Positions 1-64,000 of a DNA stretch of 64,000 nucleotides are shown here, one piece after another (positions within the stretch are counted from its first letter, which is position 1; every line of letters starts with the position of its first letter). The position numbers and the translations under genes were made by a program. This DNA is from Shewanella psychropiezotolerans (lineage in GTDB: Bacteria > Pseudomonadota > Gammaproteobacteria > Enterobacterales > Shewanellaceae), in contig NZ_CP041614.1 in assembly GCF_007197555.1 (NCBI RefSeq), forward strand, positions 4,394,001 to 4,458,000, given 5' to 3'. The notes beneath the pieces were generated by a model. It was not told the DNA's origin. It did no database searches and worked only from the letters and a program-made list of their open reading frames with translations.

Positions 1-2
1 GA

Positions 3-1723
3 TTATTGAGGTAAAGATGCCTGATGAGCCAAGATAAAGGTATCCATCTCTGCTTGAGCACGGATCTGAACGCTATCTAAACTGTCATCACTCGTCATGT
101 TCGCGACCACTTCGTAGTAACACTTAATCTTGGGCTCTGTGCCTGACGGCCTGACGATGACACGTCCCCCTCCTTCCAGCTTAAAAATAAGCACATCACT
201 GGCAGGTAGATCGATAACTTCAGTGGTGCCGTCTTTAAAGGTTCGCAAACCACAACTGATATCATCTGTGCTCAATACCTGCTTTGTGGCAATCACACTC
301 GGTAGCTCCTTACGTAGATATGCGCCAATATTAGGCGTAGTGGGCTTAAGCGCTATGCTCACCTGTGCATTGAGGTGAAACCCATGCTCACGATAGATGG
401 CTTCTAATCTGTCCCATATGGTCTTGCCTTGACTGGCAAGCTCAGCAGTTAACTGAGCAAACGCCACCAGCGCAGATAGACCGTCTTTATCCCACACCAT
501 AGAGCCAACCATGTAACCTAAGGCTTCTTCATAGGCAAACAGGCATTGGTTATCCTCAGTTTGCTCCGCCATGCCGACATTAGTCAGCCACTTAAAGCCT
601 GTCAGTGTCGTCAAACAGGTCGCATCCATACTCGCCGCCACTTTCGATAATAGGCTTGAAGACACGATAGTTGTGCAGGTCAGACGTTGATTTTTAGCGG
701 CGTGAGTCATCAAGTAATGGCCAAACAGCACACCCACTTGGTCACCGGTTAACATTTGATAATCACCGGCCTTTGTACGAACGGCAACCGCAAAACGATC
801 GGCATCGGGATCGTTAGCACAAGCCAACATGGCGCCGTGCTTCTTCGCCTCGGCTATCACAAGATCCATAGCCCCTTTCTCTTCGGGGTTAGGGAAATTC
901 ACCGTAGGAAAGTCACCATTGGGCTCACGTTGAGCGGCCACAGAATAGACCTGAGTCACGCCAGCATCGGCCAGTACAGTCTCGGCCATCTCCGCGCCGA
1001 CACCATGCATGGCGGTGTAAGACAGGCTTACCCGCTCAGGCTGAGTGTGGTTTTGCAGCACAGATGCATCCTTGATCCCTTGACGATAACTTTGATAGAA
1101 ATCATCTTCCAACACGACTAGCTTACCATTGGCCCTGGCAGATTCGAGATCCAATAAATGGATTGACTCTGTCGCCGCCTTATCGATACACGCCGCAATA
1201 CCTGAGTCGTGAGGCGGGATGATCTGTGCCCCGTTGCCCCAGTACACCTTATAACCATTGTACTGAGGTGGGTTATGACTCGCGGTCACCACTATTCCTG
1301 CCGCCGCATCGAGATGATTAACCCGAATGCCACTAAAGGAGTCGGCGCTACCTTACAGGTCAAATAGACTTTGATTCCCATGGCAGTGAGTACGCCCGCC
1401 GCATCATGGGCAAACTGCTTTGAATCGTGGCGTCCATCGTATCCGATGACCACACCACGAGTGTCGACATCGCTAACCTGTTGCTTAAGATAGGCTCCAA
1501 GCCCTGCCGATGTCTGCTGTACTACCAAGCGATTCATCCCCATGGGGCCCGCTTCGACGACGCCTCTTAGCCCGGCGGTACCGAATGCGAGTCGACCCGA
1601 AAAACGTTGCTGTAACTCAGCTTCATTGCCAGTATCTATGAGCGCCTGCAGTTCCTGTCGAGTACGGGGATCTGGATCATAATCAAGCCAATGTTTAACC
1701 CTAAACTTTAACTGTGTATCCAT
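3..1723 (-). pseudogene. phosphohexomutase (phosphoglucomutase/phosphomannomutase family), frameshifted
   Basis: Family role: interconverts hexose 1- and 6-phosphates in the cytoplasm, feeding glycogen and cell-envelope sugars. The N-terminal part (1292-1723) runs to VAPTPLVAFG. The C-terminal part (3-1292) begins just before the phosphoserine motif TASHNPP and carries the metal loop NDPDADR and the phosphate-binding RPSGTEPKIK. The two frames join if one base is added in the CCC run at about 1322-1324, which restores the sequence VNHLDAAAGIVVTASHNP; the joined product would be about 573 residues, the normal family length. No other lesion is visible, so this is either a very recent 1-bp deletion or a sequence error. 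Whether glucose or mannose phosphate is preferred cannot be told from sequence. Confidence 0.9.
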
Positions 1724-1935
1724 AATTCACTTCACCTGGTATAGATTGTGCCGCCTGGCCTAAATTACCGTCGGCAGCTGGAAATAGTTATCATTAACCC
1801 TAAACCTAGCATCTATAGAGAACAAGCAAATTTGCACTTTAAAAAATGATTAATGAAAACTACCAAGCTTAATCAAAATCCTTAATGATGCCTAATAGAC
1901 GTGCATAGGGCATTATCCCCTCCGAAGTCGTCAAC

Positions 1936-2056
1936 CCTACTTAACTAAATCCTGATGGTTTTAACCTAAGTAGGCTTGCCCTGCAGAGGCGTTATTCGTC
2001 TTAGCTTCTCCTTTATGGTTTTATTTTGGCCCTGAGTTTGTCAGGGCCGTTTTTTT
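1936..2056 (+). promoter_or_regulatory. attenuator-like leader with terminator hairpin before the SMR pump gene
   Basis: An intrinsic terminator lies at 2028-2056: arms GGCCCTGA and TCAGGGCC, 5-nt loop, then a run of seven T. It starts 79 nt and ends about 50 nt before the SMR gene start, with no plus-strand gene before it. A second hairpin, CCTACTTA (1936-1943) with TAAGTAGG (1967-1974), sits upstream. GCCCTG at 1978-1983 could pair with CAGGGC (2042-2047) of the terminator and so compete with it. That arrangement fits transcription attenuation of the pump gene, or the 3' end of a small RNA. I do not recognise any known guanidine riboswitch class in it. Confidence 0.5.
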
Positions 2057-2106
2057 AAACTCATAGAGCCACTTCTAAAGCCTACATTGACCCCCAGAGA
2101 TTAAAA

Positions 2107-2433
2107 ATGAACAGTTACTTCTATTTAAGTATCGCTATCATTTCAGAAGTCATTGCTACCACCTTACTCCCGGTTACATTGGGCTTTACCCGGATATTGC
2201 CTTCCCTTGGGTGCGCTATAGGTTATGCCAGTGCATTCTATTTCCTCTCATTAGCGACAGCCAATATTCCTACTGCCGTGGTTTATGCTATTTGGTGTGG
2301 AGCTGGAATAGTGCTGATCGCACTTATCGGAGCAATAAGAGGAGATATACCCAATATGGACACCATTTTCGGCATGATATTGATCATCATAGGCGTATCT
2401 TTAATCAATATGAATACTAAAGCCATATGTTGA
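2107..2433 (+). CDS. small multidrug resistance (SMR/EmrE-type) efflux protein
   Basis: Four-helix inner-membrane proton antiporter of the SMR family, exporting cationic compounds or guanidinium-like substrates. At 108 residues it is the usual length, and it aligns without gaps to E. coli EmrE from the start: the proton- and drug-binding Glu14 lies in ISEVIATT, and Tyr40, Tyr60 and Trp63 (YAIWCG) are conserved. Lys22 of EmrE is Pro here. It stands alone, preceded by a terminator hairpin that probably controls it, and followed by the pseudouridine synthase gene 95 bp downstream. Substrate (disinfectant, guanidinium or metabolite) is not determined. Confidence 0.9.
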   Translation: MNSYFYLSIAIISEVIATTLLPVTLGFTRILPSLGCAIGYASAFYFLSLATANIPTAVVYAIWCGAGIVLIALIGAIRGDIPNMDTIFGMILIIIGVSLINMNTKAIC

Positions 2434-2528
2434 AATAACACCAGTAGTGATTGGGCACAATAATCAGCAGATTTCATTATCAAATGATGTAAAATAGCGT
2501 CTAACACTATCAGCTATGCCTATATTTT

Positions 2529-3392
2529 ATGCCCCAAGTCACTCAAAATGTGCTCGAATCCCACTTGACCATTAATAACCTCGAACTTAATGCTGCTTCA
2601 TTATTGGCAGCAGAGACAAAACTGTCTAAGCAACAGATAAAGCAGGCGATGAACAAGGGAGCCGTTTGGCTTACACGAGGCAAACAGACCCAGAGACTTC
2701 GCCGTGCTAAACGGACTTTAAAGCTTGGCGATGAGCTACATCTGTATTACAACCCGCAAGTGTTAGCACACAGTGTCGATGCAGCCGAATTGATATTCGA
2801 TGGGGGTCAATACAGTATCTGGTACAAGCCCTATGGCATGTTGTGTCAGGGGTCTAAATGGGGCGATCACACCACTATTAACCGCTACGCCGAGATTCAC
2901 CTCGCCCCCGATCGTCCGGCATTTATCATTCATAGGCTAGATAGAGCCGCGACAGGCTTGGTTCTTATCGGTCACAGCAAAAAAACCACCGCGGCCCTGG
3001 CTAAGCTCTTTGAGCTAAGGCAACTCGATAAGTACTATCAGGTAATAGTAGAAGGTCAATTTAACTCGGGAAATCTGGAGTCAGTCACCATAGCGACAGA
3101 TGTGGATAACAAAGCAGCCCGTTCACACGCTAGATTGTTAGCCTTTGATGAAGAGAAAAAACGCTCTTTAGTACAGGTGAAAATTGAGTCGGGACGTAAG
3201 CACCAAATCCGTATTCATATGGCATCTATTGGATATCCGGTCGTAGGAGACAGACTCCACGGCGTAGCGAAAGAAGGTGAATTGAATCTGCAGCTCACCT
3301 CTTGCTATCTTAAATTCACTTGTCCCATCACAGATGAAATTAAAGAATTTGAACTGCCTGAAAGGTTAAAGCCTAAACTCATCGCGTGCTGA
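2529..3392 (+). CDS. RluA-family pseudouridine synthase
   Basis: Isomerises specific uridines in rRNA or tRNA. An N-terminal S4-like segment (roughly residues 15-75, rich in Lys/Arg) precedes the catalytic domain. The signature HRLDRAATGL contains the catalytic Asp, and the family motif GRKHQIRIHM with GYPVVGDRLHG follows. Length 287 is normal for single-domain RluA/RluC-type enzymes. The target position cannot be assigned. The ATG at 2529 is the first in frame. Confidence 0.9.
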   Translation: MPQVTQNVLESHLTINNLELNAASLLAAETKLSKQQIKQAMNKGAVWLTRGKQTQRLRRAKRTLKLGDELHLYYNPQVLAHSVDAAELIFDGGQYSIWYKPYGMLCQGSKWGDHTTINRYAEIHLAPDRPAFIIHRLDRAATGLVLIGHSKKTTAALAKLFELRQLDKYYQVIVEGQFNSGNLESVTIATDVDNKAARSHARLLAFDEEKKRSLVQVKIESGRKHQIRIHMASIGYPVVGDRLHGVAKEGELNLQLTSCYLKFTCPITDEIKEFELPERLKPKLIAC

Positions 3393-3442
3393 TACAGAAT
3401 GAAAATATAAGTCTCCCACCGTTCTCAGTCTCAATTTTTCAC

Positions 3443-3482
3443 AAAAAAAAAAGCTCTATTCGGACGGAATAGAGCTAAAAAA
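3443..3482 (-). terminator. intrinsic terminator of the outer-membrane protein gene
   Basis: Ten-bp perfect stem (3452-3461 with 3467-3476), 5-nt loop. On the minus strand it is followed by a run of at least nine T (A-tract 3443-3451 on the plus strand), so it serves the minus-strand gene ending at 3654. It also has A6 on the other flank and may act in both directions, ending the pseudouridine synthase transcript. Confidence 0.8.
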
Positions 3483-3653
3483 CATCCAAGACAAGCATGT
3501 TGATGAGAGCCGCACTACTGACTCACATCAAGAATAGCCCAAGCTAAACCTAAGCATGTTTCTTAAGTGTAGACATGCAGAAAACAAATCTCACCCAATG
3601 ATTGAAACCATTAAGACACAAACAAGATAAGTGAATCGACTATAAATAAGCCT

Positions 3654-4409
3654 TTAGAATCGACCAGTGAGCGTAATACCTAAACCGACACCGTCGATAT
3701 CTTCGTTAATGATTTTTGATATTGCGAAATTAGCAGAGAAATCATCAGAAATACGTAACCAATAAGCGGTTCTAATGTCGAAGTCACCATCTTCAGCATC
3801 GCGTGTATATCCAGATCCAACGGACCATGAGTTCGTTACATACCAGTCAGCGCCTAAGTTATAGTTATTCTCCGAATTGGCATGTACCCAGCCCGCCGAC
3901 AGATCAATTCCAGGTGTTGAGTCTAGCTCTAAATAACGACGAATATTTAAGCCGTAGTTTTCCTCTGCATTATCATCTGTACCACCATCAAAAAAAGCTG
4001 AAAAAGATGTCTGCTCATTAACATAATAACCAAGCTCAACGCCATAAGTGTTGAGATCCACATTACCAATACTACTACGTTGATAGTTTAGACCCACAAA
4101 CCAATTAGAATCGAAGACATAAGTACCATCAACGCCTACGGTATCAAGGTCCAGAGCATCAAAATTAGCATAATGCGCTCCAATATTAGATTCCTGGGCA
4201 AGAAAACCGTTTAGCGCATAAGGGCTAGTATTTTGTGCGACAGGATTGGCATAGTATCGATAATTAACACCCAAAATGCCGTCACCCATTTCATCTGAAT
4301 TGGTAAGATAACCCACGCTAGCTTCATGCTGGTATGCATTATCCTGTACAGCCATTGCATTTGCACTCAATAGGGCTATAACCAATGTTGAAGCAGTAAT
4401 TAATTTCAT
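3654..4409 (-). CDS. putative outer-membrane beta-barrel protein
   Basis: A 21-residue signal peptide ending ANAMA is followed by alternating short polar and aromatic strands with Asn/Asp-rich turns, ending in the sequence GITLTGRF. The terminal Phe is the usual BamA-recognition end of outer-membrane barrels. About 230 mature residues would make a barrel of 10-12 strands. No enzymatic motif is seen. It resembles the putative porin proteins common in Shewanella; substrate unknown. Monocistronic, with its own terminator. Confidence 0.75.
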   Translation of the reverse strand: MKLITASTLVIALLSANAMAVQDNAYQHEASVGYLTNSDEMGDGILGVNYRYYANPVAQNTSPYALNGFLAQESNIGAHYANFDALDLDTVGVDGTYVFDSNWFVGLNYQRSSIGNVDLNTYGVELGYYVNEQTSFSAFFDGGTDDNAEENYGLNIRRYLELDSTPGIDLSAGWVHANSENNYNLGADWYVTNSWSVGSGYTRDAEDGDFDIRTAYWLRISDDFSANFAISKIINEDIDGVGLGITLTGRF

Positions 4410-4672
4410 TCTCTTTCCTTGACATGTCTAATGACATAATAATTGATGGTGTTCGATGACTTAACTGAGCCAATGTAAAACAACCATAACTATCTGATAA
4501 AAATATTTTTTATTTGTTTCCTAAGGGTAGGAAAAGAAAGGATCAGTGCTTCAATGTTTACGGTTTTGTATTTCAGAGCTTGAATTTAAGTCGTATTTTT
4601 CTCAATCAATGGGCTGTTCTACAAATAAACGGTTCTTTAACCGTTTAACCCAGTCATGACCAACTCCTAGCC

Positions 4673-5440
4673 CTATTTATGAGCCGTAGAGAAGCATAAA
4701 TATCGACTACTCCAGCTGGCTATGTTTATCGCTACATATTCTGCATCTTCTTTGCGTGTTATTAGGTGATCTGCAGTGTCCAAGCTGATAAAACTTTTAG
4801 GGTGTCTTGCCTGAAGGTATACCTTCTCGGCCTGAGCAATAGACACTGTGGTATCCACTGGAGAATGCATAACCAACAAGGCTTTTTTTGTTAGGGTAAA
4901 ACCTTTTTTAGCATGCAAGTCTAAATCATCTAGAAATTGTTTTTTAATGGTAAATGTATGCGGCCCCAAGGTCACATGAGCTAACCCTTCGGTGTTGATT
5001 TCGTCAATTGAACCGGAAAAGTTATGGATCACATGGTCGGCAGTTGAAGGCGCACCTATAGTAACAACAGCCTTACACTCTGGAATATCATCGGCGATTG
5101 ACAGCATCGCGGCACCACCTAAACTATGACCAATTAATAGCTGCGGCGCATCGTACTCTCGTCTCAAAAAATCCGCTGCTGCTTTGAGATCGTCAAGGTT
5201 TGAGGAGAAATTGGTATTAGCAAAATCACCATCACTGCTACCAAGTCCAGTAAAATCAAACCTAAGTGTACCTATACCTTTCTCCATTAAAGCCCGAGAT
5301 ATTCTTGAGGCGGCAACGATATCTTTGCCACAAGTAAAGCAGTGAGCAAATAAGGCAAAAGCACTAACATTACCAGCTGGTTGCTCTAATAAACCGACTA
5401 ATGTCTGACCATTACTGATAAATTCAACTTTCTCTTTCAT
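4673..5440 (-). CDS. alpha/beta hydrolase (hydrolase half of the hydrolase-OsmC family)
   Basis: Cytoplasmic serine hydrolase. The N-terminal sequence [15 protein letters not shown] and the segment [17 protein letters not shown] are typical of the bifunctional alpha/beta hydrolase-OsmC proteins. The nucleophile elbow is GHSLGG (about residue 107), the probable acid Asp is in HSPVDTT and the His in TADHLI. The protein ends at 255 residues, just where the OsmC domain would begin, and no OsmC domain follows within the gene. Physiological substrate unknown. A small hairpin (4626-4647) downstream may end the transcript. Confidence 0.8.
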
Positions 5441-5642
5441 GCTGGCATCCTCAATTACTGATTATTTAGCCCATCTATGGCCGCGACTAGCTCAAAAAAC
5501 ACTTGTATTTATTAACGCTGAAAAATAATAAGAGTAATGGTCTTTTCTGTTCACTAAAATGACATTTAAATATTGACCTCAGACATATTAAACTTCCTAT
5601 TTAAAAGGATAGCACCCATTAATACTTGTTAGTGGCGTAATA

Positions 5643-6434
5643 TTATTTAAAATCCCCTGTAGGTTCTCCCTCTATAGGAACATCAACTCGGTTGTACTTA
5701 TTTATTATTTTTAGAAAGCTCCCACTTTCTTTCGCCTTCTCAAAACCTATCTTCAAACTCAGGTAAACATCAGGTTTAATTGATTTTTTACTAAAGGCAA
5801 AGTAAACCAAGTTTGTATGAATAACAAATGGATGTATCTTAACATTCTTGTATTCAGGATGAATAGCAATGGCGTGGCGCAACTGATAATACTCTTCCAA
5901 GAAGCCTATTGTTCTGCCTAAATTTAGGAGTTTTATTTTATCCTTATTGCCATTTACAGTGACAAAATAATGAGAAAAATCTGGCTCATTTTCTAGCTTT
6001 AGAGAAAATTCATCCCCATAGTGAGCACCACGTTGAATGGAAATTAATCCACCTAAATGGGTGAGGTCATCTATTGAGCTTATCGAAAATTTTGAATCTT
6101 CATCTATGCCAAGTACGATGGCCTCATTCTGCTGAGGCCCAATAAAATACATCCCTTGCTTTCTCTCTTCAGTGATAGAAACATTGAGTAACATATCTAT
6201 TTCCCCATTCATCATCAGGTGAAGAGCCCTTTTCCTAGGGATAGTCGTGTAGTCCGGAGTGCAGTTGATCGTATCGAGTAAGGCCTCTGCGAGTTCAATA
6301 TTCATCCCCTGCCAATGCCCGCTACTATGTAAATAAGATTGAGGGAAAAAATCTTCAACTCCAACTTTAACTAGACAATCAGCTAGAGAAAGCTGTGGAA
6401 TAACATAAATGAGAACGAGAATATTTAATTTCAC
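5643..6434 (-). CDS. periplasmic solute-binding-like protein (SBP_bac_3 type)
   Basis: Signal peptide of about 18 residues (ends SLA) followed by a two-lobe domain like the amino-acid ABC transporter binding proteins: GMNIELAEALL, IPRKRALHLMMNGEIDMLLN and GGLISIQRGAHYG. No permease or ATPase lies beside it, so it is an orphan, as is frequent in Shewanella and Vibrio; it may bind a ligand for a sensor rather than for transport. GTG start preceded by a GGGGG ribosome-binding site. Confidence 0.8.
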   Translation of the reverse strand: MKLNILVLIYVIPQLSLADCLVKVGVEDFFPQSYLHSSGHWQGMNIELAEALLDTINCTPDYTTIPRKRALHLMMNGEIDMLLNVSITEERKQGMYFIGPQQNEAIVLGIDEDSKFSISSIDDLTHLGGLISIQRGAHYGDEFSLKLENEPDFSHYFVTVNGNKDKIKLLNLGRTIGFLEEYYQLRHAIAIHPEYKNVKIHPFVIHTNLVYFAFSKKSIKPDVYLSLKIGFEKAKESGSFLKIINKYNRVDVPIEGEPTGDFK

Positions 6435-6618
6435 CTTAACCCCCAGTGTTAATCACTACAAATCGATTATTTAACCATACTTCAAGATATAAAGACCGGA
6501 GAATACATAAAACCATTCCCAAAAAATAACTATTGAAATTTTATTTTGATTGTACAGGTCTCTGTTTACTGTCTAATGCTTGTTATTGCTACTTTATTAA
6601 ATAGGAGAAAGAATAAAC

Positions 6619-6966
6619 ATGAACAAACCTCTATTGCAACACACTTCATTTATTCACGAAAGATTTGGAAGCTGCTTAGAAAAATCTGGCTCATCACTAT
6701 TGTGTAATAAGAAAAACTTTGAAAAAGAATTAGAGAACAGAAATCTATTACTAATCAGCTTCCGCTGGGAAGACTGGTATAATTATAGCCATTTTATTGA
6801 TAGACCTGATTATATCTCTGATTCCACGATATTTGAATGTCAGCTGATACTCACGGCTATTATCAGGCTTGAACGGTTTAGCCCTAAGACTCTGGATAAC
6901 ATGCGGCAACTTGGCGTACTAAAAGCTGTAATGGATCGGCTAAGTTGGTTTGCTAGTAGCCATTGA
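6619..6966 (+). CDS. hypothetical protein, 115 residues
   Basis: Not recognised. A clear ribosome-binding site (AGGAGA, 9-10 nt before ATG) supports it. The product is soluble with many aromatic residues in the middle (WEDWYNYSHFIDRPDY) and a helical C-terminal half. There is no signal peptide or membrane segment. It ends about 100 bp before the TetR gene and is codirectional, but the TetR gene has its own promoter. Confidence 0.6.
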   Translation: MNKPLLQHTSFIHERFGSCLEKSGSSLLCNKKNFEKELENRNLLLISFRWEDWYNYSHFIDRPDYISDSTIFECQLILTAIIRLERFSPKTLDNMRQLGVLKAVMDRLSWFASSH

Positions 6967-7036
6967 TTGAGTGCCTGAAACTCATTGATTTGAAATATCT
7001 CAACGTTATGGCCAGCGTATTTTGATATAACAAACC

Positions 7037-7065
7037 TTGACACCCTACCAACTGGTAGGTAGCAT
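7037..7065 (+). promoter_or_regulatory. promoter of the TetR gene with embedded operator
   Basis: A perfect -35 TTGACA (7037-7042) is followed after 17 bp by TAGCAT (7060-7065), a 4/6 match to the -10 element. The inverted repeat CTACC-AACT-GGTAG (7045-7058) fills the spacer, so a bound repressor would exclude RNA polymerase. The predicted transcript starts at about 7072, next to the ATG at 7073. Confidence 0.65.
7045..7058. promoter_or_regulatory. TetR operator 1 (inverted repeat)
   Basis: Perfect 5-bp half sites CTACC and GGTAG around a 4-bp centre AACT, overlapping the predicted promoter spacer of the TetR gene. The same half sites recur before the next gene (operator 2), which supports autoregulation plus control of the downstream genes. 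Confidence 0.7.
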
Positions 7066-7072
7066 TGATTGC

Positions 7073-7624
7073 ATGAACACTACATACATAGATATTTTAC
7101 AGTACGCTGATGAATTAATTCAGCAAAATGGCTTTAATGGTTTTAGTTATGCTGACTTATCCAAAAAGCTGGGTATAAAGAAAGCCAGTATACATCATCA
7201 CTTTCCTACCAAAGCGGATTTGGGGATTGCTTATTGTCAGCAAAAAAGTGATGCGCTCAGTGAGTTACAACAGCAATTATCGATGAAAAAAACAGCCCGG
7301 GCACAATTACAAGGTTACTTTTCAGTGTTTGATGATTGTGCTGAGCTTGGAGGCATGTGTGGAATATTTTCTATGCAAACAGATTTGAAACTCCTGAGTG
7401 CAGAGTTGCAAAAACAAGTAAATAAACTGGTTCAATTAGAATTACAGATACTCAGTGGTGTGCTGCTAAAGGGCTTAACAACGGGTGAGTTTCGCTTTAA
7501 TGGGGCACCAGAGCAACAAGCTGTCATTATCTGCTGCGCGATTAAAGGTGCGCTGATGTTAAACCGTAACCAGCAAGGGTTATATAAGCAAACCTGTGAC
7601 GCCTGCTTGGATATTATTAGCTAA
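7073..7624 (+). CDS. TetR-family transcriptional regulator
   Basis: DNA-binding repressor. The N-terminal helix-turn-helix is typical: ADELIQQNGFNGFSYADLS then KKASIHHHFPTKADLG. The remaining about 130 residues form the ligand-binding domain, with four Cys (DDCAELGGMCG, ICCAI) that could sense electrophiles or oxidants; that is inference. The frame is open back to a TTG at 7037, but that TTG is the -35 element, so I place the start at ATG 7073 (183 residues). There is no Shine-Dalgarno before it. It probably represses itself and the AhpD-like and DUF417 genes. Confidence 0.88.
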   Translation: MNTTYIDILQYADELIQQNGFNGFSYADLSKKLGIKKASIHHHFPTKADLGIAYCQQKSDALSELQQQLSMKKTARAQLQGYFSVFDDCAELGGMCGIFSMQTDLKLLSAELQKQVNKLVQLELQILSGVLLKGLTTGEFRFNGAPEQQAVIICCAIKGALMLNRNQQGLYKQTCDACLDIIS

Positions 7625-7665
7625 GAAGGAGGGGAAACCCTAAAAATTTTAACCATTACACCTAC

Positions 7666-7679
7666 CTACTAGAAGGTAG
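7666..7679. promoter_or_regulatory. TetR operator 2 (inverted repeat)
   Basis: CTACT-AGAA-GGTAG, the same 5-4-5 architecture as operator 1 with one half-site mismatch. It overlaps a second CTACC at 7662-7666. It lies 30 bp before the AhpD-like gene, in the TetR-AhpD intergenic space. Confidence 0.7.
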
Positions 7680-7708
7680 CTTAACTTTAATTAATTAAGG
7701 ATTTTATT

Positions 7709-8248
7709 ATGCAACGCATTACTACGTTAACTGTTAATACCGCGACAGGTCAGGCACAAACTCAGCTCACAGCATTAAAAAAGGCGATGGGCGCCGAAAT
7801 CAATTTATTTGGCGCAATAGCCAACTCTTCCAGTGCATTAGAAGGTTTTTTAAATTTTAAGGGATCCCTTGAAAAAGGCGTTTTAAGCAAAAAATTGTCA
7901 GAGCAACTCGCGTTAACTATCGCCGGGACTAATGGTTGTCACTACTGTGCATCAGCTCATGCTTTTATCGGTGGAAAACTCGGCTTGTCAGAGGCAGAAA
8001 TAAGAGCGAATTTAAATGCCCGCTCTGAAGACAGCCAAACAAACACCATATTGAGTTTTGCTAGACAGGTGATAGAGCAAAAAGGCCGTGTCACGACGAA
8101 ACAACTCGCAGCGACAGAAGCTGCAGGATTTAACCGAGAGCAACTTGTTGAGGTCATAGCACATATAGCGCTAAACACCTTCACTAATTATTTCAATGAA
8201 GCTTTTGAGATTGACATCGATTTTCCAAAAATCAGCCTAACTGAATAA
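7709..8248 (+). CDS. carboxymuconolactone decarboxylase / AhpD-like protein
   Basis: An all-helical AhpD-superfamily protein of 179 residues. The redox motif is present: Glu65, Cys77-x-x-Cys80 and His84 (GCHYCASAH), the proton-relay and disulfide arrangement of alkylhydroperoxidase AhpD. It is likely a thiol-dependent peroxidase or reductase of a small organic molecule. It follows operator 2 and precedes the DUF417 gene by 79 bp, so the pair is probably derepressed together when the TetR protein binds its ligand. Confidence 0.85.
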   Translation: MQRITTLTVNTATGQAQTQLTALKKAMGAEINLFGAIANSSSALEGFLNFKGSLEKGVLSKKLSEQLALTIAGTNGCHYCASAHAFIGGKLGLSEAEIRANLNARSEDSQTNTILSFARQVIEQKGRVTTKQLAATEAAGFNREQLVEVIAHIALNTFTNYFNEAFEIDIDFPKISLTE

Positions 8249-8327
8249 TCGCCGCCAAGTACATAGCAAACACATGTTGGGCCATAGAGCCCTAAATATA
8301 ATCAGGCACATGCCACAGGAGTGAACC

Positions 8328-8825
8328 ATGAACGTTAATACCATCCAACTGCAAACCTTATCGACCCTTGGCCAAAAAATTGAGAAGACGGGCTTACCCC
8401 TGATCTATATCACGCTAGGAATTATTTATATTTGGTTTGGGGGAATGAAATTCACCTCTGGCCAGGCCGAAGGCATGTACGGCATGATAGCTAATAACCC
8501 TTTAGTCTCGTGGATGTATATCATTTTCTCTAAACAAGGTTTAGTTGATTTTCTAGGAAGCCTGGAAGTGCTTATCGGTATCTTGATTATTGGGCGATTT
8601 GTTAATCCTGCTTTGTCCGCTATTGGCGGCCTACTCTCAATCACTCTATTTACGGTAACCCTAAGTATGATGATTTTTTTGCCTGGTATCACAACCGAAG
8701 CAGGCTTTCCGGCACTGAGTTTCTTCGGCGAGTTTTTACTCAAAGATGCGGGATTATTTGCCGCCTCTCTCTTTGTACTTGGGCATAGTCTAACAACATG
8801 GGCAGCTGCACAACGTCAAGACTAA
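8328..8825 (+). CDS. DUF417 family inner-membrane protein (YkgB/RclC-like)
   Basis: Four predicted membrane helices in 165 residues, and the family's conserved ending GFPALSFFGEFLLKDAGL. E. coli RclC, a member of this family, belongs to the reactive-chlorine resistance regulon; its chemistry is unknown. Here the gene sits with an AhpD-like protein under a TetR regulator, which again suggests a role against reactive electrophiles or oxidants (inference). It is shorter than RclC (about 197 residues). Confidence 0.82.
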   Translation: MNVNTIQLQTLSTLGQKIEKTGLPLIYITLGIIYIWFGGMKFTSGQAEGMYGMIANNPLVSWMYIIFSKQGLVDFLGSLEVLIGILIIGRFVNPALSAIGGLLSITLFTVTLSMMIFLPGITTEAGFPALSFFGEFLLKDAGLFAASLFVLGHSLTTWAAAQRQD

Positions 8826-9094
8826 TAACCTTGAAACTAACACTAGAGCAAACAAACTCGCTTATGTCATGCAGTAATGAAATGAAGTCTGGACGTAGAA
8901 CGTTTTATTGCACCGCTCCACCGAGTTTTTATGGGGCGGCAGCAATAAAACACAACCCGATAACAAATAGGATGCACAACCAAGAGAAATAGTTGGCAAA
9001 ATGAAGCCTATTTAGTAACACATAGATTAAGCCTCTTGATAGCTTACTCGACGAAAGGAAAGCAAGTCTTACTAGCTGAACAAAGGGAGGGAAT

Positions 9095-9705
9095 ATGCAA
9101 AATGTATTATTAGAAACAGAGCAGTCAATTAAGTCGTTAATCAACAAAGGCACAGCAGAAACTCTATTAGCGGCTAAGAACACATTGTCGCTCTATAAAA
9201 TAGCTCATGATGAATTAAAGACTGATGAGTTACTCACCCTCCCGAAGTATCACTGAGTGATGCCGTGTGCGTTCAGGCAGGCGCGGCACAAAAACAATTA
9301 TGCCTGCTTAATGCCCGATTTAACTATTTAACTGAACGTTCGGAGCGATTGCTTTATGGTTACATTGATGAGGTTGGAGAGCTCAATACTGCTTCTGATG
9401 AATTTTATCATTTGAGTCAATTCGTTTCAGAAACATTGACCAGCCTCAAAACCGATAAACCTGAATTTGCTCTAAGGATAAAGGAGACCCATGAAAACTT
9501 AGCTAGACTAGAGCAAGTGTTAGTCGAGGCGATTCAAACACTGATTAATCGCTTCGAGCTGTTATTGGTACACCAAAGCGAGTTATATCATCGTTACTCA
9601 GCACTCAACACACAAAATTCAGATAGACTGAAATGTGCACAGCCATGGAGTGTGAAGCTTTTCTTATGCAGCTTGGGTAACAGATTTCAATCAGTATTAT
9701 TCTAA
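9095..9705 (+). pseudogene. hypothetical helical protein, frameshifted
   Basis: A strong ribosome-binding site (GGGAGG) precedes an ATG at 9095 that opens 53 codons to a TGA at 9254. The next frame is open from before this point to 9705 and reads PEVSLSDAVCVQAG across it. Adding one base in the CCC run at 9241-9243 gives a single 203-residue, mostly helical, charged protein (for example TLTSLKTDKPEFALRIKE). Family not recognised. One lesion only, so recent inactivation or sequence error. Confidence 0.5.
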
Positions 9706-9753
9706 CCTTACTTACTACATAACAACTATGGCAACATGTCAGTGCATAATCGC

Positions 9754-9877
9754 CTAGAGGTTATTGTGAAGCCATAAAGCTGAAAATATTATTCCCGCTA
9801 ACCAAAATACAGGAATGGAAAATAACAAGCTCACACCCCAATAAAAATACAATCAAGATAAATAGAACTTTAGTCAT
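9754..9877 (-). CDS. small membrane protein, possibly frameshifted
   Basis: ATG at 9875-9877 with ribosome-binding site AAGGAAAG 5 nt before it. As sequenced it encodes 38 residues ending at 9761 with one hydrophobic stretch (MTKVLFILIVFLLG). If one base is removed from the CCCC run at 9836-9839, the frame continues as VSLLFSIPVFWLAGIIFSAL and ends at 9754, giving a 40-residue protein with two hydrophobic stretches, which looks more protein-like. Not recognised. No neighbour hints at function. Confidence 0.35.
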
Positions 9878-9924
9878 CAAACTTTCCTTGGTATTTTGTG
9901 TATCACCTGACAACTCTGAGCGTC

Positions 9925-10125
9925 TTAATTGGGTTTTAAGCCGCGGGCAATAGGCACATCAATAGGTAAGCTATAAGTTGCCGCGCCTTGCTGGCTGACG
10001 CTGAACGCCCCCGATAAGGATATTGTGCTGTTTTCAATAGCCTGGGCCTGTGGAATGAGCATCACAGAACTTAGAGAGGAGCACAGAAGGGCCACACTCA
10101 ACACATTAACAGCACGATATCGCAT
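9925..10125 (-). pseudogene. N-terminal remnant of a secreted SpvB/RHS-type protein
   Basis: A 29-residue signal peptide (ends AQA) is followed by ISLSGAFSVSQQGAATYSLP and IDVPIARGLKPN, then a stop. The pattern G-x-FSVS-x-x-GAA-x-YS-x-PI-x-VP is the start of SpvB / insecticidal-toxin / RHS-associated proteins, which normally run for hundreds to thousands of residues. Here only 66 codons remain and no matching sequence follows. Probably the stump of a deleted large gene. Family assignment is from memory of the motif. Confidence 0.45.
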
Positions 10126-10323
10126 CTTACCTACATCCTTATAGAAACAACCGCTTATAAATTCAGTAACAAACTACTGTAAGTCATAAGTTTTTTCTGT
10201 TTCTGCAAGGTATCCAGGTGACTTAATCTAGAAGTTCTAATTTTTAAAAGCCGAAGAGTCAATTCTGGAGAAGAATGCTTATAGATGAGTTAGAGTAACT
10301 TCCCCATCAACAAATACCGAAAG

Positions 10324-11184
10324 CTAAGCTTCTTTCCTTAGTGTTAACACTATTTCATCATAGAGCAAGTTCGCCAGAGACCCTTTAGTGACTGAAGAGC
10401 TGGTCATAACACCTACATCTAGGGCCGGTAATTTAGGCAACCTAGTATTGTTTAGCACTTGAAGATGCGCCGGCACGCTGCATCTTGTTAACACCGCGAT
10501 GGCCATGCCACTCTCGACGGCGGCCAACTGACCGGCAATATTAGGGCTGTTGTAGACGATGCGATACCCGAAGCTAAGTGATTCGAGTTTATCAAGTATC
10601 TTAGCTCTAGCCTGACTGCCAAACTCATACATGGCGACGGGCAGCGGACTCCGGTTCCAAATCTGCTGAGATTGCTTGCCAACCCAGACCAGCTCTTCGG
10701 AAAAAAGAGACTCCCCGCGATCGGCTTTATCTTGTGTGATGACGGCAATATCCAGTTCATTGGCTGCTATCTTAGGGATGAGTTGTGACGAAGGCTCGCA
10801 GCATAAGGTAATTTCTATAGAGGGGTATTTCTCGGAAAATATGCTGAGTAAGGCAGGCAGATAAGCCATGGCATAATCGTCAGGAATACCTAAGCTGATA
10901 TGTCCCTGGACATCAGATCCCATAAGTTCCCGCATAGAATTGCGATAAACATAAAGAATTTTTTGCGCGTGAACCAGCAACTCTTGCCCCGATGCATTCA
11001 GGCTCAAGCGTCTCGACTCACGGCTAAACACGGCTCGCCCTAGAGTGTCTTCGATATTCTTGATATGCATGCTAATCGCAGATTGTGAGCGGTGCAGAAT
11101 CTTTGCCGTCTCCGTCATAGAACCAGTCTTGGCGACTGTCACGAACGAGTGGAGCCAGCTTATTTCAAGGTTAAGTTCACTCAT
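10324..11184 (-). CDS. LysR-family transcriptional regulator
   Basis: Winged helix-turn-helix at residues 5-65 (SMTETAKILHRSQSAISMHI) and a periplasmic-binding-type effector domain. The frame extends to 11205, but the ATG at 11184 has the better ribosome-binding site (AAGAGA) and matches LysR starts. It lies just downstream of an EamA transporter gene on the same strand, which it may regulate or be cotranscribed with. Some resemblance to LrhA-type regulators; ligand unknown. Confidence 0.87.
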   Translation of the reverse strand: MSELNLEISWLHSFVTVAKTGSMTETAKILHRSQSAISMHIKNIEDTLGRAVFSRESRRLSLNASGQELLVHAQKILYVYRNSMRELMGSDVQGHISLGIPDDYAMAYLPALLSIFSEKYPSIEITLCCEPSSQLIPKIAANELDIAVITQDKADRGESLFSEELVWVGKQSQQIWNRSPLPVAMYEFGSQARAKILDKLESLSFGYRIVYNSPNIAGQLAAVESGMAIAVLTRCSVPAHLQVLNNTRLPKLPALDVGVMTSSSVTKGSLANLLYDEIVLTLRKEA

Positions 11185-11248
11185 TATGATTTCTCTTTGC
11201 GACATGGTTTACATAGCAACTGAAATAGAAGTAACCAAAAAGAATTAT

Positions 11249-12130
11249 TCAAATACTAGCCGTCTTTTCTTGCTTAAATACACGTCTCTGTGACGAAATG
11301 ACTACAGCAAGAATAATGGCAAAGCCACCAGATAATACAACTAAAGAAGGCTGCTCAGAAAAAATAATCCAGGCTAACAAGATGGCATAAATGGGCTCTA
11401 ATGCAATAACAGTGGCGGCGACTTTAGCCTTAACGCCTGATACGCCATAAATAAACAAGGTATAGGCAATGCCGGTGCATAAGATACCTAACACAGCGAG
11501 TAATAAGCACTCTTCTAAGGTGATATTTAACATGCCTTCGAAGGAAAATGGCAACAGCAGAAAAGTAATAACCAGGCATTGAACCCAAGATGATTGCATA
11601 GGATTAACCCCGTCAACCAGATAGCGGTTGGTAAGCATCATGATGCTGTAGATCACACCGGATCCCAGCCCCCACAGCATGCCTAGGGCTGATTCATCTG
11701 ACAAATCAAAGTTTGGTGTGATTAGCCATATCCCAATACCTATCAACAGGATGATAACCCCATCATGAGCCGTAATTTTCTCTTTGAAGAAAAGCGCCTC
11801 AAACACGATCACAAAAGCCGGGAAACAGGCAAAGCCCAATGTACCTATGGCTAATCCTCCTAGCTTGACTCCCATAAAGAAGCTGAACCAGTGCAGTGCT
11901 AGTAGAGTGGCAGACACAGATAATTTGAGCATCTCATTGACAGATAATGGCGAGAGTAACTGATGTCTAAAAAACGGCACTAAGGCAGTAAGAGTGAGTG
12001 AGGCAAACAGGCAACGAGCGAACACTATCACCACAACCCCGACCGCCAGTTGCTCAGCGATTAATGCTGAAGCGCCAAAAATAAAAGCCGCTGTCTGTAA
12101 CGAAAGCTGATACTTAGAATGCATTAGCAT
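11249..12130 (-). CDS. EamA/DMT-family transporter
   Basis: Ten predicted membrane helices built from two EamA repeats, 293 residues, as usual for drug/metabolite exporters. Repeat ends are recognisable (GTLGFACFPAFVIVFEALFF and ATVIALEPIYAILLAWIIF). Substrate unknown; amino-acid or metabolite efflux is typical. A second ATG three codons in (12124) is better spaced from AGGG. The LysR gene starts 64 bp downstream. Confidence 0.87.
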   Translation of the reverse strand: MLMHSKYQLSLQTAAFIFGASALIAEQLAVGVVVIVFARCLFASLTLTALVPFFRHQLLSPLSVNEMLKLSVSATLLALHWFSFFMGVKLGGLAIGTLGFACFPAFVIVFEALFFKEKITAHDGVIILLIGIGIWLITPNFDLSDESALGMLWGLGSGVIYSIMMLTNRYLVDGVNPMQSSWVQCLVITFLLLPFSFEGMLNITLEECLLLAVLGILCTGIAYTLFIYGVSGVKAKVAATVIALEPIYAILLAWIIFSEQPSLVVLSGGFAIILAVVISSQRRVFKQEKTASI

Positions 12131-12228
12131 TCACCCTAGTTAGAATTTATCAGAAGAGCTTAACCAAACAGAACTGATTATAAAAACGAATAATAATGGA
12201 TAATAGCATTCGAAAAACGAATAGATAA

Positions 12229-12705
12229 TTAGTCCAACCTCTGCCAGACCTCAACTTCTTTAAGCACGCCCTGCTCGATACGTTTGGTATGCAGCTGTTG
12301 GCCTTTCATCTGATACTCAAACACAAATGACTCTCCTGGCGTTACGCCGAAAGAATTAAGTTGAGGATACTCGATATATTGGCTATCGGTGAACTCATAG
12401 CGCCCCGAACCTGCGGCCCAGAACTCTTGCCTCTTCTTACCATCAGCTTGCTCAATCTCTTTCATGGTAGTGAAGCTAAAATGAGAGAACGAGATAACCT
12501 TGATGGCTGTCAAGTTAAGATTTTTATAGTCCTGCCATTCATACTTGTCATCCAGGTACTTGCCCGATGCTAGCTGCCAGCTACCGATAAATGGGTTAGC
12601 CATTAGTTCGCTTGCTAGTGCCGTGGAAGTTAGAGGGAGTAGTAGAGATAAAATCAACGAGAGTGGGACTAAAGCAGATAAGAGTAGACGACTTGGAGCG
12701 AGCAT
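12229..12705 (-). CDS. small secreted protein at the end of the ole operon
   Basis: Start placed at ATG 12705 because AAGGAAG lies 4 nt before it; the frame extends to 12732. A signal peptide (about 32 residues, ends ALA) precedes about 125 residues of alternating beta pattern beginning with NPFIGSWQLASGKY, reminiscent of small lipocalin-like barrels. It is 58 bp behind oleD on the same strand. It could bind a lipid in the periplasm, which would fit the pathway, but that is inference. No enzymatic motif is seen. Confidence 0.7.
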   Translation of the reverse strand: MLAPSRLLLSALVPLSLILSLLLPLTSTALASELMANPFIGSWQLASGKYLDDKYEWQDYKNLNLTAIKVISFSHFSFTTMKEIEQADGKKRQEFWAAGSGRYEFTDSQYIEYPQLNSFGVTPGESFVFEYQMKGQQLHTKRIEQGVLKEVEVWQRLD

Positions 12706-12763
12706 ATATCTTCCTTGATAGCGCTTAGGCATGTTTCATTCAGCATGCCTAAGCTAAATTGAG

Positions 12764-13858
12764 TTAAGACTTGAGATACTCTCTCAGTTTCACCATTCCT
12801 TGGTCAATGCTAATGATAGGAGAATACCCGAAATCTGTTTTCGCCGCCGAAATATCAAAATAATGACTGGTCGACAATTGTTTAGCCACGAAACGGGTCA
12901 TCATAGGCTCATCTGTCTTACCAAGGACACCACAGACGCTTTCGAGCACGACACCGACGGCATAGGCTAGGCCAGCAGGAACCCGCTTGGTCACTTCCGG
13001 TAAGTCAGCGCAGGCTAAAATCTTATTCAGCATGGCAGCCATGGTGATTGGCTCGTCATTACTGAGGAAGTAAGCCTTACCCGCGGCCGACGCATCCTCA
13101 CAGCACAAGTTAACGGCGGCTAGGATATGAGCATATGCAGCATTGTCCACATAAATGGTATCCACCAATTTATCTTCTTTGCCGACTAACTTGAGTCGTC
13201 CGGCTTTTGCCCTCTCAATGACACGCGGCACCAAATGAGGATCTTCTGGCCCCCAAATAAGATGAGGGCGCAACGCCAGAGTCTTCAATACTTGGCTATT
13301 GGCCTCGAGCACCATCTGCTCCGCAACCGCCTTAGACTCACCATAATGATTTAAATAGTTAGCGGCGTAAGGCGCACTCTCGTCGATCCCGGATTCATCC
13401 TCACCGGCAAAAGTCACACTTGGCGTACTGGTGTAAATAAGTTTGCTGATCTTAAGCTGCTGACAAGCGCTGATGATATTGGCCGCGCCATCCACATTTG
13501 GTGAAAAGTAGCTCTGTTTGCTGCCCCAGACACCCGCCTTGGAAGCCACATGAAAAACCAGATCGCAGCCTTTCATTGCATCAACAACAGCAGCCTCATC
13601 GGCAATATCGCCTCTAACCATAGTCACGCCCATGGCCGTTAACTCAGAATATTCACCTCGGGCAAAGCCTGTCACCCTAATCCCCGCCGCCAATAAACGT
13701 TGGCAGATTGCCTTACCTAAAAAACCGCCAGCACCTGTGACAAAGGCATGATCCACCTTACCTTTAAGAGCCAGGACCGCTGCTTGTTCCAGAACATGAA
13801 ACGCTTCTAAAGCAGATGAAACAGCGTGTGTATCGACTGAGACATGAGTCGCTGACAT
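12764..13858 (-). CDS. oleD: OleD, NAD(P)H-dependent 2-alkyl-3-oxoalkanoate reductase
   Basis: Extended short-chain dehydrogenase. In head-to-head olefin synthesis OleD reduces the beta-keto acid made by OleA to a 2-alkyl-3-hydroxyalkanoate. The Rossmann motif TGAGGFLG is at residues 41-48 and the catalytic Tyr-Lys pair in NHYGESK. Length (364) fits OleD. Its ribosome-binding site AAGGAG overlaps the oleC stop (3-bp gap), so translation is probably coupled. Fourth gene of the oleABCD order. Confidence 0.93.
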   Translation of the reverse strand: MSATHVSVDTHAVSSALEAFHVLEQAAVLALKGKVDHAFVTGAGGFLGKAICQRLLAAGIRVTGFARGEYSELTAMGVTMVRGDIADEAAVVDAMKGCDLVFHVASKAGVWGSKQSYFSPNVDGAANIISACQQLKISKLIYTSTPSVTFAGEDESGIDESAPYAANYLNHYGESKAVAEQMVLEANSQVLKTLALRPHLIWGPEDPHLVPRVIERAKAGRLKLVGKEDKLVDTIYVDNAAYAHILAAVNLCCEDASAAGKAYFLSNDEPITMAAMLNKILACADLPEVTKRVPAGLAYAVGVVLESVCGVLGKTDEPMMTRFVAKQLSTSHYFDISAAKTDFGYSPIISIDQGMVKLREYLKS

Positions 13859-13861
13859 GGA

Positions 13862-15619
13862 TTACTCCTTATGTTTATTCTGGGCCCAGACTGCCAGTTT
13901 CTCACGAAAAATCTTAGCGTTATGACGAATGTCGACAGGAAATTCAGGATGAATGAGAAAACGTTTGATACCCAGAGTTTGGCTATGTTGCTCGGCGATG
14001 GCATTAAGCTCAGCATATAAACCGGCGCCTAACGAGCATGCCAGAGATTTATCCAGCTCAATACACAATAGAGGCACAACCTCTGGGGTACCAGCGTCGC
14101 CATTAACCTCAACCCCAACTAACGCGCTTCGCTTTACTTGGGGGTGGGTATTGAAGATACGTTCACAGGGGATGGAAAAGTAGCGTTTACCACAACTGGC
14201 ATCGACTCTATGGGCCTTACGGCCACACATCCATAGCTTGCCTTCACTGTCGAGATAACCGAGATCGCCCATACGATGGCGTATCGTTTCACCATCTTGA
14301 ATCTTAGCCTGCTCGGTCGCGCTATCACGGCGATAGTAACTGCGGCTCACCATAGGTCCTTTAACGACTATCTCACCTATCTGACCGGCCTCTAACCTCA
14401 ATGACTCGCTCCAGTGCGTGAGCGGTTTCTCGGTGATCTCTATGATGGCAATATCCACCCCTGAGATGGCGTCACCGACACAAATCCCGCCGCCATTATC
14501 TGTGATGGCACTGGTGTCAAACAATGCCTGGCTGCCCATCTTACTCAGGGGCAAAGATTCAGTGGCACCATAAGAGTTAAGCACTTCCACACCATCACTC
14601 AGCATCTTACTAAAGTGCTTGATAGAAGAGATAGTCGCCGGAGCACCTGCGGATATGACACGTTTGATGCTTAGCAACTTATGGTAACTAACCTCATCGT
14701 CCAGTCCTTCTTGTACGCCCGCTTGCCCCAACCTCTCGATCAAAGCCGGATTGACAAACATGTTGCTGCATTGGTACTTCTCGATCGCGGCAAACAAGTA
14801 ATCAGGATTGGCCGTTATCGGCTTGCTGGCATCCATCTCTGGAATAATCGAGGCCATACCCAGTGCGGGTCCAAACAAAGAAAATAGCGGAAAAGTAGCC
14901 AGGTCACGTTCACCAGGCTTAATGCCGTAATCATCTCTCAGAGCGCTTATCTGAGCTTCAAACATCTTGTGGGAGTAGACCACACCCTTGGGCGTTCCTG
15001 TGCTACCACTGGTAAACAAAATAGCGGCCATCTCATCTTGGTCTAGCCAGTGCATGTCATAGGGCTCTGATGAGCCGCGTGCTGCGATGGCTTCCAGTGT
15101 CACTCCTCCAAACAAACTGCGACCGCCTACGGTCACCAGATGCTTAACCGACCCCTTGCCCCAACCAAAGAGCTTGCGGGCCAGATGCGCCTTAGGAATA
15201 CCAATAAAGGCATCGGGCTCAGATTCGATGAAACATTGCTTGAGATTCTTCACTCCCATGCCCGGATCCACCAAAATAGGCACAACACCCGCCTTAAACA
15301 GGGCGAAGGTTAACGTAAAAAAGTCGACGCTCGGGGTCACCATCAACACGGCCTTCATGCCACGCGTTATCCCATAAGCATTTAAGCCATGGGCTAAACG
15401 ATCACTTTGTTGATTGAGATCTGAAAAGTTGAGCTCTTGATATTCCAGCGTCTTGACGGAGAAAATAGTCCCGCTAGCTGTTTGTACCACTACGGCGAGA
15501 TCTTTAGGGGAATGGCTTGCGGCGCTAATGAGGTGACGACAGAGATTAGCGTCCGCTCTCGTGTTAATGTCGCTGTTTTGTACTGTTGAAGAATGGCTGG
15601 CAGTTAAAGAGGCTGACAT
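13862..15619 (-). CDS. oleC: OleC, beta-lactone synthetase (AMP-forming)
   Basis: Member of the acyl-adenylating enzyme superfamily. OleC uses ATP to cyclise the 2-alkyl-3-hydroxyacid from OleD into a cis beta-lactone. The phosphate loop [12 protein letters not shown] lies near residue 210, with ELTDR-region equivalents further on ([10 protein letters not shown] and CGRKAHRV). The length, 585, is normal. It lies between oleB (95-bp gap containing a strong hairpin) and oleD. Confidence 0.93.
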
Positions 15620-15648
15620 GTTCGATGACCTTTCTCATTGCTTATATG

Positions 15649-15678
15649 AAATAAGCGGTCAATCTTGACCGCTTATTT
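15649..15678. repeat. 13-bp perfect hairpin between oleB and oleC
   Basis: Arms AAATAAGCGGTCA (15649-15661) and TGACCGCTTATTT (15666-15678), 4-nt loop. On the operon (minus) strand no T-run follows, so it is not a standard terminator. It may protect or process the oleAB part of the mRNA and set the stoichiometry against oleCD. Confidence 0.6.
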
Positions 15679-15714
15679 GTATTTTATCCTCTCGCTAAAA
15701 GCTGACCGCGAGTA

Positions 15715-16602
15715 TTAAACAGCGGCAGAGTCGCTGTTCATAAACTGAGTGATATGTCCGACGACTTCATCAGTGGCATCTTCAAGAATATAGTGACCGC
15801 AATCTGCAAATTCATGCACGCTCGCATGGGGCATCTCTACTTTCCACTGGGCCAGAAAATGCTTATCGAAAACGAAGTCTTTCAGGCCCCAGCAGATCAT
15901 AGTCGGCACATTAGCAAACTTTGGCAGACTGGCGGCTATTTCAGAGACCAGCTCATAGTTTCTATCACCCTCTTTGAGGGGAATATCCTGTACAAACCTC
16001 AAGGTCGAGATCCGGTTAGCCCAGGAATTGAAAGGCGCCACATAGGCTTTACGTATCTCACTCGCCATAGGTTTACGCTTAACACCGACATAGGAGGCTA
16101 TGGATGAAAACGCGTTGAAACCTCGGACCATGGCCGTGCCTAGTAAGGTGTTACGACAGATCCATAAGGGCCAGGGAAACGGCTTAGATTGAGGAAGATG
16201 AAACGCGCCGGTATTGAGAATAACCAGACGTTTTATCCGCTCAGGGTAGCGCGCAGCATAACCCATGCCTATCATCCCGCCCCAGTCGTGTACGACTAAG
16301 GTGATATTCTCTTTGACGTTTAAATGTTCGAGTAAGGCTTCGAGATCGTCGATACGATTCTTTAATGTGTAGTCGTAACCACTGTCATCCGGCTTATCAG
16401 ACAGGCCACAGCCGATATGATCCGGCACGATACACTGGTGGTTACTGCTCAGAGCAGACACCACATTTCGATAATAGAAAGACCAGCTAGGGTTACCATG
16501 AACCATGACTACAGGCTCACCTTGGCCTTCATTTACGTACTGTAGCTTATGGCCGTTTCTGTCGAGATAATTTCGCTTGAAGGGAAACAGAGTGTCTAAC
16601 AT
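15715..16602 (-). CDS. oleB: OleB, beta-lactone decarboxylase (haloalkane-dehalogenase fold)
   Basis: Alpha/beta hydrolase that decarboxylates the beta-lactone to the final cis-olefin. The nucleophile is Asp106 in VVHDWGGMIG, as in haloalkane dehalogenases, and the catalytic His lies in DCGHYILED near the end. 295 residues. Ribosome-binding site AGGAAG before the ATG. Second gene of the operon; OleB, OleC and OleD are known to assemble into a large complex in other bacteria. Confidence 0.93.
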   Translation of the reverse strand: MLDTLFPFKRNYLDRNGHKLQYVNEGQGEPVVMVHGNPSWSFYYRNVVSALSSNHQCIVPDHIGCGLSDKPDDSGYDYTLKNRIDDLEALLEHLNVKENITLVVHDWGGMIGMGYAARYPERIKRLVILNTGAFHLPQSKPFPWPLWICRNTLLGTAMVRGFNAFSSIASYVGVKRKPMASEIRKAYVAPFNSWANRISTLRFVQDIPLKEGDRNYELVSEIAASLPKFANVPTMICWGLKDFVFDKHFLAQWKVEMPHASVHEFADCGHYILEDATDEVVGHITQFMNSDSAAV

Positions 16603-16632
16603 GACTCTTCCTAAATATTCTTTGCATCATCA

Positions 16633-16650
16633 CGCCTCAAACTTGAGGCG
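16633..16650. repeat. small hairpin between oleA and oleB
   Basis: GCC-type arms CGCCTCA (16633-16639) and TGAGGCG (16644-16650) with a 4-nt loop, in the 114-bp gap between oleA and oleB. No T-run on the minus strand. A possible mRNA stability or processing element, parallel to the oleB-oleC hairpin. Confidence 0.45.
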
Positions 16651-16716
16651 CATAACGTGATTATGTGAGGTATGGAACTGAAACGCGCAAAGTTCGCACT
16701 AGTTGGCTGCAGCTCG

Positions 16717-17766
16717 TTACCACTTGATCCCAAGCATCATGCAGTTAAGTCCGCTGCCTATGCCAAGAAAACTCACCTGATCACCTTTCTTAAGGAAACC
16801 CTGATCGTGGGCCATTGCTGCCGTGACAGGCAGAGAAACCGTGCCCATATTGCCCAGTAGTTGGTAAGTAGGAAACTCTTTCTCTTGGGGAATAGCCAAT
16901 GCATTGAGCACTTTCAGGCGATTTGATGACCCCACCTGATGGCAAATCACTTTATCGACCTGCTCCACCACCCAGTCACGCTGTTCGAGGAAATGGCTCC
17001 AGGTATGACGGGCAAGCTCTACTCCCTCTTTGAGTAGAGTCACACCATCGGTGCGCATAAACTCGCGGTAGAGATGTAAACCCGCTTCCTGAAGACCCCA
17101 TTGACACAAGTTATGGTGTTCAGGTGCAGAAAGGTGGCTCGCACCTAAAAGCTGATGTTGACGCTCGGTACTCAATGGCAAGCTGCCATCGGTAAGCAAG
17201 ACGGCTACCGCTCCCGAGCCACCAGTTAGGGTTGCCAGAGACTGGGCATAGTTCTGCATGGTTTGATCGGCCAACATATTGTCTATGGTGATATCGACAA
17301 TATGGCGGGCTGATTCACAGGAGACCACTAAGCCGGCTTTAATTTGACCGAGTTCAATGCGGTTAGCGATATCTAAGATCCCAGAGAGCACACCCAGACA
17401 AGCATTACTAATGTCATAGATGGCGGTGTCTTTCGATACTCCAAGCTCGGCAGCGATACGGCACGCCGTAGCCGGCTCGTGTTGATCACGGCAAACGCCG
17501 GTATAAACCACAGCGCCTAAATCACTCACTTTCACGCCAGTTTCATCAATAGCCTTATGAGCCGCTGCCAGAGCACCGTCTGATAATCTATGGCCCTTTG
17601 GCCACCAGCGACGCTCGGTGATCCCAGTTAATGCGGCAAGTTGCCCCATTGGGATTCGAAACTTCTTATATAGAGGTGCCAAACGAGATTCTAATTCGGA
17701 AGTTGACACAACTTCAGGTGCCAGTTCATATGCCAGGCTATTGATAAATACTCGGGAATATTTCAT
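16717..17766 (-). CDS. oleA: OleA, thiolase-like 2-alkyl-3-oxoalkanoate synthase
   Basis: Condenses two fatty acyl-CoAs non-decarboxylatively, the first step of long-chain olefin synthesis. Catalytic Cys123 (DISNACLGVLSG), the Glu of HEPATACR (residue 97), His in VICHQVGSSNR and Asn in LLGNMGT match the known OleA active-site set. 349 residues. First gene of the operon. In Shewanella the pathway gives polyunsaturated C31 hydrocarbon (hentriacontanonaene). No clear Shine-Dalgarno precedes the ATG. Confidence 0.94.
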   Translation of the reverse strand: MKYSRVFINSLAYELAPEVVSTSELESRLAPLYKKFRIPMGQLAALTGITERRWWPKGHRLSDGALAAAHKAIDETGVKVSDLGAVVYTGVCRDQHEPATACRIAAELGVSKDTAIYDISNACLGVLSGILDIANRIELGQIKAGLVVSCESARHIVDITIDNMLADQTMQNYAQSLATLTGGSGAVAVLLTDGSLPLSTERQHQLLGASHLSAPEHHNLCQWGLQEAGLHLYREFMRTDGVTLLKEGVELARHTWSHFLEQRDWVVEQVDKVICHQVGSSNRLKVLNALAIPQEKEFPTYQLLGNMGTVSLPVTAAMAHDQGFLKKGDQVSFLGIGSGLNCMMLGIKW

Positions 17767-17906
17767 GAAACAGTATTATTTCGCTCACAATATCGGCGCG
17801 ACTTCAGCCAATAAGTATTATTATTTAGTATTAACCCATCATTTGAGCAAGAAAAGGCTAATGATTCAATAAAAAACCGTCATAGGTGCGATTTATTCAC
17901 TAATAA

Positions 17907-17934
17907 ACTGCATTTTTCATCAAAAAAATGCAGT
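17907..17934. repeat. hairpin in the region upstream of oleA
   Basis: Perfect 11-bp arms ACTGCATTTTT and AAAAATGCAGT, 6-nt loop, between the methyltransferase 3' end and nothing else, in the 227-bp gap before oleA (both minus strand). It lies about 140 bp beyond the oleA start, so it could be an operator or part of an upstream leader. No T-run follows a GC-rich stem, so not a convincing terminator. Confidence 0.35.
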
Positions 17935-17993
17935 GTAAAAGAAATAAATTCATATGACTTAGTATATCTTCACTATAAAAACATAGACTTAGT

Positions 17994-19289
17994 TCATCCT
18001 TTATCGGTTAAACATTCGTTTGCTGGTTTTTCCGCCAAAATCAGTGAATTCCTTGGGGTAATGGCCTCACTGCAGAACCTGGTGAGCTTTACCGAGTAAC
18101 CTTGCTCTTCGAGAAAGCAGACTCTATCGAGCAGTAACCAATGTTCCAGAATGTCACGAAACAGATGGGCAACCAGATCGATTCGTCGAGTGAGTCTCTG
18201 TCTCTGAACGCCTAACTCAAGGTAAAAATCAACATCCAGAGCAACAGGTAATTCTACAGACTTTTTCCCGGCCGCCCAGTGACAGAATGCCTCAAAACCT
18301 TGGTTCAACTGACTCTGCTTTATTGATGGAATCGGGAGATATCGCCTGCTTCGGTTCACATCTCGCTGCAAGGAATCGAATCCCAAACGCCAAACGATCT
18401 CTCTGTGGCGATATTCAACCTGTTTCGCATTGGCAATGGTGCTGTGTTGCAGTGGCACTTGCAGATCATGTGGAGATAACATCAATTCACTATCTAGTAC
18501 CACTTCAGACATCCCCTGATACTGCTCAGCTTGAATAAGATGATAACAACAGGGAGAAATAATAATAGATCGGGTGTTTGCCTGAGATGCCAGCCTTAAC
18601 AGGCGCACATGGAGATCGCCACAGGCATGAAGTGCAACGGCCTGCTGATCCCTCTTTAGCTTGGACTGCTGAGGCGTAAATGCATCGGCGCAGATAAATT
18701 CTTGAGGCAGATCCCACTTACCGGCAAATTTTGCTCCTTCATCACACAGACTCTGCTGCCATTCCAGACTCACCACAGGACGAGAATGAGCCTTGGCGAT
18801 GAGTCGACCAAGATGGCCCTTTCCGGCGCACCACTCCAGTACTTCGCTGCTATCTTGCTTGATTTGAGCCGCAAATGCCGTGATCTGTGACCATTTGCGC
18901 CCTTTTATTCCAGCGCTTAAATGGGAGACTTCCCTATCCGACAACTGCTGAACCGAGTGTTGCAATTGGCTTGTGTTCCCACCAGTTAACACGGGGTCCA
19001 CTTGCAGGAGCAAGTCTAGTTGCCACGCCGACCCATTTCGCTTTAAATCTCGCAGTAGCGCTGGCAGCAGCTCAGCGTTGAGCTTAGCTTGACCCTTATC
19101 GAGTTCATCGATATCGACATCAGATATCGACCACACTTTTTCCGCCAAACCAGGGAACTGTTTCTCCCAAGGTAATTGGGTGCAGTCGAACGCCTTCACC
19201 TGCCATAGCGCACGGCTCTGAACTAATAATGTATCGAGTTGCTTGAGTCGATGGCGATGGGAGGTTGCTTGCAAGGTGTTGGCACTCAT
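17994..19289 (-). CDS. SAM-dependent methyltransferase (Methyltransf_32 type)
   Basis: Class I methyltransferase fold. The SAM-binding motif EWCAGKGHLGRLIA is near residue 175, followed by ALHACGDLHVRLL and the conserved SPCCYHLI, the pattern of the GSTCD-like/PF13679 group. An N-terminal helical domain precedes it and a C-terminal extension follows (431 residues). Substrate unknown; probably cytoplasmic. Same strand as the ole operon but 227 bp upstream of oleA. Confidence 0.8.
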   Translation of the reverse strand: MSANTLQATSHRHRLKQLDTLLVQSRALWQVKAFDCTQLPWEKQFPGLAEKVWSISDVDIDELDKGQAKLNAELLPALLRDLKRNGSAWQLDLLLQVDPVLTGGNTSQLQHSVQQLSDREVSHLSAGIKGRKWSQITAFAAQIKQDSSEVLEWCAGKGHLGRLIAKAHSRPVVSLEWQQSLCDEGAKFAGKWDLPQEFICADAFTPQQSKLKRDQQAVALHACGDLHVRLLRLASQANTRSIIISPCCYHLIQAEQYQGMSEVVLDSELMLSPHDLQVPLQHSTIANAKQVEYRHREIVWRLGFDSLQRDVNRSRRYLPIPSIKQSQLNQGFEAFCHWAAGKKSVELPVALDVDFYLELGVQRQRLTRRIDLVAHLFRDILEHWLLLDRVCFLEEQGYSVKLTRFCSEAITPRNSLILAEKPANECLTDKG

Positions 19290-19317
19290 TTTTATAGGTG
19301 AAAAACAGGAACAAAAT

Positions 19318-19340
19318 CAGTTCCTAGGCCCTAGGAACTG
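19318..19340. repeat. 11-bp perfect palindrome
   Basis: CAGTTCCTAGG and CCTAGGAACTG around a single central C, located 29 bp before the methyltransferase start and downstream of the echoed lipoprotein 3' ends. On the minus strand it is followed by ATTTTG, so it might be a weak terminator for the lipoprotein gene or an operator of the methyltransferase gene. Confidence 0.5.
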
Positions 19341-19364
19341 TCTCTTTACTAAATTTATTGGCTT

Positions 19365-19700
19365 TCTTGCTTTCCATGCGTTTACACAAGAAAACACCAA
19401 GACCCAATTGGCTGAAAGGCGAAGAAAACCACTAGCCTGTTCATTAGCAACCTGCTATCTATTAGCTTTTTACTGCTTTGCTACTCAATTAACTCTTCTT
19501 GCTTTCCATGCGTTTACCCAAGAAAACACCGAGACCCAATTAGGTGAGAGACGAAGAAAACCACTAGCCTGTTCTAGCTATGAATCTTCTAGCAATTAAG
19601 TTTTTATAACCTTACTACTCAGCTTACTCGTCTTCTTGCTTTCCATGCGTTTACCCAAGAAAACACCTAGACCAAGAGGAGCGAAGAAAACCACTAGCAA
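19365..19700. repeat. tandem echoes of the lipoprotein gene 3' end (period 132-137 bp)
   Basis: The segment covering the last 35-45 codons of the neighbouring minus-strand gene (about 19633-19700) recurs at about 19495-19570 and 19365-19440. Shared blocks include TTTCCATGCGTTTAC, AAGAAAACACC and GAAGAAAACCACTAGC. Starts of the TTTCCATG block are 19371, 19503 and 19640. The intervening 60 bp are also related, so this is a decayed tandem array with one copy being the real gene end. The extra copies no longer keep the reading frame. Confidence 0.85.
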
Positions 19701-20786
19701 GAAGAGCACGAAATAGAGGATCAGACTCTTAAGAGTCTTGGTCAGCTCCTGAAACACTACCTCTACCGTGTGTTTGGAGATCTCATCCAGATTAGCCGCC
19801 GCGGCGACACGCTCTCTGGCTACCATCTCTTCCAAAGCCAGGCGCTCATTCTTCACCATTAACTCTAGTGCCTGACGTTCGACCGATAGTTGCTTAAGCT
19901 TGTCGTCGGTCGAATCGCTGAGCTGCTGCAGTAAGGGGCTCAGCTCACGTCGCATATCTACGGCTAAGCTTTGCATCATCTCAGGGCTCTGTGCCATCAG
20001 CTCCTGGAACCTTGCTGATGTCTCACTTATGCTCACAAGCGTTGCCTGGATTTCTTCGGCATTGATATTGGAATGCAGCGCATAGAGCTCGGCTTTCCAA
20101 CCTAAAATTTTGGGCATCTGTTCAGAGATCATCGCCATACGGTCTGAGATATCACTCATCACTTCTGGCACTGAACCGAAGGTAGTCACGGCTTCAAATT
20201 CATTGATCTCTCTGAATGTTAACCAGTCATTGAATGCCGACTTGCGACTAAATGTGATATCAGTAAGGGGATTATCCAGCACGTACTGCTTGATAAATTC
20301 GCGATTCTTGTTGAAGTCACTCTGGGAGACGAAACCTTTAACTGTTTTCTCAAACTGAGCTTCTAATGCCCTGCTGGTCTCAATAACCAGCGCTTGTTGC
20401 TCGCCAAACAGGGCTTTACCCGCGCCAGTGTCATAAAAGTCACTCATCTGCGCCGTAAATGCCCAGGTATCGACCATGGCTGCTACTGGTGAGGCCTGGA
20501 AAATAGTCCTCTGTAGTGCCTGTTCAGCATTTATCTTCCACATCAGAGCGTTAGATTTCAGATAGATATCTTGCTCGTCGTTAGATTCGATCGCTGAAAT
20601 CTGGTCGGCAGTCTGTTCGACCTGACTGTAAAAAGTGCTGCTAAAATCACGACTAAATACCCGCATATTTAGCTGCTCTTGTGGCAGAGGCACCACACCA
20701 CTTTCAAGTTTTACCTCTAACAGAGAACATGCCGTCGTAAGCAGACCCAGCACGACAAAAACACTTAAGCGTAGCAACGCTTTCAT
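19596..20786 (-). CDS. lipoprotein with coiled coil and C-terminal membrane helix
   Basis: Start at ATG 20786 (GGGGG 4 nt upstream); the frame extends to 20810. The sequence MKALLRLSVFVVLGLLTTAC is a lipoprotein signal with lipobox LTTAC. The middle is helical with a Glu/Arg/Leu-rich coiled coil (about residues 270-335). A single membrane helix near residue 355 (LILYFVLFLLVVFFAP) precedes a basic tail. The lipid anchor plus C-terminal helix is an unusual double anchoring. Family not recognised. The 3' end is echoed twice downstream. Confidence 0.75.
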   Translation of the reverse strand: MKALLRLSVFVVLGLLTTACSLLEVKLESGVVPLPQEQLNMRVFSRDFSSTFYSQVEQTADQISAIESNDEQDIYLKSNALMWKINAEQALQRTIFQASPVAAMVDTWAFTAQMSDFYDTGAGKALFGEQQALVIETSRALEAQFEKTVKGFVSQSDFNKNREFIKQYVLDNPLTDITFSRKSAFNDWLTFREINEFEAVTTFGSVPEVMSDISDRMAMISEQMPKILGWKAELYALHSNINAEEIQATLVSISETSARFQELMAQSPEMMQSLAVDMRRELSPLLQQLSDSTDDKLKQLSVERQALELMVKNERLALEEMVARERVAAAANLDEISKHTVEVVFQELTKTLKSLILYFVLFLLVVFFAPLGLGVFLGKRMESKKTSKLSSKVIKT

Positions 20787-21081
20787 AAAGCCCCCAGTAA
20801 CTTTCCACAATCCATTGAAAAGCTAAATAAATGAAAAAACAAATCGATAAAAAATTCAATCGAGTCTAACATTTGAGGTCTGCTTTACCTATAGCTTACA
20901 GTGCTATAGATCATTCATCAGCTCAATATACCCCACTCTGTTTTCATTGGGATTAAAATATTAACAAACTAATAAACATCAAGTTTACAATCAAACAACC
21001 ATAGGCTTTAGCTAACTGAGGATTATTCTCACTCCCCCTTGAAAATCGTGACAAGGATCACTAAAATCTCGGTCAATAATT

Positions 21082-21354
21082 TTGGAATTACAATCTGAGC
21101 CGAAACCTATGATTCACTCGCCTTGCGTGGCCAAATGTGGTTTAAACGATGATGACATCTGTATGGGGTGTTACCGGACTATCGATGAGATTGTCGGCTG
21201 GAGTGCGGGTGACGATGGGTTTAAAACTCAAGTATGGGAGAAACTAGCCCTGCGTAAGACCGAACTAGCCAAAGGTGAGTTCAGCGAAAGTAACAGCATC
21301 AGTCGACAGAAATGGCTAGAAACTGAGGCTCGGATAGCACTGAACGAACGTTAA
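21082..21354 (+). CDS. DUF1289 domain protein
   Basis: Small Cys-rich protein of 90 residues with the family signature SPCVAKCGLNDDDICMGCYR followed by TIDEIVGW; the four Cys probably bind metal. Function unknown. The TTG at 21082 is the frame start; ATG 21109 (MIHSPC) is an equally plausible start, neither with a strong ribosome-binding site. A stem at 21375-21407 (arms AAGAGATAT/ATATCTCTT) lies just after the gene. Confidence 0.85.
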   Translation: MELQSEPKPMIHSPCVAKCGLNDDDICMGCYRTIDEIVGWSAGDDGFKTQVWEKLALRKTELAKGEFSESNSISRQKWLETEARIALNER

Positions 21355-21425
21355 TTGATGTAAAAATCAATAAAAAGAGATATAGGCGATACTGGCACAT
21401 ATCTCTTAATCGTCTTGCCGGTAAA

Positions 21426-21788
21426 CTACTTCTTCATCATGCCTTTAAGATCGGCGAAGGGATTATAGGTTGCCGATTCTACTTTTGTTTCAGTCGTCGC
21501 ACCGTACTGAATCAACTCTTCAAATTTCGAATGTTCATTATCATGACAATAAAGACAGAGTAACTCCCAGTTTGAGCCATCCGATGGGTTGTTATCATGG
21601 TTGTGATCTCTATGATGTACGGTCAACTCTCGCAGATTTGAGTGAGTAAACTCACGAGTACAACGGCCACACACCCATGGATATAACTTCAGCGCCTGCT
21701 CACGATAGCCCGTTTCGCGCTTCGCTTTATAATCTCTGGCTTCAGCTAATACTTTATCTAGTTTACTTTGACCTTGGCTTACCGACAT
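21426..21788 (-). CDS. yajD: YajD-like HNH nuclease family protein
   Basis: 120 residues with a zinc-type HNH fold: CGRC, then LTVHHRDHNHDNNPSDGSNW and LLCLYCHDNEHSK. This matches YajD of enterobacteria, whose cellular role is unknown. Ribosome-binding site AGGA 8 nt before ATG. Convergent with the DUF1289 gene. Confidence 0.88.
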   Translation of the reverse strand: MSVSQGQSKLDKVLAEARDYKAKRETGYREQALKLYPWVCGRCTREFTHSNLRELTVHHRDHNHDNNPSDGSNWELLCLYCHDNEHSKFEELIQYGATTETKVESATYNPFADLKGMMKK

Positions 21789-21853
21789 ATACTTTAATCC
21801 TGCTCACAGCTATCGAAACTGACTTCATCATTACCGGCACGATAGCAAAAAAA

Positions 21854-21887
21854 TACCCTGTACCGATAATAACATCGCTACAGGGTA
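21854..21887 (-). terminator. intrinsic terminator of the BCCT transporter gene
   Basis: Arms TACCCTGTA and TACAGGGTA, 16-nt loop, with a seven-base A run at 21847-21853 on the plus strand, that is, a T-run after the stem on the minus strand. It lies 50 bp past the transporter stop. Confidence 0.75.
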
Positions 21888-21936
21888 AATTTAACTGTTT
21901 AACCGACTTTCCACGAAAAGCCTACTGCTAAAAAGC

Positions 21937-23913
21937 TTATGCATCCCCACCCAGATATTCTGAACTTGAGATATGCAGATAATAGTTATACTTCTCATAC
22001 TGAGTCACTACATCGGCCAAGATCTGTTTCTGAGTGAACCCCATCACGTCATAGTGCTGGCCGCCATGCTCAAGGAAAACTTCGGCGCGATAGTAATCAG
22101 TCTCACCATCGTCGACTTCGCTGACTAACGGATTGGTAATGGTGAAGGCTCTGATACGCAGACCATAGACAAAATCGTTATGATCTTCACTAGGGATAAC
22201 AAACCTGACTCGATTATCAAAATTGACAAACTTAGCCGGAATACCACGACGAACGAAGCTCTCACACACCTTAGTCAGCGCCGGCGTCGCCACCTGCTCG
22301 AGGAACTCCTGTACATCATCTTCACTGGGATGGGACACCAGGACATCGAGATGATCTTCCCAGTCCACATCGGTCTTACTGTACTGCACACTGGTATTAT
22401 GTGACTGCACACTATTGATCTTGATCCAATCATCTCGCAGTGCCCTATAAAGACCTAGGCACATCAACAACATCACTAGCAAGAATGGCAGCGCACTGGC
22501 AATAGCCACAGTCTGCAAGGCCTGTAGACCACCTGCCAGCAAGAGCACTGAAGCAACCACACCCTGAAGTAGAGCCCAGAAGACACGCTGCCACACAGGA
22601 GCCTCTAAATCACCTCCCGAAGTCAGATTATCGATCACCAAGGAGCCTGAATCTGACGAGGTGACGAAGAAGGTGATCACTAAGCACAGGGCAATAGTCG
22701 ACAACAGCGTCGAGAAAGGCATGTGTTCGAAGAAGACAAACAGGGCGACAGACACGTCCGATGAAACCGCTTCGGACAGATAAGTAGCGCCATGATTCAT
22801 GATGGCATCTATAGCGGTATTACCAAAGACCGTCATCCATAAGAAGGTAAAAGCCGATGGCACAAATAACACGCCAATCAAGAACTCCCTAATGGTTCTG
22901 CCTCGGGAAACTCGTGCGATAAAGGTGCCGACAAAAGGTGACCAGGAGATCCACCAGCCCCAATAGAGCAAGGTCCAACCGCCTATCCAATCATTCTTCT
23001 GTTCATAAGCATATAAGTTAAATGTCTTACCCACTATATCACTCAGATAGGCACCGGTATTTTGCACAAAAGCCTGTAGTAATTCGACCGTTGGTCCAAA
23101 AATAAGCACAAAAATCAACAAAAGCACTGCCAGCCCCAAATTGAGCTCACTGAGTCGTTTAACCCCTTTATCCAAACCTGAGAATACAGACAGGGTAGCT
23201 ATCAACGAAATCGCGATGATCAAGCCTACCTGCACCATAGCATTCACCGGCACACCGAGTAGATAGTTAAGACCCGAGTTAACCTGCAGTACGCCGAAGC
23301 CCAGAGAGGTAGCTACGCCAAACATGGTACCTAGCACGGCAAACGTATCAACCGCATGACCTATGGGTCCATAAATACGCTCACCAATCAAGGGGTAAAG
23401 GGCACTTCTCGGCAACAGAGGTAATTTATGACGATAAGAGAAATAAGACAGACTCAGGGCAACGACGGCATAGATGGCCCAAGCATGGATCCCCCAATGA
23501 AAGAAGGTTATCTTCATCGCATCTTTTGCCGCCTGAATCGTCTCAGGAGTAGCATCAGGTGGCGACATATAGTGCATCACAGGTTCGGCAACACCGAAAA
23601 ACATCAGGCCTATGCCCATACCAGCAGAAAACAGCATGGCTATCCAGCTCTTATAGCTGTAATCGGGTTCAGCGTGATCTGGCCCAAGTTTGATATCACC
23701 GAAACGGCTAAACATGACAAAGATGATAAAAATAAGGAAGATGGCTACGCCTGAGATGTAAAGCCAACCAGCTTTAACCTGAAACCAAGTCTGAGCCGTT
23801 TTGAATACATCTTGGGCTTGTTCTGGCCACACAGAGCCGACGAACACCATCAAGATGATGAGAAATAACGATGGAAAAAAAACAGGTGGATTGATACTGG
23901 TCTTAATAGACAT
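21937..23913 (-). CDS. BCCT-family betaine/choline/carnitine transporter
   Basis: Sodium- or proton-coupled uptake of quaternary ammonium osmolytes across the inner membrane. Twelve predicted helices, with the BCCT signature GWWISWSPFVGTFIARVSRG and the segment SAGMGIGLMFFGVAEP. A C-terminal soluble extension of about 150 residues after the last helix is like that of the BetT group and is probably osmosensing. The frame extends to 24015, but ATG 23913 (MSIKTS) has GGGAG 5 nt before it. Length 658. Confidence 0.9.
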   Translation of the reverse strand: MSIKTSINPPVFFPSLFLIILMVFVGSVWPEQAQDVFKTAQTWFQVKAGWLYISGVAIFLIFIIFVMFSRFGDIKLGPDHAEPDYSYKSWIAMLFSAGMGIGLMFFGVAEPVMHYMSPPDATPETIQAAKDAMKITFFHWGIHAWAIYAVVALSLSYFSYRHKLPLLPRSALYPLIGERIYGPIGHAVDTFAVLGTMFGVATSLGFGVLQVNSGLNYLLGVPVNAMVQVGLIIAISLIATLSVFSGLDKGVKRLSELNLGLAVLLLIFVLIFGPTVELLQAFVQNTGAYLSDIVGKTFNLYAYEQKNDWIGGWTLLYWGWWISWSPFVGTFIARVSRGRTIREFLIGVLFVPSAFTFLWMTVFGNTAIDAIMNHGATYLSEAVSSDVSVALFVFFEHMPFSTLLSTIALCLVITFFVTSSDSGSLVIDNLTSGGDLEAPVWQRVFWALLQGVVASVLLLAGGLQALQTVAIASALPFLLVMLLMCLGLYRALRDDWIKINSVQSHNTSVQYSKTDVDWEDHLDVLVSHPSEDDVQEFLEQVATPALTKVCESFVRRGIPAKFVNFDNRVRFVIPSEDHNDFVYGLRIRAFTITNPLVSEVDDGETDYYRAEVFLEHGGQHYDVMGFTQKQILADVVTQYEKYNYYLHISSSEYLGGDA

Positions 23914-24427
23914 ATAGCTCCCGCACGTTAACATGCGGCGGCACACAAGTAATGATGACGCCACTCGGATCCCGAAGCACGACACACTCACACCATGACG
24001 CATCAAATCCGACACAGGTTAAGTATATGCAGCAACCGGGAAGTTGCATTTTGTGGTAAAGCCCACTAAATCCTTCTGGCATACGATTAGGTATTTAAAA
24101 GCCTTTCATCCGCTTAATAGATAAAAATAGGAAATTTAGCGTAAAAGATGCTGAAACAAATCATATTGAATAACCCAGCCCAAGACTCTCACTAAAGTGA
24201 GTCCGGCTCACGCCAGCTCCTGAACACAAGATCCGAATCCAAATTGCAGACTCCAGGTGTTAGAGCGGGCTGCTGCCCAGCTATTAAATAGAATTTGCGT
24301 ATCGATTTATCTACAGAGCTCGGTAATCATATCCTTGCTCTGTCAAAAAAACAGATACTCACAAAACTCGCTAATATAATAACCTACTATGCCGATCCAG
24401 TAATGTGCGGCTAGACAATTAAAACAA
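23914..24427. other. non-coding region upstream of the BCCT gene
   Basis: About 510 bp without a convincing gene. It holds the BCCT promoter region and, at 24190-24200, a short CTCACTAAAGTGAG palindrome. Nothing else recognised. Confidence 0.5.
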
Positions 24428-24450
24428 AAAAGCAGCGATAAGCTGCTTTT
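24428..24450 (-). terminator. terminator of the pst-phoU operon
   Basis: Arms AAAAGCAGC and GCTGCTTTT with a 5-nt loop; on the minus strand the stem runs into a T-tract of six. It lies 300 bp past the phoU stop, beyond the 87-bp repeat array, so the repeats are probably transcribed as the operon 3' UTR. Confidence 0.8.
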
Positions 24451-24500
24451 AATCAAGATTTACACCATTGTGGGCTCAAAATTTAGCCTAAAGACTCAGA

Positions 24501-24787
24501 TCTTTTTCATCTCTTCATAAGATATGAGATTGCCGGACATCTTTTCTATTACCAGACTTTTCGCTTAGCCAAGTTATAAGTTCAGGTCTTTTTCCATCTC
24601 TTCATAAGATATGAGATTGCCGGGCATCTTTTCTATTACCAGACTTTTCGCTTAGCCAAGTTATAAGTTCAGGTCTTTTTCCATCTCTTCATAAGATATG
24701 AGATTGCCGGGCATCTTTTCTATTACCAGACTTTTCGCTTAGCCAAGTTATAAGTTCAGGTCTTTTTCCATCTCTTCATAAGAAACG
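24501..24787. repeat. 87-bp tandem repeats echoing the phoU 3' end
   Basis: Two identical 87-bp units (24587-24673, 24674-24760), one 86-bp unit with two differences (24501-24586), and the partial fourth copy that is the real phoU end (24761-24787). The shared part covers the phoU stop and its last 12 codons. On the minus strand each unit reads [17 protein letters not shown] then TAA, in the phoU frame because 87 is divisible by 3. The middle of the unit (ATCTC...GAGAT, with TCATA/TATGA inside) can form a hairpin in RNA. Confidence 0.92.
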
Positions 24788-25458
24788 TGGCGTACATCTT
24801 TTCCTTTAACATAATAGATGATGTATTCGCAGATATTCTGACAGCGATCGCCGACACGCTCCACCGCTCGTGTCGCCCAAAGCACATCAAACACCTCAGG
24901 TATTGAACGGGGATCTTCCATCATATAGGTCATAAGTTGGCGGATGGTACCTTCATACTCTTTATCTAGCTTAGCGTCTTCCTTATGTAGCGCGAAAGCT
25001 GCATCAGCATCCATGCGAGCCAAGGCATCTAGGGTGCCGTGAAGAAAGCGGGTCGCGTGGCGTCCCATGCTATCGAGACTCACCAGAAGAGGTTGTTGCT
25101 TTTTCAAACGTTTATCCAGAGCAACCTTGGCAATTTTCACACAAGCATCACCGATACGCTCTAAATCTGTGATGGTTTTAGAGATGGCCAGCACTAACCT
25201 TAAATCACTCGCCGCAGGTTGCCTTTTGGCGATGATACGGGCACATTCCTCATCGATCGCGACCTCCATACCATTAACCTTATGATCGCCTTCGATCACG
25301 CTCTGGGCGAGCTCAGCATCTAAGGTTGCAATAGCATCCAGAGCTTGCTCCAACTGACGCTCTACCAGGCCACCCATGGCCAAGACGCGGTTACGAATAT
25401 CATCCAGCTCGGCGTTAAACTGACCCGAAATGTGTTTATTTAAATTCATATTATCCAT
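24748..25458 (-). CDS. phoU: PhoU, phosphate transport/regulation protein
   Basis: Cytoplasmic helical-bundle protein that links the Pst transporter to the PhoR sensor kinase. 236 residues with two PhoU repeats; the metal-binding motifs are visible as [15 protein letters not shown] with [15 protein letters not shown], and [15 protein letters not shown] in repeat 2. Last gene of pstC-pstA-pstB-phoU. Its last codons are repeated downstream as an 87-bp array. Confidence 0.95.
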
Positions 25459-25544
25459 CGGTGTTAACCCTTTTTCAGTATCTCATCCCCAGGGAGCTTA
25501 GCTCACTGGACTTGGATTGGTTGACTCACTCTAATTAGCCTTAA

Positions 25545-26363
25545 TTACCCGTAACGGCCGGTGATGTAATCTTCCGTTTTACGTTTCTGCGGCGTGGTAA
25601 AAATGGTGTTGGTATCGGCGTACTCAACCAGCTCGCCCATGTACATAAATGCGGTTTGATCTGACACCCGAGCCGCCTGCTGCATGTTGTGGGTCACTAT
25701 CACCACGGTATATTTTGATTTAAGCTCACTGATCAGCTCTTCAATGATCAAGGTCGAGATGGGATCCAGAGCCGATGTGGGTTCATCCAGTAGTAATACC
25801 TCAGGCTCGATAGCTATCGCGCGAGCAATCACCAGACGCTGTTGCTGACCACCTGAAAGGCCGAAGGCGTTATCATGAAGTCTGTCTTTCACTTCATCCC
25901 ATATCGCGGCACCGCGAAGAGAGCGCTCGGCAGCGTCATCAAGATCGCGACGATTGTTTATCCCTTGGAGGCGCAATCCGTAGACCACATTCTCATAAAT
26001 TGATTTAGGAAAAGGGTTAGGACGCTGGAATACCATGCCAACGTTACGACGCAAGGCGGCAACATCGATCTTCTTGTCATAGATATTTTGTCCGTGAAGC
26101 AGGATATCACCACTAATATGGCAGTTATCCACCAGATCATTCATCCGGTTAATACAACGCAGTAGAGTCGACTTACCACAACCACTAGGGCCGATGAATG
26201 CGGTAACTTGTTTCTCCGGTATCTTCATCGATACATCAAACAGGGCCTGTTTATCGCCATATTTCAGATCTAAGTTACGGATCTCCAGGGCTGTTTCTTC
26301 CTGGCTCAAGTTTTTCAGGTCCACTGATTTAGTACTCATCGCTGACTTATCTATCGAAATCAT
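25545..26363 (-). CDS. pstB: PstB, phosphate ABC transporter ATPase
   Basis: Energises high-affinity phosphate import. Walker [10 protein letters not shown] at residues 58-66, signature LSGGQQQRL and Walker [13 protein letters not shown] are all present. The frame opens with a GTG at 26378, but the ATG at 26363 has AGGA 6 nt before it; 272 residues. Lies between pstA (140-bp gap) and phoU (86-bp gap). Confidence 0.95.
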
Positions 26364-26503
26364 TTTATGTCCTATCACTTATAGATCTGCTACGCATCTC
26401 TATTTGAGTCACTGTGTGACAACTTTTTGGTTTATAACTGCAACTTAAAAGTATGATTCTGTTTCTCTATCATACTGGGTTTGCATTACTCCGCTAGCCA
26501 ATA

Positions 26504-28156
26504 TTAGTGCTCGAGTGAGCGATATTTCTCACGTAGATGGTTTCGAACCGCAATCGCCGTCAGGTTCAATGACACAATGACAGTAACCAGCAGGAACGAG
26601 GTGGCGTAAACCAGAGGTCTCGCGGCCTCTACGTTCGGACTTTGAAAGCCCACATCGTAAATATGAAAACCTAAGTGCATAAACTTTCGCTCCAGATGCA
26701 CGAAGGGAAAGTTCATGTCTATGGGCAAGGTTGGCGCAAGCTTAACCACACCCACCAACATCAAGGGAGCCACTTCACCCGCGGCGCGCGCCACAGCCAG
26801 AATGAGTCCTGTCATGATCGCCGGGCTCGCCATAGGCAAGATAATGCGCCACAGAGTTTCCGCCTTGGTAGCCCCTAGTGCCAGGCTAGCTTGGCGTACC
26901 GAACTTGGGATACGGCTCAAGCCTTCCTCGGTCGACACGATAACCACAGGTAAGGTCAAGATAGCTAAGGTCAATGCAGACCAGAGTACACCCGGGGAGC
27001 CAAATGTCGGCGCCGGCAGCGCTTCGGGAAAAAAGAGCTGATCTATGCTGCCACCGAACATATAGACGAAGAAGCCTAATCCGAATACCCCGTAAACAAT
27101 CGAGGGCACACCAGCCAGATTAATCACGGCGATGCGGATCATCTTAGTGACCGGGCCTTTCTTGGCATATTCGTGCAGGTAAACCGCCGCAATCACCCCA
27201 AAAGGCGTCACGATCACAGCCATCAACATCACCATAAAGACAGTGCCAAAAATAGCCGGAAATACTCCGCCCTCAGTGTTGGCTTCACGAGGATCGTCAC
27301 TGACGAAACGACCAACACCGACGAACCAATGGCCCAATTTATCCAGCGGGCCCAGACGATTGGAATAAGTCACATCCAAAATGCTGTCCAGCTTGAGGGT
27401 AACCTCCACGCCGCGCATGTCTTTGATAACGACCGAATCCCGACCCGCCTCTTTCCTGAGTCCGAAGAACTTTTTCTCTACAATCAGATATTGAGCCTGT
27501 AGGTCCGCCCGTTTCAGGGCTAAGTCGGCCTTAATCACTGGTGTTAGCTTACCATCGAGTTCATAACCACGTCCCTGCAGACGAAGCTTCTCAATGGCGT
27601 AGTTTATCGAACCAATCTCCCCCTTCTGAAGATCCACCGCCTTATCATTGAGCGCCACAGAACGATCTATGTGCGACTCGAACGAGGCTTCGACATTATC
27701 GAAGTCGAGTCGTTTACCATTTTCGATGACTGCAACAGGGTAGCCGTAAAAATCGCCATTTTTGCTGCGCTCGATGACCGCGATATCTTCGGGTCGACTG
27801 CGAGAGATGATATCAGTGGCTAGAATCCAACGAAAATCCAGGCCAACAAATTCACGGTTACCCGTTTTAACTAGGTAACGGGTAACCGTATCACCCGGCG
27901 CCTCTTCAAACACATGACCAGCCGAGATCAACTGCTCTGTGGGCACCTGCTCGGTGTCGTATATCTCCCCGATAAGCGTATATTGGGTCCCCTGTTGATC
28001 TTGCATCTCCCATTGATAGATCTCAGCAGGCCAGAAGTAACTCAAGCCCCGCCATGCAATCATCAAGAGTAGACCCAATACTGCAATCAAACTGATGCTG
28101 ACCGCACCACCTGTCATCCAGATCCAGGGAGAACCAGACTTAAACCAATTACCCAT
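26504..28156 (-). CDS. pstA: PstA, phosphate ABC transporter permease (enlarged form)
   Basis: Inner-membrane permease subunit. The N-terminal helix (about residues 12-34) is followed by a periplasmic insertion of some 200 residues and then the permease core, with the EAA loop RQASLALGATKAETLWRIILP. At 550 residues it is nearly twice E. coli PstA (296), like other marine gammaproteobacterial forms. Start ATG at 28156 with GGGAG 8 nt before it. Its initiation region is repeated three times upstream, and the start overlaps the stop of a leader ORF (ATGGGTAA). Confidence 0.94.
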   Translation of the reverse strand: MGNWFKSGSPWIWMTGGAVSISLIAVLGLLLMIAWRGLSYFWPAEIYQWEMQDQQGTQYTLIGEIYDTEQVPTEQLISAGHVFEEAPGDTVTRYLVKTGNREFVGLDFRWILATDIISRSRPEDIAVIERSKNGDFYGYPVAVIENGKRLDFDNVEASFESHIDRSVALNDKAVDLQKGEIGSINYAIEKLRLQGRGYELDGKLTPVIKADLALKRADLQAQYLIVEKKFFGLRKEAGRDSVVIKDMRGVEVTLKLDSILDVTYSNRLGPLDKLGHWFVGVGRFVSDDPREANTEGGVFPAIFGTVFMVMLMAVIVTPFGVIAAVYLHEYAKKGPVTKMIRIAVINLAGVPSIVYGVFGLGFFVYMFGGSIDQLFFPEALPAPTFGSPGVLWSALTLAILTLPVVIVSTEEGLSRIPSSVRQASLALGATKAETLWRIILPMASPAIMTGLILAVARAAGEVAPLMLVGVVKLAPTLPIDMNFPFVHLERKFMHLGFHIYDVGFQSPNVEAARPLVYATSFLLVTVIVSLNLTAIAVRNHLREKYRSLEH

Positions 28157-28247
28157 GACACTGACTCCCTACATCTAGTGCTGAACATACCGCATCATCT
28201 GTCATATCACAGTCCCAGGGAGAACCTGACTTAAACCAATTACCCAT
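28149..28247 (-). CDS. leader peptide uORF 3, overlapping the pstA start
   Basis: 32 codons starting MGNWFKSGSPW, then a different sequence (DCDMTDDAVCSALDVGSQCH) because the repeat departs from the pstA frame. Ribosome-binding site GGAG 8 nt before its ATG. Its TAA lies inside ATGGGTAA together with the pstA start, an 8-nt overlap typical of termination-reinitiation coupling. No database family expected; coding is inferred from the conserved start signals and the open frame. Confidence 0.5.
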   Translation of the reverse strand: MGNWFKSGSPWDCDMTDDAVCSALDVGSQCHG

Positions 28248-28338
28248 GTGAGTTTCTCCATACATCTAGTGCTGAACATACCGCACCACCTGTCATATCA
28301 CAGCCCCAAGGAGAACCCGACTTGAACCAATTACCCAT
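28240..28338 (-). CDS. leader peptide uORF 2
   Basis: 32 codons starting MGNWFKSGSPW and continuing GCDMTGGAVCSALDVWRNSH. Ribosome-binding site GGGAG 8 nt before ATG. It differs from uORF 3 at several codons but has the same length and the same ATGGGTAA overlap with the next start, so the overlap register has been kept despite divergence. Confidence 0.5.
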   Translation of the reverse strand: MGNWFKSGSPWGCDMTGGAVCSALDVWRNSHG

Positions 28339-28435
28339 GACACTGACTCCCAAGAAGTAGATCAAACTTAGCAACAAGCACCATGTCATTCATTCCCAAA
28401 GCCCAAGGAGAAACAGATTTAAACCAATTACCCAT
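28331..28435 (-). CDS. leader peptide uORF 1, first of the chain
   Basis: 34 codons starting MGNWFKSVSPW, then ALGMNDMVLVAKFDLLLGS. It begins 88 nt after the pstC stop, with GGAG 8 nt before the ATG, and its stop overlaps the uORF 2 start in ATGGGTAA. It is the most diverged copy yet remains open and two codons longer than the others. Confidence 0.48.
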   Translation of the reverse strand: MGNWFKSVSPWALGMNDMVLVAKFDLLLGSQCHG

Positions 28436-28522
28436 GAGAGTGTCTCCATAAGTTCAACTGTAAAACCCATATATTCATGTTCATATATATATTCATCATT
28501 TCTTTGCTACTAAAATGAGCGA

Positions 28523-30778
28523 TTAAAGTGAGCTATAGCGTTCACGTAGACGCTGTCTCACCACTTCGGCAATAGTGTTGAAAATAAAGGTGAAAATAAA
28601 CAGTACAAAAGCCGCCAGGAAGAGTACCCGATAGTGAGAACTGCCTATGGCCGACTCAGGTACTTCGACGGCAATATTCGCCGCCAGGGTGCGCATGCCC
28701 TGAAACACACTCCACTCCATGATAGCCGTGTTACCTGTCGCCATGAGTACGATCATGGTTTCACCAACCGCGCGTCCAACTCCCATCATGATGGCGGAGA
28801 AGATGCCCGGACTTGCAGTAAGCAATACCACTCGAGTGAGAGTCTGCCAGGTGGTCGCACCCAGCGCCAAACTGCCATTGGAAAGATGACGAGGCACAGA
28901 GAACACCGCATCTTCGGCTATCGAGAAGATAGTTGGTATGACTGCAAATCCCATGGCGATACCCACAACCAGCGCATTACGCTGATCGAAGGTGATACCG
29001 AGTTCATTGGTGATAAATAATCTTGAATCACCATCAAAGAAGGCGATTTCCAATGCTGGACTGATAGCGAAAGAGAACCAGCCGACGAATAAAATCACCG
29101 GAATCAACATCAACTCCTGATAGGCTTCAGGCAAGTACTCTTTAGCCTTACCTGGCAAGTTATGCCAGATGAAAGCACTGGTTAGTATCGAGAGCGGCAA
29201 GAGAGTGAGTAAGACTAAGATCCCCGGCAAGTGGTCCTCTATCAAGGGCGCCAGCCATAAACCGGCAAGGAAACCGAGTATTACCGTAGGCAAGGCTTCC
29301 ATGATCTCGATGGTTGGCTTGACGATGGAGCGTACTTTAGGCGTCATAAAATAGGCGGTATAGATGGCACCGGCAATCGCCAAAGGAGTGGCAAACATCA
29401 TGGCATAGAAAGCGGCTTTCATGGTACCAAACGCCAATGGCATCAGGCTCAACTTAGCTTCAAAATCATCGGATCCCGAAGTCGACTGCCACACATATTT
29501 TGGCTCAGGATAACTTTCATACCACACCTTGCTCCACATGGCGCTCCATGACACTTCAGGGTGAGTATTTGAAACACTGAACATATGTAACTTGTTGTCA
29601 GCTTCGACCACTAAGGCGTTAGAGCGTGGGCTGAAGCCCAGGGTGCTGGGATTCTTTAAGTTAAAATCTTTGGAAAATAGTTTTCTTTGGCTCGTGGTAT
29701 AAAGCAACGACAACTGGCCATTATCGCTGATAGTGACAAAGCTCTTTCGATAAAATTCAGAGGCAACACTCTTAATGCCGCCATGATTTCTAAATTCGCG
29801 TATCTCTTGATACTGACGCCCTTGCTTACCATTCACCTGAAAATACTGTTGTACCAAACCTGAATCGTAACTCACCAACAGAGAGCTTGCCCCTGCTAGC
29901 AGGCTAACATTTGTGACGTTGACACCAGTACGCCCCAACTCTAATACTTGACTCAGGGAGACAGCTTCGGCATCTCGAATATCATAGACGAAGAGTTTAT
30001 TGTCTGATCTGAGCAGGAGTTGACGCTGATTAGGAGTCATCAATTGTTGCTGAACACGTACCGGAGCATCGTCGATGATGCCGTTATAAGCAGACCATTC
30101 GACCTCTTCGGTCATCATGTTCTCTTCACCCTCCTGACGTGACAGACGCCAAATATTATCATCTCCCTGATAAGCAAAGGTCATCTTATCGCTACTGTAA
30201 TCGAATGCGAGATTGTTTATCGATTGCCCCTGTTCATCGACAGTCATAGGCGTCTTGCCGTTAGGGAATCTCAAATTAGGTGTGATGAGTCGCTTATTGT
30301 CTGGATAAGTCACACCAAACTCGATACCTGCAATGATCACCTGACCATTATCGAGTCCGAAAGCAAACCTCTGCTCACTTGGCACCGAGGCTGAACTACT
30401 GACAACTTGACTACCCTCGGGAAATTCCAGCTGTTCAGTTTCAATTAATTTTGATGAGCTAACATCATAAAAATCGACTCGACCAGTTTGAGAGACACGG
30501 TACATGATCTCATTTTGTTCATCGCTTCCAACCATCAGGGCCGGAACTGAATCCTGGAGGTCCACGCTCGATACTGGTGACACTTCGGCATCATCGAAGA
30601 TAGGCTTGATAACATAGAGCAGATAAAAGAAAATTAACAACAGAGCGATAAATACCATAGCTCCGCCGATAGTCACCCCAATTTGAGTCAACTTATCCTT
30701 AATTGCCCTGCTGCTTGAGCCTCTCCCCATCAGTAGGTTATGAGCCTTAGAATCAGGTTGTTTTACCTGAGTTTCCAT
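28523..30778 (-). CDS. pstC: PstC, phosphate ABC transporter permease (enlarged form)
   Basis: First gene of the pst operon. After a membrane helix at about residues 35-58 comes a periplasmic region of some 350 residues with beta-propeller-like repeats, then the permease core with six helices and the EAA loop SNGSLALGATTWQTLTRVVL. At 751 residues it is more than twice E. coli PstC (319). The binding protein PstS is not encoded in this window. GAGG precedes the ATG. A candidate PhoB box lies about 110 bp upstream. Confidence 0.93.
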   Translation of the reverse strand: METQVKQPDSKAHNLLMGRGSSSRAIKDKLTQIGVTIGGAMVFIALLLIFFYLLYVIKPIFDDAEVSPVSSVDLQDSVPALMVGSDEQNEIMYRVSQTGRVDFYDVSSSKLIETEQLEFPEGSQVVSSSASVPSEQRFAFGLDNGQVIIAGIEFGVTYPDNKRLITPNLRFPNGKTPMTVDEQGQSINNLAFDYSSDKMTFAYQGDDNIWRLSRQEGEENMMTEEVEWSAYNGIIDDAPVRVQQQLMTPNQRQLLLRSDNKLFVYDIRDAEAVSLSQVLELGRTGVNVTNVSLLAGASSLLVSYDSGLVQQYFQVNGKQGRQYQEIREFRNHGGIKSVASEFYRKSFVTISDNGQLSLLYTTSQRKLFSKDFNLKNPSTLGFSPRSNALVVEADNKLHMFSVSNTHPEVSWSAMWSKVWYESYPEPKYVWQSTSGSDDFEAKLSLMPLAFGTMKAAFYAMMFATPLAIAGAIYTAYFMTPKVRSIVKPTIEIMEALPTVILGFLAGLWLAPLIEDHLPGILVLLTLLPLSILTSAFIWHNLPGKAKEYLPEAYQELMLIPVILFVGWFSFAISPALEIAFFDGDSRLFITNELGITFDQRNALVVGIAMGFAVIPTIFSIAEDAVFSVPRHLSNGSLALGATTWQTLTRVVLLTASPGIFSAIMMGVGRAVGETMIVLMATGNTAIMEWSVFQGMRTLAANIAVEVPESAIGSSHYRVLFLAAFVLFIFTFIFNTIAEVVRQRLRERYSSL

Positions 30779-30886
30779 TAGAACCTCGTTTATTAAATAG
30801 CCAGTAGACTTTTCACTGGGATTGTTTCAACTGCTATGCTAACAATAGCTTAGAAACATTCTCATTATTCTGATGTGTGGCATTAT

Positions 30887-30904
30887 ATGACGTAAAGATG
30901 ACAC
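30887..30904 (-). promoter_or_regulatory. candidate PhoB box upstream of pstC
   Basis: On the minus strand GTGTCAT-CTTT-ACGTCAT: two direct repeats 11 bp apart, matching CTGTCAT at 6/7 and 5/7. It sits about 110 bp before the pstC ATG with AT-rich -10 candidates beyond it, as expected for phosphate-starvation control of the operon. It is also only 60 bp from the divergent GcvR-like gene. Confidence 0.55.
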
Positions 30905-30961
30905 TAGTGTTACAGTGCCTAATCAAGGATGAAAACAATTAAAGACAGGAGAAATATCAAT

Positions 30962-31462
30962 ATGTTACGTTATTTAGTTACACTGCAGGTTGCAGATAAA
31001 AAAGGACTAGTTGAACAGATAGCCCACGCGGTGAGTCGCCATGGCGGTAATTGGCTGGATTCTGAACTACGTCATATCGATGGTATCTTCGCCGCCATAC
31101 TCCTGTTAGAGGTGCCTTCGTCCAACTGGGACATCTTAATCGAAAGCCTGGAATGTATCGAAGGCTTGAGCCTGACCTATGCCAAGACCAGCAAACAGCC
31201 CAATAAACTACAACATCTTAGCTTCTCACTCGTCGCCTATGACAGACCCGGTCTGGTACACGAGATCTCCAACAAAATAAGCGCCCTGGGTATCAATATC
31301 GAACACTTCAGCAGTCGTTATGAGACAGCCTGCCACACTGGCATCGCCTTATTCAGAGCAAACTTCGATCTCGGCATGAAAAACCCCGAGCAAGAGGAAC
31401 AACTATGTGAAGCACTTTATGCATTAGGTGATGATGTGGTACTCGATAAGATAAGCCGCTAA
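30962..31462 (+). CDS. GcvR-like protein with two ACT domains
   Basis: Two ACT domains (about residues 5-75 and 85-160 from the chosen start) in the glycine-cleavage repressor GcvR layout, recognisable by VADKKGLVEQIAHAVSRHGGNW and AYDRPGLVHEISNKI. GcvR binds GcvA and represses the glycine cleavage genes; other members are unassigned. Start at ATG 30962 because AGGAG lies 10 nt upstream; the frame opens at 30929. Divergent from pstC. Confidence 0.85.
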   Translation: MLRYLVTLQVADKKGLVEQIAHAVSRHGGNWLDSELRHIDGIFAAILLLEVPSSNWDILIESLECIEGLSLTYAKTSKQPNKLQHLSFSLVAYDRPGLVHEISNKISALGINIEHFSSRYETACHTGIALFRANFDLGMKNPEQEEQLCEALYALGDDVVLDKISR

Positions 31463-31727
31463 AGCAGACTTGACCCAATAGCTATCCGACCCAAGAAAAA
31501 ATAGACTCAGTCTCTACATCGAGGAGAACCTTTCTCTTCGATGACTTTATCTTCGATTACTCCCCTGCTCACTTAGCCTTCAGAATGCTTCTTTACATAA
31601 TCACTTCGCAATCGGTTAAATCAATCAAGAATCAAACCAACAATCTGATATAATGAGAAACATAAGATCGTTAATGTCATGCTCAAAATTATAGGGAACG
31701 ATAGAGTTTCCAATGATAGGAAAAAAT

Positions 31728-32543
31728 ATGTTAGGAACCATCAAGAAGATGCGCGCCACACTGGATGATAACCAGCAGGTGCAGTATCAGTTGCCTATAG
31801 GCGATGATTTATTAGACATGAATCCGCTAATCGGCACCAGTGTCACCCTCACACATACAGGCAAAATATGTTGCAGTAACTGTGGTAAGCGCACCAAGAA
31901 GAGCTATTCTCAGGGCCATTGTTTCGTCTGTATGAGAAAGCTGGCCAGCTGCGACATGTGTATCATGAAGCCCGAAACATGTCATTTCGCCGAGGGGACA
32001 TGCCGCGAGCCTGAATGGGGAGAGGCTAACTGTTTCGTGCCCCATTACGTTTACCTGTCAAATACCTCAGGACTCAAAGTTGGCATCACACGTCACACCC
32101 AACTCCCGACCCGATGGATTGATCAGGGTGCCACCCAAGGTTTAGCTATCTTGAAGGTGTCGACCAGACAGATCTCTGGACTCGTCGAAGTCGAACTAGC
32201 CAAGATGATCGCCGATAAGACCAATTGGCGCACCATGTTAAAGGGCAATGCACAAGAAATAGATCTAAAAGCGAAAGCCGCAGAATTACTGCCGGAAGTC
32301 GAAAACAAGATCCATGAAATATGCATGGCACATGGCGACTACGCCATTGAGAAGCTCGATGAAGAGATACAGAGTATCCACTTCCCCGTCACCGAGTTTC
32401 CAACCAAAATAAGTTCACATAACTTCGACAAAGAGCCTGTGGTCAGCGGCATATTGCTCGGCATAAAAGGTCAGTATTTAATCTTCGATACTGGTGTGAT
32501 CAATCTACGCAAGTTCACCTCCTATGAGATTAGCGTCGGCTAA
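31728..32543 (+). CDS. DUF2797 family protein
   Basis: Cys-rich N-terminal region (CCSNCGKRTKKSYSQGHCFVC and later pairs) suggests bound metal, followed by a GIY-YIG-like core VYLSNTSGLKVGITR. This is the DUF2797 pattern; function unknown, possibly nucleic-acid related. ATG 31728 has AGGA 6 nt before it and is preferred to the ATG at 31713. 271 residues; ends in a bidirectional terminator. Confidence 0.85.
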   Translation: MLGTIKKMRATLDDNQQVQYQLPIGDDLLDMNPLIGTSVTLTHTGKICCSNCGKRTKKSYSQGHCFVCMRKLASCDMCIMKPETCHFAEGTCREPEWGEANCFVPHYVYLSNTSGLKVGITRHTQLPTRWIDQGATQGLAILKVSTRQISGLVEVELAKMIADKTNWRTMLKGNAQEIDLKAKAAELLPEVENKIHEICMAHGDYAIEKLDEEIQSIHFPVTEFPTKISSHNFDKEPVVSGILLGIKGQYLIFDTGVINLRKFTSYEISVG

Positions 32544-32570
32544 GCTGAGTCAATAAACAGTTTTAATAAA

Positions 32571-32597
32571 AAAGCTCATGAAAATCATGAGCTTTTT
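32571..32597. terminator. bidirectional intrinsic terminator
   Basis: Stem GCTCATG/CATGAGC (extended by A4/T4 to 11 bp), 5-nt loop, flanked by A-run and T-run. It separates the convergent DUF2797 and cupin genes. Confidence 0.85.
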
Positions 32598-32632
32598 GTT
32601 TAGCGATTAAGATGGATTATTCCTAATAAATA

Positions 32633-33037
32633 TTAATGTTTATGATCTAAAATAGTCACTTTATCCCCTTGCTCAGCCAGATAAAACACCACGATTTTGG
32701 CCGGCTCTGAACTGATGTTTTTTCCATAATGAGAGGTATTAACCAGTTCGATAAGCGTGTCTCCGGCTTTCAGGTTTTTCTTTTTACCGTCGCGGGTGTA
32801 CACCATCAATTCACCACTTAGAAGTATGCCGGCATTAATTACCGGATGTTGATGCCAGGGCAATTCTTCACCGGGCGCTATCACTATCTCTTTAATGGTC
32901 ACTTCAGGTTGGGTCAATGAGTATGCAGGCAGTTTATTGCCGTCCCATGATTCAGTAGACTTGATTAGATCTTTAGAGGTAGCGGCACTCACACTTAATG
33001 ATGCGAACACGAGCGTGGTGAACATGAGCTTCAACAT
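32633..33037 (-). CDS. periplasmic cupin-domain protein
   Basis: Signal peptide of 18 residues (ends VSA) and a single cupin barrel with metal-ligand pattern WHQHP...GELMVYTRDG and a later His. 134 residues. It may bind a metal or small molecule in the periplasm; role unknown. Divergent from the TonB-dependent receptor gene, with 203 bp between that contains a candidate Fur site. Confidence 0.82.
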   Translation of the reverse strand: MLKLMFTTLVFASLSVSAATSKDLIKSTESWDGNKLPAYSLTQPEVTIKEIVIAPGEELPWHQHPVINAGILLSGELMVYTRDGKKKNLKAGDTLIELVNTSHYGKNISSEPAKIVVFYLAEQGDKVTILDHKH

Positions 33038-33200
33038 AAAATATCCTACGATTAATAAATTTATCTAATCAAAAAAATCAGAAAGTTTACACCGGCATCA
33101 TACATAAAAAATACATTCAGAGTAAAAATATTCCCCATCCAGAACCAGAATCAACACTGGGGAAACAAACGTAAATACACTTTAAATAAATGCAGTAACC

Positions 33201-33218
33201 ATTATCATTCTCATCACC
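33201..33218 (+). promoter_or_regulatory. candidate Fur box before the TonB-dependent receptor
   Basis: Three adjacent hexamers, read on the minus strand GGTGAT-GAGAAT-GATAAT (4/6, 5/6 and 6/6 matches to GATAAT), ending 22 bp before the receptor start. Consistent with iron repression of a siderophore receptor. Confidence 0.5.
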
Positions 33219-33240
33219 TTTTATTACATGAAGAACTACA

Positions 33241-35396
33241 ATGTCATTTTTTTCATTAAAAAAATCAGCGATAACCACGCGATGTGCACTGTTTTTCCTC
33301 GCTCTGCCGTCACTTTCAGTCCAAGCCGATGATCAGGCTAACTCCATCACCTCTAATTCACTGGAGAGAATGATAATAACTGGCAGTCGTGGTGTTGAAC
33401 GCATCGATGAAGTGCCATCTTCGATCACCTTGATCGACAACAAGATGCTTACACAAGATATGCTAGTCAGCTCAGAACTACAGAACATACTGGCGTTCCG
33501 AGTCCCCGGAATGGCACCGAGTACGGGAAGCTCGAGTAACTCGGGGCAAACATTACGTGGCCGTCAGGCACTGATAATGATCGATGGCGTGCCACAGTCG
33601 ACACCGCTAAGAAATGGTCTGTTAGGCATTCGATCCATCGATGCTGGTACCATAGAGCGCATCGAAGTCATTAAGGGCGCGACCTCAATTTATGGTAATG
33701 GCGCATCGGGTGGCATCATCAACTACATCACCAAGAAGGCCAGCAGCGAGGATAAAGCCAGAATTCAAATAGGCGCATCGAGCAAATTCAGCGCGGTAAA
33801 ATTCGAAGATACTCCAGGTTATCGCTTCGATGCCTCCATAGACGGTACTGTCGATAATTTCAGTTACGTGGTGAATGCTGCCATAGAAGAAACTGGTTTA
33901 CAGCGTGATTCTGAAGGCGATGTGATCGGCCTAAAATATGGTCTATCTGAGAGTAAGTCGAGAAATTTATTCACTAAATTCGGCTATTCATTCGATGAGG
34001 AAAAGTATCTTCAGCTTACCTACAATTATTACGATTCCCAGCAGGAAACCGATTATGTTGACGTAGTAGGTAGCGTTAATACAGGCATTAAGACCTATGC
34101 CATCAAAGATACCTCAGGTAATCCAAGGGTGGGTAAGCCTCAGGGGCCCCGCGGTAACCATAACCTAATGCTGAAATATGTCGATGAAGATATTTTGACT
34201 AACACGCAACTCACACTCGATGGTTACGCACAAATCATCGAAAACATGTTCTATTACTCCACTGTACTCTCAAACCCAAGTGAAGGTTATGCTGGCGGGC
34301 AATCGCTGATAAAATCCGATAAAAAAGGTCTGAGAGTTAACTTTAATACTCAAATAGACTGGGATGATATCGAAGTCAGTTTCATCTATGGCCTGGATGC
34401 CCTCAAGGATGTTAGCTCGCAGCCGTTGGATGATGGTCGGATCTGGGTGCCAGAGATGGACATGACAAACTTAGCGGCTTACCTACAGACCAAAATAGTG
34501 TTCTATGATGACTGGATAATCAAAACTGGAATTCGTCAAGACAGTGTCAATGTCAGCGTCGATGACTACCAGACACTGAAAATGTGCAAAGATGCCAATA
34601 CCTGCTCAGTCCCTATGGACGTTAAAGGGGGGATATTGATTATGACACCACAACATTTAATATAGGTGTCAGGTACAATATGAACGAGTATTTCAACCCA
34701 TTTATGAGTTTCTCTCAGGGCTCTGACATCTCAGACCTTGGTGATTTACTGCGTAGCGCAACCGTTAAAGATATCTCGCTTATTCGTACAGAAGCTTCCA
34801 TCGTCGACAACTTCGAAGTGGGTATATCGGGACATTTAGCAGATTTTAGTTATGAAGTTGCCGCATATCGAAGTTATTCTGAACTGGGCACCCGCAGTGA
34901 ATATAATCAAGAAACTGGCGTATACATGCCAATTCGTGAACCACAGAAGATCTGGGGCTATGAAGCTCAATTCAGCTATCAGATACAAGACAACTTGGCC
35001 ACTAGCGTAAGTTACAGCTGGGTAGAAGGCAAAAACACTGACAAGGATACTTATCTCGAAGCTAGGACTATTTCACCACCTAAGTTCACGGCAACACTCG
35101 ACTGGCAACCCGTAAATGAAGCAAGAATCGGCCTTAGCTACCTTTATGTTGGCGAGCGTAAACGCTTCGAACCTGTCAATGGTAAATACCTCGGCACACA
35201 AGGGCCTGTCAGCAGCTATAACTTAGTTAACTTGAGCAGCAGCTATCAGATCAATAACTGGCAGCTATCTCTGGGAGTTGAAAACCTGTTCAACCAAAAT
35301 TACTACTCTGCACGCTCTCAGGCATACACATTTTCAGGCTTTAACACTAAAGGTCTTGGCACCTCAGTGAACCTTGGGGTAAAAGCAACATTTTAG
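33241..35396 (+). pseudogene. TonB-dependent siderophore-type receptor, frameshifted in a G tract
   Basis: Outer-membrane receptor that imports ferric complexes using TonB energy. Signal peptide about 29 residues (ends VQA); plug domain with RGRQALIMIDGVPQSTPL and IERIEVIKGATSIYGNGASGG; 22-strand barrel ending VNLGVKATF. The frame breaks at the G6 run 34627-34632: the upstream frame stops at 34663, but the other frame reads GDIDYDTTTFNIGVRYNMNE straight through. One more G (or two fewer) restores about 718 residues. A candidate Fur site precedes it. Confidence 0.9.
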
Positions 35397-35416
35397 CCGT
35401 AATCTCAAGATAACTG

Positions 35417-35448
35417 AAAAAGAGGCAAGCAATGGCTTGCCTCTTTTT
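35417..35448 (+). terminator. intrinsic terminator of the TonB receptor gene
   Basis: Stem GAGGCAAGC/GCTTGCCTC extended by A5/T5, 4-nt loop, followed by the T-run. 20 bp past the receptor stop. Confidence 0.9.
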
Positions 35449-35760
35449 GCATTAACAATATTTTCAGAGTCTCATATTGGCAAAACAAAAATATTTCATT
35501 AGCTTTTGCTAAAGCATGATCTGTCTTAAACAGGTCCGACATCTAACGCTATTACTCAGCTTACACAACAATCGCTAGTTTTAAACACACCTACAACTCC
35601 TATCCAGCCTGACTTTTAATAGAAAACATAGCTTGATCCAATCAGATTATTGAGATAACAATAATTACAGGCGGTCGTTTTTCATACAGAACCGCTAACA
35701 ATAAAATACTAAACAACAAGACGAAGTAACAAGACAATCCACAACACTCTGGGGAATAAT
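35449..35760. other. non-coding region upstream of the lipase gene
   Basis: About 310 bp, AT-rich, without an open frame of note. It must hold the lipase promoter; no operator could be identified. Confidence 0.5.
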
Positions 35761-36690
35761 ATGAACAGATGGATCTACACACTGACAATTTTGCTCTTGA
35801 GCTTATCAAGTTCATTCAATGCGACGGCCAGCACGTCAACATCGGCAACACAATATCCCATAGTTCTGGTTCACGGCTTATTTGGTTTCGATGATATCTG
35901 GGGTATAGATTACTTCTACCGGATACCACAAGCACTACAGCGACAAGGCGCACAGGTATTTGTCGCAAATGTTTCACCGGCGAATTCAAGCGAGGTGCGA
36001 GGGGAGCAATTACGCAGTTACGTCCAAGCCGTTCTTGCACAAACTGGCGCCGATAAAGTCAACCTGATTGGTCACAGTCACGGCAGCCCAACCATACGTT
36101 ACGTCGCCAGTGTCAGCCCTGAAATGGTGGCATCGGTGACCTCTATCGGCGGCGTAAATTGGGGCAGCAATGTTGCCGACTTCGCTCGCAGTGCAATACC
36201 AGCCGACTCGGCAATAGAATGGCTTGCTCAGCAAGGTTTTAATACCTTAGCCTCGATCATTGCCGGGATCTCCGGCAATAGCGGTCTGCCGACTGACACT
36301 ATAGCAGCGATGGAATCACTCACTACGGCCGGCTCTATCGCATTTAATCAGCGCTATCCAGAAGGCATACCAGCCCAATACTGTGGCCAAGGTTCAGCAC
36401 TCGCCGACAACGGTGTGTACTACTTCTCCTGGTCGGGTTCCGGTCAACTCACCCACGTGTTCGATGTCAGCGATTACCCATTGAGTCTAACGGGTCTGCT
36501 ATTTAATGAGCCCAACGATGGACTGGTATCAAGTTGTAGCTCGCACTTAGGCTTAGTCATCAAAGATAACTACAAGATGAATCACTTAGATGAAGTGAAT
36601 CAGACTTTCGGTCTGGTTAGCTGGTTTGAAACCAATCCTGTCACTCTATACAGACAGCACCTAAGCCGCTTAGCCCAACTCGGACTCTAA
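35761..36690 (+). CDS. lipA: secreted triacylglycerol lipase (family I, foldase-dependent)
   Basis: Hydrolyses long-chain triacylglycerols outside the cell. Signal peptide about 23 residues (ends TA/ATA), oxyanion motif VLVHGLFGF, nucleophile Ser106 in GHSHGS, acid Asp in NDGLVSSCSSH, and His in NHLDEV. Two Cys (near CGQG and SSCS) can form the family disulfide. 309 residues as in Pseudomonas/Vibrio class I lipases, which are exported by Sec and type II secretion. Followed after 25 bp by its foldase gene. Confidence 0.93.
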   Translation: MNRWIYTLTILLLSLSSSFNATASTSTSATQYPIVLVHGLFGFDDIWGIDYFYRIPQALQRQGAQVFVANVSPANSSEVRGEQLRSYVQAVLAQTGADKVNLIGHSHGSPTIRYVASVSPEMVASVTSIGGVNWGSNVADFARSAIPADSAIEWLAQQGFNTLASIIAGISGNSGLPTDTIAAMESLTTAGSIAFNQRYPEGIPAQYCGQGSALADNGVYYFSWSGSGQLTHVFDVSDYPLSLTGLLFNEPNDGLVSSCSSHLGLVIKDNYKMNHLDEVNQTFGLVSWFETNPVTLYRQHLSRLAQLGL

Positions 36691-36715
36691 TCTATTTAAT
36701 AGGATAGGTATAAAC

Positions 36716-37690
36716 ATGAACGACAGAACTAAGCCAAGCCAGAAATTCACTAAGCTTATCGGCATACTTGGGCTGATTTCGTTAATATTACTCAGCCTTG
36801 GTTTGGTTCTGTATCCGACTATCACTACAGAAAATCGAAGCTCGGCAGCCAAGTTAACCAATAAAACACCAGAACAAGAGCCATCACTTAGGTTACAGAT
36901 TGAAGATGCTCAACCCTCACAGTCACCTAAAGTGATCTGGCAGCCATTAAAAATGGAGCTGGCACTAAGATGGAAGTTCGATGACATCATCTTAGAATAC
37001 CAACAAAATCAAACGCCCTTAGAATCTCAGCTAATCCAGCTGGCTCATACTCTAGCGCTAGACTCGACTGAACTAGCCTACCTTTTGGCCTTATTCGGAC
37101 GTTATCGTGACTATCAATTGGCTCTTATTGAGATAAAAAATCTCAGTCCCAGCATAGATGAAGATATGCAGATGAGCCAAAGCCTTGCGTTTATCGAGCA
37201 GGCTCACGATAGCCAATTTCAATTTTTCAGTGAGCAGGAGATCCAAGCCTTCTTCGCACAGGACAATGCTTACGACCAACAGGCGATAGCCAGAGCGGCC
37301 ATCAGACAAGATAACTCCCTGACCCCAGCACAAAAGCAGCAATTACTGGCACATCAGATAAGTCAGTTAGATGAGTCAGAGCAACAAGCGTTGCTTCCCA
37401 GCTTTCAAGCCGAAAAAATTGCCGCTATGCTCGATAACAGGCAAGTTCAACCACCGGAGATGACACCGGAAATCTCAGCCAGAGTAGAGAAAGTAAGAAT
37501 AGCGCAAGATGAGTGGAAAACGCGGGTAAGAGGCTATCAAGAGTTTCAGCTGACGATAAAGGAAGAGTATGCGGATACAGAGGAGTACGAGCTAAAAATT
37601 GCAATATATATTAAGCAGAATTTCACCTCGACAGAGGTAAAGCGATTGCAGGTTTTTTTAACAAATCCCAGTCTATATGATGCCAGCTAA
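36716..37690 (+). CDS. lifO: lipase-specific foldase (Lif/LipB)
   Basis: Membrane-anchored periplasmic chaperone that folds the partner lipase. One N-terminal helix (about residues 14-34), a linker, then helical domains; the family motif Rx1x2FDY appears as RWKFDD. 324 residues. Ribosome-binding site AGGATAGG. Encoded directly behind the lipase, as always in this family. Confidence 0.92.
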   Translation: MNDRTKPSQKFTKLIGILGLISLILLSLGLVLYPTITTENRSSAAKLTNKTPEQEPSLRLQIEDAQPSQSPKVIWQPLKMELALRWKFDDIILEYQQNQTPLESQLIQLAHTLALDSTELAYLLALFGRYRDYQLALIEIKNLSPSIDEDMQMSQSLAFIEQAHDSQFQFFSEQEIQAFFAQDNAYDQQAIARAAIRQDNSLTPAQKQQLLAHQISQLDESEQQALLPSFQAEKIAAMLDNRQVQPPEMTPEISARVEKVRIAQDEWKTRVRGYQEFQLTIKEEYADTEEYELKIAIYIKQNFTSTEVKRLQVFLTNPSLYDAS

Positions 37691-37698
37691 AGCCCCAA

Positions 37699-37728
37699 AT
37701 AGAACAAGCCCTTGCGGGCTTGTTCTAT
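37699..37728. terminator. bidirectional terminator-like hairpin
   Basis: 13-bp stem ATAGAACAAGCCC/GGGCTTGTTCTAT, 4-nt loop, between the convergent foldase and DUF2541-like genes. The T-runs are short, but the stem is strong. Confidence 0.65.
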
Positions 37729-37744
37729 GCGGGTCTAATACGAA

Positions 37745-38173
37745 TTAGTCTTTGTCTGCCGGTTTCTTGCCCATAATGTCCAGCTTACCTTTCTTAGAAA
37801 GCCCGGCAATGGCCAAGGTCTGGCTACCGACGCTGTCATAGGTTAAATCGATAGACTCGATTTTAATATCACCTTTAGGTACGCTGATACTACGGCTCGA
37901 CAGTCCCTTGGTTAACAGACCTAAGTTGTCCACCGTCTTACTCGTGCCGTCACTCATATGCAGTACGACTTTATGCAGGTTCACCGAACCTTGGGTGCAC
38001 TTTAACTTGATATGAGTGACACTTTTCTCGCTGTAATGAGGAGTTACCGTATCGGTTTCAGTTTTATAATCGACGGTCTTATCTGCAATTTTAACCCAGT
38101 CTGCAGACGCTAAACCTTGAAACGAAATCAGCGTTAATGCCAATACCAAGATTCGTGTCATTGAAAATTTCAA
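37745..38173 (-). CDS. periplasmic DUF2541-like protein
   Basis: Signal peptide of about 24 residues (ends ASA) and a beta-rich domain beginning DWVKIADKTVDYKTETDTV, which resembles DUF2541 proteins. Function unknown. The start is the TTG at 38173, with AGGAG 7 nt upstream; the nearby ATG (38161) is too far from that site. 30 bp behind the lipoprotein gene, same strand, so probably cotranscribed. Confidence 0.65.
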   Translation of the reverse strand: MKFSMTRILVLALTLISFQGLASADWVKIADKTVDYKTETDTVTPHYSEKSVTHIKLKCTQGSVNLHKVVLHMSDGTSKTVDNLGLLTKGLSSRSISVPKGDIKIESIDLTYDSVGSQTLAIAGLSKKGKLDIMGKKPADKD

Positions 38174-38203
38174 AATCCTTCTCCTAAACTTCTATCTTTA
38201 AAA

Positions 38204-38767
38204 TTAAACGCTAGGAATGCTTCCCAACATTAAAGAGATAAGTTCGTCAAAACGTTGCTGTCTCTGTTCACCAGACTGCTTAAAGTCGGTAAAACCTTGT
38301 GCTAACACTCGCCAAACTGGCTGTAGTTGCATAGGCTTAAATAGCGCCACTAACACTGAGCCTTTCTCATACTGATCGCTATCGATACCAGCAGTCGATA
38401 AGCCAGCCACTAATCCGGCTTCCTTCAAGATCTCGGCATCACTCATGTTGGACTCGAGTGCCAAACCAAACCCTATCAGCAGATCCGGAGACTCATCGAT
38501 GGACACGAGTCGATAACCTTTAGACTCCATCATCTGAGTGATCGAGGTGCGCATATGACGAACGACTTTTTCACTGTTAATTCTCTCATCCGCAACCACA
38601 TTTTCCAATGAGGGATGCCAGGCAAAACGAGAAGTTTTTTCAGAAATGAAACCTAGATCACCCGTAGTCACCATAGTCGTGCGCATTGGGCTGGTTTCAA
38701 CATGGTCCACAGTGACGCAAGCCGTCAAAAATGTGATTAAAAATAAACAGGTTAGTTTTTTGATAAT
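38204..38767 (-). CDS. DUF4136-like lipoprotein, probable AUU start
   Basis: The frame is open upstream of the TTG at 38728 and reads IKKLTCLFLITFLTAC, a complete lipoprotein signal with lipobox LTAC. The only start that fits is an ATT at 38765-38767, with AAAAGGA 5 nt before it; no ATG, GTG or TTG lies at the right place. The mature part (SEKTSRFAWHPSL, then SKGYRLVSIDESPDLLIGFG) is like DUF4136 lipoproteins. 187 residues. Function unknown. Confidence 0.7.
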   Translation of the reverse strand: MIKKLTCLFLITFLTACVTVDHVETSPMRTTMVTTGDLGFISEKTSRFAWHPSLENVVADERINSEKVVRHMRTSITQMMESKGYRLVSIDESPDLLIGFGLALESNMSDAEILKEAGLVAGLSTAGIDSDQYEKGSVLVALFKPMQLQPVWRVLAQGFTDFKQSGEQRQQRFDELISLMLGSIPSV

Positions 38768-39037
38768 GAGGTTCCTTTTCGATATCAGAGCTTGGCACTC
38801 AACAATTTTTCAATGCATCAACAATAACATTGCAAAGGTTAACCTAACCTGACTCATAAGTAACCAAAATGGAGAACATTTGCCTATGGGCCATCTAGAA
38901 TATTAGCACTTAGAATACTTGTCTTAGCATGCTTAACTATCGACCAGGTTATGAAAGTGAGTCCCAGTTGCAAATTTAGCTTCACTGTCTCACCAATTTA
39001 GCTAATATGGCTTCCCGATTTCCCCTACAGGTCCAGC

Positions 39038-39631
39038 ATGGAACTCATTTTAGCTATTGCTCTGTTTGCCTTCTCGTCCGGGATAACTCCGGGGCCAAAC
39101 AACGTTATGTTGATGAGCTCAGGGGTCAACTTTGGCATTAAACGTAGCCTGCCGCACTTAACTGGGATCTGCCTTGGTTTCCCTTGTATGGTACTTGCCA
39201 TAGGTTTAGGCATGAGTGCCTTATTCCAGACCTATCCGGTCATTCATTTAGTCATCAAATATATAGGCATTGCTTATCTGCTCTACCTCTCATGGCTTAT
39301 CGCCAATAGCAGCAGTAAGATGGAAGGCAAACAGACATCGAATCCATTAAGTTTCATACAGGCGGCAGCCTTTCAATGGGTCAACCCTAAAGGCTGGATC
39401 ATGGCCGTGGGCGCAATAGCCACCTTCACCAATCTTGATACCGCATTAACACCCCAAGTATTGACTATCGCGGCTGTTTTCCTCGGCGTGGCCTTTCCCT
39501 GCGCCATGACTTGGTTAGGTTTTGGCGTCGCCTTAAAACGCCTACTCAAAAATGAACGGCAACAGAAAATCTTCAACATCTCTATGGCACTCTTACTCGT
39601 GGTGTCGATCATCCCCATGGTGTCGCCATAA
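39038..39631 (+). CDS. LysE-family amino-acid/metabolite exporter
   Basis: Six-helix inner-membrane exporter of 197 residues with the family motif SSGITPGPNNVMLMSSG near the start and QWVNPKGWIMAVG in the middle. Substrate unknown; LysE/RhtB proteins export amino acids or derivatives. AGG 6 nt before the ATG. Followed by the DUF1415 gene after 116 bp. Confidence 0.9.
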   Translation: MELILAIALFAFSSGITPGPNNVMLMSSGVNFGIKRSLPHLTGICLGFPCMVLAIGLGMSALFQTYPVIHLVIKYIGIAYLLYLSWLIANSSSKMEGKQTSNPLSFIQAAAFQWVNPKGWIMAVGAIATFTNLDTALTPQVLTIAAVFLGVAFPCAMTWLGFGVALKRLLKNERQQKIFNISMALLLVVSIIPMVSP

Positions 39632-39747
39632 GCCAAGTTATTTAGTAGGATAGGTAGTAAGTTCAGCACTGAACGCTTGCGCACTCTGCCTTTCCTCCTT
39701 ATCCTTGCCCACGATGTATCACCAAAACAGATTAAGGCTAGCCCCGC

Positions 39748-40314
39748 ATGTCACAGCACGAACAAGACAAAGAACTTCAGCTCATCGCGCAGCAGACTCA
39801 AAGTTGGGTAGAGCAAGTGATAATGAAGTACAACATCTGTCCGTTCGCTCGCCGGGAAGTCGAACGTGGCAGCATACGCTACGCGGTGATCGATGAGTCC
39901 AAGATGCATAATGTACTCGAAGCCTTGATAAAAGAGTGTAAGTTGTTGGATGACAATCCAGATGTTGAGACCACCCTGTTTATTGTCCCCCGTGGTTTCG
40001 AGGGCTTCTACCCTTATCTGGATCTGGTCGATGTCGCCAACAATCTGCTTATCGAACAAGGCTATGAAGGCGTATACCAGCTAGCCAGTATGCATCCGGA
40101 TTACTGTTTCGACGGCGAACCTATGGATGAACCATCGAACTACACCAATCGCTCCCCCTACCCTTTACTCCATATCATTCGGGAGACCAGCATGGAGCAA
40201 GCACTAGCCAGCTATAAGGATCCTGAATCCATTCCCGAGCGTAATATCGAGTTTACCCAGCGTAAAGGCAGTGACTTCTTCGCCAAGCTACTCTCCCAAT
40301 GCATGAAGAAATAA
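39748..40314 (+). CDS. DUF1415 family protein
   Basis: 188 residues, cytoplasmic. Conserved stretches WVEQVIMKYNICPFARREV and LASMHPDYCFDGEP(M)DEP are those of DUF1415. Function unknown. No operon partner is evident. Confidence 0.87.
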   Translation: MSQHEQDKELQLIAQQTQSWVEQVIMKYNICPFARREVERGSIRYAVIDESKMHNVLEALIKECKLLDDNPDVETTLFIVPRGFEGFYPYLDLVDVANNLLIEQGYEGVYQLASMHPDYCFDGEPMDEPSNYTNRSPYPLLHIIRETSMEQALASYKDPESIPERNIEFTQRKGSDFFAKLLSQCMKK

Positions 40315-40403
40315 GCCTTACAGATATCCATCAATGAGCGCATTCTCTGATAATAAGACATGCGCTCAAAACGTCTCGATTTAAAAAGCTAGTCGAGTGA
40401 AGG

Positions 40404-41345
40404 CTATTTATTATACGCCTGCAAACATTCGACGATAAGATCGACAAAACCCTCACGATCCACATCGAACAACACCTTGGCATTCGGCTTATTACCCGAC
40501 AGCTGATAGCGGTCCACGACTGTCATGCCTTGGGTATGCTCTCCCTTAGTCTCGATACCAACCCACACATCTTGGGCAGTAAACAGCTCAGGTTTCAGCA
40601 GCCAGGCTATGGTGCACGGATCGTGCAGCGGCGCCCCCTTGAGTCCCCACTTAGGGTCTTGATGATAGATCATGAAGAAATCCAACAGACCTGCGACGCA
40701 CTGAGCAACCGGATTATCTATGGCGCGAATTCGCTCTATATCTTGCTGCACAATATACGCTTGGTGAGTCACATCCAATCCGCACATGACGATGGGGATA
40801 CCTGATTTAAACACCATATCGGCCGATTCAGGATCGACAAAAATATTGAACTCGGCGGCCGGCGTCCAGTTGCCCGCAGCCGCGGCGCCTCCCATCAAGA
40901 CTATGCTGTCTATCTTAGTGTGCAGCTCGGGATGGCTAGCCAACAGCAGGGCGATATTGGTCAAGGGGCCCGTGGGGTTAAGAATAACCGGAACCTCACT
41001 GTCTCGAATTTTCTGCGCCATCAACTCCACCGCGCTGAGCTCGACCGGAGCGAAAGCCGGATCTGGCAGCTTAGGGCCATCCAGTCCGGACTCTCCATGA
41101 ACATTATCGGCAATGATCAGCTCTCGAGCCAGAGGCTTAAGGGCGCCACCGGCAACGGGCACGTCATATTGCTCCAGCAAGGTCAGTATGCGTAGCGCAT
41201 TATTCAGTGTCTTATCCGGAGTCTGATTTCCTGCACTCGTGGTCACAGCCAGCACATCCAAGGCTTTAGTGCTAAAGGCAAGAATAAGGGAGATGGCATC
41301 ATCATGCCCGGGATCACAATCACAGATAATGGGACGACTCGTCAT
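40404..41345 (-). CDS. inosine-uridine preferring nucleoside hydrolase
   Basis: Cleaves the N-glycosidic bond of ribonucleosides to give base and ribose. The calcium-binding DxDxGxDD motif is DCDPGHDDA at residues 8-16, with [19 protein letters not shown] and [11 protein letters not shown] further on. Length 313 fits RihA/RihB-type enzymes; precise substrate not assigned. AGGAG 7 nt before ATG. Confidence 0.92.
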
Positions 41346-41504
41346 ACTATTTACTCCTGAAAAACCAAAAATGACCTAAGTGGCCTAATAATTTACCTAA
41401 TTGAATTAATATCAATCGCTATGAAAGAGTGTACCTGAGGTTAAAGGGAAATCTGTGAGTCAGTCTGCAAGCTGAAAATCTGGAGCTAGCTGAACCAGAT
41501 TGAA

Positions 41505-42047
41505 TCATAATAATTTACACATGGGGATGCACATAAGCTCAATACCCGTTGGGTGGCGCCAGCGAGTCTCATCTCCGGCGTTAAAGCCTAACTTTTTATA
41601 AAAACCGACGGCATTTAATGAAGATGACAGTGACAAGGTCTTAACGCCCGCTTTTTTGGCCTGCACTTCAAGCTCGATTGCAAGCAACTTACCTATGCCC
41701 ATGCCTACGGCTTCGGGGTCAACAAAGACGGCCTCTAAACGACATTGAGCCGCATCAATAAAGCCAAAACCCAGAATCTTTTCTGGGGTATCCCCCTGGA
41801 TATTGCTACCGCATTCTCCCAGAGCTTCAGCGACTTGTTCTACAGAGAGTTCATCGACCAATTCAACGGCGACAATAGCGCCGAGAGATAACAGGACCTC
41901 AGTGAACGCTTCCGGCATGGGCGAGCCAGCCCAGGTTTGCACCTCGTATCGGGTATAATGCGTACTGCATCCCTCTAATATGGCATCAGTCCTTATCTGC
42001 CAAATCCGGCTCACATCCTGTGATGTCACGGCTCGTGTCGTGATCAT
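41505..42047 (-). CDS. GNAT-family N-acetyltransferase
   Basis: 180 residues with the acetyl-CoA loop VDPEAVGMGIGKLLAIELE and the C-terminal NAVGFYKKLGF. Substrate unknown. AGGAG 6 nt before the ATG. A low-complexity insert around residues 65-90 separates the first strands from the core. Confidence 0.87.
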   Translation of the reverse strand: MITTRAVTSQDVSRIWQIRTDAILEGCSTHYTRYEVQTWAGSPMPEAFTEVLLSLGAIVAVELVDELSVEQVAEALGECGSNIQGDTPEKILGFGFIDAAQCRLEAVFVDPEAVGMGIGKLLAIELEVQAKKAGVKTLSLSSSLNAVGFYKKLGFNAGDETRWRHPTGIELMCIPMCKLL

Positions 42048-42300
42048 GGCTTCTCCTTTAGTTGACCGTTTTTTAACTGAATATCAAAAGCCTGCGGGGT
42101 TAATTTCACAGCTATTCTCATCAGAGTCAATCCAGCTCTTTAAGAGGATTAACCTTATCTACAAATAAAACTGGTATAAGATTGTACAAACGAGCTCAGT
42201 CTTATCGCTTCTATCCTCTGATTAGGTGACTTTTGCGCTAGGTAACCGTAGTATTTGCCAGAATATACTTTCTTCTATACAGCAAATTTAAGAGTATCAA

Positions 42301-43068
42301 ATGGCTAAAAAGTTTTATGTGGTTTGGGTCGGGCGCGAAACAGGGATTTTTACCACTTGGGATGAAGCCAAGCGTCAGGTCGATAAATTCCCTAAGGCCA
42401 AATACAAATCTTTCAAGACAAAATCCGAGGCCGATGCCGCATTTTCAAGAGGCGCATCGAGTGCCTACGCCGCTAAGCCAGCTAGCTCATCTAGCGCAAG
42501 CAAGAGTCAAAAAGCTCCGACAGCTAAAACATCAGCTTCTAACGCTGACTATGATGTGGTGATCTATACCGATGGTGGCTGTGAGCCAAACCCGGGTAAA
42601 GCAGGATCTGGCGTTGCCGTGTATAAAGATAATGAGTTGTCTGAACTCTGGTACGGGCTATATAACAGCTATGGCACCAACAACTCAGCCGAGTTAAATG
42701 CATTGCATCAGGCGCTATTAATCGCAAAAGAGAACTTGGCAGCAGGTAAATCGGCACACATTCGCAGTGACTCCCAATACTCGATAAATTGCATCACCAA
42801 TTGGGCCTATGGCTGGAAAACCAAAGGCTGGAAACGCAAAACTGCCGGTGACATCAAAAACCTGGATGTCATTCAGGCATCACATGCCCTGTATGACGAG
42901 CTTAAAGAAAAACTGGTTATCTCCCATGTTGCGGCCCATATAGGCATAGAAGGTAACGAGTTAGCCGACAGAATGTCTATCTATGCCATAGATAAAAAAG
43001 ATACAGAGTTTTGCCGCTATCCTAAGCCGATAGTGCTTGCTGAGATTTTAAGTTTACGCACGGGGTAA
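42301..43068 (+). CDS. ribonuclease H with N-terminal viroplasmin domain
   Basis: Degrades RNA in RNA-DNA hybrids. An N-terminal viroplasmin/RHBD domain (residues 4-50, YVVWVGRETGIFTTW) that binds hybrids, a Ser/Ala/Lys linker (about 55-80), then an RNase HI domain with catalytic IYTDGGCEPNPG, AELNAL, SDSQYS and HIGIEGNELADR. This layout is like eukaryotic RNase H1 and some bacterial RNase HI. 255 residues. Confidence 0.92.
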   Translation: MAKKFYVVWVGRETGIFTTWDEAKRQVDKFPKAKYKSFKTKSEADAAFSRGASSAYAAKPASSSSASKSQKAPTAKTSASNADYDVVIYTDGGCEPNPGKAGSGVAVYKDNELSELWYGLYNSYGTNNSAELNALHQALLIAKENLAAGKSAHIRSDSQYSINCITNWAYGWKTKGWKRKTAGDIKNLDVIQASHALYDELKEKLVISHVAAHIGIEGNELADRMSIYAIDKKDTEFCRYPKPIVLAEILSLRTG

Positions 43069-43121
43069 TACCCCTTTCCAACAGCCAGGTCGACAATCGA
43101 ATCTTAAAGAGCAACAATCAA

Positions 43122-43754
43122 GTGACAGAGCAGAAAGTATTTATCATAGGCCTACCGAGAACGGCCACCACCAGCGTCTGTGTCGCCACCCTTTCTTTGG
43201 GGTTTAAAACCGCGCACACCGCCTACACCCAAAGAGCCATGGATGAGGCCCAGATCATCGCCGACACGCCGATTTTTTGTGATTATCAGCAACTCGACAA
43301 AGTCTATCCAAATGCTAAGTTCGTTTACCTTACCCGAGAGTCGGATAAGTGGCTGCCTTCTATTCGCCAGTTGTTAGCGCGCATGTTTACCAACTTACAA
43401 CGCAGTGACGGTGGTTTTAACCCGATATTAAAGCGTTGCTATAACGAGGTATTTGAACCGCTGACTTTAGATAATATTGCCAAAGACAGCTTCTTGCTTG
43501 AGTGTTATCAGCGTCATTACCAAGGCGCATTAGACTATTTTAACGGCCGAGAGCAAGACCTGCTGATTATAGATGTCGCTGATGCTGGAAACTTTCAACG
43601 GCTAGCCAACTTTTTAAGCATCACAGATATCGCCCCCTCGCAGAATTTTGAACATATCAATATTGGCGGTAAGGTCACAGCCTGGAAAAAGATAAAACAT
43701 CCGTTGAAAATAGAAGCGACCGAGAAAGGTAAAATCGACAGCATTAAGCGATGA
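43122..43754 (+). CDS. sulfotransferase-family P-loop protein
   Basis: GTG start. The N-terminal KVFIIGLPRTATTSV is the PAPS-binding 5'-phosphosulfate loop form, followed by YPNAKFVYLTRES, the 3'-phosphate-binding strand. 210 residues. It resembles the sulfotransferase family of bacteria with unknown acceptors. It follows the RNase H gene by 53 bp. Confidence 0.8.
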   Translation: MTEQKVFIIGLPRTATTSVCVATLSLGFKTAHTAYTQRAMDEAQIIADTPIFCDYQQLDKVYPNAKFVYLTRESDKWLPSIRQLLARMFTNLQRSDGGFNPILKRCYNEVFEPLTLDNIAKDSFLLECYQRHYQGALDYFNGREQDLLIIDVADAGNFQRLANFLSITDIAPSQNFEHINIGGKVTAWKKIKHPLKIEATEKGKIDSIKR

Positions 43755-43845
43755 AGCAAGAGTCGACTGAAGCATACACTAGGTTAACGCTTTGCTACTT
43801 GGCCTAACTTAGGTAAAATGCCGTTTTTTCTCGCCGAGAGCACTT

Positions 43846-44418
43846 ATGTTTGATTTGAAATACCACACGCCGTTTAAGTGGACCGAAAAGGTATTAGCCG
43901 ATTTCGATACCTTTTTACAAGATCATGCTTCGGCAGAAAAGAAAGCATCGGGCATGGCCATGTCTATGTTGTCCCATTATCCTCAGCATAAAAAGCTAGC
44001 CCGTGCGATGACAGATCTGGCCCTCGAAGAGCTGATCCATTTCAAGCAAGTATTAAAGCTTATCCACGGCCGCGACAATGAACTGGGTCGAGATCAAAAA
44101 GATGAGTACATCACTCAGGTACGCAAACTTCATAGACACCCAAGCGATCAACTGTTTTTAGATCGCATGCTCATCGCCGGTGTCATCGAAGCCCGAGGTT
44201 TTGAGCGTTTCTCTCTCGTTGCCGAAGCACTCGAGCCAGGTAAAGAGAAAGACTTCTATGAAGCCATTGCTAAGTCGGAAGAGAAACATAAAGAAATGTT
44301 TGTCGAACTGGCTTATGAGTATTTCGATAAAGACTTGGTTGATACACGTTTAGAAGAACTGCTTGTCGATGAAGCCAAGATTTGTGAAAGCATTCCTTTC
44401 ACCGCAGCACTGCATTAA
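43846..44418 (+). CDS. miaE: MiaE, tRNA 2-methylthio-N6-isopentenyladenosine hydroxylase
   Basis: Di-iron ferritin-like enzyme that hydroxylates the isopentenyl side chain of ms2i6A37 in tRNA. The iron ligands are in LALEELIHFKQV and AKSEEKHKEMFV, with IEARGFERFSL between. 190 residues. A strong terminator follows at once. Confidence 0.92.
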   Translation: MFDLKYHTPFKWTEKVLADFDTFLQDHASAEKKASGMAMSMLSHYPQHKKLARAMTDLALEELIHFKQVLKLIHGRDNELGRDQKDEYITQVRKLHRHPSDQLFLDRMLIAGVIEARGFERFSLVAEALEPGKEKDFYEAIAKSEEKHKEMFVELAYEYFDKDLVDTRLEELLVDEAKICESIPFTAALH

Positions 44419-44434
44419 CCATTTTAATGTAAAC

Positions 44435-44459
44435 AAGCCCCTTTCTAAGGGGCTTTTTA
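44435..44459 (+). terminator. intrinsic terminator of miaE
   Basis: Stem AAGCCCCTT/AAGGGGCTT with a 3-nt loop and five T after it, 17 bp past the stop. Confidence 0.9.
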
Positions 44460-44496
44460 TTGTCTGTTCCTAGCCAACAAGCATTAGCCAACAGGC

Positions 44497-45399
44497 CTAA
44501 TCCACGGGCTCTAAGCGTTTAATGTCTTGTTGCCATTGCTCAGCAATAAAGTCGATAAACTGTCTCACTAGAGGTAGTTGATAACTGCGGGACAGATACA
44601 CGGCCCACAGGGGACTACTGGGAAAGTAATAATCCAAGAGTATTGGTTGCAGCTGTTTAGCGGCAATGATTGGGTTAGCGAGATCGCAGGGTAACCTGAC
44701 AACACCCTTGCCTCGGATAGCAGATCTAAGTAATAAACCCACATCATTACCTTGAATATTGCCTTTCACCTCAACCGAGAATTGTTGATTATCACGGATA
44801 AAGCGCCACTCAGACATGCCAAGATGCACTAAACAGTTATGCTTGGTTAGTTCAGCTGGCGATACGGGCTCGCCATGCAATTTGAGGTATTCTTCCGACG
44901 CGCACAGCACAGAATCAATCGAAAACAATTTACGTGCTATCAGGCTTTCATCGGGTTGCTGAGTATACCTAAGCGCTATATCGATGCGCTCGTCCACTAA
45001 TTGCGAGTAAGTATCCGAGGCAAAAATATCTATGTTGACCAAGGGATGAAGCTCGGTAAAATCTTCCACTAAATCAATCAACATATTTTGTGAGAGTCCG
45101 ATTGGCGCTGTAATTCGAATCGTTCCCGATAACTTATCTGCCTGAGACAAGGCCTCGAACTCCAATGCCGCGGTTTCATCTAAGATCCGCTCACAACGCT
45201 TTAATGCCGCCTCCCCTGCATGGGTCAAACTCACCTTCCGAGTGGTGCGATGCAATAGCCTCAGCTTCAACCAAGACTCAAGGTCTTGTACATGGCGAGA
45301 CACCTGCAGTCTGCTCAAGCTCAAATTATCAGCAGCCTGAGTGAAACTGGCAGTATTGGCCACCTCGACAAAACTTCGCATTGCAGTAAACCTATCCAT
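44497..45399 (-). CDS. LysR-family transcriptional regulator
   Basis: Helix-turn-helix in residues 1-60 (TASFTQAADNLSLSRLQVSRHV) and an effector domain with ITAPIGLSQNML and IDIALRYTQQPDESL, the CrgA/AaeR-like subgroup. The frame opens at 45432; MDRFTAMRSF at 45399 is the typical start. Divergent from the NAD(P)-binding protein gene (144-bp gap), its likely target. A decayed relative of this gene lies at 50501-50980. Confidence 0.88.
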   Translation of the reverse strand: MDRFTAMRSFVEVANTASFTQAADNLSLSRLQVSRHVQDLESWLKLRLLHRTTRKVSLTHAGEAALKRCERILDETAALEFEALSQADKLSGTIRITAPIGLSQNMLIDLVEDFTELHPLVNIDIFASDTYSQLVDERIDIALRYTQQPDESLIARKLFSIDSVLCASEEYLKLHGEPVSPAELTKHNCLVHLGMSEWRFIRDNQQFSVEVKGNIQGNDVGLLLRSAIRGKGVVRLPCDLANPIIAAKQLQPILLDYYFPSSPLWAVYLSRSYQLPLVRQFIDFIAEQWQQDIKRLEPVD

Positions 45400-45542
45400 C
45401 ACACCCACCATTAGTATCTTACATAGATACAATCTACATCATTAATCGATATTTATCCCATATTCCCCTGCTAGTAGACTGCAATGGTTATCAAAACTAA
45501 ATACTGATCTCGATTGGTATTAAACGAATAAGAGGATTTAAA

Positions 45543-46180
45543 ATGAAAATTGCAGTCATAGGCGCATCGGGTTGGATTGGCAGCCATATCGTTACAGAAG
45601 CTAAAAACCGAGGCCATCAGGTTATCGCCTTAGTGCGGGACACAACTAAGATCACAGATACCGACATAGAAGCTCGCCGCTTCGATCTACTCAATAGCCA
45701 GGCAGATTTAGCCACAGCGGTAAAAGGCGCCGATGTGGTCATCTCGGCTATCGGCGGACGCGCAGCCGGTAACCATGGCATAGTCTCTAAAACGGCTGAG
45801 AAGTTACTATCCGAGCTGCCTCACGCTCACATTGAGCGACTATTATGGGTTGGCGGTGCAGGCTCTCTGGAAGTCGCGCCCAATGTTCAACTGGTAGATA
45901 CCCCTGAATTTCCTGCAGAATATCACACAGAGTCAATTGAGATGGGTAAGGCTCTCGAGGTATTTCGCCAGAGTAATAGTCCAATTAACTGGACCTTTAT
46001 CAGCCCGGCGGCGCTGATTTTCCCAGGAGAAAAACAAGCTCAATATCGTGTGGGGGAGAACAGTTACTCACAGATGCAGAAGGCAATAGCAAGATTTCGG
46101 TGAGTGATTATGCACTGGCCATGATCGATGAAGTCGAGACAGGCAAGTATCCGCGGCAACGTATCGGGGTCGCCTATTAA
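45543..46180 (+). pseudogene. NAD(P)-binding (NmrA-like) oxidoreductase, frameshifted near the end
   Basis: Rossmann start KIAVIGASGWIGSHIV, then VVISAIGGR and WTFISPAALIFPG, as in atypical short-chain dehydrogenases/NAD(P)H-binding proteins (about 212 residues). As sequenced it stops at 46103; adding one T in the TT at 46064-46065 gives LLTDAEGNSKISVSDYALAM and a stop at 46178. Only this 1-bp lesion is seen. Divergent LysR gene is its probable regulator. Confidence 0.8.
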
Positions 46181-46203
46181 TAGATGATGATCATAAGAAA
46201 GAC

Positions 46204-46236
46204 AAAAGGTCAGCGTGACAAATACACTGACCTTTT
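46204..46236 (+). terminator. intrinsic terminator after the NmrA-like gene
   Basis: Arms AAAAGGTCAG and CTGACCTTTT with a 13-nt loop that can pair further (GTG/CAC). 24 bp past the restored stop codon at 46180, supporting that stop as the real gene end. Confidence 0.75.
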
Positions 46237-46361
46237 CACTCTTATCGATAACGAATTTCGTCAGCTAACGGCTACTGAGAAGTTAGTCTCGACGATATCG
46301 GTTCGCAGATGCTTTATCTGTTGCTATTCATCCGCATTCAAACAATCTTTTAGAGGCTGCA

Positions 46362-46970
46362 TTACTCTTCTAGACCTGCGACGGCCTGATATACAGCACC
46401 ATTTTTCTGTCCGCTAACACTGGCAACATAATAGGCAGCAAGCTCATCGGCTGGCATACCTGTACTGCTGTCCATACCCAGCATCTCCATCGTCTCTTTA
46501 ACAAAGCTTGGGCTCACGACGTTAAGCCTTTTACCGTCGATTAACTCAAGTGCTGCAGCGCCAACGAAACCATTGACCGCCGCAGTCGCCATAGAGATAG
46601 CAGCCGTCCCTAGTGAAGGATTATCAGATGACTGACCCGAAGTTAAGGTAATAGAGCCCCCGTAATTAAGATATTCAAGCCCTATTCGTACCAGATTAAC
46701 CTGCCCCATCACCTTACTGTCCAGCACAGTCTGGTAACCAGAATCAGGCATGTCCGCAAGACTCCCCATGGCGCCATTGCCCGCCATGCTCACTACGGCA
46801 TCCACCATGCCCACCTGCTCAAACAAGGCTCGAATCGAGTCTTTGCTTTGAGTATCGACAGTAATATCACCTCGGCTATGGCCCACTGAGATAACATCAT
46901 GATCCTTTGCTAAACAATTAACCACTGCCTTACCGATAATGCCGTTCGCACCAATTGCTAAAATTTTCAT
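46362..46970 (-). CDS. short-chain dehydrogenase/reductase
   Basis: 202 residues with the cofactor loop IGANGIIGKAVV, the SMAGNGAMG stretch and LTSGQSS in place of the usual catalytic Ser region. The Tyr of a YxxxK motif is not obvious (the site reads ISMATAAVNGF), so activity may differ from standard enzymes. AGAAGGA precedes the ATG. Divergent from the LysR gene at 47162, its likely regulator. Confidence 0.85.
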   Translation of the reverse strand: MKILAIGANGIIGKAVVNCLAKDHDVISVGHSRGDITVDTQSKDSIRALFEQVGMVDAVVSMAGNGAMGSLADMPDSGYQTVLDSKVMGQVNLVRIGLEYLNYGGSITLTSGQSSDNPSLGTAAISMATAAVNGFVGAAALELIDGKRLNVVSPSFVKETMEMLGMDSSTGMPADELAAYYVASVSGQKNGAVYQAVAGLEE

Positions 46971-47161
46971 TGTTTTTGCTTCCTTCTAATTAGAGTCAAT
47001 TCTTGTATATAGATTAAAATTCGATTTGTTGTCACCCATTCACCAAGCGAGTCTTCAATTCATATTTAATCGATGTCGCTGCTCGAATGAGATAACTTTA
47101 AGGCATCACCTGTTCACAAAAAAGCATAGCTTTTAGCACAAGATGGTCATATTATTAGACC

Positions 47162-48013
47162 ATGGTGAATTTAGAACATCTTCAGGTTATCAATACCATC
47201 TGTGCAGAAGGCAGCTTTCAGAAAGCCAGCGAGAAACTACATAAGGTGCGCTCGGCTGTGTCCTACTCAGTAAAACAGGTCGAGTCTTATTACGATATTC
47301 AGATCTTTAATCGTCAAACCTATCGACCTGAACTCACGGCAGACGGAAAACTCTTAATTGTAAAAATTAGGCAGCTACTCAAGCAGGCCAGTGATTTTGA
47401 AACCTACGTGAATGAGCTAAAGGGTGAGTGTGAGACAGAGTTACGCTTTGGGGTGAGCTCCAACTTCCCTCTGGATAGAATCACTGAGCTGCTGCTCGAA
47501 TTGAAGCAAACGTTCCCGAGCACCACGATTCATCTGGAAATTGAAGTCGCATCAGGCGAGAGAATGTTACTGGATGAAAAGGTCGATATTGCAATCTATG
47601 GTGCCCCGTTTAAAAATAAAGCGGTGGACTATAACCTAATCGATACCATGAATATCCCTCTGCTAATATCTAAGCTGCTCCCCCTTAAAGATCTCAATAA
47701 AGTGACAGAAGATGAGCTTGCCGCTTATCCTCAGGTGATAGTCAAATCGACCGACAGTAAATCACCGGATACCAGTTTTATTGATGCTACTCTTAAGTGG
47801 TATGTCACCGACCTTCATACAAAAAAGACCTTAATCACTCAAGGTCTGGGCTGGGGACGACTGCCTGAACATCTGGTTAAGAAAGAGCTGGAAAGCGGGG
47901 ACTTGATCACACTGGATACCTTAGGAGAGTTCAAACTTCCTATGTATGTCTCTAAACTAAAAAACAGAGCATTAGGGCCTGTCGCCCTTAAGATTTGGAA
48001 TTATTTTCAATAG
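47162..48013 (+). CDS. LysR-family transcriptional regulator
   Basis: Helix-turn-helix in the first 60 residues (GSFQKASEKLHKVRSAVSYS) and effector domain with LRFGVSSNFP and VDIAIYGAPF. 283 residues. Divergent from the short-chain dehydrogenase, 191 bp apart. Ligand unknown. Confidence 0.87.
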   Translation: MVNLEHLQVINTICAEGSFQKASEKLHKVRSAVSYSVKQVESYYDIQIFNRQTYRPELTADGKLLIVKIRQLLKQASDFETYVNELKGECETELRFGVSSNFPLDRITELLLELKQTFPSTTIHLEIEVASGERMLLDEKVDIAIYGAPFKNKAVDYNLIDTMNIPLLISKLLPLKDLNKVTEDELAAYPQVIVKSTDSKSPDTSFIDATLKWYVTDLHTKKTLITQGLGWGRLPEHLVKKELESGDLITLDTLGEFKLPMYVSKLKNRALGPVALKIWNYFQ

Positions 48014-48100
48014 AATCACCTCTTCAAATGATGTTCAGAACATCACCCGGTTCTGTTTTATCTACATAGTTGGCTCATTGAGAAACAAGAGGAGATACAG

Positions 48101-48865
48101 ATGCACCCAAGCGTTTGGCTCAAACCCGGCATATTAATCATTTATGGCTCGGCGCTCGATACTGCCCCCCATAAGCACCATGCGATTCAACTGATATTGC
48201 CAAGCCCAAACGCCTCTTATCAGCTAAATAATACAGCTGGAACTGGTGCGCTGGTGATCGATGCCGACGTGGAGCACCAACTTTCCATGGCATCTGGCTG
48301 GATACTCCTGATCGAACCTCTGAGCCATTGGGGGAAAGCCCTGCAAGAGAAGCTTGCTGGCCGCCCTACATGCGACATAGAGCAGCAATCATCCACTATG
48401 CCATCAATTGCAGGCAGCGACGACCAGCCCTTTCCCCTATTAACACCACTCTTTGAACAGCTAGGTCTAGGCAGTTATCCCAACACATTCACCAGTCAGC
48501 CCACAGACAAACGTATACAGAGTCTGGTTTCGCAACTGGACAAGTGCATTAATGGCGATTGCGTTAAGCCCAGCAATTGGCGGGCTGCGCAGGTTGCAGA
48601 GCAACTAGCTCTATCTGAGAGTCGTTTTCTCCATCTATTTCGCGAGGAGATGGCCATAGCCTGGCGCCCCTACTTGCTATGGCGTCGAATGTTCTGCGCC
48701 ATTAATGCCTTAAAACAAGGTAGCAATGCAACTCAGGCCGCTTACTTAGCAGGCTTTGCCGACAGTGCTCACTTAAGCCGGACATTTAAAAATAATTTCG
48801 GCATGACAATTCGCCAAGCATTAGCCCTACTCCAGCTTAAATCCTATTCCAACTTAAATAAATAA
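48101..48865 (+). CDS. AraC-family transcriptional regulator
   Basis: A degenerate cupin-like N-terminal domain (ALDTAPHKHHAIQLIL) and a C-terminal double helix-turn-helix: QVAEQLALSESRFLHLFREE and AAYLAGFADSAHLSRTFKNN with FGMTIRQAL. 254 residues. GGAG 7 nt before ATG. The transglutaminase-like gene follows by 128 bp and may be its target. Confidence 0.88.
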   Translation: MHPSVWLKPGILIIYGSALDTAPHKHHAIQLILPSPNASYQLNNTAGTGALVIDADVEHQLSMASGWILLIEPLSHWGKALQEKLAGRPTCDIEQQSSTMPSIAGSDDQPFPLLTPLFEQLGLGSYPNTFTSQPTDKRIQSLVSQLDKCINGDCVKPSNWRAAQVAEQLALSESRFLHLFREEMAIAWRPYLLWRRMFCAINALKQGSNATQAAYLAGFADSAHLSRTFKNNFGMTIRQALALLQLKSYSNLNK

Positions 48866-48992
48866 GCTAAATATCCAATCACCCAAACTACCGCTTATCC
48901 GATCAAGTTAGCCAGTTTATTCAATTTATCTGCAGCACTAGCTTCTAATATCGACTCATACCCAGCGTACAGATTTGATATTGGAGATACCC

Positions 48993-49727
48993 ATGACAAC
49001 AACAGCAAAGCAAAACGAGATAACTAAACAGCATCTACAAACCACTGCCATGTTAGATTGTAAGCATCCGAGTATTCAGAGCCTAGTCGATAAACGAGAC
49101 TGGGCACAGCTGAGCCAATATGATGCTATCGGCGCAATATATACCTATGTCCGTGATGAGATTCAGTTCGGCTATAATGCCGATGACCGCTTATCTGCCA
49201 GCCAAGTATTAAAAGATGGCTACGGCCAGTGCAATACTAAAGGCACCTTGCTTATGGCGCTGTTTCGGGCGGTAGGAATTCCCAGCCGTTTTCACGGTTT
49301 TACCATCTTTAACGAGCTCCAGCGCGGCGCTATTCCTAACTACCTATTTTGGATAGCACCAAAACGGATCATCCATAGTTGGGTGGAAGTAGAGCTAGAT
49401 AATCGCTGGATAAACTTAGAGGGTTATATTATTGATAGTGACTACCTTGCCCAAGTACAGCAGAGTTTTGGTAAGCAGTGTCAGCAGTTTTCCGGCTTTG
49501 GTATTGCGACTAAAAGCCTATCAAACCCGGATATCGACTGGCGGGGTGAGGATACCTATATTCAAAGCGAGGGGATAGCCGATGATTTTGGTTTGTATAT
49601 TCAACCCGATGATTTCTACAAGAGTTATGGCAGTAACCTATCAGGGATAAAGAAATTCCTATTTCGTTACCTGCTACGCCATTTGATGAATGCGAATGTT
49701 AACCGTATCCGAGCTAAAGGCATTTAA
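48993..49727 (+). CDS. transglutaminase-like protein
   Basis: Transglutaminase/protease-like core: catalytic Cys in DGYGQCNTKG and His in IIHSWVEVELDNRWINLEGY. Start at 48993 (MTTTAKQ) with GGAG 6-7 nt upstream; the frame opens at 48975. No signal peptide, 244 residues. Reaction unknown; such proteins may be peptidases or cross-linking enzymes. Confidence 0.82.
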   Translation: MTTTAKQNEITKQHLQTTAMLDCKHPSIQSLVDKRDWAQLSQYDAIGAIYTYVRDEIQFGYNADDRLSASQVLKDGYGQCNTKGTLLMALFRAVGIPSRFHGFTIFNELQRGAIPNYLFWIAPKRIIHSWVEVELDNRWINLEGYIIDSDYLAQVQQSFGKQCQQFSGFGIATKSLSNPDIDWRGEDTYIQSEGIADDFGLYIQPDDFYKSYGSNLSGIKKFLFRYLLRHLMNANVNRIRAKGI

Positions 49728-49804
49728 AACTAAATCACGTGACATTAGCCTAACGATCTAGAGTGTCGACATTCCAAGCGGGGATAGTCGACAGCTGATA
49801 ACCC

Positions 49805-50402
49805 ACTAGCCAATCCGCCTAGCAAGGTCTTCAACTACATTGAGTGCCTATTCCAGCTGAGCCTTGGTCACATAAGACGCGGGTCCAAATCTTAGTTGGT
49901 TGCCGCGACTGTCACACAAAATGCCTCTTTCAGCCAGTTGTTATACCCAGTCGCTCGCTTTGGCAGTGGTTAAAGATAAGAAGCCGGCATTGTTAGCCAT
50001 AGTATGGGATGGCAGTGCTAGGCAGCCGTTACTGAGTCCCATGGCTTCACCTTGCCATAGTTGTGTTATCTGTTGCTGACTGATTTCCCTAAGCTTGGTA
50101 TCCGTGAGGTTCTGAGCTTCGAAGAAATCGAATACTTCTGCCGCGCGGTAATGACTCACAGGATCATAGGTTGAACCCGCAAAGGCACTCTGACCCGGAC
50201 CAAACCCCACTTTGCCAGGAGCCTGGTCAAGTACATCAAACTCGGCATACCAAGCGGTAATAATAGGGCTGCCTTGATAGTTCTGCGGAATCCGCATCAT
50301 GCAGTTACCCTCACCTGCTTGGCAGTACTTATAGCCACCAGCAACCACAGATGCCGACGCTAACTGCCACTCATTGAGATTGAAAGGCACCATATTCAGT
50401 GC
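49805..50402 (-). pseudogene. truncated copy of the kynureninase-like gene (3' half)
   Basis: About 600 bp nearly identical by eye (roughly nine in ten bases or better) to 53600-54200 of the intact gene at 53600-54787. It begins at the stop codon and ends abruptly at TTCAGTGCA. It has a TCA to TAA nonsense change (within 49941-49945 region), a 3-bp deletion near 50049 and no N-terminal half, so it cannot make an enzyme. The 150-codon open frame at 49941-50393 is all that remains. Confidence 0.92.
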
Positions 50403-50500
50403 ATTCTCCCTCCTGAATATTCTTTACCGCGCTACTCAATTCATATCCCGCCAGCTTGAGCCACAGTTCGCCTGATGGATCACAATAAACAGCATCTCAT
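50403..50500 (-). pseudogene. fragment of the tryptophan 2,3-dioxygenase gene
   Basis: About 100 bp match the N-terminal coding part of the intact dioxygenase (about 55482-55580), for example CTCCCTCCTGAATATTCTT and CATCTCATCATG, with about four in five bases alike and a small deletion. It is joined directly to the kynureninase fragment, so some 1.3 kb present in the intact pair (kynureninase 5' half plus dioxygenase 3' half) is missing. Confidence 0.85.
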
Positions 50501-50980
50501 CATGCTTTGTAGGATATTTTTCAGACGCATACATGACAGAGTCATTCGAAAATAACTTACGAACTATAAGCGCATCATGCTACTCGGAATATCGAAGAAC
50601 TATATAGATACGTTCGCCCACAAATTGGGAGTTGGTATCTGAGGCTAGAATATCAACCTAAAGTGGCCACCCAGAAAATCTTTAACTAAATTTATTGGCA
50701 TATTTTGCGCAAGTCATATTCATATTGGTTCAGCAGATCTAATCGTCCAGGATAACTTACTAGCCAGAGATACACCTCAACTTCAAATGTTGAAACTCCT
50801 CTAAAATCTGTCACAGCGCTTGATTTCAATATCCCCAGCATAGGTCAAAACTCGCCTTTTCTTAAGGTGAGATTCAAAAATTTTAGTGTCAACCAAAACT
50901 CAGGATCTTGTACATGACGAAACACTTGCAGCCTACTCAGGTTCAAATTATCCACAGAGATTATGAAACGGAAGCGTAAT
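50501..50980 (-). pseudogene. decayed LysR-type regulator gene
   Basis: Matches 44890-45370 of the intact LysR gene throughout at perhaps two bases in three, with stops and indels. The best preserved piece reads NLNLSRLQVFRHVQDPEFWL, against NLSLSRLQVSRHVQDLESWL in the intact protein. Both ends are missing. It abuts the dioxygenase fragment. Greater divergence than the kynureninase copy implies a separate, older event or a different parent. Confidence 0.8.
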
Positions 50981-51295
50981 ATTGTAAAGTGAATCGATGT
51001 TAGAGTTTTGAAGTATAAGCATACTGACCAATTGCATTTCCGAGACAATGAAAAGTTTAAACTTTAATTTTTATTGAATTACAATAAGCTACAACATTAA
51101 TTAATTCCCATGCAGACACTAGGAGATATAATTCATTACACCTAACCTTTTTGTTTCCCAAATGTAATTAACATTGTCAACATCCCCCCTAGCCAACTAT
51201 CATAGTGAATTACACATTTTCGATAAAACCGAAACTAAACACATACCTGAACCTAATAACGATTTAAAAAAACCATTAAAACCAGAGTCCATCAA

Positions 51296-53092
51296 ATGAA
51301 AATATTGTTCTTTCTATTCTTTATATCCACTGCACCTTTGGCACATTATGATGATGCCTACCACCATAGTCGAGAAGACCTGCCGTATAAATCGACATGG
51401 ATGATTGACATCCCAGAATCAAAATCAATATATGAAATATCTATCCCAGGAACTCATAGATCTGGAAATATCTATGGTGGCCCAATAAATAAAACGCAAA
51501 CACTATCAATAACACAGCAGTTAAATTCAGGAATCCGTTTTTTGGATATAGAGCTTATACATAAATATGGTTCGTTCGTAGTTCCTGATGGGACGCTATT
51601 CCATGAAACTATGTTTGGTGAAATTCTAGATGAGGTTTCTTTGTTTTTGCTGCAGAACCCTTCTGAATTCATATTCATTAATGTGTCAGGATATGACAAA
51701 CATAAACATAAACATAACGACAGAAGCTTTAAAGACACATTCAATGACTATGTGAATCGATATTCAAATATAATTTGGAGTAATGATGGGATTATTCAAA
51801 CAATCGAGAGTGCAAGAGGGAAAATTGTTTTCATTCAAGACTTGCCAAATGTAAAAAATAATAAATTTGGAGTACCCTACTCTTCGTTTGACACTCAAGA
51901 TTCTAACTTTGTTTCCACAAATTGGAAGCTGTATAGCAAATGGGAGAAAGTAAAGTCTCAACTCATAAAATCCGACATAGTAAAAAGTAAAACCATGAAC
52001 TATTTAAATGCTTCAGGGGGGAGCTTTCCCTATTTTGTGGCTAGTGGTCATTCTAGCCCCGGTACTAATAGCCCTAGACTGGCGACTGGCTTAACGACTC
52101 CTTGGTGGAAACATTCTTATAAAGACTTCCCAAGGGTTAGTTGCTTCATAGGTTTTTGCACTATCGCTTTTGAAGGAACTAATGTATTAACAACTAATTG
52201 GATAGTAAAGCATCAACCTTCCTATACTGGCATTGTTGTTTCTGACTTCCCCGGAGTTAATTTGATTAACGCCGTAATTAACGCTAACTTTTCAACTCCC
52301 CCTCCCCCACCATTGGAAGATGCTCAAGTCGATTATATAACAGGAACAATTAATGGTAATGATGCTACATTTAATGTAAAACTCACAGCCCCAACAAGTC
52401 GCGAGAGAGTTTTATCTCTAAATTTCTCCAATGAAAATAACAGTGTTATTAATATCGATTTTAGTAGTTTATCTTATGTGAGTTATGATAAAGGACAAAC
52501 TTGGCCTATAATTTTAGACATTGACAATACCGAAAACCTACTTATACCTGAGGGCATAAATGAAATAACCATAAGAGCATTAACTTTAATTGACAGTAGC
52601 ATTGATGGAGATAAATTTATAACATTAAATGCTTGGTTAGATGAAATGCAACAAGACAAATCGAGTTATAGTATAGACATTAGTCGCTCTTACTCTGAAA
52701 ATAGCATCATGATTAGCGATATGCTTACGGACAAACAAGTATTAATTGAAGGGGATTCGAATACTAGTCAAATTATATTTGATCAAGCTACTTACCGTAA
52801 TACGCCTCTACACATTCAGCTCATCACTAACTCTGCACAAATCTGGAAGGACCTCCATGCTGATGTAGAGTTAATTTACATAGATTTGACTAGCACATAT
52901 CAATACGATATTAACTTAATAAACTTCAAAGTGTTAAACATTCCTAAGGATGTAAGTAAGGTTAAAGTAACTTACTATACTTTAGATGATAACATTCCAG
53001 AATCTCAAGAAGTTTTTTATTTTTCAGCTTGGATTTCAGGAGATAAAGAAAATTCTTTCACCGCCGAAACAACTATAATAGACAATGACTAA
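51296..53092 (+). CDS. secreted PI-PLC X-domain-like protein with Calx-beta-like repeats
   Basis: Signal peptide about 16 residues. Residues 35-330 resemble bacterial phosphatidylinositol phospholipase C: ISIPGTHRSGNI with His54, GIRFLDIELI, then LFLLQNPSEFIFINVSGY and YTGIVVSDFPG. By eye, three B. cereus catalytic positions differ (Asp33 to Arg, Arg69 to Glu, His82 to Asp), so activity is doubtful. A proline hinge (PPPPP) leads to about 260 residues with two Calx-beta-like modules (LLIPEGINEITI..., DDNIPESQEVFYF...). The gene is clearly AT-rich compared with its neighbours, suggesting transfer. Confidence 0.75.
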   Translation: MKILFFLFFISTAPLAHYDDAYHHSREDLPYKSTWMIDIPESKSIYEISIPGTHRSGNIYGGPINKTQTLSITQQLNSGIRFLDIELIHKYGSFVVPDGTLFHETMFGEILDEVSLFLLQNPSEFIFINVSGYDKHKHKHNDRSFKDTFNDYVNRYSNIIWSNDGIIQTIESARGKIVFIQDLPNVKNNKFGVPYSSFDTQDSNFVSTNWKLYSKWEKVKSQLIKSDIVKSKTMNYLNASGGSFPYFVASGHSSPGTNSPRLATGLTTPWWKHSYKDFPRVSCFIGFCTIAFEGTNVLTTNWIVKHQPSYTGIVVSDFPGVNLINAVINANFSTPPPPPLEDAQVDYITGTINGNDATFNVKLTAPTSRERVLSLNFSNENNSVINIDFSSLSYVSYDKGQTWPIILDIDNTENLLIPEGINEITIRALTLIDSSIDGDKFITLNAWLDEMQQDKSSYSIDISRSYSENSIMISDMLTDKQVLIEGDSNTSQIIFDQATYRNTPLHIQLITNSAQIWKDLHADVELIYIDLTSTYQYDINLINFKVLNIPKDVSKVKVTYYTLDDNIPESQEVFYFSAWISGDKENSFTAETTIIDND

Positions 53093-53599
53093 TGTAGATA
53101 CTATAGCTAGTCTTGTTATATCTTTGAAAAGAATAATCTGAGGTTATTATTCTTAACGTTCTACAGGCCTAACATGTAGAGTCTTGGTTATCGATACTTT
53201 CTAGGTAACCAAGATTATTGCTAAGAACATAAAATACCTGAACAATAACAGAACTCATCGAGATTTATCAACAAAGCCAACTGACCATTATTTATTTGCT
53301 TCCAGCATAAACTCATGACTAAGATCCAGTCCGGAAATGTGTTTCTTTCTCGATGTAACGGTAATGAATTTGGAAATGAGATCTAAACAGATCCCCCTTG
53401 CGATAACCAAGATTAAACTAGCTATTAATACATACCTTAAACTATCATTTACAATAATCTAAAATTGGAATCTGATAACCCACTATCACATCAATATTGT
53501 GCTTAAGGGAGAGTCACTTTTAAGCGAGCAAAAAACTACACTGTATATATTGAGCATGGCTTTGTTCTTTCTTCCACACTTTTGCGCATTTAACAATAG
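53093..53599. other. non-coding AT-rich region
   Basis: About 500 bp without an open frame worth calling. CTGATAACCCACTA at 53472-53485 also occurs at 49795-49808, just outside the truncated kynureninase copy, which may mark the old edge of the duplication. A loose inverted repeat TTGGTTATCGATA...GGTAACCAAGATT (about 53184-53216) could be the terminator of the preceding gene. Confidence 0.5.
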
Positions 53600-54787
53600 C
53601 TAGCCAATCCGCTTTGCTAGATCTTCAACCACATTGAGTGCCTGTTCCAGCTGAGCCTTGGTCACATAAGGCGCGGGTCCAAATCTTAGTTGGTTGCCGC
53701 GACTGTCACACAAGATGCCTCTTTCAGCCAGTTGTGATACCCAGTCGCTCGCTTTGGCAGTGGTTAAAGATAAGAAGCCGGCATTGTTAGCCATAGTATG
53801 GGATGGCAGTGCTAGGCTGTCATTACTAAGTCCCATGGCTTCAATACCTTGCCATAGTTGTGTTATCTGTTGCTGACTGATCTCCCTAAGCTTGGTATCT
53901 GAAAGGTTCTGTGCTTCGAAGAAATCGAATACTTCTGCCCCGCGGTAATGACTCACAGGATCATAGGTTGAACCCGCAAATGCACTCTGACCTGGGCCGA
54001 AGTCCACTTTGCCAGGAGCCTGGTCAAGTACATCAAACTCGGCAAACCAACCGGTAATAATGGGACTGCCCTGATAGTTATGCGGGATCCGCATCATGCA
54101 GTTACCTTCACCTGCTTGGCAGTACTTATAGCCACCAGCGACCACAAATGCCGAGTCTAATTGCCATAAACTGAGATTAAAGGGCACCACATTCAGTGCA
54201 TGATAGGCATCCACTAAACAGGGAATATTCAAACTGGCAGCGGCTTTGGCGACGACTCCAACATCTTTGAAAATCTCACTGGTAGCAAAAAATACCGCAG
54301 AAACCATAACAGCATCGGTTTTGTCATCTAGCTTGTCGATGATTCGTTCGGCTAAGCTAGCGCTTGGCTGTACTGGCACCACTTCAATTTCAATATTCAG
54401 CGCTTTTAAACGATTCAGCTGCCTACGCAGCGAGTGAAACTCACCATCTGTGGTAACGATTTTTATCAGCCTGTTAGCCGGTCGTTTAAAGCAGCTCAGA
54501 TCCGACAAGAAGCGTAATAACAGCTCATGGGTAGAGGCGCCTAATGCGATCTGAGCATCGCGCTCACCCAGCAGCCTACGGTAAAAATCTCGTACTCTAT
54601 CGGCCTTTTCAAAGGCGGCCTGCCACTTATCATCGATATGTTTTGCCGCATCATCGAAGCACTTAAGTAAGCCTTGCTTGGCTACATCCGGCCAGGCTTG
54701 ATGTGAGTGTCCCGACAATAAAATACGTTCGCTAACCTTAAAATTTTCATAGTGAGGCTGCAGTGATAACGCGATATCCTGAGTCAT
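53600..54787 (-). CDS. kynureninase-like PLP enzyme
   Basis: Fold-type I PLP enzyme of the aminotransferase V/kynureninase group: PLP Lys in VAGGYKYCQAGEGNCM, phosphate site GASTHELLLRF, and LVDAYHALNVVPF containing the PLP-binding Asp. 395 residues. It lies 82 bp behind the tryptophan dioxygenase gene on the same strand, so it probably acts in tryptophan breakdown through kynurenine; a formamidase was not identified in the window. GGAG 8 nt before ATG. A truncated second copy lies at 49805-50402. Confidence 0.82.
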   Translation of the reverse strand: MTQDIALSLQPHYENFKVSERILLSGHSHQAWPDVAKQGLLKCFDDAAKHIDDKWQAAFEKADRVRDFYRRLLGERDAQIALGASTHELLLRFLSDLSCFKRPANRLIKIVTTDGEFHSLRRQLNRLKALNIEIEVVPVQPSASLAERIIDKLDDKTDAVMVSAVFFATSEIFKDVGVVAKAAASLNIPCLVDAYHALNVVPFNLSLWQLDSAFVVAGGYKYCQAGEGNCMMRIPHNYQGSPIITGWFAEFDVLDQAPGKVDFGPGQSAFAGSTYDPVSHYRGAEVFDFFEAQNLSDTKLREISQQQITQLWQGIEAMGLSNDSLALPSHTMANNAGFLSLTTAKASDWVSQLAERGILCDSRGNQLRFGPAPYVTKAQLEQALNVVEDLAKRIG

Positions 54788-54869
54788 GCTTTCTTCTCCA
54801 AATGCCGGTGCTGTTATTTTTATTGTTAATACAGATTAACAGTGCGTCTCTATCTGTATGAGTCAGTAC

Positions 54870-55715
54870 CTATAGATGAGTTCTAAGCTCAAAAAGCTCT
54901 GGGAAGAAGCTGATATCCAGCGCTTTTTTCAAGAAGCCAACACCCGATGAGCCTCCTGTGCCCATCTTATTGCCTATGATCCGCTGCACCGTATACATAT
55001 GCTTGAAGCGCCACTGCTGAAAACTATCTTCTATATCTATTAATTTTTCTGCTAACTCATAGAGTTGAAAATGTTCATCGGCATTTCTATACACGTTTAA
55101 CCAAGCATTTAAAACCGAGTCATTGCTCTGATAGGCTTGACTGAAGTCTCTGGTTAGCACGTCTTCATCTATGACTAGGCCATTGTCATGCAATAACTTA
55201 ATGGTGACATCGTAGAGGCTGGGCGCCTCTAGGATCTGTTGCAGCTCCTGATGAACCACTGGGTCGCTTTCGTGAACCTTGAGCAGGGATGCATTTTTAT
55301 TGCCCAGTAAAAATTCGACTTTACGATATCCATAGGACTGAAAACCGGAAGAATGCCCCAGCGCATCCCGAAATTTAAGATAATCCACCGGCGTCAAGGT
55401 CGACAAAATATTCCAGGACTGAGTCAGCTGATTAAGGATCTGCTTCACCCTAGAGATGACCTTGAAAGCATGGCCAAAATCTCCCTCCTGAATATTCTTC
55501 ACCGCATTAGTGAGTTCATGTCCCGCCAACTTAAGCCATAGCTCACTCGCCTGATGAATAATGATAAACAACATCTCATCATGTTGATTAGATAAAGGCT
55601 GCTGCGCCGATAGCACCTGATTTAATTTCAGATAGTCGCCATAGGACATATCATCTTTAAAATCAGTATGGATATCATCTTCCATGGCCCGATAGTTATT
55701 GTGGGGACAGCTCAT
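54870..55715 (-). CDS. kynA: tryptophan 2,3-dioxygenase
   Basis: Heme enzyme that opens the indole ring of tryptophan to N-formylkynurenine. Recognised by MSYGDYLKLNQVLSAQ, DEMLFIIIHQASELWLKL, SGFQSYGYRKVEFLLGNK and the C-terminal FKHMYTVQRIIGNKMGTGGS with heme-ligand His. 281 residues, the normal bacterial length. GGAG precedes the ATG. First of two genes with the kynureninase-like gene. Confidence 0.94.
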   Translation of the reverse strand: MSCPHNNYRAMEDDIHTDFKDDMSYGDYLKLNQVLSAQQPLSNQHDEMLFIIIHQASELWLKLAGHELTNAVKNIQEGDFGHAFKVISRVKQILNQLTQSWNILSTLTPVDYLKFRDALGHSSGFQSYGYRKVEFLLGNKNASLLKVHESDPVVHQELQQILEAPSLYDVTIKLLHDNGLVIDEDVLTRDFSQAYQSNDSVLNAWLNVYRNADEHFQLYELAEKLIDIEDSFQQWRFKHMYTVQRIIGNKMGTGGSSGVGFLKKALDISFFPELFELRTHL

Positions 55716-56002
55716 ACTCGTAGCTCCAGTTAATCTTATAATTATTGTTATAAAATGATTACAGCCATTATCAAATAGCCATCGTCAGCATTTAAATAGT
55801 CAGACAGATTTAAGCATGAACATAAGTTGAAGTCAGGCATGGGGAAATATTAAAAAAAGCTGGCCTGTACGCTTGAGTTAACAGTATGTAAACAGAAGAT
55901 ATCAAGGTAATAGGAAATATAAGCCTTAACCTGATATGAAAACATTTTGCTCCAACTACCAACAAGTTATCTGCAGCAAAATGTCCTAAGTTATCTAGAA
56001 GC

Positions 56003-56803
56003 TTAAACGTACATGCTTCCTTTGAGTACAGTCACGGCTTGACCAATTAATTTAACCCGCTGATTTGGCAAGCACTCAACATCCACAAAACCACCTCGCT
56101 CAGAGGCCTGATATCCATTCAACTTAGTTTTCTGTAGCTTATCCCCCCAATACACGGCCAGCGCGCAATGGGCTGATCCGGTCACAGGATCTTCGTTAAT
56201 ACCGACCCAAGGGGCAAAGTAACGGGAGATAAAATCAACATCTTCTGAAGCAGACTTAGCCGTCACCACAACGCCACGTCCCGGTAACTGTTTTAAGCAA
56301 TCAAAATTAGGCTCGAGGGCGATAAGCGTTTGTTCACTGTCTATCTCAATGAAGTTCTTCGAATCAAAATAGCTATGGGAAACGACTTGGACAGCACTTA
56401 ATCCCAGAAACACCAACATCTGCTCATCAACAGGAACATCGAAATCTAAGCAAGCAGCAGGGAAGTCCATCTCAATGTGATTGTTCTCAATTTTTACCCG
56501 TAAAACACCGGATAGCGTATTGAAAGCGAGTTCATCACCCACACCGAACAGGCCCTTCTCTTTTAGTACATGAACGACTGCCAATGTTCCATGGCCGCAA
56601 AGCTTTACTTCCACTTGAGGCGTGAACCACCTTAACCTTAAGTCACTCAAGGATAAGAAGGCGGTTTCAGAGACAGCCATTTCAGCAGCAATCGCGAACA
56701 TCAGCGCTTCATCCAAGGCATTTTCCGTGATACAAACACCCGCCGGATTGCCTTTAAACACCTCTAATGTAAATGAATCGACTTGAAAAATTTCTAATTC
56801 CAT
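56003..56803 (-). CDS. PhzF-family isomerase/epimerase-like protein
   Basis: Two-domain diaminopimelate-epimerase fold. Family motifs: VFKGNPAGVC, the catalytic Glu in VSETAFL, CGHGTLAVVHVL and NEDPVTGSAHCALA. Start at ATG 56803 with AAAGGCAG upstream, rather than the frame start at 56839 which would overlap the GNAT gene. 266 residues. Last gene of a minus-strand run with GNAT, LanC-like and hydrolase genes. Substrate unknown. Confidence 0.9.
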   Translation of the reverse strand: MELEIFQVDSFTLEVFKGNPAGVCITENALDEALMFAIAAEMAVSETAFLSLSDLRLRWFTPQVEVKLCGHGTLAVVHVLKEKGLFGVGDELAFNTLSGVLRVKIENNHIEMDFPAACLDFDVPVDEQMLVFLGLSAVQVVSHSYFDSKNFIEIDSEQTLIALEPNFDCLKQLPGRGVVVTAKSASEDVDFISRYFAPWVGINEDPVTGSAHCALAVYWGDKLQKTKLNGYQASERGGFVDVECLPNQRVKLIGQAVTVLKGSMYV

Positions 56804-56823
56804 TAAACTGCCTTTCAATTGCG

Positions 56824-57273
56824 CTATATAACAGTCCAACGGCAGACACCTTTGATATCGACTGTGGCCCCCAGGCGTTCATAGAACTTTATCGCCTGAT
56901 GATTATCTTGTTCCACTTCCCATTTTATTCGTTCAAGGCCTTTAAGTTTGCAGACACTTTTCGCCTTTTTCATCAAGGCCTCACCCACCTTTTGGCCTCT
57001 ATAAACTTCCCATACAAACACATCATCAATATTCATGTATGAAGTCCCCAGCCAGATAGAGTAATTCCATGTATAAGAGGCATAGCCAGCCACTTCGCCA
57101 TCGACTTCTGCCAACAGAACCCCAAACGCTGGATTTTCATTAAAGCCTGATTTCAACAGTTCATTCTTATCAGTGACAACATACTCCTCTTGATCGTGAT
57201 GCCTCGCAATAGCGATGATCAAGTCATAAATAGTATCAATATCTTTCTCTTTGGCTTCTCTCACGATTAGCAT
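56824..57273 (-). CDS. GNAT-family N-acetyltransferase
   Basis: 149 residues; acetyl-CoA loop VYRGQKVGEALMKKAKSVC and C-terminal QAIKFYERLGA. AAGGA before the ATG. 20 bp ahead of the PhzF gene, 84 bp behind the LanC-like gene. Substrate unknown. Confidence 0.9.
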   Translation of the reverse strand: MLIVREAKEKDIDTIYDLIIAIARHHDQEEYVVTDKNELLKSGFNENPAFGVLLAEVDGEVAGYASYTWNYSIWLGTSYMNIDDVFVWEVYRGQKVGEALMKKAKSVCKLKGLERIKWEVEQDNHQAIKFYERLGATVDIKGVCRWTVI

Positions 57274-57357
57274 TATTTATCCTTAATAGGTTAATGGCTC
57301 AACCAGTACCATAGCGCCAGCGAGGTTTCTTGTGTGTTCGGTCTCGCTGGAAATGCA

Positions 57358-58581
57358 TTAAAACAAGTCTAAGCCAGGTATGGCGGCGGCTTCTGGGTGA
57401 ATACAGTGATGTAAGTAAATTGCGAGACCGGCATCCCCCGTCCATAGCGAATATCGACCTTGGCCATATTGTGAGCGGGCAGATTGGCACTGCTCAATAG
57501 CGTGCATGGCAAACTTTCTTGCCCTGTCTAGCCAAACAGGATCTCCCCACCTTAGATATAAATATAGAAAGGCATAACCATTACCCGATGTGCCGTGGCA
57601 GATATTAGCGCCCTTCACCAGAGGGCCGGCTTGCCATACCAGCTCACCAGTCTGCGCGAGTAATTCGTCGACTTGCTTAGCATGAAGTGAATCGATTTGA
57701 GGCGTTCTCGCCATAGCGGTGACAATCCCCGCCGCTCCGTGGCACCATTGCACCAGCAGCTTTTCAATATTAGGTTTACTGCACAGGATCCAGTTGGCTA
57801 GCTCCGCTTCTTTTCTCGCCGATCCTTCTCTTTTAGCCGAGATAGTTAGCGTGGTTGCCGTGCGTTCTATGATCAATTCAGTCAAGTCATCCGGGAGCAG
57901 ATCTACGCCTTGCAAGAGAATATTGGCATTACCTGTGATGCCATGACAGGCACCATAATAGTGCCTTTTAGGGCCGAAGACCTGACTCTCCCAAAGCCAC
58001 TCTCGGGTTTCAGTGTTTTGTCTCCAATTATCCATGAGTGACTTGGCGCCTTTAACGTATACATTCTTCCAACGAACGTCGCCGGTTTTACGATAAAGAG
58101 CCAATGCAGCGTGCATCATGCCACTCTGTCCAGATGTTATCTCATACAGAGGCAGCGCTAACGTTGCTTCCATGCACAGTAGAAGCTTGTCTGATAACGC
58201 CAAGTTGTCTGGCTGCGCTAACACCCCAGGCATAATTATGCCTATCTCTCCAAGTTGTAAACCAGGCTCTACTGACACATCAGGGGCTTTCAAGAAGGCT
58301 CGATGAACTTCAGGCAGTAAGTGGGACAAGTCAGTAACTTGATAGCCATAGCATTTCAGGATCTGTAGGGCATGAATGCATCCCGCCGCTCCTGCGTATG
58401 CTGACCATTTAGGCCCGGAATTAGAATAACTCTCGGCGTCGAGGGGATGCGTCGGCCAACTGGCATTAGGTAAAACCGACTGTTCAATATCATCAATTAT
58501 GGATGTAATTTCTGACTGCACACGATCTTGTTCCCATAGAGTTTCGGTAAGTAATTCGTGACGAGATGGTTCAAATAACAT
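57358..58581 (-). CDS. LanC-like lanthionine-cyclase-family protein
   Basis: Alpha/alpha-barrel of the LanC family. GxxG-type repeats (GACHGITGNANIL, SGQSGMMHAALAL) and the zinc ligands are present: Cys in LVQWCHGAAG, Cys-His in NICHGTSGNGYA. Start at ATG 58581 (AAAGGA 5 nt upstream); 407 residues. No LanB/LanM dehydratase or lanthipeptide-like precursor was seen beside it, so it may be a stand-alone LanCL-type protein (glutathione or Cys adduct chemistry) or the core of an unknown peptide pathway. Confidence 0.87.
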   Translation of the reverse strand: MLFEPSRHELLTETLWEQDRVQSEITSIIDDIEQSVLPNASWPTHPLDAESYSNSGPKWSAYAGAAGCIHALQILKCYGYQVTDLSHLLPEVHRAFLKAPDVSVEPGLQLGEIGIIMPGVLAQPDNLALSDKLLLCMEATLALPLYEITSGQSGMMHAALALYRKTGDVRWKNVYVKGAKSLMDNWRQNTETREWLWESQVFGPKRHYYGACHGITGNANILLQGVDLLPDDLTELIIERTATTLTISAKREGSARKEAELANWILCSKPNIEKLLVQWCHGAAGIVTAMARTPQIDSLHAKQVDELLAQTGELVWQAGPLVKGANICHGTSGNGYAFLYLYLRWGDPVWLDRARKFAMHAIEQCQSARSQYGQGRYSLWTGDAGLAIYLHHCIHPEAAAIPGLDLF

Positions 58582-58642
58582 GTGTGTCCTTTCCATAGAC
58601 GGGATTAAACAGCAAACTTAATAATGAAGCCGTTATGGCTCA

Positions 58643-59443
58643 TTAATGGGAGTTAAGAAATACTGATATTGACTGATAGTATGCAGAATACTGGGAAATG
58701 TCATTGTGCCCGGCACCTTCGATAAGGACCACCTCAGGAGCGCGGTTAACCAATGACTCTATTAGCTTGTCTGTGTGTATTCGACGAACGACCTTATCAT
58801 CCTCTGCCACTAAAATCAGGGTATCAGAGTAGATACTCCCGGCGCGCTCTACCGAATTGAACTTGTCTTTGAGTAATATGGACATGGGGTAAAATGGAAA
58901 TTGTTTTTGGGCAATGCTTTGAATGCTGTCAAACGGGGTCACCAAGACTAACTTCTTCAGCGGACGCTCCGATGCGATATAAGTTGCGACACCGCTACCT
59001 AAGCTCCGACCGATAACAAATACACTCTCATGGGTCAAGACCAGGCGATCATACAGCGCCAAGGCATCAGACAATAATGCAGCTTCGCTAGGTGAGCCCT
59101 CACTGCCACCATAACCTCGATAATTGACCAAATATACCGAATAAGGCGACGACTCTAGTTCTGATAACTCTGGCTCTAATAATGTTGGTTCAAATGCTTG
59201 TTCAAATTCCGGTGCTGTAAAAGCAACATTTTCGGCGTTACCACCAAAATAGATAATCGCCTTATCCTGACCCTTGTTTAATACGATACTAGTCGTCGAT
59301 GCACCATCATTTTCAAATGTCATGTCACCGAACCTGTGCTCTACTGCTCCTGTTGGAAAATAGATAAAGCTACGTTGCATCAGATAGAGCATCACTCCTA
59401 ATCCAACATAGGTGACGATAACGAGTATCAAAATTCTATTCAT
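58643..59443 (-). CDS. membrane-anchored alpha/beta hydrolase
   Basis: One N-terminal helix (MNRILILVIVTYVGLGVMLY) anchors a hydrolase domain like ABHD13/YfhR proteins: YRGYGGSEGSPSEAAL, nucleophile in VIGRSLGSGVA, Asp in VAEDDKVV, and His in GAGHND. ATG at 59443 chosen because the helix starts there; the frame opens at 59488. 266 residues. 61 bp ahead of the LanC-like gene. Confidence 0.85.
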   Translation of the reverse strand: MNRILILVIVTYVGLGVMLYLMQRSFIYFPTGAVEHRFGDMTFENDGASTTSIVLNKGQDKAIIYFGGNAENVAFTAPEFEQAFEPTLLEPELSELESSPYSVYLVNYRGYGGSEGSPSEAALLSDALALYDRLVLTHESVFVIGRSLGSGVATYIASERPLKKLVLVTPFDSIQSIAQKQFPFYPMSILLKDKFNSVERAGSIYSDTLILVAEDDKVVRRIHTDKLIESLVNRAPEVVLIEGAGHNDISQYSAYYQSISVFLNSH

Positions 59444-59583
59444 ATTTTTAATTTCCGCAAGAGAATGACCACCTAGGTATCGGCCCAACTTTCAAACCTG
59501 TTTAAGCTCATTTAGCTTGGCTAAACAGGCATTGCAGCCCCTCAAACTTAAACCAGGATTGATGATTAATGGTGAGGTCTATT

Positions 59584-60351
59584 TTACTTTTTAGCCACTA
59601 CAAACCTGACATTGCCGCGTTTATCGTGAGTATCAGCACTAAGATTAGCGAGTAATTCATCACAAAATTCGGTGTACTCTTCACCTAAAAGCTCCCTTAG
59701 CTTTTTCATTCTGCCAAGCCTTGCTGACCAGGCTGCTATAATGTCTGCTGACGCAGCACCAGAAAAATTAAGTTCAGGATCAGATACATCACTATCGACA
59801 TGAACGATATCAAATCCTGCCTGTTGCAACATACCTTGCATCTTACCGCCGAAGTCAAAATCATATAAACCAGAGCCATATGACGCAATTTCAAACGCCA
59901 GCACTCTGGTGTAATACTTACTTTCTTTGGCCAGATTACCTGAGATAAAGCACGACACATCTAACAAGGCAATCCAGCCTCCTTCGTTTAACACCGAATA
60001 TAATGACGTTAAATAACTGATTGGATCACTTAAATAAGATAAAGAGTAGCTTGCCCAGATGCCGCTCACCTCGCCAAAGGAGGCAAAGTTGACACTCTGA
60101 AAGTCACTCAATACAAAGGTTTCGTTACTGCTTTTTCTGGAATCACAGAAGGTAATAAACTCATCATTTATATCGACCCCAACCACATGTTTAACTTGTC
60201 TAGAAAGTATCCGCGAAACACCACCGACCGAACAGCCAAGATCAACAATAGTGTCGCTAGCAGTTAGCGGAATAATCTCAACAAAGCGCGCCCAATCTCT
60301 CCACTCCTGCTGTTTTTTATACTCATGAAATAGGCTCAATAGTGACTCCAT
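59584..60351 (-). CDS. class I SAM-dependent methyltransferase
   Basis: SAM-binding motif VDLGCSVGGVSRIL, acidic strand end VVGVDIND, then FASFGEVSGIWASYSLSYL and GGWIALLDVSCF. First ATG at 60351; the frame opens with a GTG at 60393. About 255 residues, cytoplasmic. An 8-bp stem hairpin (59497-59504 with 59522-59529) lies in the 140-bp gap before the hydrolase gene. Substrate unknown. Confidence 0.85.
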   Translation of the reverse strand: MESLLSLFHEYKKQQEWRDWARFVEIIPLTASDTIVDLGCSVGGVSRILSRQVKHVVGVDINDEFITFCDSRKSSNETFVLSDFQSVNFASFGEVSGIWASYSLSYLSDPISYLTSLYSVLNEGGWIALLDVSCFISGNLAKESKYYTRVLAFEIASYGSGLYDFDFGGKMQGMLQQAGFDIVHVDSDVSDPELNFSGAASADIIAAWSARLGRMKKLRELLGEEYTEFCDELLANLSADTHDKRGNVRFVVAKK

Positions 60352-60571
60352 AGATATTATTGAAACTAAGACTCGGTTTTTTAATTTAGTCACTCATTGT
60401 TAATCGATAACGTACCGAGTCTGTTTCAAGATATCAACAGGCGACTAGCCTATTAGCTAATTGACTAAAAAAAGCTTATTCGAAGACTGTAAAGCTGTGA
60501 AACTAGGCTTTTAGGCGGATAAATTATTAAATTAAAACAAGACTTGCTAAGCTAATTTTAAAAGCCTATTT

Positions 60572-60754
60572 CTAACGAGATTTACAATGGTGCGTCTGAT
60601 TTAATTGCATATCCACCAAGGGAATGTTTAAGATATTTCCATTATCCGCAGTGATCTCGGCCATGAGTTTATCGTGATATTTTTGTGGAACTGATCGAGT
60701 GGGTGGGTGCTCCCTAATGTGCATTAATGACTTAGTCCTTGTTAACCAAATCAT
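60572..60754 (-). CDS. small ORF overlapping the VOC gene end
   Basis: 60 codons whose ATG overlaps the VOC stop as ATGA, an arrangement common for coupled genes. An inner ATG (MHIREHPPTRSV) is also possible. The product is hydrophilic and not recognised. It could equally be a chance frame; no second ribosome-binding site is seen. Confidence 0.3.
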   Translation of the reverse strand: MIWLTRTKSLMHIREHPPTRSVPQKYHDKLMAEITADNGNILNIPLVDMQLNQTHHCKSR

Positions 60755-61137
60755 GAAAATGGTATTTCAGCCATTAAACCTATTAAGTTATTATCTGGAT
60801 CTCGTAAGAAACCGATCCATAGATCATGATCTTCCATCTTGGCGGCCATTTGAGGCTCTCTCTCAAACTCAACACCTTTATCTTTTAGTTGCTCAGTTGA
60901 AGCATGAATATCATTGACTTTGTAATAGATCACTGAGGTCTTATGATCTTCCTCTTTTCCTTGAAGAGTCGTCAACATTAGCCGAGTTCCCCCACAATTA
61001 AAAAACGCTAATCCTGGAGGTACTTCGAACAATAGTTCTAATCCGAGGGTTTCACGATAAAATTGCACCGACTTATCTAAATCAGTACTAGCTATGGCAA
61101 TCTGACCAATTTTCTCAACTTCGATACTGGCACTCAT
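60751..61137 (-). CDS. VOC (glyoxalase/dioxygenase fold) family protein
   Basis: 128 residues with paired beta-alpha-beta-beta-beta modules: KIGQIAIASTDLDKSVQFYRE at the start and FLRDPDNNLIGLMAE at the end. Metal ligands His/Glu are partly recognisable. Likely a small-molecule lyase, isomerase or resistance-type binding protein; no specific reaction can be given. Confidence 0.88.
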   Translation of the reverse strand: MSASIEVEKIGQIAIASTDLDKSVQFYRETLGLELLFEVPPGLAFFNCGGTRLMLTTLQGKEEDHKTSVIYYKVNDIHASTEQLKDKGVEFEREPQMAAKMEDHDLWIGFLRDPDNNLIGLMAEIPFS

Positions 61138-61565
61138 ACTCTCGAATCTTCCAAGTTAGCGAACCTAAACATGGGTACCAAAGCTACAATAGTTTCAACC
61201 TGCCTACAACTTACTGGGTTATAAATGGCCAAGTCGAAACGAGCTTCAGGTTAATGGTAAGCCCTCAATGAGCAGTGAAAAACAATATTGATGATTAACA
61301 CATCCAGTGAGGATAGAGACAACAAAATCACAATGAATTGAACATTCAATTGTAAATTTTCTTGATATTAGCTTGGTGGTCTTTTACCTTCCAAGTCAAA
61401 CGTCTGAAAATATTATATATTGTCATTCGGTTATTTTAATTCTAATCAAATGCACCACTAACCAACTTTAAGTAATATTATGCAACAAAGCATGAGTTAC
61501 ACTCACTACCAAGGATGGCAGTACATTATCCCTTTATATAGGGAGTAGTAACGCCTTACATTATT
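61138..61565. other. non-coding region
   Basis: About 430 bp between divergent genes (VOC and the secreted protein). AT-rich, no open frame or clear operator recognised. Confidence 0.5.
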
Positions 61566-62231
61566 ATGCAAAAAAAAACCTTACCTCGTTCTATCATCGC
61601 CAGCGTCATATTTTCTGCAGGTTTATTATCTTTACCAACTCATGCGAATCAAGGGCCAGATAGGTTAATTACAGCTGAATCTCTCCAAGTTACGGAAAAT
61701 AGTAACCCCATTATTACCGACACTTATAGAAGCTCCTTCCTTCTAAATAAAGGCCAAAGAAAGGTGCTTTGGAATACGTTTAAACGACCTGTAGATTATG
61801 ATCGATTAGCCGCTTTCGTTGCTATTTCTTATGGAGATTTATTGAGTGTGTCATGTAAAATATCTCTATTTAATGGTAACAATACACGGCCTTTTAAGGT
61901 TATTGATTGTCGCCGCAGTCAGCAATGGAATCCAACTACCCCTAATGTGCCGGTTTTCAACACCTCATTAAGAGCTAAAATTGAGCTTTACAATGCTGAT
62001 TTCACCAAACCCAGTAAGCGAGTTTCGCTTATATTGACGCCTAATTTTGCCAATCAAAATGACATTGATCAGGACGGATTGCCGGCTTGGTTTGAAAGAT
62101 TCCATAACCTATCTGATAATGATGCTGTAGATGCTGCATCCGATATAGATCAAGACAGTTATACCGCACTTGAAGAATATCTTGGTGGTTCAAACCCATT
62201 AGATACTAACAGTGTCCCAGTCAATCCTTAG
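61566..62231 (+). CDS. secreted protein with calcium-binding Asp repeats
   Basis: Signal peptide of about 27 residues (ends THA). Residues 28-160 are a beta-rich domain not recognised. The C-terminus has two thrombospondin type 3-like calcium loops, DIDQDGLPAWFERF and DIDQDSYTALEEYLGGSNP, often found near the end of exported Shewanella proteins. 221 residues. Function unknown. Confidence 0.7.
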   Translation: MQKKTLPRSIIASVIFSAGLLSLPTHANQGPDRLITAESLQVTENSNPIITDTYRSSFLLNKGQRKVLWNTFKRPVDYDRLAAFVAISYGDLLSVSCKISLFNGNNTRPFKVIDCRRSQQWNPTTPNVPVFNTSLRAKIELYNADFTKPSKRVSLILTPNFANQNDIDQDGLPAWFERFHNLSDNDAVDAASDIDQDSYTALEEYLGGSNPLDTNSVPVNP

Positions 62232-62315
62232 GCTCCACTTCGTTATGTAAGAGGCACTTCATTCTGTCTGATTGACAGTGAAGTTAACTATATAGATATA
62301 CAAAAATCACATTAA

Positions 62316-62341
62316 AAACAGGGTTCGCAGGAACCCTGTTT
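62316..62341 (+). terminator. terminator-like hairpin
   Basis: Arms AAACAGGGTTC and GAACCCTGTTT, 4-nt loop, 85 bp past the secreted-protein stop. The T-run is only three bases, but the stem is 11 bp and GC-rich. Confidence 0.65.
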
Positions 62342-62797
62342 CAAAAATTAAAGATTCACCCTTTTCACTTTTATCTTCTTTTACCAAATATAACCAGACA
62401 GCCATTCTTATTCTAAGGTCGATGCCAATCACTGCCAGATAAATTTAACGATGTATCAATCCACCCACTTATGCTTAGTCGGGGGATCTTCATCAGTCAA
62501 TCCTGAGTATCTTACTTGTTTCTTGAACAAAATCTTACAAAGCTACTGGTTCAGCGCTAGATAGACCTCACTCGGTTGTACGCTCATTTCGTTCATACCA
62601 GCTGTAGCTCGGCCGGTTTCAGTACGTTGGTTTGTAACAACATTCATGTCTCAATGGTAATTGACGCCATATTCGTTCTATTATGATGCTTTTAATATTT
62701 ACCCCTTGGTAACGGAGTAAGCATGGAGTGGTTCTTGAATGTTGAAGCGCCTTTGATAAACTAAACTGAGAGCATTGTTGTAAATCTAGGTTACTTC
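62342..62797. other. intergenic region, possibly with gene remnants
   Basis: About 455 bp. A 34-codon minus-strand frame (62543-62647, with TGRATAGMNEMSVQ) looks protein-like but has no recognised family or ribosome-binding site; it may be debris of a mobile element. No other feature recognised. Confidence 0.4.
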
Positions 62798-63667
62798 ATG
62801 ATCGTGCGTATAAATACTCTATTCTTACTCATTATTCTCTCAAGTGCATTACATGCAGAAGTTGTGGTTACCTACCCTAAGGCGCGATCAGCACAAGATG
62901 TTCGTAGTAATGACCTTATTGAACTACTCACACTTTCTCTTGAGGTTACTAAGGAAACACATGGTGCTTATAAGCTGCAAGCTTCAGGCGATTTTATGAA
63001 TGAAAAACGCCAGCGTGTTGAATTGAGTAAAGGTGAAAGATTAAACATTATGTGGTCCTCTACTTCTACAGCGCTAGAGGAAAGTTTATTGCCTATTCGT
63101 ATTCCACTGCGTAAGGGGTTGCTCGGTTATCGAATATCCTTAATCAATAAAAACAATCAGGACAACATTGATCGGGTAAAAACACTGAATGACTTAAGAG
63201 GGCTTACCATAGGTCAGGGGCATGGCTGGGGAGATTCGGCCATTTATGAATCTAACGGCATCAAGGTGAAAGAGGCTGACTACGACTCTCTGTTTAAGAT
63301 GGTGGTACAAAATCGCTTTGATCTTTTCCCCAGGGGTATTAATGAGGTCTTTGATGAGTATCGAGAGCGGGCAGTTAAAGCGCCTAGTTTAGCTATTGAA
63401 GAGAATCTACTAATTGTCTACCTGTGGCCCTATTATTTCTTTACCAACAAAAAAGACTGGGTATTGGCTGATCGCATAGAAACAGGTCTAAAAAAAATAA
63501 TTTCTGACGGTACTTTTGATAAAGTTTTTTTGCGCCATCATAGTGTCTCGATTAAGAAAGCAAACATGAGTAAGCGCAGGGTTTTACGGATTCAAAATGT
63601 TTTTTTGCCAGAAACGGTACCCGTGGATGATAAATCCCTGTGGTTCGACCCGTTTAAAGAGTTTTAA
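62798..63667 (+). CDS. periplasmic solute-binding-like protein
   Basis: Signal peptide about 20 residues (ends LHA). The mature part has the two-lobe pattern of type 2 periplasmic binding proteins: LRGLTIGQGHGWGDSAIYESNG and the hinge-like NRFDLFPRGINEVF. 289 residues. It stands alone without transporter genes, like the protein at 5643-6434, and may be a sensor ligand-binding protein. Ligand unknown. Confidence 0.75.
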   Translation: MIVRINTLFLLIILSSALHAEVVVTYPKARSAQDVRSNDLIELLTLSLEVTKETHGAYKLQASGDFMNEKRQRVELSKGERLNIMWSSTSTALEESLLPIRIPLRKGLLGYRISLINKNNQDNIDRVKTLNDLRGLTIGQGHGWGDSAIYESNGIKVKEADYDSLFKMVVQNRFDLFPRGINEVFDEYRERAVKAPSLAIEENLLIVYLWPYYFFTNKKDWVLADRIETGLKKIISDGTFDKVFLRHHSVSIKKANMSKRRVLRIQNVFLPETVPVDDKSLWFDPFKEF

Positions 63668-63845
63668 TTAAATTAGCCGACTCTTCACTCATAGAGCCTC
63701 GCTTGTCGGCTCTGACTATTCGCCCAGTATCATCAACAAGTTGCAGATAATCTTTAGTATTGAACATGAGTCCTTTAGGCATTGTTTTATGCTCGTTGCC
63801 GACAAAGGGCAATAGCGTGATGTTGGCATAACTAATCCCCCTCAA
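63654..63845 (-). pseudogene. remnant of an IS200-like (COG1943) transposase
   Basis: 63 codons reading LLPFVGNEHKTMPKGLMF and DYLQLVDDTGRIVRADKRGS, which I recognise from the C-terminal part of the large Y1-type transposases common in Shewanella. The catalytic N-terminal domain and the true C-terminus are absent, and it overlaps the 3' end of the preceding gene. An old insertion fossil. Confidence 0.5.
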
Positions 63846-63938
63846 CGGCCCTCACTTAAGCTTAGTAAAAGTGATCTTCATCTGACAATCTTGGGTGATG
63901 GGTAGAGCCTGACTCCACTTAATTAACATGTTTAAACG

Positions 63939-63968
63939 AAAAAAGGGATATCTCAGATATCCCTTTTT
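63939..63968. terminator. bidirectional terminator hairpin
   Basis: Stem GGGATAT/ATATCCC, 5-nt loop, flanked by A6 and T5. The gene it serves lies outside the window or is the transposase fossil. Confidence 0.75.
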
Positions 63969-64000
63969 CATGTCTACTCACCCTATACAGGGATGTGATT

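Follow-up and report, generated by a model that had tools for sequence, protein, structure and literature searches.

Organisation of the pstC-pstA gap

The window, that is, the whole 64,000-nt stretch of DNA that was analysed, carries in minus-strand order pstC, a gap of 366 nt, pstA, pstB and phoU. The pstC gene (28523..30778, minus strand; NCBIfam TIGR02138, 205 bits) would supply ribosomes to the relay put forward below, and pstA (26504..28156, minus strand; 550 aa; NCBIfam TIGR00974, 260 bits) is the proposed target of that relay. A chain of four short ORFs, all on the minus strand, lies ahead of pstA. The first is an older bridging ORF of 23 codons (28428..28499; MMNIYMNMNIWVLQLNLWRHSHG), which starts at 28499, 23 nt past the pstC stop, ends at 28428 in the ATGGGTAA of the first leader and is the same ORF as that found in L083-L085; like the bridging ORFs of L087, L089-L091 and L094, it has no distinct SD (the best values in these ORFs being -0.2 to -2.2 kcal/mol). 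It is followed by leader ORF 1 (28331..28435; 34 codons, 105 nt; MGNWFKSVSPWALGMNDMVLVAKFDLLLGSQCHG), leader ORF 2 (28240..28338; 32 codons, 99 nt; MGNWFKSGSPWGCDMTGGAVCSALDVWRNSHG) and leader ORF 3 (28149..28247; 32 codons, 99 nt; MGNWFKSGSPWDCDMTDDAVCSALDVGSQCHG), the last of which shares 8 nt with pstA. At a distance of 8 nt, the ATG of leader 1 is preceded by GGAG (28444..28447), that of leader 2 by GGGAG (28347..28351), that of leader 3 by GGAG (28256..28259) and that of pstA by GGGAG (28165..28169). Four ATGGGTAA stop/start junctions connect the frames, located at 28428..28435 (bridging ORF to leader 1), 28331..28338 (leader 1 to leader 2), 28240..28247 (leader 2 to leader 3) and 28149..28156 (leader 3 to pstA), all on the minus strand. 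An open frame is consequently present throughout the gap save for 23 nt, and is unbroken from the start of the bridging ORF to pstA. The lengths of the leaders, their GGAG or GGGAG motifs and the 8-nt overlaps, including that into pstA, had been given in a preliminary description of this DNA and were exact on re-reading; all three leaders of the chain described there are present, but the fourth, older ORF (28428-28499) had been overlooked.

Tandem Repeats Finder identified an array at 28101..28350 with a period of 91, 2.8 copies and 84% matches, and a further, more diverged unit of 97 nt was located at 28339-28435, both on the minus strand. Successive starts are 97, 91 and 91 nt apart, each distance being 1 mod 3, and as every start lies in ATGGGTAA, the overlap of each stop with the next start is partly a mechanical outcome of duplication. 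The part that goes beyond chance is seen in relatives, namely in the genus-wide conservation of the frame and in the intactness of all 20 leader units tested. A DNA search of the 6.45-Mb genome of the window (E up to 0.001) returned one match for the 370-nt array stretch, which is thus not dispersed at many loci of that genome, and no Rfam match was obtained at E up to 0.5 across positions 24000-31500 of the window.

The bridging ORF in the genus and beyond

The region upstream of pstA was read in 129 Shewanella genomes (L082-L210), each of which has a PstA match, using pstA starts taken by alignment to the PstA of the window, with the starts of L093 and L209 corrected. In 126 of the 129, the gap contains an ATG-started ORF whose stop overlaps the pstA start. 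The overlap is 8 nt (frame 2) in 118 genomes, five of which also have one of 1 nt, and eight of the 11 genomes without the 8-nt overlap have another type: 1 nt alone in seven and 4 nt (ATGA) in L093, a genome equal to S. hanedai (L007) in gap and identity. A bridging ORF is missing from L189, L197 and L205, with gaps of 45, 32 and 23 nt, respectively, all within the seven genomes whose gap is 45 nt or shorter. Single-copy relatives also carry a bridging ORF, a point absent from the preliminary description, and the array thus builds on a feature shared across the genus.

The frequency expected by chance was estimated by shuffling the gap with its last 14 nt kept, using one representative per identity cluster. 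With the caveat that the clusters are not fully independent, the ORF was found in 52 of 56 clusters at 85% identity (16.8 expected from shuffles, P 3e-27), 30 of 33 at 70% (9.4 expected, P 1e-16), 12 of 14 at 60% (3.8 expected, P 3e-7) and 8 of 10 at 55% (3.0 expected, P 4e-4). Stops and ATGs in the gap are strongly frame-specific. Counted over frames 0/1/2, stops in the last 42 nt number 261/56/6 in the 113 non-expanded genomes whose gap is 45 nt or longer and gap ATGs number 45/19/241 in 117 non-expanded genomes, with corresponding values of 42/16/2 and 10/9/53 at 70% clustering. That a tiny frame between pstC and pstA is kept by nearly all relatives suggests that ribosomes may be carried from gene to gene.

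A conserved peptide was not found in these ORFs: the peptides differ between lineages, those of single-copy species ranging from 8 to 32 residues, and the bias of changes towards any codon position is weak (132/122/147 changes on the tree by codon position, from -43 to -17). Frame, start and stop are therefore kept while the peptide is under little constraint, and both readings that give the peptide a role are disfavoured by the distribution of changes and by the differing peptides. If the ORFs encoded a functional small protein, the MGxWFK-xx-SPW start shared by the leaders of several species could be taken as its signature; however, this start is a copied pstA start, single-copy species have other peptides and changes are spread nearly equally over codon positions, which makes a protein product scarcely credible. 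A sensory leader peptide, in which stalling in the leaders would make PstA synthesis depend on phosphate or another signal, is very unlikely as well: the site ahead of a phosphate-transport gene and the repeated short ORFs would suit such a device, but the peptides of different lineages look unrelated, and neither the codon positions nor the Rfam search point to one.

The untranslated travel from pstC to pstA was expressed as hops, with ATG ORFs allowed as steps and the best path taken. In the outgroups, the nearest upstream ORF of at least 90 codons was taken in place of a confirmed pstC. Across 191 genomes, 129 from Shewanella and 62 from outgroups, with gaps of 8-369 nt, the largest single hop never exceeds 45 nt; the highest values are 45 nt in L189 and 38 nt in L350, and the other 189 genomes have hops of 33 nt or less. 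The median hop in the 127 Shewanella genomes with a gap above 40 nt is 10 nt, against a shuffled mean of 34. Outgroup gaps measure 8-33 nt in 58 of 62 cases. Three of the four outgroups with longer gaps are tightly bridged: L077 has an 8-nt overlap and a hop of 11 (matched by 9% of shuffles), and in L352 and L356 an ORF ends directly before the pstA ATG, giving hops of 2 and 0 (equalled by 3% and 5% of shuffles). The remaining one, L350, has a 60-nt gap that is weakly bridged by a short overlapping ORF (hop 38; 53% of shuffles equal). According to section 6 of PMC12548453, coupling is efficient at spacings of approximately -4 to +3 nt, weaker to approximately +40 nt and reduced with longer overlaps; by the spacing data of that section, the 8-nt overlap is not optimal, and the hop limit of 33-45 nt fits the reported range.

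A bridge as a generic property of operon gaps was considered for the genome of the window and rejected. With genes defined by simple ORF calls and start codons by a crude SD score, 16 of 177 co-directional pairs with a gap of 45-130 nt had a relay in which no hop exceeded 15 nt, against 16.9 expected. Relays are thus not enriched in the other gaps of this genome, and the pst bridge is not generic to gaps.

A proposed translational relay

The best SD energy before the starts of gap ORFs is -5.4 kcal/mol, compared with -2.8 kcal/mol at matched random gap positions, and pstA itself is preceded by a good SD (mean -6.6 kcal/mol). A hairpin hiding the pstA SD was rejected as a genus-wide mechanism, as the SD of the non-expanded genomes is, if at all different, less paired than that of shuffles (unpaired 0.61 versus 0.53 in shuffled sequences; 89 distinct sequences from 117 genomes). 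Folding carried out without a shuffle control predicted the pstA SD to be paired in several array genomes, that of the window included, with predicted unpaired values of 0.06 in L082, 0.17 in L084, 0.03 in L085, 0.01 in L093, 0.16 in L096 and 0.01 in L098; the same procedure, likewise without a shuffle control, predicted it not to be paired in L083 (0.65 unpaired) and L097 (0.51).

From the comparative data, the leaders are probably cis-acting relay ORFs that couple the translation of pstA to that of pstC across the long gap, and termination-reinitiation coupling, as already proposed in the preliminary description, still appears to be the best reading of them; that the chain might tune or condition PstA synthesis relative to PstC, as that description also suggested, is conceivable. 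A ribosome ending pstC would restart at the nearby bridging ORF, end on the next ATGGGTAA, restart there and repeat this until the pstA start is reached; the act of translation would count in such a relay and the peptide would not. The model makes three suppositions: the ORFs are translated; reinitiation is by the very ribosomes that terminated, as opposed to these only opening the mRNA for others; and the output of pstA depends on the relay. As a variant in the array genomes, the upstream ribosome may unfold the mRNA around a paired pstA SD.

As a counterpoint, pstA might initiate alone, its own SD being good and, in the non-expanded genomes, unhidden by any shared hairpin. The ORFs would then serve chiefly to keep ribosomes on the gap, shielding the mRNA against Rho-dependent termination or RNase and so against polarity, a role that calls for open frames and not for a peptide sequence and that would match the weak constraint on the peptide. 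However, coverage does not require a stop exactly on the pstA start, yet this arrangement is kept by three different overlaps, and the other 45-130 nt gaps of the same genome are covered no more than by chance. Protection of the gap as the main function of the ORFs is therefore considered unlikely, and coupling through a relay is retained as the working model.

In the uof-fur pair of E. coli and the tap-repA pair of plasmid R1, a uORF is coupled to the downstream gene, and in this coupling the pst ORFs may be likened to them; those two pairs are set apart by having a single uORF, located in a 5' leader, and known RNA regulators. A short upstream ORF that 'delivers' the ribosome to the next gene is a known mode of coupling (PMC12548453). 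The pst ORFs resemble it, as described there, in that the short ORF ends at the start of the next gene and the peptide appears secondary; their stop overlaps or abuts the downstream start (126/129 genomes and the four junctions of the window) and their frame is conserved beyond chance. They differ from that description in lying within an operon between two long genes, in occurring genus-wide with changing sequence and in forming a serial chain of four. MIRUs are presented in section 11 of PMC12548453 as apparently mobile repeats that insert at start codons, with an ORF overlapping the next start codon at a spacing of -4 nt, an insertion being expected to have almost no effect on expression. 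A repeat-borne ORF overlaps the downstream start in the pst array too; compared with the MIRUs of that section, however, the pst unit lies at one genomic place, is built from the gene's own start and has an 8-nt overlap. In Salmonella, the short ORF mgtQ lies between mgtC and mgtB and promotes translation of the transporter; PMC8092293 reports that it releases an otherwise hidden ribosome-binding site and requires its Asp/Glu codons. In both systems a transporter operon has a long intergenic region that holds a short ORF, whereas the pst ORFs, set against that account of mgtQ, have no hairpin common to the non-expanded genomes and no detected peptide constraint, and their stop lies on the next start. 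Searches of the open-access literature, judged by titles, abstracts and selected passages, gave no article describing a pst leader or relay ORFs that arose from junction duplication, which is weak evidence of absence. Ribosome-delivering short ORFs, MIRUs and mgtQ are already known, and what is apparently new is the genus-wide pst bridging ORF together with arrays made from a gene's own stop/start junction.

Origin and upkeep of the arrays

The tree of the pstC/pstA flanks contains three expanded groups, each with a single-copy relative. The first comprises L082-L086, with matches to S. benthica L001 and L003, and has a node support of 62 (inner nodes 50-55); the second (L092/L095/L097/L098, of which L092 and L097 agree in gap and identity with S. 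atlantica L051 and S. canadensis L058) and the third (L093/L096) each have a support of 100. On a parsimony reading, the arrays would have arisen at least three times by duplication of the uORF/pstA junction, and L125 may represent a fourth expansion. The duplicated unit consists of the pstA N-terminus and the 3' portion of the older bridging ORF, as a comparison of single-copy L091 (FEPEVVFGSNCHG) with L092 (SEPELVFGSNRHG) shows. The derivation of the leaders from the pstA initiation region, claimed earlier for the window, is thus borne out by their pstA-like first part, and the remainder resembles the older bridging ORF.

We infer that the bridging ORF came with the lengthened pstC-pstA gap of Shewanella and that, in a later step, the junction formed by the 3' end of the bridging ORF and the 5' end of pstA was tandemly duplicated in some lineages. 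A duplication of overlap-fitting length would yield an extra relay ORF in which the pstA N-terminus is fused to the C-terminus of the bridging ORF, and since each fitting duplication would supply one more relay ORF, pstA would stay coupled however long the gap grows. Relay steps are added largely mechanically when a stop/start junction is duplicated.

A chain of overlapping ATG ORFs reaches pstA in 18 of 18 genomes examined; relative to the end of the pstC stop, its first ORF is placed from 1 nt upstream to 30 nt downstream. All 20 leader units tested in nine genomes are intact, and because the chains leave no more than 30 nt uncovered in these nine, no broken copy is hidden there. Frameshifted or stop-containing copies in relatives, which the preliminary description had named as evidence against a function of the leaders, were accordingly seen in 0 of 20 units; L086, which is eroded and has lost the copies, retains one bridging ORF of 43 codons onto pstA. 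If the 132 substitutions of the spanning tree are taken to fall at random, the chance of 20 intact units is approximately 1e-7.7, or approximately 1e-5.5 once three poorly alignable edges (two of them between groups) are dropped, in a calculation that ignores gene conversion with pstA, which could inflate significance, and that leaves out L086, L093 and L125 on account of erosion or a differing overlap. Indels on the well-alignable edges are 3, 3, 6 and 6, all multiples of 3; over all edges the proportion is 8/19. The gap of L125 contains a possible independent, degenerate leader copy (MDKCDLSW...) with a two-step relay.

The array might also be a by-product of frequent tandem duplication, with functionless extra copies and selection acting on the single bridging ORF or on nothing. 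Tandem arrays are common, 27 of period at least 35 having been detected in 1.664 Mb (26%) of the genome of the window, of which 21 lie outside genes or over a gene end according to simple ORF calls; copy number at pstA varies from 0 to 3 among close relatives, with some units nearly identical (L085), and the frame-shift control described below is not significant for the sampled arrays. Against this stands the intactness of the 20 pstA leader units, with the reservation about conversion given above, and we regard the by-product reading as doubtful.

A looser scan of the same 1.664 Mb gave 65 repeat regions, the positions of which relative to genes again rest on simple ORF calls; the names permease-like, leuC-leuD-like and exonuclease-like are taken from reading of the proteins. 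In the genome of the window, four tandem leaders of 40 codons with a period of 112 and 11-nt overlaps precede a permease-like gene (L226:11627-12157, approximately 4611627-4612157), and the first of them overlaps the stop of the upstream gene. At the corresponding junction, relatives L295-L300 have no leader and the upstream gene overlaps the start by 11 nt, and leaders are present in L292 (period 112), L294 (period 91) and L293 (at least one). Further relay-bearing arrays were found in L220, L253, L270 (leuC-leuD-like) and L219, and in an uncultured Shewanella two tandem leaders of 24 codons with a period of 77 precede phoU, with stops 2 nt before the next start (+2; L061:7224-7399). The junction arrays of L252 and L286 have no ATG/GTG relay, and L286 has a relay solely when TTG starts are allowed.

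Eight arrays, including that of the window, were picked from the 65 regions as lying at a co-directional junction, with L214, which has no relay, left out. With hops up to 15 nt, five of the eight relay, compared with 1.36 in shuffles (P 0.001) and 4.17 after frame-shifting of the units (P 0.37); with hops up to 25 nt the corresponding values are six of eight, 2.25 (P 0.003) and 5.49 (P 0.52). The array of the window fails at the 15-nt limit owing to its first hop of 23 nt. Frame selection is thus not supported across the eight junction arrays: a deletion of 1-2 nt per unit leaves loose relays about as often, so that the eight together give no evidence of selection on frame, and chain formation in them is largely mechanical.

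As a tentative generalisation, which we put forward as possible and no more strongly, operons may bridge growing gaps by self-copying relay ORFs through which one ribosome reinitiates four or five times, a solution that would be recurrent in Shewanella (pstA, the permease-like gene, phoU, leuC-leuD-like and others) and limited to approximately 30-45 nt of untranslated travel. If this were true, the pst gap would provide, among related species, a ready-made series in which a single gene is preceded by between one and four successive restarts, permitting direct measurement of the decay of coupling per restart, of 30S versus 70S travel and of travel distance. It would account, too, for the tolerance of operons towards tandem duplications at gene starts and would point to unannotated small ORFs with a mechanical and not a coding role.

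Several other tandem arrays were recorded as side observations. In L219 (15418-15831), approximately six 67-nt repeats of the 3' end of a gene lie before an exonuclease-like gene, to which five open GTG frames of 21 codons lead, each starting 1 nt past the previous stop. In the window, the 3' end of phoU and the stretch downstream of it are repeated 3.3 times at 24496-24783 (minus strand; period 87, 98% matches), and a different array with a period of 70 occupies the corresponding place at the phoU 3' end in S. benthica (L001). A further array of the window, with a period of 132, extends over the 3' end of a minus-strand ORF at 19364-19673.
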